This document shows, piece by piece, positions 1 to 64,000 of a DNA stretch of 64,000 nt. The position numbers and the translations under genes are program-made. Each line of letters opens with the position of its first letter. The first letter of the stretch is position 1. The stretch is from contig OZ014415.1 in the NCBI GenBank assembly GCA_963965975.1, forward strand, positions 5,337,001-5,401,000, read 5' to 3'. Source of the stretch: Xestospongia bergquistia (taxonomy: Eukaryota; Porifera; Demospongiae; Haplosclerida; Petrosiidae). The notes beneath the pieces are model-generated. The model was not told the DNA's origin and ran no database searches. It saw only the letters and a program-made list of their open reading frames with translations.

Positions 1-27
1 TATCAAATTATGATAATACCATTTTAG

Positions 28-250
28 GTTTCACACTGCAGCTTTAGAACAACAATATTTAGCTGAATCATTACACAGACTACAAATAGCCAAAGGTTTT
101 AATAAAGCAATGCCTGTCCATCCACCTCCTTCAAGTGGAGGAGGTCCTTCAACATCAGGTAAAAGAAGATCAAGATTAAAGACTGCATCTGGGAAGAGTG
201 AAATTAATAAAAATAAGAAGACTATCTCCTCTTCATATAGACGTTGGTAA
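28..250 (+). CDS. Last exon of an unidentified protein-coding gene (5' part outside window)
   Basis: An acceptor (ttttag) is followed by an open frame, entered with one base of a split codon, that runs about 73 codons to a TAA. The peptide begins with an amphipathic helix-like stretch (LEQQYLAESLHRLQ), passes a Pro/Gly/Ser-rich linker (HPPPSSGGGPSTS) and ends in a strongly basic tail closing with SSYRRW. I do not recognise the family. The helix followed by a low-complexity basic tail resembles the C-terminus of a nuclear or cytoskeletal protein, but that is a guess. The opposite strand is also open here, so the strand choice rests on the clean acceptor and more protein-like composition. Confidence 0.45.
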
Positions 251-953
251 GTGACTATATATAACATATTATTCTTGTGTTAGAATTAATTACATGATTA
301 AGATACACATACATAGTACCAGGTATTGTTAACAGTATCTTTTATAAGTTTTGTCTCACATTTTATAGGCCCACAATAGATAACATTGACAGGACTAGTG
401 GACATTCTTATACAGTGACTGTCAACTCAGTTAGTGTAGTAATAACAGAATACATGTTACTTTATCCTGGTCTTGACTAAATCATTGGTTTTAATCTTTT
501 ATTTGTTACTGAATGTGGAAGTATCTTATTGTCATGTTTGTTCACAAATGTTTTCTTTAATCTAAGTTAATTATAATATTATCATTAAAAGAAAATAATT
601 GATGCCTATAAGTAGTTTGCAAGTTATCATTTTAGTGACAGATTAAGCACAATTTTAATTGAAAATTCTGATATTTTGGCTTGTTAGATAGACACTGAGG
701 ATATCATTGGGTAGGACACACAAATTTAACATTATATGGCTTCTACATTCCTTCATGTAACAGCTGGTAGTCCAGGAAAGATCAGGCAATAAAGTAATTG
801 GATTCTCTAATGTTGTTACCATTTCTTTTAAAGGAATCCCACTTGTTTGTCTATAATAACTTCCCCAGTTAAACTATTATTAATAAATCTTATTAGTTTG
901 TAAAACCCTTGTTTGGCATAGCTTGCTCTCAGCAACATCTCAACTTATTCAAA

Positions 954-1208
954 AATGTAATCATGCTAATTGGGAAGCTCATGTGCATATCCTCATGTTA
1001 CATATTGCTTAACATTGTCAAGGAGGGGAATACTTATATGGAATTGTTGCTTCTCCAGGGAATGTAAATATGTTAATTAGGAAAACTCACAAATCCTCGT
1101 GTTTCATACTGCTTACATTGCCAAGGAGGGGATTGCTTGTACACTTCAACAAGGAATGTAAATATGCTAATTGGGAAAACTCATGATCATGTCTTCACAT
1201 ACTGAGTA
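954..1208. repeat. Degenerate tandem repeat, two and a half units of about 95-105 bp
   Basis: Units begin near 954, 1061 and 1155, each opening with AATGTAA..ATGYTAATT followed by GGRAARCTCA. The first two also share CATRYTGCTTA and CAAGGAGGGGA further in. The third copy is cut short. The copies have diverged, so this is an old local duplication, not an active satellite. Confidence 0.7.
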
Positions 1209-2865
1209 TTGTTGTTCAAAAGAGAGGGAATCATTTTATTGATCTGAGGTGCTTTTGCTGATCGATATGTAAGAAAATTATTGCCTTAAAAATCTGCTTA
1301 TTCATGCTATTGGAACTTAGATGTTCAAGCCCTAATTTGATGTTTTTTCATTGTTTACACATTCAACAAAACTAAATGAAATAATTGAGTGTGGTGCTGA
1401 TTATAATTACATAACCACATGAATCATTGTATAATAAGTTCATACTCTAATTCACTGTTATAAGAACACATGCAATATACTTATAAATATGTTATTGAAA
1501 TAAGAAAAGCTACAAATTTAAAATGACACATTGCTCTGTTTTGCAATGTCATTAGAATGTATTGTGCATATCTCTGTGGTATAGGAACTGTCTAATTACT
1601 AAGGCTTATCATTCTCTGAACAACAGAAGCCACTCGGTTTCATGAGGAAAATGAATAAAATAATGTTAATTTTATTGTTATGTGTATGTTAATAGTACTG
1701 CTGATTTTGTAAAGTCATCATGAAAACAATATTGATCATTTTCAAGCTGTTAATCTTTCAATGAGGGTTCAAAACCAAGTAGGTTGCTTTGCAAGTGGAA
1801 AGTAGGTAAATATAATACAGATGGATTTTGGAGAGTAGCATCATATTTATAGCTTTAGTATGTTTCATCAATTTCATCTGCTACTGCTACATAGAGATAC
1901 AGTGTCTTATACGTATATGTTACTGGTTACTTCTTCACACTTTTATGATTAGTGACTAAACTTTAAATGGACCTATTCTGGAGATAGCACCTATCCATTA
2001 CATACGTAACTAATGTGACTTCCTCTAAAAATCACAAAACCCTTAAATAATTAGTTCTGTATATGACATAGCACATTAATACATATATCTGTTGGAGTGG
2101 GAACTATTACTTCTAATTGCATTGTCCTATAATAAAAGAAGCCTGTTATTGAAGACAACAGAAGTCATCTCTGCTCCTAAGGTGAAAATGGTTGGGGTAG
2201 GGAGATCGTTGATCAAATTTAATAAGACACATGCCAGTCATACTGTTGTGGTATGTTTTGCACACTAATAGTGAAGTAGAATGTTTGTGTAAGTTTTTAT
2301 GACTTCCATGATTAAAAACCTTATCAGACCCTATTGTGTGACTTCCCATTATGCATGATTATAACAGTGGCATCAGACCTGTGTTGTCAGAGATCTCAAT
2401 GAATGAATATCATGATAATAAAAACCTTATACATGTAATAACTGATTAGGTATGGGTGTCCTTAACCATATATAGCAACATATGTAAACAAATTAGTATT
2501 GGAACAGTCAGTATTAGTAAGTAACCACTGCCTTGTATAACAAGATGCATAGTCATTGTAGCATGTTTGTGCAGACCAACAACTGAAAATTGTAAGTAAC
2601 TTAGCAACCACCTCATCTTATTAGATATTCATGGAGTTTACTAATCAAAGGGAAGGACTTTGTCATTTCAAAGTTATGTATCCAAGGTAACAATGTACAT
2701 GCCCAGTTGAGTGTATTAGCATTGTTGGCAACACATATATCACCTTCAAAGTTCATTAAACTGGCTGCTTTGTTGAGGCAATTTATCCTAAGGAGGACAG
2801 AACATCAAACAATTACAAACTTAATAGGTCTAATTCCAAGCAAACTGTATATAATTATTTGTTTG

Positions 2866-2966
2866 TGTAGCCACATGTTTGTGTAGCCACATGTTAAGTG
2901 CACTGTCTTGCTGTATGATCTCAATCATATGTTAAGTGCACTGTCTTGCTGTATGATCTCAATCAT
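2866..2966. repeat. Perfect 38-bp tandem duplication beside a 16-bp one
   Basis: A 38-bp unit starting ATGTTAAGTGCACTG occurs at 2891-2928 and again at 2929-2966. Immediately upstream, the segment GTTTGTGTAGCCACAT is also duplicated in tandem. The copies are identical, so the event is recent, or the locus length may vary between individuals. Confidence 0.85.
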
Positions 2967-4705
2967 AAAGAGTGTGTGTATTACATAATCTGTTGGGACT
3001 AAATACATTTTGTTCACACAGATAGTATAATTATTTGTCATCATCATTTAAATCATAAAATACACACTGCATTGCTATGTAATTTGTAATTTAAGTGTGG
3101 TACTGTTAACCAAATTTTAAATGGTCAGAGGTCAGATTTATAAATTATTGATTTTTGATAATTGAATGTTATGTACATGAAAATTAAACAGTAAGTTTCA
3201 AAGTGCATTTTTTATGTTTCACTAACGTTTCACCTACTACATTAGTAAGATGCTGCTAATTTAAGCCAATTTTATATAATATTACAGTGTTTAAGAAAAT
3301 GATCATTGGTCTTACCTCTTAGATGATTTCATTAACTATTTTACATTGATAAATTATGTCTTACCACTCTACATAGGAAATAGTTTCTGAAGTCATTGAT
3401 TTGGACCATAGGCTGTTGCCATGAGTTATCCATTTGAATATATACTTTATAATAATGTTTAGTGAATGCATGAAAATCTTATATAATACAGCATAAGGAT
3501 AGAGTAGCAGTAATTAATATGCTATGCTTTGTTCTGTAAAGAGTAAGAGTTCTGTTGGCATATATTGTATTACAGCAATAGTCCAATGTTGTCAATATTG
3601 TCTATGGTTTGTTCTAGTTCCAACAGTTAGGTGATTTAGAAAATGATTTTCCCTAACATAGTCAGACAGACTTGAGATATTTGTGGTTTGTTGTATCTAT
3701 GCAACAAAGCTTCTGGTTAGATATTTTGACAAAAAGCCACATGTAACTAATGTACATGTTATTAACTCATTGACATCTATGATATCACAAGCAAAATCAA
3801 CATAAGATTTATGTAACACAAGATAACAGTTAACAAGCACTCTCACAATGATTTCATGTATTGATGTAATTGAATACTTGAAAAGGCCTGATGTTCTCAG
3901 TTTTTTTGTCAAAAATAATAATGCCAATTAATCAACTTTTCAGAATTCAAGTCATCTATAGATATGGGTCGACCACAAGTTGTTATTAGGCAAAAATCAG
4001 AAAAAGCAAAGATGCCATGACTCATATGCCTAATAATATTGTAATGATGTTTTGAGAAATTTGTTCATAAGACAAAGTATGTTGAGACTACTATACTATG
4101 ATAATATAAACTGAAGCCCTGTGTTGATTGTGAACACATGTCCAGTGTAATATGATATCAGAATAGATATCACCAAGAACTAATAATGAAAGTATATAGC
4201 TATAACCCCAGCAGCACCTTACTGTGTGCAATATTGATTCACAGTCCTCTTAACTATGTACTGTGATAATAGCATACTTATGGACTACATTCTTGATCAA
4301 CAGGGACTTCAAACAAAGAGAAGAATGCTATCCTTCTTCCATTACTTTAATTCATTGATAAATTATAGTTGTTTTGACTTTCTAAGCTTGGCATCTATTT
4401 CATCAAAGGTTTGCTAATAATTAAAGATAGGCCATTAGCTTTAGATCATTTGATGCAAACTCAACTATTATGAATTAGCCATGATAATAATTATTATAAT
4501 AATACATAAAAGCATGGATAGGTAATCACCATATGTACATTGAATACATATGCTACTACTAGTAAACATAAAAGTACAATGATGAGAATGATAAAATAAA
4601 GTGAATAACTACTATAGACTAGTTTCTGTTATGTAAGTTGTATGTAATAAGGTTCTTGTCTCTTTAGTTTGTCAGGGAATTTTTAATAACATCTGGAGCT
4701 ATTTT

Positions 4706-7700
4706 TTAAATCCTCTGCTTCTTTGAGGGCGGCTCAATATCTGGATCTATAAATACAAAAGTAGCTATGATAACTATATACATGTCAAATGTAAGCCTGT
4801 ATTTTCATGTCTTCTGTAATAACTGTTAAGCACTTTGATGTTAACTAACCTGAACAATCTAATTTACCAAGGCCAGAACTTGGAATAACAGATGATTCAA
4901 AGCCTGCTTTTGCCAAAGATGAAAACTACAAAAACGTGACTAAAAGTATTGACTTGTATCAAATTCTTACCTCTGTCATTACTGCAATGGGTGTCTTTCC
5001 AGTTGCCATGGCCACTTTATGCTCAATGAGATAAAACATATACTCATCATATAAGAGGCGAATGAGATGGAAAGAACCAAAACTAGCTGCACTACGAAGA
5101 GTTAAATCACGAATTACCATGGAACTATAGAGTAGAAAATATAACATAGACGTTACACTTGATACAATAACAACTACCTGTAGAATGACCACTTTAATAA
5201 GAATTGCCTAGCAGCTTTAGGATAATCAACAGTGTTTTCATAAGGCTGCAGAACAGTATTGACTACTCCCTCAAGCCACACAGCCCATTGTTCCAAAGAA
5301 TTCTTTATGGAAACAATGTGTCAGGTGATTATATAAAATGACTGGGGATTACCTGCTGTTGCAATGTGGTCTTGAAGTCTGCTTCAAGTCGAGATGCCAG
5401 TGATTCATCACACTGACACACCCAAGATGCCTGTTCCTAGAATGGCAATGTATAAATATCAAGTGTAATCACATGGCATTGTACTTGAACATTAGCAAAA
5501 TCCACTCGATTCAAATCATTGATCATTTGTGTAATCTGTGATGCATTTTGGAGAACAGCTCTGGCAGCCTGAGCAAGGTGGTTCAGTGAAGTGTATCTTC
5601 TCAAAGTTTGAGAGAATGCTATCACTGATGAGACCTGGAAAATGAGATAAGATGTAATTTTGACCATCCTATTAGGTACATGCAAATGCTATCAGTAAAT
5701 TTACATTAGCTTTACAGCATCCCTAGTGGAGGTCACAACCAAAAGGCTTTGATATGAAAATTGCTGTGGGTTTGTCACATTCTATGGAGTATGCAGAGGT
5801 GGGATTCACATGGAGACTAAAATCCTGCTCCACTACCTTTAGTAAAACTAGTAATCACTTAGTTCAAAGAGAATGGATTTTCATAAAGCAGGCACACATA
5901 CAAATGTAAGGTCTTTGATATATACACCACAATAGATTTTTTGGGTTTTTACTTTTGCTTCACAAAACAATTGAAGGCTATTATTAGAACAAAGGCTGTA
6001 TATCTGTTATTAATGTATATCCTCGTTGTATTATATGTATGTCTACATAAGGTGCAAAGTTTTGCCATTGAGGGATTGGAAGAGATTGGTTGAATACCTG
6101 CCAAAGACAAACAAGGTAGCAATGTGGGCAAGGCAGCTTTTTAATTGAGCTACATGAACCCAAACAGGATGGAGTTACCCTACTAGGAATTATTAGTACA
6201 AACTATGAACAGAGTAAGCTCAGTAATTTAACAAACTTAACTTAATCAGAATTCAGACATCCAGACAGTATTATTCATCATAGTCTACAAGCATCACTAT
6301 ACAGTACTATACAAGGCATGTATTGTGTAGTATGATTATGTGGTTTCTATTCTACAAACATTGCATAACATCATCACTAGACAGACAGTGACATTCCAGA
6401 CAAATTGTACTTCCTGACAAGAACTGTAGACACAGACAACATAGATTAGTTCCTAGTAAGTTCCTATTGTCTAACAAGTTGTATATGTTTAACAGAAGCT
6501 ACAAAAATAAAGCAAATTTAATGATGACTATACTATAGCTTCACATAGCCCTTAGTTTGTAATCAAAATATCCAAAAGCAAAGAAGAATGAACTATATAG
6601 TCTATAGAACTATATTACTTGCATGCTAATTAGACTACATGTATATTTAAGACACTGTTGAATAGTTTATTGGAGTAATACATAGACATAACAACTCACC
6701 TTTGCTTGAGTAACTTGCATAGGATAGCCTTCTAGACAAGATTTCATCCAAGTTTCTAAACTCTTTGCAAAATTGCGTATAGCTTGTGTAAGTGTTGCAG
6801 GAATAGGCCTCAATACATTACTGATGAGGAAATTGACAATGCACTGATACAAGATATGATCACAAGCCACAAGATACTCTAAGATAGGTGGACAGGAGGT
6901 CAACATCACCAACTTATCCTTAGAGAGCTTGTGCTCAGCATCATCATCAGCTTGTATATCACTACAGCAATAAAGACATAAACTATTATAATTAGTACAT
7001 AACAATTGATAATTTAAACTTTCTATCCCATACAGTTTACTTTAACACACCTAGAAGAACGGGATGAATCCATCCAGAAAGCTTGCCACAGATTCTCTAC
7101 CATCTGAAACTGAAGATTAGTGACTACATCCAGAATGGCCTGGAAAACAACACCATCAAACTATACTATTAAGAATGGATCTAATCATACTTCACAATGT
7201 TCTCTGTAAAGAGCTATAAAGTCAGTGATGTCTTCATTGGTACAAATGGCACCTTCTACAAGATGAATAAAGTACATGTATATATGTGCTTAAGAGACTG
7301 ATCAAACCTAATGTAACTTTGATGAGAAATATCATATATAACTAACCAAGTTGTCCTTCCCAATCTAGCTCAGGAAATGGGTCTAGTTCTGGCCGATGCT
7401 CTCCAAGGTACTGTTGATGCTGTTGATGAGGAGTCAGACCAGTCTGTGAGTCAAAGCCACTGTCACCATTGCCACTTTCACCATTAGAAGGCTCCCTATT
7501 TAAGAAAACATTGCCTGTTTGAGGCCACTCAATACCAAGTAACAGTTACCTTTGTGTTGCTGATGGTTGCCTCATGGCAACTGATGGGCCATCATCTTGA
7601 TAAGTATTTAATGGTGAATCAGGTTGGATACGGATGCCATAGTAGTGATATTTGGAATTCCCCCTACAGAAGAACAGTTCATTATATGAACAGCTGTATT

Positions 7701-10700
7701 GTAATTGACAAATTTTGGAATTATCAGCATTCCAAGTCAGTAACTAGGATTGCTATGGTAATAGCTGGCACAAAAATGATTATTTACTGCTACAATCCTA
7801 TTATAGCCTAACTGGGAAATGGTAGTAAGCAAACATAATGTATCTAATTAACTCTATCTGTGTGAGTATACCTTGTACCAAGTCTTCTTGTTTTCAGTCC
7901 AACAAACACAGATCTGATTAATTTTCCAAAACTAGCTGCATTGATGGCATCAATTTTAGCAGATGCACAATGACGTAAATAATGATTGTAGAGAGTGCTA
8001 CGTGGTAGGCTGACTCCCTCAGCAGTTTCATAGTTATCCAGTAGCCACTTTATCTACAAAGAAATGTGATTTTATGTACCAGTGTTTCTAAGAAAGACAT
8101 TATATGGTGTCACTGATGTCACCACTTAATTCTCTTTCAAATCAAAGTACTAGCATTACAATTAGGATCTTGGAGTGATTATTTTAAAGTCAACCCACAG
8201 AAACACCCTGTCATATTCAATGGCGTTTTTTGTTTGATGTGGCATCACATTAAGCATTTTGTGGCCTCTTAATAGAGGAACTCAAGATCTCTGGTGCCAG
8301 TCTCTGCTTCCTGAACAGAGCTTATTCAACCACAGCTCTAGCATAAATATTTTACAAAGAATTCTTTTGTTTTGCAAACCACCATACTGACATACACAAA
8401 AAGTAGTAATGTTTAAAGGTATTCCTATGTAATCAAGATATATATAGCAAGTAAATGTGTTTTATTTATAAAAATATTTTACTATAGCTTACTGTATGTG
8501 GGTCAGCTCTAGTTGTAGTGATGGAGTTGGGCCCTCCAAATCGGTCTCCACCAGTGGCCATAATCTGCTGTGAAAAATGTGTCTGAACTTGAGAGAGATC
8601 ATATCCTGTAGTAGCAACCACATGTCCTGCAATTGGTGTTGTTGATATGGGTTGAGTGATGACTTGAGTCACATCAGTATTGAATGGAGTGACGTATTGA
8701 GCAGAACTGTAGTAATATACATAAAATAAAATGTGAAATCATTGGCAGTGTGATGGTGGAAACTTTGCTGATTGTGTGTATTTTGATTCCATGGCAACAA
8801 AATCATTACTGCAACACTAATGCAATAATTAGTACACCAACTTTAAAACAACACACTCGCTGTTTTTTTGTATATTCGTTATGCTTCAAGCACGCATACC
8901 TGGGATAGTCTGGGTCGGGTTTCAATGGCACGCTATAAAAGTTGGTTGGAGATGGATAGGTCCTGTAAAATCCAGGAATTGTAGGAGGAGGTACAAACGG
9001 CAGTGGAGGCCCGGACGTATGAGGAGACTGCATTACACTATACATGAAGCAATTGAAAGAATACACGGAGCAAAGAAGCAGTGCAAAGAACACTGATTGT
9101 TTGAGAGAGCTCCAACCTGCGGCTATTTATTGAAAGGAAAAGCTACGTGCTCTCGGCTATTAGCGGCGTTGTCATTGACAACCGCCCCTATTCCGTGGGC
9201 AGCTATGATAATTATAATAGTATTATAATATTACATAATATTATTATAGTTCGTTGCCATGGGCAGACACGAATACTCAAAGGCATGCGACCACATACAG
9301 GTCTACTACAGCAATTAATATTACTATAATTTTAAAATAAGACTATCAACACAGACATGAACACAAACTGATAGACGGCCAGACGACCAGTTGTTGCCAC
9401 GGAGTAGAACTAAAGTTAGAAGCATATGACATAAACATAATGGGATACGATGTCATGGAGATGATCCTCCTCTCAGACTTGTACATACAGTGCAAGATCA
9501 AACATAGTGACCCAGATGGTGAGATAAAAACCACCTTAGTGCTTACCTTTTTTGTGGTAAGGAAATATAGTAATACAGCATTTTATGTGGTGTGAGGAGT
9601 GATTTTAGTGAAACTGGTTATATGAAAGGTTGTACTTTAGTGATTGAATGTATCACAGAAAAGATATTTCAAGATTATACAAGGTTAAAAAATTATCAAA
9701 TTAACTAATATTGATTTCAGTCCAGGATCCAATGTACCATAAACATCAGTACTTACTTTATGGTGACAAATAACACACTTGCAAAATTATATTACAATTG
9801 TATATATGTTGTATGTAAACCAAATATTAGTGTATAATCATGAATAAAAGGAGTACTCCTAAGATTGTGTTTGGTGGGTTAAAATTTGGTGATTTCTTTT
9901 AAATTGTAACAATATTCAAATGATTTGATGGGTTTAATTTTTCTAATAAAACAATTGTCAAAATTTCCTAGCTATACATACAGGTGGAATGATATATTTG
10001 TAAGTGACAACAGAACAGTTTTCATGTAATGGCAACGTTCCAACCACATCCATTACTGGTGTTTGGAAAAGAGTAAAAAGAGGGTAAAACTATGACGTGA
10101 TGGAAGATGATCAAGTGCAAAAACACCAGGTAATGAGGGCATAATATTGCTTTGAATTATTGAGATCATGCATGGCAAGTCTGACTTCAATGATAAGTTT
10201 ACTAAAGCAAAATGTTTGATGTTTATTAAGTTAGTGGTGCTAGAAACTAATGTATACATATTTTGTAATGTAATTAGTATAGAAATTATCACTAACTACT
10301 ACAGCTGTGGAAATTAAATAACTTACATTTTACCAGTTTGTGAAGATGGGTCAGTTCCAACCACAGTCACATTCTGAACTGCTGAAGGTACAACAATAGA
10401 TTGAGCTGCAGGAAGAGTTGAACGAAGGCTGTGTATTAGTTGTTGCTGACAGGCTGCAAGCACTTCTTGTTGCTTGCTTACAGGAAGATTTGCAAAGGCT
10501 ATTTGAGCTGTAGCAATTTCTTGACCTAATAAGGACTGAACTGCTAAATTTTGATCAACTCCTTGACTTTGTTGAAGTACTTGTATTTGGACACCAGGTA
10601 CTGATGCTAAGTGTGCTGTGTCAGAAGAGCTTGTAGGAGGAGAAGACGAATCATCACTGGGACTGTCACCATTGTCACGACACTGAACAAGCTCTTGATG

Positions 10701-10718
10701 TAAACTGTGCTCACTCAT
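4706..10718 (-). CDS. RFX: RFX-family winged-helix transcription factor (RFX1/2/3 type)
   Basis: Nuclear factor that binds X-box DNA through the RFX winged helix; in animals RFX1-3 drive ciliary genes. Coding exons, 5' to 3': 10718-10327, 9037-8900, 8706-8493, 8053-7872, 7663-7550, 7495-7347, 7255-7191, 7139-7051, 6961-6700, 5634-5485, 5436-5353, 5302-5178, 5124-4971, 4925-4850, 4746-4706; 744 codons plus stop, all phases agree. Residues 1-248 are a Gln/Ser/Pro-rich activation-type region. The DNA-binding domain (about 243-320) shows [30 protein letters not shown] and [16 protein letters not shown], nearly identical to the vertebrate domain. An extended region with [14 protein letters not shown] follows, then the conserved B/C and dimerisation regions (for example [10 protein letters not shown] and [12 protein letters not shown]). 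The C-terminus ends in a basic motif, PPSKKQRI. The start MSEHSL is chosen because an in-frame TAG lies upstream in the probable 5' exon (donor at 11425). Which of RFX1, 2 or 3 is closest cannot be settled by eye. Confidence 0.93.
7566..7581. promoter_or_regulatory. X-box-like palindrome inside an RFX coding exon
   Basis: GTTGCC-TCAT-GGCAAC is a perfect inverted repeat of the RFX half-site with a 4-nt spacer, one base more than the usual 1-3. It overlaps codons of the exon just after the DNA-binding domain, so it may be chance. Confidence 0.25.
9105..9410. promoter_or_regulatory. CG-rich, X-box-bearing candidate internal promoter of the RFX gene
   Basis: This stretch lies in the RFX intron just upstream (minus-strand sense) of the exon at 9037-8900. 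It contains several CG dinucleotides within about 90 bases (9110-9200), unlike the surrounding AT-rich intron. It holds X-box-like motifs: GTTGTCATTGACAAC at 9168-9182 (two half-sites, 3-nt spacer), GTTGCCATGGGCAG at 9253-9266 and GTTGCCACGGAG at 9393-9404. The next exon reads in frame from ATG codons at 9093 or 9033, so a shorter RFX isoform starting here would keep the DNA-binding domain. Promoter activity is inferred. Confidence 0.45.
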
Positions 10719-11425
10719 TTCTATATATTCCTGCAATTAAAATGCATATTACACTTTAGTTATCAGGAATATATTCCTGTGACTTTTAAAACAAAAATAT
10801 TAATGAACGCAATGAATTTGTGTCAATTGGATTAGGCACTTGTTTACTGACACCCATTTTGCTAGCTACTGTTTTTGCCTACTATTTAAATTTATATTAG
10901 AAAAACACAAAGCTCTAACTATTCTTTAATGCCATGATAGTACTTATCTCTAAAAGTCTACTTTATACCTACTGTCTTAGTATGATGAAAACAATTGATC
11001 TGTTATTTGCTGTACTGTGGTTGGTCTTACATAATTGGTCCGATTCTGTGTTCTGAGCCATACTAATATTAGCCTTGTTTGAGCTATTAAGTAGTCGAGT
11101 AAGCAAATGAGAGTAGCTAGGCAGGTACATTACTATCCTCAGTATATATGCTATCCATAATACATGTAATAAGCCATTAACTTTAAATTAAGGTGATGTT
11201 TTTAATACTAATACATCCTTATCAGTGCTGTAAACAATTTTACAAAGCTTAGTGAATTTCACAGCTTATGTAAGTATAATGTTGGCTTGGCAACCAGCCC
11301 TTAAAACCCTAGCAACCCCCTAGAGACAACTTATATGGTGAGGAATGCGTACATTTATATAGTACACATCTCTAGAAAAATGGCTCTTGTTTCATGTAAA
11401 AAGAACAGTACTAAAGTCAAGTTAC

Positions 11426-11752
11426 CTTGGCGAACTAAGAGAATAATGTGACGCTATCTGAAGGTTTCTAAAAGTAAAAATCATAAATTGCCGCACCTTT
11501 TCACAGTTGTCTGGTCGTCCTGGCTACAGTCACCAAGGAGAGAGTTGCCAAGGGAGCCACCGCTGCTAACGCAAAAGACAAAAGGGTGTAACTTTGTGTT
11601 CCGCCTTTTTCCGTATACTGTAAGGATTAATTCCGTACATCATCTCAAAATGAGCATGCTCGGTTTGACTTGAGCCCGCGAATTGTAATAGGAGGCAACT
11701 ATTATTCTATTAGACGACCCTTGTCTCACTAAGGTCTAAAATAGAAGAAAAT
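11426..11752. promoter_or_regulatory. Divergent RFX/SMC2 promoter region with probable RFX 5' non-coding exon
   Basis: Minus-strand sequence CGCCAAG|GTAACTTG at about 11425 is a good donor; joined to the acceptor at 10730 it gives a 5' exon with an in-frame TAG before the RFX start, so it is untranslated. SMC2 starts at 11753 on the other strand. The interval is locally richer in G, C and CG dinucleotides than its surroundings and holds an X-box half-site, GTTGCC, near 11534. Transcription start sites cannot be placed from sequence. Confidence 0.5.
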
Positions 11753-14700
11753 ATGTTTATTAAGAAGATAATAATAGACGGATTCAAGTCTTATGCTCAA
11801 CGGACTGAAGTCGGGCCTTTTGATCCGCAGTTTAATGCCATTACAGGGTTGAATGGTAGTGGGAAATCGAACATTCTCGACTCTATCTGTTTTCTTTTGG
11901 GAATATCTAACCTTTCACAGGTATAGTATTATGATCTAATGGTCAAACTTTAAAACCAATATATGGAGGCATGGCATTTTGACTGCTTAAATTGAACTTT
12001 TGAGGTTTATGTTTGTTTATTATAGTGTGCATGTTCAATAAGAGTCAGGTCCCAAAATTCAAGAAGACCTCTGATTAAACAAAGTACCAGACATTCTTAA
12101 CCATTAGGCACTGTGTTTTATTACAGGAAGAATTATTTTAAAGCATACGTTTTTACATTCTAAACCACAGAAGTCCTCACCAGAAGGGCTTTGACCTCAT
12201 TACTAATGAACTTGAGTATCTGAAAAGACTTGGGTTGATATTCTTATTATGGATTTGCATTTTGTTATGAATTTTTGTTGAGGTAGAGGTCAATAATTTA
12301 GATTAGAGCCTTAATTATATCTCGTGTTACAATATTGACAGTCTTTAATTTGCTAGTTTTTGTGTAAATCATTAACATGCCAAATAAAATTCCCTGCCAA
12401 ATAAAAAGTCCCTTCCAAATAAACTTGTCATACTGTATTAGCTAATAAAATTCAATATATTAGAATTTCTTATTAACAGGTACGTGCTGGTAGCCTTCAA
12501 GAACTTGTCTACAAAGGTGGTCAGGCTGGTGTCATCAAGGCAACAGTGACAATAACATTTGATAATACAGATAAGCATCAAAGTCCAGTTGGGTATGACT
12601 CTTTTGATGAAATTACTGTATCTCGCCAAGTTGTTATTGGTGGACGAAATAAATATTTAATCAATGGTAGCAATGCTCTACCTTCTAGGGTTCAGGATTT
12701 GTTTCGTTCAGTACAATTGAATGTTAATAATCCCCACTTCCTTATAATGCAGGTATGTGTATATGATATTGCTATCTTACGTGCTGATACATCATATCAA
12801 CAAAATTGCCAATAATGGTGTAGCTATATTTTCATCAGGAATCAATATTTGCTGATCTCTTGGTGTATCTTACAAGAGGCAAATTCTAAACTAAGTTTTT
12901 GTCAGTTAAATACACCATACGATATCAATTTTTAGCTTTCCCTCTTTCTTATCACTCCAACAGCTGCTTTTAGACTTGTTTCATTACAAACACTACATTG
13001 AGCATGCATAGTATTAATTTAGTAAAACAGCTGAATATTTATGCTCGCTGAAAATTTGGAAAAGGATTTTGACCATCAAGACACTACAGATGTAACAGAC
13101 TGTAATTGTTAAATTGTCTTAAAGATTACTTTGATGATGATTCTGTTGCTATAAACTACTAAAATGTTGATACTAGATATTTTTATGCTGTGTCTATGAA
13201 GCATTTTTCTTGAATGTTAAATGAAGAAGCTTGGATTAATCACACCCAGTATTGTTGTATGACTTGTTGGTTACTAAATGTTTTGGCAGTCAAAGTATGG
13301 GGCTAATTTTTTAGCATCTTTGATAGCTGCATACAACAATAGATGAAACAATGAAAACACATAGTTATATATATATATATATATGCATAAATATATAACC
13401 TATGGTTGAAAACAATCTGAGTACTGCCTGTAGATGTTTATTGTACCTGACAAGAAGTAAACTTGAGAATAAAAGCTTTTTCTTGAAAAACACTACCAAC
13501 AGTCAATAGTCTTCACAGTAGCCCAAACTCATATATGCATCAGCAGTAGATATACATTTTAATTTTATTACTTGACTTTAACATTAAAATTCAGCATCAG
13601 ACAGTAGCATAGAACTGTGAAAAGACATTCATGTATGTGATCATAATATTTAGTAAGTAATTATAGTTATTGATGATATTAGTTGACACTTGCTTTTTCT
13701 GTTCTAGGGTCGCATAACTAAAGTTTTGAACATGAAACCACCAGAAGTAGGCTATATGTGTGTTGTCATAGACTGTCACAGTTGAGTAATAGTGCCAGCC
13801 TTAGACTCCTCTTCTCTATAGGAAGGAGTTGGACATCATATGTTGTCCAGGAACTCCAATTTATCAGAAATCAAAGTGCTTTCCAGATTTTTAATTTTTT
13901 ATAATACTTTTAGAATGTTATTTAGGCTATTAGATTTGAATGCTCATATGAGTCCTTGATTCTATATTATGACCAGAATCATTTCTATCACCTGTACATG
14001 GACAATACGTACAATACTTGGTTTGTATATCTGTTACTCTGACAACAGTAGTGAACATACTGACTGTATAATACATCTTGAAACTGCTAGAAGAGAACTA
14101 TGATTCAATTACTTTATCCTGGATTGAGCACTTTTTGTTTAATCTAGATCTTATCCATGATTGAAGAAGCTGCTGGTACAAGAATGTATGAAAATAAAAG
14201 GGAAGCTGCACAGAAAACTATTGAAAAGAAAGACTCAAAATTAGCAGAAATTGACAAGGTACATGTATGTGCCAAATAATGTGTAGTGTGTACTATATCT
14301 ATATTGTAGAAGGCTTGCACACAAATTTAGTGCTTAATACTATTGTATTGTAGTTGCAACTATACAATGAAGTATTGCCATAGAAAACAATGAAAATTGA
14401 TTAACAGTTGTATTATACCACTACTAGTTTATGTTATTATTTATAGATACTAACTGAAGAAATTACACCAACTCTAAAAAAACTGAAGGAAGTGAGTAAT
14501 CATCATTACAGTAATACTGATATGTATCTTATGGATGATATTGTATTGCTCAAAATGTATATGGGCTAATGTTTCCATGATTTTTATGATTATAGCTGGC
14601 TCATGCAATTAATATTCTGAAATTAATTACTTTGGGCATGCCAGTCTTTAATTAATAATTCATTATAGCTTCACTATGTGTTTAAACACGTCTATATGTT

Positions 14701-17700
14701 ATTATCTTTCTGTTAAACTGTCTCTCATACCTAATAATCCTTGAGGACCATTGTGTGAGTTTGTTCGTTCTTTAGTCATAGAGGCTGCTAATAAATAAGT
14801 TTTTCTGAAAATTGTTAAGATCACAGAAATTTTATCCCCCCAAAAGTTGTTGCTATATGGTAATCTTTCACAAATATCCTTTAATTGTGATATTTACACA
14901 TTTTGTCAATTACAGTAATGTCTAATGACTTGTGTATGTAGGAGAGGTCATCCTATTTGGAATATCAGAAAGTAACAAGGGAATTAGAACACCTGTCTAG
15001 ACTTCTGGTGGCCTACCATTTTACACAGGCGGAAGTCAGTAGGCAGTATTTACAAAAGCAATTGTTTTATGTTCTTTGGTTATAGGAACAAAGGAAACAA
15101 TCTGCCCTTGACTTGGAGGAAGCTAAATTGAAAATTAAACAACTAAAGGAGAATGCTTTTCAGGTATTTTGTCATTCTAAAATGTAATACTAACTGTTCA
15201 TAGACATTCATAATTATGTGTGTAGTTCTCCTCAGAAATTTGCAGTCTTTATTTAAAAGACTAATTTGACAACATGCAATGTACGTATAGTCCTTTGAAC
15301 CATAGCTTATTCCATGATCCACATTCATGCACATTAGTGTTGTATAAGCCTCCATGAGTGACAGTGACCTTGTACTATTGTATGTACTTGATAGGTTGAT
15401 GAAACTATCTCTGAAGTTATGAGGACACTTGATGAACTTCGTCAACAAAAACAAAGAGAAGAGTCTGATGGACCTTTACAGGAGTTGGAAAAAAAAGTGG
15501 ATCAATCTTCTAAGGTATATTGTAAAAATTCATGATTCATATGCCTGTATGAATGTTTGTGCATGTGTGTGTGGATTAAGTAATTTTCTTATATATGCAG
15601 TTGGTGGCAGTAGCTGAAGCTACATTGAAGGATTCCAAGCAGCAGTTGTCAAGTGAAAAAAAGAGTTATCAGGAAATTATGAAATCCCTCAAAGAAGTAA
15701 GTGTCTAAACTTAAGTATAAGTTAATTTAACCTTTTTTAATTTTGTTTTTACTCGTCTATTTCTCTTATACAGGATGAAGACCTACTAGAGAAGAAAACA
15801 TCTGAGATATCAAGTTGTCAAGACTCCTATCAGACTTTACAACAAAGACTACAAGATTCTCAGAAAGCTCTGGTCACTGCCCAGCAACATTTTCAAGCTG
15901 TATCCTCTGGTCTGTCTAGTAGTGTTGATGGACAAAGTGATACTCTGGCTGCTCAAAAAATTGGTAGGAAATAAGAGAGCTATTATACAGATATAATGTG
16001 CTGTGACTAATTAAACCTAATTGTTGCACTATGGTTTTTGGTATTGTTTCCACTATTTATTGTAAATATAAGTTAATGATTTCACTATGTAGTTACTGTG
16101 GAGCTGTTGACATTTTTTGTAGATCACTTTCTTGCTAAATGTTACCACATTTTCTAAATACATTAAGAGAGATTTGAATAACTCTAGTGTGTTTCTAGCT
16201 TGAGATATACATGTACAGTAGCATTGACTTAGAGTTAATATAGTATCCTATCTCTCATATTATTATGTGTGTTATGCACAATGTGTGTATATTTGCTACA
16301 TGTACTTGTTTCTCTTGTAATTTGTCCAGCTAAAGAAAATGAAATTAGTGCAGCTCAAACTCAAATCAAACAAGCAGAGATGAGGTGTGTGTTTGCTAAT
16401 ACATGTACAATCACATGATTCCAAGAATACAGTATTATATTTATATATTTTATGTATTATGACTTTGATATCTCTTATTAGGCTCAAAAGTATGAAGGCT
16501 GAACTAAAAGAGAAAGAAAAAGCTTCATCTAGTAGTGAGCACGTTTATACAAAAGACAAAACAGCTTATGACAATTTAAAGAAAGAAATAGCAAAATTGG
16601 ATAGCTCTTTATCCAAATTACAGTATCAAGAAGGCCATCTTGAAAACTTGATGGAGAAAAAGTCAGTTACAAATATACTATATACTATATAGACTCATGT
16701 TGCTTGATGTTTCATTTGACTATGTGAGACTATTATATACCAACATTGTATCTATGTCAGTCAGCTTTGCCATCTTGCTGATAAAAGATTACATTAGCTC
16801 ATGGACTAGAGCTATCATGTTTATCACTTTATCAGACACCATATTAAACTTGTTACCAACCAGTATACACTGTAGATTTGGTGAGGCATGCTATACAATA
16901 CATTTGTATCAATAATTATAATGACGTCATTATGGTAAATTACAAATGAGGCAAACCTTTCTCCCTATATGATTTTTGAACTACTGTTTGAATTTTTATT
17001 GTTTAATTTAGTACATGCACACATGTTGACTTATGCATTTTACATTATAGAGATAATTTGAAATCAGAAATTGCTGAATTGAGAGCTAAAGTTGATCACC
17101 TTGAGTCAAGGTAGTTGTCAATTGAATGCTTGTAATTTGTGGAATATTATTTTTGTTTAAATAAAGCTTATTTGTGACATTTTGCAATATCATTGTTGTT
17201 CATTTTAATTTAAACTTCTATTACTATATTTAAGGGGTTATATATTTATATTCTATTAGTATATTGTCTTAATTCATACTATAATTATGTAGATTCCCTC
17301 ATCTTCAGTTTGACTACAGTGATCCTCACACTGGTTTTGACAGAAGTAAAGTCAAAGGACCAGTAGCCAAGGTACTTCATGTCAATGATGTTTCTGCTGC
17401 TACTGCTTTAGAAGTCACTGCTGGAGGAAAGGTAAATACTATTACTATGATATGCATCTACAGTTTAATACTGTACATGTATATGTATCACTCACATGTA
17501 CTTACCAAAAGATATGTGTGTAATACAAGGTGATGTTGTCTGTGTTAGTTTTGTACTTCTCACAAGTTATCAGTTAACATATAATATGCAAGAAAACATA
17601 CAAACACATGTATACACATATACTCTCTATCTTTCTAGCTTTACCATGTTATAGTGGATACAGAAGAAACTGGAAAACAACTCTTACAAAATGGTAAACT

Positions 17701-20700
17701 CAAACGTCGTTATACTATTATCCCACTTAACAAGATCACTGCTAGATGTATTGCTAATGATGTTGTCAAAAGAGCACAGCAAATTGTATGTAAATTTATT
17801 ATACCATATATCATGCATGTACTCTACTCTCTTGTTTAGTTACTTGATTAATGTATGTAATAGAATGAGGTTGGGTTAACTTTGGGATAACTTACATGAG
17901 TGTTGTTTTTTTAAGTGGTTCAAATTTACCACTTTAAGGAACAACATGACCAAAACTTTGCTCAAACTCATTCTATTAATCATAATGTTTTTTATGTATT
18001 GCTGCATTGAGAGAAGACAGCTTGATTACAAAGAGGAAGCCATAGTTCCTATTGAGCTATTCTTGTAGGCACACCCAATATATAATCAAATGATAATATC
18101 CATTTGCTAGGACAGAAAGCTGGTCTTTCATCTTAGAATTCCTGTGAAAGTTGAAGCTCTTATAGGCTCACTAAAGTAATATTCAGAAGCTATAACATGT
18201 GTAGAATGTTCATATTGAGCTATTATTCCCTGTTAACAACCATTGAATGGCATCTGTTTTCTTGGAGGAATGCTGGAGTGACTGGCTCTAAACCATGATA
18301 TTTTTTACCCCTTTCAGCACACCAAGTTTCAATCCACTGTCTCCTCTGTACAAAGTAGTTTTGAAAAGTAAACTAGTGCATTCCTCATAGTCACTAGTGG
18401 CATTTATGCATTTGTCCCTATGGCCATAGCCAATCATTTTGCCATTATACTTTTTTGTTACTACTATCGTCAATAGCAGTGAAAAATAGGGTTTATTGTA
18501 TATATGTAATATTATGTACTAGTACATGATTGTAAGGGTTATTATCTATGTTATTATGGTGGTTTTGTTTTGTAGGTGGGTTCTGATAAAGTTAGACCCG
18601 CTCTCTCATTGGTAGATTATGACAGTGATGTTCAGCCTGCAATGAAGTACGTGTTTGGGACAACATTTGTATGTAACACACTACAAGATGCAAAACAAGT
18701 AGGTTATACATGTACACATACATACATGTATGTACAACAAATATATGTACTTAGAATGTCTTTTTAAGTATGTAAAATAACAAAAGTCCTACACAAGTAC
18801 AAAAAAATCTTTGGCAATAAGTAATATTATCAGGGATTCATACAGGGGGGGGAAACCTGGGATTTCCCCCCCCCCCCCCCCAAACTCCAGTTCCCTTTGT
18901 ATATAACAATAATGAGATTGATTAATAATAACAATTGCTCTTCTTAAAGCATGCAGTCTTGTTATTTACAATAACAGTCTTCTACTTTTCAATTTAAATA
19001 TTTCTAAGATGTCATTAAAGTCTACTTCCTTTAATTCTGTTTCCCCCCCCCCCCCTCCCCTAAGAAAAAATCCTGTATGAATCCCTGATTATGCTTACTT
19101 TTCAAAATGAAATTATTGATGTATCAAGACAAAATTGTGACAAAGGTTGTACATAATCTGAAGAACATGTAATATAGCTTCTATATTATGTAGGTGACAT
19201 TTGATAAAAGAATTATGACTCGTTCGGTGGCTTTGGCTGGAGATGTATTTGATCCTTCTGGTACTCTAACTGGAGGTGAGTGCTTTTATTGTCATTTTCA
19301 TATACTTTAAGTTAGATACAATGGATGATACTACTAAATTTCTATAGGTTCTCGTGCTGAGAGGTCAACTATATTAGTAAAACTACAAGAACTTAAAGAA
19401 TGCGAGGATTGTCTTCAACTGAAGTTATCTAGTCTTGCTCAATTGGAAAAGGAAATAAAACAAGTCGAGAAAATAGCTCATAAGTAAGTTGCCATGTAAA
19501 CTGCCTATATTATCTCTTAGTGTATATGCAAAGTAATGTATCTATCATATCATGAAATAGTTTGACAAAGTTTTAATAATGGATTTGGTGGATTTCAGAA
19601 ATTGACAATTTTTGCTGCAATATTCACAGATATTGCATTCATTTCATAGATTGCCAACTTTTTATTTATTATTCAAATTTTATGATCAAAAGTATTTGTA
19701 GTCCTCACTATTATACAGTATATAAATTAATAAATTATAGTCTCTGACCTCTGCCACTGTACTTTGTTTTAATGTCATGCACATCCAATTGTTTGAGAAT
19801 CCAGACATTTACCAAGTATCCTAAATGTGTATTACAAAACATGGAGTATGTGTCTTCCACTAATGTCTTTATTTTGTGTCATTGGAAAATATCTTTCACA
19901 AAACAACATTATTTTGAATTGTTGGTATAACTTAAAATTGGCACATTATTGTGCTAATGTGTAGTTATTTTATTATTTTATATATGTATAGGTACACACA
20001 AATGAAAGATGAGTTAGAAAGCAAACATCACGATGCTGAATTAATATGGGCTCGAGTAGAACAGAGTACATATCATCAACAATTAATGCAAGTTGAACAA
20101 TTAAAGGAGTCAATTGAATCTCAGCAAGACATCATATCTCAAGCCAAAGATGTTGAAACTAAGGCTATGAAACAGTTACAAGAGATAGAACATAAAATTG
20201 AGGTCATACATCCACATTCATCTGTAGAAGACATGATTCTATTTAATGCACATGTAATACCTTACACATATGTCTTTGATTTGCATCTGTCTAGAACTCC
20301 AAAGGTCTTCGTGACCAAGAGCTAAAGGATGCTGAAGAGATTCTCACTAAAGCAAAGATGGAGGCTGACAAAGTAGCTGAAGAAGCACGTACTAATAACC
20401 AAGGCATGGAGGGGCTTCAATTAGAAGTTGTTGAGCTAGAATCTAGTATTTCCAGTCAGAAAATGCAGGTGCATGCCCTACAGCAGAATACACATTACAC
20501 ATCATAGTATTTAAAACATGCGTGTGTTATTATTAGGTTGAGAGCACTTTACAAGCAGTTGATAAGATTCAGTCTAAAGTGTCCCAAAATGAAGAAGCAC
20601 TTACAAAAGCCAAAGTAATACTGAACTATCACTGACTACTACATAATATATATATATATATATATATATCCAGGATGAGCTAGCTAGTGCTGTAAATGAG

Positions 20701-21161
20701 TTGAATGAGTACAAAGCTGTACTTAGAGGAAGAAATAAGGTAAATTATAACTACAACTACATGATAATTGTGACAAACTATTATTTAATATTCAATTAAT
20801 TCATAGGAATTACAACAACATGAGAAGCACTTGAAAGAATTGGAGTCCCAAAGATCTCAGTGTACATTGGCTATTAAAGAAAATGAACATAAGATGTCAT
20901 CTTGTCAACGTGACAGTAGAGAAGCAGATAAAAAAGTATGTACAATAAAGCTGATTAATTGGAAAGTAATAAGATAATACTGTGGTTAGAACTACCACTA
21001 TAACACTGGCTTAATAGTTGATTGATCATTAATGACCTACTTTTAAACACAAATGTAGGTGTAAAAATTTTGTGATGTAAATAACTAATGAAGTTATTAC
21101 AACAAGTAACCCTCATGTATTGTAATGATCAAAGTATGTTGTAGTCTTAGATTCTGTAAAT

Positions 21162-21203
<42 letters not shown>

Positions 21204-23362
21204 TATATAGGACACATTGTATTTGTTTGCTTGTTATAGGTTGATTCTCTTGTGACAAAATATGATTGGATTGCTACAGACAAACAATATTTTGGTCAAC
21301 CAAATACTGCATATGATTTTAAAACTACTGACCCACGAGAAGCTGAAAAAAAGACGAACAAACTTCAAGAGCAAAAGGTATAGTTTTATGTGATATAGGC
21401 TCATACAAAGTAGCACCCTACCTATTTTTGTGTATATTCTTATTGTAATGTATGTGTATTATAAATATTGTCGTCATTTTGTTATGAGGAGTCAGCAAAT
21501 GTAATAAAGGCAATTCTTTCATTTTAAGGTAGTTTCATAATTGTGGTTGTTTGAGAATATTAAACATGTTGTACGTCCCAAATATTATATGATTATATTC
21601 AATCTTTATTATATACTCCTTCGATTATATAATAATATAGAAATATCACCAATATTATGTATACTCCTTGCTATTTAGGAGAAACTCAGTAGGCATGTCA
21701 ACATGAGAGCAATGAATATGCTTGGTAAGGCAGAAGAAAAGGTATTGTCTATTAATTTTGTCATGTAACAAAATTCTATTTTCTTTTTTAGTATAATGAT
21801 TTGATGAGAAAGAAAAAGATAGTTGAAAATGACAAATCTAAAATAGCAGAACTTATTGCTGAACTTGATCAAAAAAAGAACGAGGCACTTCAAACAGCTT
21901 GGAAGAGAGTCAACCAGGTTAGCTATTGTAAGAATCCTCTCTAAATGGACATCTTTAAACCTCATAATTGTTACTCTGAAGAACATGCATTTTTGCATGT
22001 CCTTGCTGTTAAGACGAGATCTTTATTTTGAATATATCCACAGATACAGTGTCTTCATAATATTAGTTATTATGGTATTATCTGTAAAATGTGTGGGTTT
22101 TTTTTCTTGAAGGACTTTGGTAGCATATTTTCCACATTACTTCCTGGTACTTCAGCTAAACTGTCTCCCCCACAAGGACAGTCTGTTTTGGATGGACTGG
22201 AAGTTAAAGTGGCATTTGGAGATGTGTGGAAAGAAAGTCTCTCTGAATTATCTGGAGGACAAAAGTAAGCATTTCTGTATAGTGGGAAAATTTTTGCTAG
22301 GATTTTAATTGGTGATTTAGAAAGTTGACATTCACCAAATGTTACCACCAGTCTATACTCATATTAAACAAATGGATTTAACCCACATCTGTCAATGCAC
22401 GATTTTTTTGGTAGAATTTGCTAAATGTTATTTTCTCAATTTGGCTTGCTAATGTTATCCAACATTTTCATATTGTAACACGTGATTTTTCATAAGCATA
22501 GTTTGTTATTACTTGAAACATTTACTCTCTAATAATTATAGTTATGTCAATGGTGAAGTAATAATGCAATTATCAAGTGATTAACTAAGCCCTTCAAAGC
22601 ATTACTTTGCTAAAATATAGGAGGTCTTGTGACAACACAATTCCAATGGATTTTAAATGTATTACTTCATTTAGTTTAACCAACATGCACCTTAATAAGT
22701 GATTGTATTTGGTTCCGAAACTATTGTTTATCATAACTTTATGTCCAATACACCATTATTATTTGAAACTGAGCAATCTGATTGACTCTACTTGTATAAT
22801 GGTAGAGACACAACTCCAGATCCTCATTTCATTCAGGATGGTCTAGTTCACGAGACCATAGATAATGCAGTCACTACTATAATATTAGTTATATGAAAAT
22901 ATTTTATGTAGTAATTGTAATTATAGTGTTCTTATCTCTTCTTATCCAGATCACTGGTGGCACTGTCCCTCATTCTTTCTCTGTTACTATTCAAGCCAGC
23001 TCCACTCTACATTTTGGACGAAGTGGATGCAGCTCTTGATCTCTCTCACACTCAAAATATTGGCCAAATGTTGCGAACACACTTTCATCATTCTCAGTTT
23101 ATTGTTGTATCTCTAAAAAATGGCATGTTTAATAATGCTAATGTTCTGTTTAAGACTAAATTTGTTGATGGGATATCTACTGTGACAAGGTAATGTGTTC
23201 TATATATTAATGTAATTTAAGAATTGTTATAGTTTTAACATCTTTACATTATTGTCATAAGTTATATGGTTTGTTCTCTTTAGGTATGAAAACCCAAAAC
23301 TCCATTCCAATAAAGAAAATGATGGCCAAGAGCATTCTTCAAGAAAAGCACTCAAGTCTTAG
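11753..23362 (+). CDS. SMC2: SMC2, condensin ATPase subunit
   Basis: Structural-maintenance-of-chromosomes ATPase that pairs with SMC4 in condensin. 29 exons: 11753-11920, 12480-12752, 13708-13746, 14148-14258, 14447-14491, 14942-15034, 15086-15163, 15395-15514, 15601-15696, 15774-15963, 16330-16384, 16482-16661, 17051-17110, 17293-17431, 17639-17785, 18576-18698, 19194-19275, 19348-19483, 19992-20253, 20295-20468, 20537-20614, 20674-20739, 20807-20935, 21240-21377, 21679-21741, 21792-21917, 22113-22264, 22950-23189, 23284-23362. These give 1213 residues, close to the roughly 1200 of animal SMC2. Walker A is GLNGSGKS (32-39). Coiled coils flank the hinge (about 510-667, GPVAKVL...LTGG). The motif [20 protein letters not shown] is SMC2-specific. 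The signature LSGGQ lies near 1103-1107 and Walker B YILDEVD near 1128-1134. The donor at 16661 (GTCAGT) is the weakest. The tail after STVTR is short and Lys/Ser-rich. Confidence 0.96.
17858..17978. mobile_element. 121-bp palindromic element in an SMC2 intron (MITE-like)
   Basis: The ends are exact inverted repeats, TAATAGAATGAG and CTCATTCTATTA. The centre is also palindromic: TTAAGTGGT...ACCACTTTAA flanked by TGTT and AACA. The whole segment could fold into one long imperfect hairpin. It encodes nothing. This fits a non-autonomous DNA element, but I could not define a target-site duplication. Confidence 0.5.
18829..19089. mobile_element. 261-bp inverted-repeat element with G/C homopolymer runs (MITE-like)
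   Basis: It begins ATCAGGGATTCATACAGG and ends with the exact reverse complement, CCTGTATGAATCCCTGAT. Inside both arms a long G (or C) run is followed by GAAA (or TTTC), so the arms match beyond the 18-bp ends. The centre is AT-rich and non-coding. It lies within the intron between SMC2 exons 16 and 17. It looks like a non-autonomous DNA transposon copy. Confidence 0.6.
20646..20669. repeat. (TA)n microsatellite in SMC2 intron
   Basis: An uninterrupted TA dinucleotide run sits just before the acceptor of the exon at 20674 and forms part of the pre-acceptor tract. Confidence 0.8.
21165..21198. repeat. (CA)n microsatellite in SMC2 intron
   Basis: About 17 uninterrupted CA units lie in the intron before the exon at 21240. 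Confidence 0.9.
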
Positions 23363-23407
23363 TTTCCATAGCAGCAGTTACAACTTATTACATAACATGT
23401 TTATTAC

Positions 23408-23413
23408 AATAAA
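23408..23413 (+). terminator. Probable SMC2 polyadenylation signal AATAAA
   Basis: AATAAA lies 46 bases after the SMC2 stop, in the interval before the Ras-like gene. The 427 bases from 23363 to 23789 hold no other recognisable gene; they must contain the SMC2 3' end and the promoter of the GTPase. Confidence 0.5.
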
Positions 23414-23789
23414 TAGTGTCACTTTTTCAAATGTTGTTAGTAGTGAGCTTTCAATGATTGACTATTCCCTCCCCTTATTAACTATGGGTGTGGTGCCACA
23501 GGTTATTGTTTGATGTTCAGGATCTAGGCAATTGCATAAGTGTACCTTTTCAATGACAACATGAGTGGACTATCAACACAGTTATTATGATAAGGCTAAG
23601 GCTAAATATATAGTTGAAAAGAAGAAACAGTGAAAATGTTATAAATTCTATAGCCTAAGCAACCATAATTATACATGTTTATCAGCAGGTGCATGAACTG
23701 TTGCTTTGCAACACTAAGTAGTAGTGAATATTATTAGTGTGGTATAATTATAGCTGACTTCAGCAGTGAGCCCCGCCCCTCTTTATATA

Positions 23790-25139
23790 ATGGATAGAGA
23801 TAAATTTTCTCAAAGACGTCTCACTATTTGTGTTATCGGTAGCGGAGGAGTTGGAAAGAGTTCTCTTACACTGAGATATATAAATGGTCATTTCCCAGAG
23901 GTAAGATAGTAACCAATGATCAACAACTCATTAATTTCTCATCTTGTATGTACCTTTGAATTGTATGGGACAGTTTTATGATCCAACAATAGGTAAGTGT
24001 CCTCCCTGATTTAGCTAGGATTTAATAGATGAGTAAAGTTGTCACAAGACAATCATGTCATACATACACTGTATTATTAAGCAATGGTTTATACAAAAAA
24101 CACACCCCTTTATGTTATTGTTGAGTCAATTACAGTATTGCAAAACTTAGTGTGAATGAGGATTTGTGAATTAATGAAACGTGTTTAGTAAAATGCATTC
24201 ATTCACTGCTATAACAGTTGAATTTCTGGGTGTATACTTTGTCTATTGAAACAACAGACAATTTTAATAATGTAAATTTACTTTTTCAATCTAGAGGAGA
24301 GTTATATCACTCAAATTGAATATGGATTTCACTACCATGATGTTGAAGTAATAGACACAGCTGGACAAGAAGAATTTCTTTTCTTTCGAGACTCTTCAAT
24401 GGCTCAAGGAGATGCATTTTTACTAGTTTTTGCTATTAATTCTATATCAAGTTGGCAGCATTTAAAAGAACTCAGAAGTAAGATTGTCAGAGAAAAGGAT
24501 GATGATGTAAGCATACCAATGGCTGTTGTAGGAAACAAAAGGGTAAGTCATTGTACAGTATTAGTAATGAGTGTGTAAAATACCATATAGCAGGAACAAA
24601 AGTAGGAATTGCTTTAAAAATGTCTTTTGATTAGTTAACATTTAATGATTGATAAATGTTAAGTATGGCAGTGAAAATCTCTAAAACTTGCTAAATCACC
24701 GAATTCCCACTGTATGGTATAGAGTGACATATTCAAAATTATGTATTTGTTCTTGATTTATGAGGTTTTATTCAATATTGCAAAAATATTGCTTGCACTA
24801 GGTTAATTGATTCTTGGATGGATAAGAAAATTAACTGTACATATTTTATTTCAATAGGACTTGGAGCAAGAAAGGCAAGTGCCATTAGATGATGTAGTGG
24901 AATATTGTCATAAAATCAATTGTCCTCTAATTGAAACATCTGCTAAAGTAATTATAAACAGCTCAGAATACTAATTTAGACATTTTTTCTTTTTATAGAC
25001 GGGACTGAATGTTGTAGAAAGCTTTCGAATGTTAATGGAATTAGTAGAAGAGCGAAGACCAGCCTTGTTTACAAAGTCTAAGATTATTGAAAGTACTCAT
25101 AAAGACCAAAGCAGACATAGAGGGTGTCGTACTCAATGA
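23790..25139 (+). CDS. Ras-like small GTPase with divergent switch II
   Basis: Membrane-anchored GTP-binding switch of the Ras branch. Exons: 23790-23900, 23974-23992 (19 nt), 24295-24542, 24858-24947, 24999-25139; 202 residues. The G motifs are all present: P-loop GSGGVGKS (17-24), switch I YDPTIEESY, DTAGQEE with the catalytic Gln, NKRD, and ETSAK. Switch II after DTAGQEE reads FLFFRDSSMAQGD, where Ras and Rap proteins have a YxAMRxxYM-type sequence. The insert before DTAG (QIEYGFHYHDVEVI) is also unlike H/K/N-Ras. The tail ends CRTQ after a basic Ser/Lys/Arg/His stretch: the Cys is at the CaaX position, but the two middle residues are not aliphatic. Closest subfamily by eye is Ras/R-Ras/M-Ras, not Rab or Rho. 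It is possibly lineage-specific, so no symbol is given. Confidence 0.88.
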
Positions 25140-25308
25140 ATATAATTTATGTATTTATACAGTTACTAATTATGGTCATAATTAATTTAACATGTTGCAA
25201 GTAAACAATGAATTATGCCTTAACAATTTACTATCAAACACTCAATTTTTATACAATCTGTGCGCAAAAAGGCTGTACAACTATATTGTTGAATGTTACA
25301 ATTACTGT

Positions 25309-26946
25309 TCACATGTCTACTGGCTCTTGCTTCATGCCTCCTAGTATTAGTGGGTCTGAATTGCCTGAGTCAGTAGCAGTAAGTGCACTCTCTGGGGTCA
25401 TGCCTGCAATGGTTTGCTTGAGTGTCTGTATAGCTGGGTTTTGGTCACCCACAGCCAAAGTGATGCAATGACACGCATCGGCTAATAGGCGCTCTAATTG
25501 TTGCACACGCTGCTTCAACTCTTCATTTGCTTGTTTCAGTTTGCTATGTTCTTCCTGATCAATAACTGGCTTGGCTTCAGTAGTTTGCTTAATTTCACCT
25601 ACATTTGACAACCCAGTTTTAAATCCCATTTTTTTGGCTCTTTGGTAAGCTACCAGGCGTCTTGCTTCATCAGGACGTGGATGATAAAATTTGCATGACA
25701 TGCCACGATTACACACTCCTTTCATGAAATCACGACATACAGTTTCAGCTATAGCTTCAATGGAAGGATCAAAAGCTGCTCCACCTCCCATACCACTACA
25801 TAAATGTTTAGGCAACAAACCAGTTTCCAAAAACAATTCCTCATCGCCTTTATTGGTATGTATAAGCTTACAAACAGATCGAGTGCAACTGCTTTCCTGA
25901 TAGTCATGGCAAAATATTGAACGGCTAAGACAAATTCGTTCGTCTTTGTTCTCAACACGATCAACATGACGACGTTGGCAACCTGATCCTCGCCCACATT
26001 GTGCCTTAAGATTGTCAATGCATATGTCACAGAAGAACAGTTTGCCTTTGTTACGATCACAAAGTAAATCAGGAAAAAAACCATGTTCAAGAAACATCTT
26101 CTGCTCATCATAACAGGCATGGAGGTACTTGCAATATGCACGTGGGCAACGACTATTAAGAAAATCATGGCAAAAAATGTTCTTGACAATAGCCTCGCGA
26201 TCGTCTTGGGTTTCAATTACACTAACATGCACCAGTTGGCAGTCTTTACCTTTCTTGCATGTATTCTTCATATAATCAATGCAATAATTGCCATATGTGA
26301 CAGGCTGGCTATATGAGTAGCCATCTTTGCCACTGCTTACAACACTTCCCCCATCTAAAGGCTTACGCCTACGATGAGGGTGACTTAACTCCTCTTCCCA
26401 ACGTGAATAGTGGTAATCAGATTCATAAGAATACCCATAATCATATTCAAATCGAGAGTAGTAGTCATCTCGTGGGGGTGGACGAGAAGGATAGCCTGGT
26501 CGTCCACTGCTTCTCATGCCTCGACCACCAGGTCGTTCATCACTAAAACTACTATAACTTGGGTTATCTGAATCAGGTCGCTCACGTGCACGATTAAAGA
26601 CAGCTTGGGGTATTGTACCAGTTAACAGAAATTCATCTTCTTCCCGACGTGTAACATGTAGAAAGCGACAAGTATCACGAGAGCAAATACCACGATTTTG
26701 GAAATCGTGACAAAATTTACTTTTAGCTAAAAACTCTCTTTCATCCAGAGAAGGGATGTGATCAGCATGGATTTGGCTACAGCGAGGACCTTTGGTACAG
26801 TGGCCACGTATGTGATCTACACAAAGGGTCATGTTTGTTAATTTTCGTTTCTTGGATGCAAGATGTTCCCCCATTTGAGAGTCAGAACCATATCCACCAT
26901 AGTACTCTGGATTCACAAATCCTTGGCCACGAAAATCAAACGCCAT
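25309..26946 (-). CDS. Intronless CCCH zinc-finger protein, ZC3H10-like
   Basis: A 545-codon single-exon gene starting MAFDFRGQGF. It has seven CCCH fingers: three pairs, each a C-X7-C-X5-C-X3-H finger followed by a CHD(F/Y)-type C-X7/8-C-X4-C-X3-H finger, then a last single finger CRDFMKGVCNRGMSCKFYH. The first pair lies about residues 42-97. An Arg/Tyr/Ser/Gly-rich spacer (RPGYPSRPPPRDDYYSR region) separates pairs one and two. After the last finger comes a leucine-rich coiled coil (EEHSKLKQANEELKQRV...). Alternating finger types plus a C-terminal coiled coil match ZC3H10, an RNA-binding protein; the human protein has one pair plus the single finger. It lies head-to-head with YTHDC1 and tail-to-tail with the Ras-like gene (169 bases between stops). 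RNA binding is inferred from family. Confidence 0.85.
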   Translation of the reverse strand: MAFDFRGQGFVNPEYYGGYGSDSQMGEHLASKKRKLTNMTLCVDHIRGHCTKGPRCSQIHADHIPSLDEREFLAKSKFCHDFQNRGICSRDTCRFLHVTRREEDEFLLTGTIPQAVFNRARERPDSDNPSYSSFSDERPGGRGMRSSGRPGYPSRPPPRDDYYSRFEYDYGYSYESDYHYSRWEEELSHPHRRRKPLDGGSVVSSGKDGYSYSQPVTYGNYCIDYMKNTCKKGKDCQLVHVSVIETQDDREAIVKNIFCHDFLNSRCPRAYCKYLHACYDEQKMFLEHGFFPDLLCDRNKGKLFFCDICIDNLKAQCGRGSGCQRRHVDRVENKDERICLSRSIFCHDYQESSCTRSVCKLIHTNKGDEELFLETGLLPKHLCSGMGGGAAFDPSIEAIAETVCRDFMKGVCNRGMSCKFYHPRPDEARRLVAYQRAKKMGFKTGLSNVGEIKQTTEAKPVIDQEEHSKLKQANEELKQRVQQLERLLADACHCITLAVGDQNPAIQTLKQTIAGMTPESALTATDSGNSDPLILGGMKQEPVDM

Positions 26947-27088
26947 CGAATAGGTATACCTTATAGCTTAGCTTTAAGATGTACTGCGCATGCTCATAAC
27001 ATTGATGATGACACACTAGTATACGGAGTAATCCGAATGTCATCTCCACCACGAGTGTGTAGGTTCACCTCTAATATAGACAAGAAGG
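26947..27088. promoter_or_regulatory. Short shared promoter between ZC3H10-like and YTHDC1-like genes
   Basis: Only 142 bases separate the two divergent start codons, so both core promoters and both 5' leaders must fit here or overlap. It is richer in CG than the flanking introns. I see no clear TATA box. Confidence 0.5.
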
Positions 27089-30000
27089 ATGGATGAGGTT
27101 GGGGAAACAAGCAGAATTACAGCCGAAGACATAAATAATACTGAAGAGATAGTTATCCCAGTATCAGAAAGTAAGGTTGCTGAACAATATACAGGCATAT
27201 CTCACTTATATAAATCTATTAAACCCCCTGGAATTCAAAACATCGGCTTATCAGCTTGTGTACGTATGTGTATATTTACTGTATACGGTTGAAGATTTCC
27301 CAATGCAGCTATATGTTAGTTATAGAAAGTGTGTCAGCTTATTTCTTAAGTGAATATGGTGTACACTTATTTTAAACATCAGTTCAATATATATTTTCTA
27401 CCAAGCACTTCAGTTATTGGAAGTAGTGAATGTTTAGTGTTTATGTGATGAGTGTACAGTAGAGAGTTGAAATAGTTGACCTTTCTTGTCTAACAAGTAC
27501 ACTTTGTAACAAATAATAACTTAAGGATGAAACCATATCCATCATAACCAGCCGTTTTAATTTGTACATAAATCAAAGCTTTCTCTGTTAGGACATCAAT
27601 CGTTCAGTAGTAACTGATACAGCTTAGCAGTTTTATTTCTTTTTGGTTTATGACACAAGATGTAAAACTCTAGTCTCTTAAACATAATGACATGAAGAGT
27701 AGACTCCTCATCAATGTACAAGCAAATTAGATCAATTAAGCTTAATAGTTCATAACATAAGGATGACTAAAAATGGACGCTGTATTACAACTTCATACAA
27801 TTGGTTTTTGAGTTACAGACTTTTTTGTCCTGTACTTACCATATTCTTTATCGAATGTAAAAGTAATATGGCTTCAAACATTGCTCTGTGTACCCTCACT
27901 TGTTTGAACAAAATGGAGTGATTTAGAGGAGCATGTTAAACAAAGTAGCTGGGACAAAATAAAGTTGTTGTTTATTAAAACAAAGAAATGAAACTAGAAA
28001 CTTACTATAGCTAGTTATAAATCTTCTTGAGTATGCTATTACTGTAATGTAAGGACTTTTCGATCTTGCTATTAATTATACCTGATAAAGTACTCAGTAA
28101 CACTAGGCTGTGTGTTACTATGTTTATATCATTTATGACTTTTTTTGAAGAACCCAGCTCTAAGAGTATTGAGAATGTTACTGAGAAGCAAGAAGACTCA
28201 TATATTGTATTTCCTGATTACGACATGGATACTAACTTATTGTCTCCTGGTGATAGTGAAGTCAGTAATAGACAAGGTGATGACGTATATATTATGGCAG
28301 ATATGGAAGAACTAGATGAACCACATTTTGAAGTATTAGACAGTGCTGGTGAAGGTACTCCAGGAGAAACGGGACCGCAGTCTTCTAATGAAGGTAGATG
28401 TAATTCAAGTGAAGTAATTAAAATTTAGTTTGTGACTTTGTGGTTTGGTTAGTAGGTTTTGTCTTCATTACGTAGTTATCATTAGTTCTTGAAAATGTTT
28501 GTTTGTGTTTAAGTAGAATACACATAACCAATATGTCATATTTTAAATTGTATGGTGTATATAACACAATACAATGTATATTCTGTTACATTAAGTATGA
28601 AGTAAGTATAGTATGTCTATGTCTGATTGTCAAGATAACATTTTTATTCTGCCTGGTCCTGTTTATGTGCCGAAGTCCTAAGATTGTTTTAAACTACACA
28701 CACATACACAGTATATGCAACTATGAGAACAATGGATGAAGTTATCTAACCTGCAATGAACACAGCAACTAATGAATGTAGTTACTCGTACTGTAAATAC
28801 TTTATATTGGGTATGTCTGATTGAATCTTCTGAACTTTCTAGCTCTTTTTGCATCTCCAAACCCTTTAGTCTTGAAATTTAGTAGTCTTACATAAACAAT
28901 AGAAAAAATTTTACACCTTTTTTGTGTGCAAGGATGTACACTGATTTCAAGTCAGTGTTACTACTGTATGACATGAAGCAAGGGAAAGCCTTTGTGCATA
29001 CATTGTGTTGTCTATTTAATGCCCCGTTGAATTCCAATTATCAATATTGTTGATTATAATATTATGACAACAAAATTAGTCTTTATAGAAATAAAATACC
29101 CTAAAATTTGTGAAAATATTATTCCTCAAAAATAACTGTCTATATGTTATTATAGGTAACACCACCAGCAACAAAGTGGAGAGACAAGAAGAAATGAAAA
29201 ATGATGAAGAATCTGAGAAAAAGGAGCCTGAGGTCAAGGAAAAAGGTATGCTATAAATTACTGTCTACCTGATTTGTTTTGTCAGTTTCACTAAAAACCT
29301 TTTTACCTACAAGCTTGTTATTTAGGTAAATGCAGAGGTAGTTGCCAGTTATTCTGAACCTAGATTATACTTGTGCAAATGTGATACATTGACTTTAATT
29401 TCCTAATAGAATATTAACTAGATAGTTTTAATTATCAATTTCAGTAGCAAATGCTCATCTTATTTAGAACCCAGGACCTTGAAACATGCTAAGTAGTTCT
29501 ATGATTGTTATGGATCATATGTCATGATATGCAACAGTTGAATGTAAGCAAACACCACATCTAAATCCTAACATGTATAGCAACCAATGAATTTAATTAA
29601 CCTAAACTCAGAGCACTACATGACTGATCATGCTTTGAAGATTTGGAAACTTAGTTCTCTGTCTTATTTTTAACATTCTGTATTTGTTCAACAGATACTA
29701 GTGCCAAATCTCTTATTAATATAATTCCATTTTTTTATGTGAGATTAGCATCTTTCAAAGCATTTATAAAAATATTTGTTAATCATTGTTTGTTAAAGAT
29801 CTCATAAGAGACAGCTGGCTGAGACATTTAGGAATGTGAACTTGATTGCTGAGGTCCTTGGTTTGGGACAACTACTCAAACAATGTATTAAAATCTCACC
29901 TTAATTTCTGAATCTTTAAAGCAAATAAGAAACTTGAAACGATTAGAAGTCCAGAAAGATGCCCAGGAGTTGTGTGAAAAGGAATAAGATCAAAGATTAA

Positions 30001-33000
30001 GTTAGAAGCTATAAATATAGAAATTATGCTAAAGTTTACGTTTATTCTGGACAGACTATGAGATCAAGTTTACTGTGGTTCTGAGATCAAAAGGCACACT
30101 TATCTATCACTATTCACTGCCCATGGCAACCCTGCATATTTATGTATTCCTAGATGTTTTGAGGTTCTGTGTTTTAATCACAATAGGTGTGGCCTTTTTC
30201 TAAGATTGGTCAAGTGAACATTAGACTAACACATAGAATAATTGTTTTTACTCTTGTAGGTAGTGATAAGGCTAACATCTCTCCCATTCGATTTGATTCA
30301 AAAGGTGGGTTACATGTGTGTGTGTGTGTGTGTATGCACATTTGATGACTATTTTACTTTATGTAGAGTTCACTGAAAAGGCGGAGAAGAAAAAAGACGA
30401 TAAAGATGCTAAAAAATCTCGTATGTTCAAATTTTTAAAATGTGTCTGCACTCCCAAAATAGAATGAAGTGGGCCAGGCTCTCACTGCTATATTAATATC
30501 ATAAGTTGAAGTGCAATGCATAATCAATCCCAGGCTCTTTTGCATGTGCAGTGTTTCATTTTATTGAAGCCATCAGATCATCTAATAGGCATCTTCAACT
30601 GCTGCTGATGCCAGAAAAAAGAAAAGCAACGGTATAAGTGTGCATTTTTCTACATGGCATGTAATGCCAAGTACTTCTAAATTGTTTAGAATGTGGTATA
30701 TGTATGTATAGATATTTCTATGTTATTGTGTTGTTGTATGTAACTATTGGTTGTGACAAAATGTACATTATATGCTGATGCATGTAGGAACTAATTTTAA
30801 TTATTGTGAGCACTACATTGTCAGGCACAACTATTTCAAGCTCAGACTTAGCAGTACTACTGCGTTAGTAAACTCTCCAGTTCTTAATATTACATGATTT
30901 ACAGCATCAAAGAAAAAATGTTGTACTTTTGTCATCTTGAGGAAGCCATAAAAGATGTGAATACTAGTAATTAAAGCTATTGCTGACTGCCCAAAAACTT
31001 AAAGTCTGCATAATGTATAAAAATAGAGTGCTAGCTGTTCAGGATAATAAAATCCTATATAAAGTTAATGATGTTCCTTGTGTTTCACCATGATGTGATG
31101 TTATGCAGACATGCATAGGGAACGCTCATGTCCTCAAACTGCCTTTAAGAACAAAGCAATAAAGAAAGAGGTCTGAGAATCAGGAAAGCTTTAATTAAAA
31201 AGTTAACTATGAGGCCACACCCAGGTTAGGTTGACAATGTTCTCATTTACTCTGCATTGTTCAAATTCTCCCAAACTGCCTGAATAGAATAATCTTACTG
31301 AAAAGTCAGCTCACAAACAGGCCACAATATTTAATAGCCTATACCATGTTCACATTTATGCACACTGAAATTGAAAACAGTCCAGAAACATACCTTCTTA
31401 ATACAGGGACATTTACACTACATTACAATCTCAAGACCTATTGAATGGTGAAATCATTTCTCTCTAGCTTATTCTTACCTTTGGGTATAACACTGAGTTA
31501 GGTGTCAAAGGCAAACTGAACAAAATGTAGTTGCACAAAGCCAATTAACAGATTTTTTCATGTATTTCAATCCTTTTTTATATGAATATATAAACAGAAT
31601 ATATTTGAAGTCTGGCTTGAGTTTCTTATCTGTTATTTAAGCTTGGTATTCTTTGTGGCAAACATTGATTTGGACCAGATGTTTTATGAGTTGGTGTTAA
31701 CAATGTTGTATATATGTGACTATCAAAGTGCAACATGCTGAGAACTCATGCAGTTGGCAAATAAGATTACTTTATCATTATTCTAATGTATTCTGTTTGT
31801 TGGTTTTGCCAATATTGAAGACTGGCTAGCTACAAGAACCATGGTGCTGCTAGAAAGAAACTTGTTTACCAACAAACACCTGAAGCTTTTATTATTCTCA
31901 CCTAAGTCAAAATGTTTGTAGTATGATTATTTAGGACAATTTATTATTAAATAACTCTTCTTTAAGGGTTTGTAAAAAGTCTTACAAACCATCTTATAAC
32001 TAGCGATCTTTCAGGACTTATCTATAGACACCTGAAGTCAATGAATAAGATATCCATGTACAATGTATGTGGAATAATGATAAAAACATAAGGTTATGGA
32101 AACTTATGTACAAGATAAAGGATAGTGCAGTGCAAGAAACTACTCTGCATAGGAAGGAATAACTATTTTTTAGCACCCTTCAAAAAACGGCAACTGCAAC
32201 TCTAATTTCCATCTTTCTTCTCGTAGATTAATTGTTAATGTTAGAGCAGAATATAATGTAATGATATTTTGCTTAAGGAAGTACAGTTCTTACTATTACC
32301 AGTACCCATTGCCAAGTTGCTTTGGTTTCTATACATATGAGTTATTAAGTAAAAATTAATAATATTTAAAGCCGTGTTTGGCATTGCGCGTTGGTCCATT
32401 ATTTTCTAAAACATTTTACATGTGTTTGTATATGCTTTACTTGTATTTACATGTAGATCCTGTTCCTAATCGTATTACTGACAAATTATTTGTGAACACA
32501 AGATACTTTTTAATAAAGAGCAACAATTATGAAAATGTTGACCTAGCCAAAGCCGGAGTATGTTGACTGCATGTATGTTTACTGGATAATTTATTTTGTA
32601 TTTTATTAGAATGTTTGGTCTACTCTTCCATACAATGAAAAGAAATTGAACAAAGCTTACCGGGTATTGAATGAACTTTCAATATATGCTGTTACATCCA
32701 TACATATTGTTCTATAGGATTGTCGTAATGTTTTACTTATATTCTCAGTGAAAGAAAGTGGCAGTTTCCAAGGTACCATTAATGTACATAAGATCCTTTG
32801 TTTCAGATGTACATGTATGTCTCAATGTAAAATGTATTTACATTTACACAAAACCACTTGTGTATTTAGCTTAGGATTTTAGCTTAGAATGGACTCCTCA
32901 TGATCATTTGTAATCTTGTCTTTAGTTTATATTCATAGAATGGTTATCAACTTAGCATTTTTGCTGGTTGTTGTGCACATGGACTTTTATCCCCAACAAT

Positions 33001-36000
33001 AGTTTGAGTAATTATTGACTAACAAAATGATAGATAATGTGCGACTGTCAGAAGGAAACTGAAAAATAACTATCTGTTTACATCACTACTTTTAAAGTAG
33101 TTGATTTATGATAGTTTAAACAATATAAAGAATTATATTAAAGATTTCTATTGTATATGTTCTATATTATTGTATCTTGGTTTCTGTGGTATTTAAAGTA
33201 AATATATTTATCCAGTGCTATTTGTTATTAGGTTTTGCTAAACTTGTATCAGAATCTCGTAGTGATGGTCCCAAGATTCCCTGGGTACTACCTCCTACTA
33301 TGTCAACATCTCAATTGAGTAGTGTCTTCAAATTGGACTGGATACACAAGTCTGTAACAAAATTACTAATTACATACTGTATTATTTGTATTAATTATGT
33401 TTCATTATTTTAGGGGCACATTGCCATTTAGTCTCTGTCAAGATCTCAAGAACCCTTGGAATGAAAACAAACCTGTTAAAATTGGAAGAGATGGACAGGT
33501 TTGTTTATAATATTCTCACTATATTAATAAATTTAGCCCATGGCAAATATTTTTTCAAGCACACACAGATGGTTGATTTAGACATTGTGTATGTATATAT
33601 TGGTATATTCAATTCATGATCTATTATTGTATGTGACTTTTTAGAATGGCAAATGAAATGTTACATACATGAAGTAACTTCTCATGCATATAACAATGAA
33701 AATTATTACTTTTACTGTAATCACTGTGAATGGAGTTTGACTGATCAAATTTCTGAGTCTTGTTACTTGAGAAAACATCTTGAGCAGCTCCATAGCTTTT
33801 GCAAACTTTCTAGTCTTTAAAGGTAGCAAAATTTTAGTCCCTCATAGCAACATCAGTACCGATGAAGTAATTTTAGGGTGATTTTTCCATTTGGTATTGT
33901 TTTGGATCATGTAGTATCTATCTAAATATTTGGCCACTTACAATTTTAATGTATTATATGTGACTTTTGGGAGCAACAAATGAAGTTAAACTATGTCCTT
34001 TCAATGCTGCTGCATATAGCAACCAATGAATTTTATTAACTTTAACTGAAAGTGCTACAATAATGAGAGTGACTAGTAACACTTGAAGCTTCATGTTATC
34101 TTACTTTTCTGCCTATATTTCTAATATTCTATAGTTATGGTTTTCTACAGACAGTACTGGTAATTGTTCTAGCTCTAGTCAGTTCTTTGCTGTGAAGTCA
34201 ATATCTTCCAAAACAATTATAAGATGATTTTTCAATTAAAATCTTGTTGAAGTTACATATTGTCACTTCATTGTGCTTTTATGATGTGATCAATGTGATT
34301 ATTGATTATAACTCTCATACCATGTATTAATTACAGATTTAGTTCTATTGTAAATTGCGTTGTATATTTTTTTTGCTACAGGAGATTGAACCCACAGTAG
34401 GTGAAAAGTTATGTAGATTATGGTTAACAGTGAATGCAGACAGTAGCATCATCCGAGAACGAAAGAAATTCCCCTCCTATCATCACCAAGACATGTCACA
34501 TACATCATCTACTATATTTCCTGTCTCTATTCATCCTTTTGCAGCTACTCCGTTCCCCCATCCATCTTTAGGCTTATTCCCTGATGGGCGGCCGCCACAC
34601 ATCCACTTAAACCCCACCCTATATCCTCCTCCCAGGTTAGGCTCCCCTAGTGTATATTGCAGACCCCCCAGAAACTATCCTGGACCATCTAAAAGATATT
34701 CTGCACAACACAGAGCCCGAAGCAGGACTGCTAAGGACTCCACAGTGCCATGATTATTAACTAGTTTTAAACACCCTCAGGACTTATTCAATATTCCACA
34801 AACTACACTTAATAAGGAATTATGCCAGTGATAGAGATGCTGAGTATAATTTTGACTTTGTGAAGCTGCCATATGGATGCTATAAACACATCACTACATC
34901 TTCATTTGGACACATTGTTGGACAAAATTGTTGAACTGGGTTAAAAATTGAGTGTATAATCAGAACTTGCCTTAATGAACTTATGAACACTGCAAAACTA
35001 TTTTCTGAAACCAAGCATAGGTACTTTTTTAAAAGACTGTATCGCCTATTGCTATCATTTGAATGATGCTATGGAACTTTTGTCTTAAATGTGTCTGTAT
35101 TTTTATTATCGTGTGGGTTTTTAACTTTATTTTATGATTCTAGTATTAACCAATGTGTCAGCCTAAGGTATCATATAGTAGCCAGTCTCAGTATACTTAA
35201 TGTGTGATTTTAATGTGTCATATCTCTACCTAGTAAGCATCATTTGTCGCAGGCTGAAGCTCTCTTGAATTCCAAAGGAAGAAAAACAGAACATGATCAC
35301 CATAAAAAAGGTAATATTTTAAAGTGTTCAATCTATACACAACAATGTGAATGTTAGCCAGTGTATATGCAGTATGTATTTGATATGCTTAGTCGCAAAT
35401 AGTGATTGTAACAAACTTGGAAATAAAAAAAAGAGGCCAGTAGGTCGCACACAAAAAATGTCTTCTGCTTTACTTCTTAAAATCCTATTGGTGCTCTTTA
35501 GTCTTTAGGGGAAGCTACTCTTCAAGTAATACCAAAGAGAGAGAGACAGGATCTTTGCTCTGCACTTCTCTTGATGTTATAATTTTTGTTTGATATCAGT
35601 TATCAGTTAAAAATGTAAACAAATTAGAAAATAATTCATTACAATAGTATATCTCTAACAAGGCTAGGGTAGGAATAGCAATATGAAAACTAGCTACATA
35701 GAATGTACGTATTGTTGCATATGATAGAATTTTGACAATTGAAAATCGTGCACAAACTTGCTGTACTGTTTATTAGGAACGGATACTTTTGTCACTTTCA
35801 CAGAATTTATGTTAACCTTTTGATCATATTCATCTTAGAGAAGTCAGAAAGAATAATACGTCAACGTAGTCGAAGTAGAGAACGGGATGAACCACGGAGT
35901 AGTAGGAGTTCTAGAGAAGGAAAAAGAGAATCGGATCTGAGGAGGAGAAAGAGTCGAAGTAGAAGCCGTGAGAGAATATCACGTCATGACAGAGAAAAGA

Positions 36001-36908
36001 GCAAAAGGTAAGACTTAAGTTAATTTTCCCACAATAAAAATATTATTTAGACATTTCTTTATTAAGTGTTTGATTTAGGATTCATGTGTTGTGTTTTCTA
36101 GTATATATCACCCAATTATAACTGTTCAAATAGCAGTGAGGTCTAGCCAAGTAATTATTGAGTGGACAATGGAGTGACTTAATCATGTAGATCATGACTG
36201 CTACTCACCCACTCCTACACAATTAAAGAATTGGGATTAATGAGAGATGCCACCTCTCATGGATATTTCCACATGATGGCATACAATTTCCCAACTGCCC
36301 AGCACAAATTGAATGAACCAGTTATCATCCTGCCTTAGACCCAATTACTGGACCCTACATTGTATAATGTGCATTTTCTGAAAGCATGTCTTCAATATAC
36401 ATTGTGATATTGTATTGAGGTTAGGGTATTTTGCTATTAGATCACATAAGGAATCAACTTTTGAAAAGAGTTTTGGTGTATGCAAGGAGACGCTGTTACA
36501 TGGATCATATGCAGACTATATTAAGGAATATGCTGCTCGTAGTACTAGAGGATCTAGTAGTCAGGTATAATGTTTCTTTACATTGTAATTGCTGATATTA
36601 CTGTTTTCTATGTAGTCTTCCTTCAATATGGCAGGTATAGCATCTCAGTATCAGAAAGCTCTCTCTCAAGTGGCAACTGCTTTAGCTTCACAGACTGCTG
36701 CAAAGGTTAGCAATTATTGATTATTTTGTTTGTTAAACTCTATATGATATACCAATGGCTTTTGCTGAAAAGATACTATTTATCAATTATGTTTCACATT
36801 CTTGGTTTTTCTCCATTACAGCAACAACAACCAATGGATCCTGAGACTTACAATAAAAAGGTTGAAGAATTTCTTGAGCGAACAAAACATAAACCAAGTG
36901 ACAGTTAG
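27089..36908 (+). CDS. YTHDC1: YTHDC1-like nuclear m6A reader
   Basis: YTH-domain protein that recognises N6-methyladenosine in nuclear RNA. Exons: 27089-27263, 28151-28393, 29156-29245, 30260-30304, 30367-30420, 32457-32557, 32610-32663, 32718-32772, 33232-33349, 33414-33498, 34382-34635, 35234-35310, 35839-36007, 36441-36564, 36616-36705, 36822-36908; 606 residues. The N-terminal third is acidic and Lys-rich without a known fold. The YTH domain (about 213-355) shows [42 protein letters not shown], a WVLPPTM segment and [20 protein letters not shown]; aromatic-cage Trp residues are in the NVWST and PWVLP segments. A Pro/His-rich stretch follows, then an RS/RE-rich segment ([10 protein letters not shown]) and a tail with [10 protein letters not shown] and [15 protein letters not shown], which resembles the YTHDC1 C-terminus. 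If the donor at 34635 is not used, the frame stops at 34753, giving 463 residues without the RS tail. The long introns (27264-28150, 30421-32456, 33499-34381) hold no gene I recognise. Confidence 0.9.
29520..29700. repeat. Dispersed repeat copy in YTHDC1 intron
   Basis: A segment centred on TATAGCAACCAATGAATTT (about 29575) resembles a second segment near 34013-34140 in a later intron of the same gene, with matching bases on both sides (ATTAACY..AACT, GACT, TTGAAG). A partial, inverted match occurs near 60968. This is probably an old interspersed element. Confidence 0.35.
33951..34140. repeat. Second copy of the dispersed repeat
   Basis: It shares the core ATAGCAACCAATGAATTT and adjoining bases with 29520-29700, in the same orientation, but the flanks have diverged. 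Confidence 0.35.
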
Positions 36909-36987
36909 TTGGATCAACTATAATAACTTTTTGATTGCTTAATAATTGATTTTGTTGTACAATAATTATTATTATTTGTTTTGGCTC

Positions 36988-36993
36988 AATAAA
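36988..36993 (+). terminator. Probable YTHDC1 polyadenylation signal AATAAA
   Basis: It lies 80 bases after the long-isoform stop, inside the 173-base gap to the WDSUB1 stop on the other strand. The two 3' UTRs therefore probably overlap. Confidence 0.55.
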
Positions 36994-37081
36994 AAAGTAA
37001 TAATGAATGGGTGACACACTTTACATAATAAGTAAATGTTTTCATAATTATAAATATATTTATCTTGTCAAAATTGTCATA

Positions 37082-40000
37082 TTACTGATCTCTGTTTTGT
37101 TCAAGCTAAAAAAGGGTCAATAGCAAGAATTATTGAATATGTGCTTACTTGCTGAAGTATAATTTTCACACAGTGGTTCTGTATTAACATTGTATTTGGT
37201 AACATTACATTAGTTACTGGACTACGACGATTCCCCTCACTAAACCATGATATGATAGCAGATCTCTCATAAGTATGACCATCTGTAAAGTGCCAAGTTA
37301 TGCAATTAGTATTCAAAACTAATGAAATGAGTAAGTACCTGTTGCTATTACTGGATCCTTAAATAACTCTTGAGTGATAGGACACTTCAAATGACATTCT
37401 ATAATACATGAAATTAATAAAATTATGAATTGCATCTTATCACGTACCAATGCTGTTATCTCTTTCAGGAGTAGAAATATTCTGAACAGTTTTAACAAGC
37501 TGGGATAATTTTGTCACTATAATGTGGAAAAAAGAGAGAAAAATTGTTACAAGTGAAATTTAGCTTTGGAACACAGTTATGTACATTTAAGAGACACATC
37601 TTTGTAGTGCCATAAGGAGAATGTCTCCAATCCATGTAAACTTACATTTGATTACTTATAACTGGAACCCTATCTCCTAAACCTCAACTACACTCTAACC
37701 CTGTGACATTACTGGACAAGTAAAACATTTAATAACATTTAACATCTCATATCCAAATCAACCAAGTTATTCTATTGTTGTATGTAATTATCAAAGATGG
37801 CAATTATGTCTTTATCAACACTACACAAGTATGAAGTTAGTTATTCCCTAGGCTCTCTTAGTTACTATAAACACTTCTGTTTTATATGCTAAAATCATCA
37901 GCCTATGTACTATAAGATTTAGAAGTAGTCTGTGTGGGTCTAATAAAACCTTTACATGCACACTTGAGTTCTATTGCAACAACTCTTGGGGTTATAAAAT
38001 TGTATAAATCCATATACTTTACTACACGTGTATTTGTACCTTCATCACTTTGATCTCCTTTAAGACTACATTGACTATCAACAACAGAGCTAAGCCATGT
38101 ACAGACATCATTGAAAGCCTGTTTAGGGAGGACTGCTACTTCTGTCTCCTGCTCCTAATATGAAAGAGTAAGAATTGAAAGGCTCCTCAATTGTGTTAAT
38201 ACTGAAGTCAGGAAAATCACTTTCAGCATTTAGAAATGTAATATATACATGTCAAATCTCACTTGAGGAGGTGCTGATGGTATAGGACCCAAACTTGATT
38301 CGCTGGTAGCTAGGCGATTTTCAACTATTTACAACAAGATTACACTTGGGTCATTTAACATATCATTTTACCTTCTGATTCGAATAGTGCCCATATTTTT
38401 AATAACTTATCATTAGAGGTGGATGCTATCTTCTTACCGTCAGGAGAAAAACAACAATATGTCACATATCTATAGAGAAACAACCAGAATTCAGAACTAA
38501 AATTTTCAACCTTATACCTTGAATGAGCATCAATTTTCTTCACAACTCTCCCATCTTCCTATGTAATTAATTTATCATTATATTACATGTAGAACAAATA
38601 TAATGCAAATCTAAGTACATGTACATGTATGATGCACTCACAACATTCCAAACAATGACAGTCTTATCAGCAGATCTGTTATGGAATAATAGAAATTACA
38701 GTGGTGATACCACACAACATAATAACCCATAGTACACACAAAATTACCATATACATTTAGTTTCACTGTAGGTATGTAAGTAACAGAATCTGGACTTGGG
38801 CAGTGTGGTTAAGCTAGTAGTAGACCTACCAATCATTTCACTCTTAAGCTTTATAGATAAAATTACTAAATGCTAAGGAAATCAAGGCAATGGTTGCCTT
38901 ATTTTAATAAAATAAAGTCGTTCAGTTGCTGTTTATACACGTACATTGTTTATTATGTACATTATATATAACGTATACTCCCAGCAGCATCATTTACTTT
39001 TAAAATTACATTTAGATACAGGCTGGCATTTCATAGGATGTGGAAGGTGTGGGTTGTTAGTGGTTAAGTTCTTATAATGCACGAAATATACCTACACATG
39101 TGTGGATGCCTACTGAGGTTCCAATGTGAGAGTTCTTATGTGCAATGTGTAATGTTTGGGCTGAGAGTTTCTCCGTTTTAGGAGATTTAGTTCTTCAAGA
39201 TTATTCAGTTTTTTCACAAATAACACATTGACTTAAAGCTCCTGGAATTTTGGAAAACATGAGGTGAGTCTAGTTCAAATATCTTTTATGATGATATTAA
39301 TGTCTTTCGTATGATATGATGAGACATTGAGGTATATATACACTATAAACTAACCCAGTAATTATGTGCTCAAAATTTGGTGAAAACTGACAACTGTACA
39401 CAGCTGAACTGTGCCCTTGTAAAGAGCGGGTCAATTTAATAATCTCCTCTATAGTAAATAACATTAATTTTTTACATTTTGAAATCTAATTTAAATCTCC
39501 TTACTGCTAGATAACTGAACAGTCCAGAGCTTCACAACAGAGTCCTGACCGGCAGTAGCCAGTAAGAATGTATTTTCACTGGAATAAGAACATGCAAATG
39601 TGCACCAGCTGACACCCATATCGTGTGCAAAGACCTTCTTGAGACATTTGTTTGCAAATACATCTGATAATATGATTTCTCCACTGCTACCACCAGATAC
39701 AAGTAACCATCCCACAGAAGCAAAAGAACAACAGTTAACACTAGAAAAAGAATGGTAGCTTTAAACAAGATTACACATGTAAAACATTGGTTGTCTTGAT
39801 GCTGACACGAGAATAGTGGCACAAGATGTTTAAAAAGCAATTTAGTAGTTAAAACTTTATCAGTCATGCCAGGCAGAAAACAGCTTGTAGAAACTAAATG
39901 TATGAGTAGCCGCAAATGGTTTGAAGCTATAAAACAGAAATGTTTATAGTAAGTCCTACTAAACTTTTGGTTATTATAAACTGCCATGTAGAAATGTACT

Positions 40001-41652
40001 ATCTAATACACTGAGATATCGTTGGTGTATGGGAAAAAGTGTACTATACTATAATAACTAAATGTAGAATAATACATACTGTAAGCAAAATATAAGCATT
40101 CATTCAGTTAGATTCCTGCACTTTAGTGCCTTTCATCAGTTACTTATAAAATTGCATACAACAATAGTATTAAATGAAATAATAATTATAGAAACACAAA
40201 ATGATGTCCAAAACAACTTTAGGATGCTGAATCAAAGAGGCAGTGGAAATTTACTCATTCATTGCACAACCATTCTATGATGTAATGGGTCACAAGGTTT
40301 AAATAGAGTACTACACTGACTTTTATCAATTATAGTTGGCTAAGCATATTTCGTTGACAAGAATGTTTAAATTGTTCTCACATATTATGATAGAGAATTG
40401 ACCAAACTACCCAGAACTTCGTCTATTATGGCAAAACATGTGGACAAGCTTAATTTGATTGGCGCTGTTCAATTTGGAATGTACATGTAATATAAGTCTG
40501 GACTCCTTCTCACTTAAGGGGCGGAGTCTAGGATCAAGACTACCTTAGGACCATTTGGAATGAAACCATAACAGTTCATTATTTACAATGAGGAAACTTC
40601 ATTATATTTGGTATTTGAAAAATAAAACTTTGTTCCCTTTACTTCAACTGTTTATCATTACATAATAACTATACAACTTGATTACCTGCACTCATGTTTC
40701 CCGAACACACTGACACAATTCATAGCATTAGTATCCCAGACTCGTACAGTTTCGTCTCCTCCACTTGATGCAATAAGAGCTCCATCAGGTGAGAAACAAC
40801 ACATCTTGACACTGCCTTTATGACCAGTCAACGTACCTAAAAGTGGTAAATACAACTAAACTATCATGTATATAAATAGAATGAAAAAAGGTTTTAATAA
40901 TGAACAAAAGTGATAACCATAATGAAAGTACATATATGGTTTCATTTAGTGTAGAAAAAGGAATTTATCACTTCTATAGAAAGTAAGTAAATGATGACAA
41001 CTTGTCTTGTCCAACAGTTTTCATCTACACTGCCACTTAGAGAACACCAGGTTCATTTCATATTAAATAATTGAAGCCATTGCTAACAATCAACACTGCA
41101 TATAACAATAGAGTTTGAGGCTAAACTAAAAGTTACAAAAGAAGTGAATGGCATATGTCAATGTCATAGACAACTACCATGGCATTATGGTAGTTTAAAG
41201 TGGACAGACCCGATTCATATGACCAAATGATGATTTGAGGAAGCTGAATTACATTCATTTGTTAAGACTTCAATCAGAGCTTTATAGGAGCGGTTCTTGA
41301 GTTTCTAAATCAGACTTTAACATAAGTATTGTGAGACAAGGTGGCAAATGTGAGAATACCAATACTTTACTTTTGCCTTACCAACACTTTTCCATGTTGT
41401 AGTAGACCACAGTTTAATAGTACCATCAGATGAAGCTGAAGCTAAAAGATCACCATTTGGACTAAACACACACGAATTAACATAGTATGTATGTCCTTTT
41501 AGAGGAGATTGGGCTAGTTCTTGACCAGTATTTGTGTCCCAGATTCTGATGACTTTGTCACCACCAGCAGATGCAATGTAAGGCTGAACTGGAGACCATT
41601 CACAATGATTTACATCACCTTCGTGACCTCTATAGACATGAAGAAGTGCCAT
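37082..41652 (-). CDS. WDSUB1: WDSUB1-like WD40-repeat / U-box protein
   Basis: Predicted E3 ubiquitin ligase with a WD40 substrate-binding part and a U-box that recruits E2. Exons, 5' to 3': 41652-41382, 40836-40686, 39740-39505, 39448-39355, 38675-38642, 38558-38518, 38469-38372, 38324-38263, 38154-38040, 37516-37448, 37398-37339, 37282-37149, 37105-37082; 462 residues, phases consistent. WD repeats cover about 1-308 (GHEGDVNHCEWSP, DKVIRIWD, GHTYYVNSCVFSP, DGTIKLW, GHKGSVKMCCFSPDG, DETVRVWD, GHSSAVYSCQFSP, DKTVIVWN). The U-box at about 392-455 has CPITQELFKDPVIAT and DGHTYERSAIISWF. The linker of roughly 70-80 residues between them is too short for the SAM domain found in vertebrate WDSUB1; only AFNDVCTWLSSVV resembles a SAM start. 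The exon 39448-39355 has no long open frame of its own but is needed to keep phase and restores a WD repeat. Confidence 0.88.
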
Positions 41653-41821
41653 ACTCAGTATTTAGGGTGTAGGTAGTTTGAGGGCGGGGCTTATAAGGTC
41701 TGGGGGCGTGTTTCCAGTTTCCAGGTTGTTTTTTGTTTTGCATTTTTGGTCGACCCACAAGTGGAGTTCATCTTTTTGTCAGGTACATGATAGATCTGTT
41801 GTTTAGAAAGAAGCAAAATAA
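41653..41821. promoter_or_regulatory. Short shared promoter between WDSUB1 and NOX5
   Basis: 169 bases separate the two divergent ATG codons. The WDSUB1-proximal half contains GGGCGGGGC (about 41682) and GGGGGCG (about 41702), GC-box-like motifs in otherwise AT-rich DNA. No TATA box is evident. Confidence 0.55.
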
Positions 41822-44800
41822 ATGGAGTTAGGTGAACCAGAAATTATATTTGTTCGTTCAGATCAGGCATCTCCTCCTACCCAAGCTCACCTGGATACTG
41901 GGGAAGTGTCTCGAACTTTAGAATGGTTTAGAGAAGTACTGTTGGTTGTTGCTAAAGATGGTATTATCACTGTAAAAGAACTCAAAAATGTAGTGAAGGG
42001 AAACAAAGTAAGATTTATTCCACGCTCCATAATTATGTTTTATATGCAGTGTTTGCCTTGCACAGCAAAATTAGATAAATGCAGCTGTTCAGCATAAAAG
42101 TATAAGGTCGTGTTTAGAGTGCTGCTAATAGAATATTGCACTTTAATGGGAAATTAAGACCTTAAATGTTGAAACCTAAATGTATTAACTTCACATTGAA
42201 ATACAATGTATTGTTATTGGCACTCTAGCCATTTCTTAAAACTAAACTTGAGCATTTGTTACATAATTTTTGCACACACAACTTATAACTTAGTCATTGA
42301 TCTCACACTGCTCTAGACACCTTGTACATAACTTTCTGCACTTTTTATTTAGTTTGCTCTTTGCTATCTTCAAGTTTCTTGAATTGCTAATTGTAAACTA
42401 GTATTTCCTCTGTGGATACAACAAAATACTGTTCTTGCATACCTGTGGCTCTGGTAAAACAATTATTGCATTCCTACCCTTGACCGAACCATAAGCATGT
42501 ATTATTATAGAATCTAAGGTGGGATTGATGCAATGTCTGGACTCGTAATAAGACACTCCACTTATAGTAAGCAAGCCTCAAATTCATCGAAAGAATTCTG
42601 TTTACTCTTCTTTTAAGAGAACTTTCATTATCTGTTTTGAGGTCAACTTTACCAATGGATCCAAAATTGAGTGATTTAAAGGACTTAGGTAGCTTTGATC
42701 TGACAGCATATTTGGCTACATTGTACTTAGATAATGGTCGTGGTTGTTTATGAAGAAGGAACTAGCCATTTAAGCACTTAGGTTCAAATATAAACCTGCT
42801 AGGAGGGTTTTGTCAGCTTAGTATGAGTTGGTTCATCAGATGTCATATCAATAGTAATTCTGCCAACTCAAGAATTTGTAAGGTGGTGCCCTTCTGATGA
42901 TTCCTCATTGGCAAGTTTATACAATGCATATAAAACTCTGAACTCATAATTAATTAATATTAGTAGTAATTAGGTATTACCCATTTCCCCGGAGGGCTAA
43001 AAATATGACAAACAGACACAGTTTCATGCCATTGATTGCTCTTTATTGTGACTCACTCAGGCTCACCCAAATTATATTATATTTTGTTTTTAGGATTTTG
43101 CTGAAAATCTCTTCTGGCTTTTTGATACTGATCAAAGTGACAATATTACCCTTCAGGAACTTATAGGAGGTTTGAGTCGTCTCACTGTGTAAGTTAAGTT
43201 AGGTGGATAATTGCCAAATAGTCTAAAATGTCAATCTTATATATTCTATTTATGTTAATAGTAAAGGAAAGAAGAAAAAAATATTACAGTGGTTTGAGAA
43301 AACATTTGCTATAGTTTCTGGAGAAGATAATCTGCTACAACTGGATGAGTTTGAAAATGCATTACAAATAAATGGCGTATGGATATATTTTATCAGACAA
43401 CATATCTGATTTATTTATATTTTTTCTTAGTTTGTTGAAAGACTATTTCAATTGATGGATAATGGCAATGCTGGAAAGCTAACCATACCAGAAGTTCTAG
43501 ATTGTTTAGGGAAATTGACCTGGTAGCCAAACACATTAAGCTATAACCCAATATACCTCCCTCCCTTATACTAGTACGGACAAAGATGCAAACTGGCTAT
43601 CATGGTTTGAACAGAAGTTCTCTAATATTGCTGGAACTAATCGACAAATTGACTTCGATGAATTCAAGCGAGCATTTAATGTATCACATGTTAGTATTAA
43701 AACTTTGTGCCACAATATATGACATTATTAATTTTATTCTTTATAACCAGTCAACTTTCTTTGCTGAACGGTTTTTTCATTTATTTGACATTGACAACAG
43801 TGGGACTATTAGCTTAAGAGAACTGATGGATGGTTTGACAATTTTAACACAAGGTACAAGAGTAGAGAAGTTACGTTTTCTTTTTCGAGTATATGATGTT
43901 GATGGTAAGGAATTACAATTGTATTTAACTATATTTTGAGCATTTTTAGAATTTAATAATGACATTAACTCTTTAGGTAATGGTCTAATTGATTTTGAAG
44001 AATTGAGAACTGTCCTTAAATCATGCATGGATGAAAGTGCTCTCAAATTAAGTGATGACAATTTGGATGAATTAACAAGGTAAAATAAACTACTTCAATT
44101 ACATAATAATAGGTATAAAATTGTTGTTGTCATCATTAGAGCACTTTTTGAGGATGCAGATATTGATGGCAATGGCAGTATAACTTTTGATGAGTTACAA
44201 GCTGAACTGGAAAAGCACCCAGATGTTATAGAGAATCTTACAATAAGGTACTATCATAATCTAATTGTATCAATTATGCACGTTCTCTTCTATAGTGCAG
44301 CTAATTGGCTAAAACCCCAAGTCTTAAAGAAAAAGAAAAGGTGTCTTGACTACTTTCCTAGTTGGATGAGATGGACATATATAAGGAACAATCTGTCATT
44401 AGTCTTCTTTGTGGTACTCTTTGCATCTATTAATGTTGTGCTGTTTATTGATGCTGCTGTTAGGCATAGAGAGAAAGGTTAATAACATTCATATACTTGT
44501 ATTGTTGAGGATAGTTGGCTTAACATCTGAAGAAAGCTTTATATGACATATTCAGCACAACTTGTAACTTATCATTATAATTCGCTGTAATTATAGGGTT
44601 TTTAGTTTCTATTGCTCGTGGATGTGGACAATGCCTAAACTTTACTCCTGTTGTCGTCTTGATTTTAATGATGAGAAAAGCAATGACATGGCTTCGCTCA
44701 ACAAGACTATCCAATCTCTTTCCATTAGATCATTACATAGAACTTCACAAGATGACAGGCTATGTTATATTCTTTTTCTCTATGTGTCATTTTTTAGCAC

Positions 44801-46602
44801 ACTTGGCTAATTTCAGTGAGATTATAATAAATGTGACATGTTTAATTTTTCCCTCAAAGGCCGTATAGAAATACAGAATATTGAAACCAACTACACTATG
44901 TGGATGTATCTTTTTGGAGTTGGTAGTGATCTTGGTTGGGTTTTTGGTACTGCTGGGCTTACTGGATTAATATTGTTGATCATTTTGATAATAATGATCA
45001 TTTGTTCATTACCTGTTATACGTCGTAAAGGGAAATTTGAGGTGTTTTATTGGACACACAACCTTTTCATAGTTTGGTACATTGTTCTTATATTACATGG
45101 ACCCCACTTTTGGAAATGGTTCATTGGTCCTGCGTTGTTTTATATATTTGAGCGTATTCTCCGATCTAAGATAATCAAACTAGTTCGATATGGAAGAACT
45201 TACATCCAAGAGGGAATTCTGCTACCATCTAAAGTTAGTAAGGGTAAAGTTAAATTGATTGATTTTAACTTTACATCAGGTGGTACATCTGGTTATCTCT
45301 AGACCCACCAACTTTTCTTTTCAACCTGGAGACTATGTATTTGTTCAAATACCTTGTATAGCTAAATATGAGTGGCATCCTTTTACAATTAGCTCTGCTC
45401 CTGAGCAACAGGGTGTTTTTTGGCTGCATATTCGATCTGTTGGAACATGGACTAAAAAACTATATGAGTACTTTGAAATGAAAAATAAGGAGAAAATTAA
45501 AGGTAGTTAGATGAAGATTAATAATTGTGCCATTGTCATGTAGGTATTCTACCTCTACAACTACTTACTCAACCTCAAAAACATTTAAATCCATCAAGAA
45601 AAGTTGCTCCTATGTTAGATGGATCTCTAGAAGAGGAAGACACCCACCCATTAGCCCCAGCTACTGAAACTACTGATTTTCATAGGCAAAGTTTCTCACA
45701 TATGCATTTTGAACCTGTTATTATCAATGTTCAAGTAGAAGATGAAGATATTAATGCTGTACAGGTAATTAATTTATGTCATAGATAAATTATATACCTA
45801 CTACCATTAGGTGTTCATTGATGGACCATATGGATCACCCTCTGTACATATATTTCAAGCTGAGCATGCTGTATTGATTGGGGCTGGTATTGGAGTCACA
45901 CCATTTGCTTCTATTCTCCAAAGTATCATGATAAGGTATCGAAATGCTAGACAAGTGTGTCCCAGGTGTAATCATAGCTGGACAGGAAGCATTCCATCCT
46001 CAGTCATGAGACTACGGAAGGTCAGTAATAGTATAGCTGCTGACCTGTTGGTTGGTATGTAACATACATATAGCTTTCTAAATTCTATGTGTTAAACATT
46101 ATTTAGCAAAATAGTCAGTGGGTCAATCGCGGTTATCATAATACATCATTTTTGAATAGGTGGATTTCTTTTGGATTAATAGACATCAAAAATATTTTGA
46201 ATGGTTTATAAGTCTCCTCAGTCAATTGGAAATAGAACAAACTGAACAGGATGGATTTGATCGATTCCTTGACATGCATATGTACATGACCTCAGCTCTT
46301 AGAAAAACAGATATGAAGGGAATTGGCTTACAGATGGCATTGGATTTGATTCATAAAAAGGAAAAGAGAGACCTCATTACAGGATTAAAAACTCGTACCC
46401 AAGCAGGTCGTCCAAATTGGGAGAAGGTGATTTATTCATTCAGTTGCTTATGTTGTTGACTGTTTATTAGGTATTTCAACAATTAGATAACGAAAGGCGC
46501 GGAAAAATAACTGTTTTCTATTGTGGAATGCCATCTCTTGGTAGAATACTAAGGGAGAAATGTGTTCAATATGGATTTGAATTCAGAAAAGAAAACTTTT
46601 AA
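41822..46602 (+). CDS. NOX5: NOX5-type calcium-regulated NADPH oxidase with expanded EF-hand region
   Basis: Integral membrane flavocytochrome that passes electrons from NADPH through FAD and two hemes to oxygen. Exons: 41822-42007, 43094-43188, 43262-43376, 43431-43522, 43575-43689, 43751-43904, 43977-44079, 44140-44247, 44296-44477, 44597-44815, 44860-45233, 45280-45502, 45544-45764, 45811-46020, 46160-46426, 46471-46602; 931 residues, longer than the roughly 740-765 of human NOX5. The N-terminal 320 residues carry eight EF-hand-like units; canonical loops are DTDQSDNITLQE, DIDNSGTISLRE, DVDGNGLIDFEE and DIDGNGSITFDE. The heme-binding membrane region follows, with His in HYIELHKMTGY and in the MCHFLAHL and HNLFIVWYIVLILHGPHFW helices. 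FAD motif is HPFTISSAPE; NADPH motifs are DGPYGSP, GAGIGVTPFASIL and CGMPSLGRIL; the C-terminus ends ENF as in NOX5. A Pro/Glu/His-rich loop (exon 45544-45764) lies between the FAD and NADPH parts, where NOX5 has a calmodulin-related insert. The intron 45234-45279 is only 46 nt. Confidence 0.95.
42008..43093 (+). other. First intron of NOX5, no recognisable content
   Basis: This 1.1 kb intron is AT-rich. I see no exon with WF/EF-hand-like sequence in it, and no repeat with clear ends. Confidence 0.6.
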
Positions 46603-47788
46603 AGTTAAATCAAGTAGTGTACTTTATCCTGTGCATTCATCATTAAGTAATATTTTATTAATCAAATAGTGAACAAATCAATTTCATAATGCACATTAAA
46701 AAATTATAAAGGAGAAATGAAGGATCAAGGATCAAGACATGTCCTAGTTGTGTCAAAAAGTAGATATTGCAAAACTATTTTTAAAAAAAATATTGTTTAG
46801 TCCTATACATTCATGCTTTATAATAGACAGAGAACAGTGATACAAGCACTCAAAAATATACTTACATAAGGACTGAAAAGAACACATCTTCGTTCATGTC
46901 ATTACGCCCATTTCAAAGGTAAAATACAGATTACTACATATGAGGTTTCAGTCATAACATTTATACAAAACTGTCTTTCCTTGATTACAGGAATGTAACC
47001 AGCCATATGGGACTGTGGCATCAGTACATTAAAACAGGAGTGTCTTCTCATTTTTCTGTTGTAAAAGAGAGATTGACTTAAGTGTTCTGTTGTTAGTTGC
47101 TCTTAGCCAAACCAATAGTTTTGTTGAAATGAATACCAGTTCTTTTAAACGGCTGACTAGACCTATTACTAGATAAAACTAGCATCATATTTATTGTTAT
47201 ACGTAATTAACACCAACAAAATCACAAGACTCTTTGTATAGTAGTACATTTAAGTTGTAATTTAGCAGTCGTTCCAGTTAGTTTTTTTTAGTTTTACATG
47301 TTATGAATGCTAAGATTAAGACTTACTACTGCCATGCACAATGTTACTCTAAGAAAGATACTGTTGAACAAGAGCATATAGTAAAAATGACTAACAGAAG
47401 ACACCCCATAGAATTTGACAGGATTCTTAAATGTCCAGACTAAGGTAGAAGACACATTAATAGTCTGAATACTAATTATAAAGTTAGTGCTAACTTCACA
47501 GGTGATCAAATATGGACTTCCTCCATCCATCACAGCAATTACTTTGACCATTTAGATTATGCAGATACTTAACAAGCTACAGCCTGTTGTTTTTTGCTGC
47601 ATACTTGAAAGCCCTCTACTTAATTGGTCCTTTGGTATAGCTGCTGTAGTGATTAGAGGAACAATCGTTAATTGTTGCCATAGTTTGATGAAAAGTACTC
47701 ATTGTATTAAATTCATATCAATAGAGACTAATAATGAGTGAAATAATGAATACATGGCTGTTGATAAAAGTAAGTACTCTAATTTTCT
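46603..47788. other. Convergent intergenic region, NOX5 and ATR 3' ends
   Basis: It holds the 3' UTRs of both neighbours. An ATTAAA at 46695-46700 (plus) is a candidate NOX5 polyadenylation signal. A minus-strand open frame of 85 codons (47294-47551) has no recognisable motif and lies downstream of the ATR stop, so I do not call it. Confidence 0.5.
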
Positions 47789-63742
<15,954 letters not shown>

Positions 63743-64000
63743 CTACAATAAACAAACATAGTACCAAAAATTATACTAGAAAAGTGTTGCATATATATAA
63801 CCAGGATATAATAATTAGGCAGGAAGGAGTGTGAAACTCTCATTCAACTAGTTAATATACCAGGTAGAATTTCAGGTATTGTCTTATCATATGTAGATCA
63901 ATTACTTACAAATATTAATATTGTGATTGTGGACAAGCTTATACATAAACATCATCTGAACAATATGGCTTCATACTATACTGCTTCTTAATTATAAGTA

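Follow-up and report, generated by a model that had tools for sequence, protein, structure and literature searches.

How many EF-hands can precede the catalytic core of a NOX5, and, where there are more than four, are the additional ones copies of its own? NOX5 is given four EF-hands in the available portions of Kawahara et al. (PMC1940245), of a study of arthropod NOX enzymes (PMC5372347) and of a 2022 survey (PMC9421330). The stretch of DNA analysed here, 64,000 nucleotides of the sponge Xestospongia bergquistia (the window), holds a NOX5 gene whose N-terminus, according to a first-pass annotation, is built from three tandem copies of a two-exon EF-hand-pair module. Among the literature matches listed, mostly open-access articles other than preprints, no NOX5 with more than four EF-hands is found. 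The 'extra' or 'additional' EF-hands of NOX5 mentioned in two papers were considered as a precedent and rejected; in the portions available, they are the ordinary NOX5 EF-hands. The window gene is most probably a sponge NOX5 in which the EF1-2 module has been tandem-duplicated twice, with a predicted total of eight EF-hand-like units.

Gene model and relatives of the window NOX5

The gene model, at 41822-46602 of the forward strand, consists of 16 hand-placed exons with GT-AG borders and encodes a protein of 931 residues (Table 1). EF-hands and the ferric reductase, FAD- and NADPH-binding domains (PF01794, PF08022 and PF08030) all score above the Pfam cut-offs in this protein, and EF1-EF4 lie directly N-terminal of the membrane part; a peroxidase domain is absent from the gene model, the Pfam matches and the PDB alignment. 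The first six exons share one frame, and intron 1 measures 1086 nt, compared with 41-139 nt for the other introns. The host genome comprises 146 Mb in 21 contigs.

Table 1. Exons of the window NOX5, and the DspNOX-like row of open reading frames (ORFs) elsewhere in the same genome
Feature	Position	Strand	Content
NOX5 exon 1	41822-42007	+	ATG, leader of 30 residues, N-terminal half of EF-pair copy 1 (residues 1-62)
NOX5 exon 2	43094-43188	+	95 nt, phase 0 to 2; C-terminal half of copy 1, with loop DTDQSDNITLQE
NOX5 exon 3	43262-43376	+	115 nt, phase 2 to 0; N-terminal half of copy 2
NOX5 exon 4	43431-43522	+	92 nt, phase 0 to 2; C-terminal half of copy 2, with degenerate-looking loop DNGNAGKLTIPE
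NOX5 exon 5	43575-43689	+	115 nt, phase 2 to 0; N-terminal half of copy 3, corresponding to EF1 of human NOX5
NOX5 exon 6	43751-43904	+	154 nt, phase 0 to 1; holds EF2 of copy 3, continuous with the start of EF3
NOX5 exons 7-8	43977-44247 (43977-44079, 44140-44247)	+	EF3-EF4 lobe, canonical ligand positions kept
NOX5 exons 9-16	44296-46602	+	Transmembrane ferric reductase, FAD- and NADPH-binding domains
DspNOX-like ORF row (L068 and L070)	Contig C8, about 52700-56700	-	Pfam and NOX match

The closest relative of the protein in the PDB is human NOX5 (6sz5, phmmer E 3.1e-240), and the other NOX structures matched are bacterial chains of the csNOX5 type (3.3e-82) and DUOX1 (7.9e-67). Like human NOX5 (6sz5, 8u7y), the window protein carries, in identical order, EF1-2, EF3-4, the six-helix ferric reductase, and the FAD and NADPH domains, and keeps the CxxC of the NADPH domain (CPRC in the window NOX5, CPSC in human). 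Human NOX5 is collinear with it in two stretches, residues 164-648 and 726-931, which agrees with the earlier claim that the human enzyme begins at the equivalent of copy 3. Residues 1-163, the product of exons 1-4 plus the first base of exon 5, lack a collinear counterpart in human NOX5, and it is here, before EF1, that the window NOX5 differs by two additional EF1-2-type modules. The four EF-like units proposed to have been added are recovered by both profile and gene model beyond the usual four, with no NOX5 feature lost. A second difference is the loop at about residues 650-729 (45480-45764), before the NADPH-binding part, which is net acidic (charge -6), whereas the PhosR segment of human NOX5 is basic; inhibition through docking to the acidic EF domain may differ from that in human NOX5. 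Taken jointly, orthology of the gene to animal NOX5 and two tandem duplications of its EF1-2 module are well favoured by these comparisons.

A search of the genome (E up to 1e-5) finds no second NOX5 gene. Other NOX genes, considered as a source of the copies and rejected, amount in this search to DUOX, a DspNOX-like locus and one further NOX-like locus (C4:4142571). DUOX resembles the window NOX5 in that EF-hands precede the NOX core, but has a peroxidase domain; the DUOX of this genome is a separate gene on contig C4, its peroxidase domain and EF-NOX frame sharing one strand. DspNOX, a calcium-type NOX of sponges, is reported by Hewitt and Degnan only from Demospongiae and carries PAS and extra membrane helices, as far as the accessible part of their paper goes (PMC9524095). 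Among the Pfam matches of the 931-residue NOX5 at E up to 1 there is no PAS family, and the probable DspNOX-like gene of this genome lies on another contig than NOX5. Its ORF row comprises a cytochrome b561 match (PF03188, 4.8e-10), PAS (PF00989, 4e-8) and a NOX-like region, with a stretch that by eye appears disordered. Evidence of the NOX part is a single match (27% identity, E 5.5e-11), and its first ORF has no Pfam match. The row is a candidate DspNOX-type gene, and as such it would mark the genome as probably that of a demosponge. Should the row form a single gene, a b561 electron-transfer domain may account for the extra membrane helices of DspNOX, a name not given to them in the accessible part of PMC9524095.

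Exons 1-4 could be relics, or part of a rarely used transcript, with a working protein that begins at copy 3, as human and bacterial NOX5 do at the equivalent position; the weak loops of copy 2 would fit this. However, EF1 lacks a start codon in exon 5, and the next methionine codons of the spliced frame after M1 are at residues 141 and 227. Exons 1-4 are all open and spliceable despite identities of 31-40% between the modules, and their 162 open codons have a chance of 7e-6 at the stop frequency of the window, a rough value since the exon borders were chosen to be open. In addition, the ATG of exon 1 is about 170 bp from the start of a WD40 gene, which runs head to head on the reverse strand, and the interval (41652-41822) is probably a promoter shared by the two genes. 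We consider it very unlikely that the protein starts at copy 3, and treat exons 1-4 as part of the NOX5 gene. A U-box match near 37101-37358 lies on the same strand as the WD40 gene, which is presumably WDSUB1-like. Elsewhere in the window, a PI3/PI4-kinase-type domain at 50924-51163 on the reverse strand (PF00454, 6.6e-15) is one that we take to resemble ATR.

Likeness of the three EF1-2 modules

The three modules give local alignment scores of 90 (copies 1 and 2), 78 (copies 1 and 3) and 109 (copies 2 and 3) with one another, and of 96, 104 and 186, for copies 1, 2 and 3, with human EF1-2; none of 2000 shuffles reaches the observed score in any of these comparisons. EF-hands are common, with at least 112 EF-hand-pair matches in this genome, and the three segments might be ordinary EF-hand pairs, alike as all EF-hands are, without any duplication specific to NOX5. 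Against EF3-4 of their own protein, however, copies 1, 2 and 3 score only 40, 27 and 44, and at 30 EF-hand loci of the same genome (the best 30 of those matches) the best ORF per locus reaches at most 59, 47 and 58, a control that is smaller than its number suggests because several of the loci are neighbouring or near-identical genes, leaving fewer than 30 independent ones.

The same distinction is made by a profile of EF1-2 built from the human and 15 bacterial NOX5 modules, with the three window copies left out. It matches the window NOX5 at residues 32-92 (30.6 bits), 100-161 (38.2 bits) and 169-234 (65.0 bits), each match spanning nearly the whole profile. Among 917 ORFs from 33 loci, the best other single domains belong to DUOX (24.5 bits) and then to one EF protein (21.0 bits), the latter covering the second half of the profile only. 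On whole-protein score, this unrelated EF protein (40.1 bits, three part-matches summed) exceeds copy 1 alone (37.9 bits); since summed scores of several EF-hands can overtake copy 1 in this way, the modules were judged by single domains.

The weakest of the half-modules is that of exon 1, and this weakness, like the long intron behind the exon, counts against the proposed duplication. Taken alone, the exon 1 half of copy 1 resembles copy 2 (its score is reached in 0 of 5000 shuffles) and human EF1 (4 of 5000), but its likeness to copy 3 is not significant (273 of 5000), and exon 1 alone is missed by the human-plus-bacterial EF1-2 profile at E up to 1. When residues 1-163 are searched alone, the top PDB match is human NOX5 EF1-2 (residues 28-109 on 5-87, E 5.4e-6), with calcineurin B a close second (E 6e-5). 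The weakness of the exon 1 half towards copy 3 and the nearness of calcineurin B are what might be expected of ordinary EF-hand pairs; the mutual scores, the single-domain profile ranks and an intron common to the copies in position and phase all speak against them, and we find that explanation scarcely credible. As judged by these alignment and profile scores, copies 1 and 2 are shown to be homologous to NOX5 EF1-2 rather than to other EF-hands. Alignments, shuffles, the 30-locus control and three full-length profile domains thus bear out the three tandem copies of the first-pass annotation. Six half-module exons are detected in 36000-48000, and a six-frame profile scan of this interval finds no further copy, either upstream or within intron 1. 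In the EF region, an NCBIfam scan gives three matches, all under the cut-off and by name unrelated proteins.

Intron phases and the origin of the additional modules

Every EF module is cut by a phase-0 intron at one shared place, immediately ahead of the second EF helix, and exon 3 has the length of exon 5; the gene model here agrees with the earlier reading, as it does for the phase-2 introns at the ends of copies 1 and 2. The proposal that a phase-2/2 symmetric exon pair was duplicated twice holds in part: the tandem duplication stands, and exons 3 and 4 are literally such a unit, but they are the only one. Pair 1 opens with the exon that holds the ATG. Pair 3 is continuous with the remainder of the gene, exon 6 passing into EF3 with no phase-2 border after EF2. 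With this border missing from copy 3, the duplication scheme requires an intron loss in copy 3 or a gain in the other copies.

A scan of outside genome contigs gives 17 bacterial NOX5 loci, two of which (L029 and L034) were left out of the count because their open frame stops short of the N-terminus. All 15 with an N-terminus, by title 12 cyanobacterial and three alphaproteobacterial, have exactly one full EF1-2 module; like the window NOX5, bacterial enzymes of the csNOX5 type place the EF domain before the same catalytic core, and they differ in this single module. One of the bacterial loci (L031) is from Pacificispira spongiicola, sponge-associated by name, and encodes a four-EF NOX5. A scan of viral contigs yields a single match (L071), which has no EF module at E up to 1.

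In a module tree of the three copies, human and five of the 15 bacterial sequences, the three copies fall on one side of a branch with support of 73/77, and the copies and human are separated from the bacteria with support of 87/91; neither branch is firm. Copies 1 and 2 form long branches, a topology in which copy 3 is constrained with human is not rejected (p-AU 0.255), and an earlier tree, with DUOX and six of the 15 bacterial rows, does not group the three copies. Modules of 65 residues give no firm order of duplication in these trees.

That the module tree leaves the copies unordered would also suit a long sensor that the ancestor of animal NOX5 already had and that other lineages lost, as would the strong divergence of the copies and the fact that copies 1 and 2 are about equally near to human EF1-2 and to copy 3. 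The single module of the bacterial NOX5 speaks against such an ancestor, as do the four EF-hands of NOX5 in the available portions of the surveys. The accessible part of the 2022 survey reports that cyanobacterial and metazoan NOX5 share a single origin, with transfer from a eukaryote as the likely route (PMC9421330). An ancestral long sensor appears unlikely to us; because the copies are alike and share the phase-0 intron, and bacterial NOX5 is single-module, we conclude that the EF1-2 module was duplicated in tandem, probably in this lineage.

Calcium loops, splicing and the predicted sensor

By inspection of the loops, the calcium-ligand residues are largely kept in copy 1, which may be a putative Ca2+ binder, and largely lost in copy 2, which looks degenerate. 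In the proposed arrangement, the N-terminal calcium-sensing lobe, a two-exon module of a non-canonical EF1 and a canonical EF2, would have been tandem-duplicated twice, giving a sensor of four lobes, three of EF1-2 type and one of EF3-4. The EF3-4 lobe would remain the switch, as it is in human NOX5 in the available passages of two reports (PMC11088703, PMC7317449), with copy 3 presumably holding the place of the N-lobe. Copy 1 would contribute one or two putative Ca2+ sites, and copy 2, its loop ligands lost, could be a docking lobe or a structural spacer. Overall, the Ca2+ threshold or cooperativity would be altered, with no new catalytic activity.

Within exons 1-6, no single skip among exons 2-5 keeps the frame, whereas skips of exons 2+3, 3+4, 4+5 or 2-5 leave it open and free of stops; a skip of exons 2+5 is in frame by length, yet meets seven stops. 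Since each frame-keeping skip takes out one or two modules' worth of sequence, splicing could set a sensor of four, six or eight units with different Ca2+ thresholds, a proposal that we hold to be doubtful.

The same arrangement may sit unremarked in other sponge gene models, because the comparison with animal sequences covered the PDB and the sponge's own genome. In the available text of one of two surveys that give NOX5 four EF-hands (PMC9421330; PMC1940245), EF-hand numbers of NOX enzymes are considered to differ probably by mutation and deletion, not by acquisition. NOX5 is the minimal calcium-regulated superoxide producer, and one whose N-lobes were duplicated would provide a counterexample to the change of EF-hands by loss. 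It would also be a natural experiment on the role of the poorly resolved EF1-2 lobe in setting the calcium threshold.
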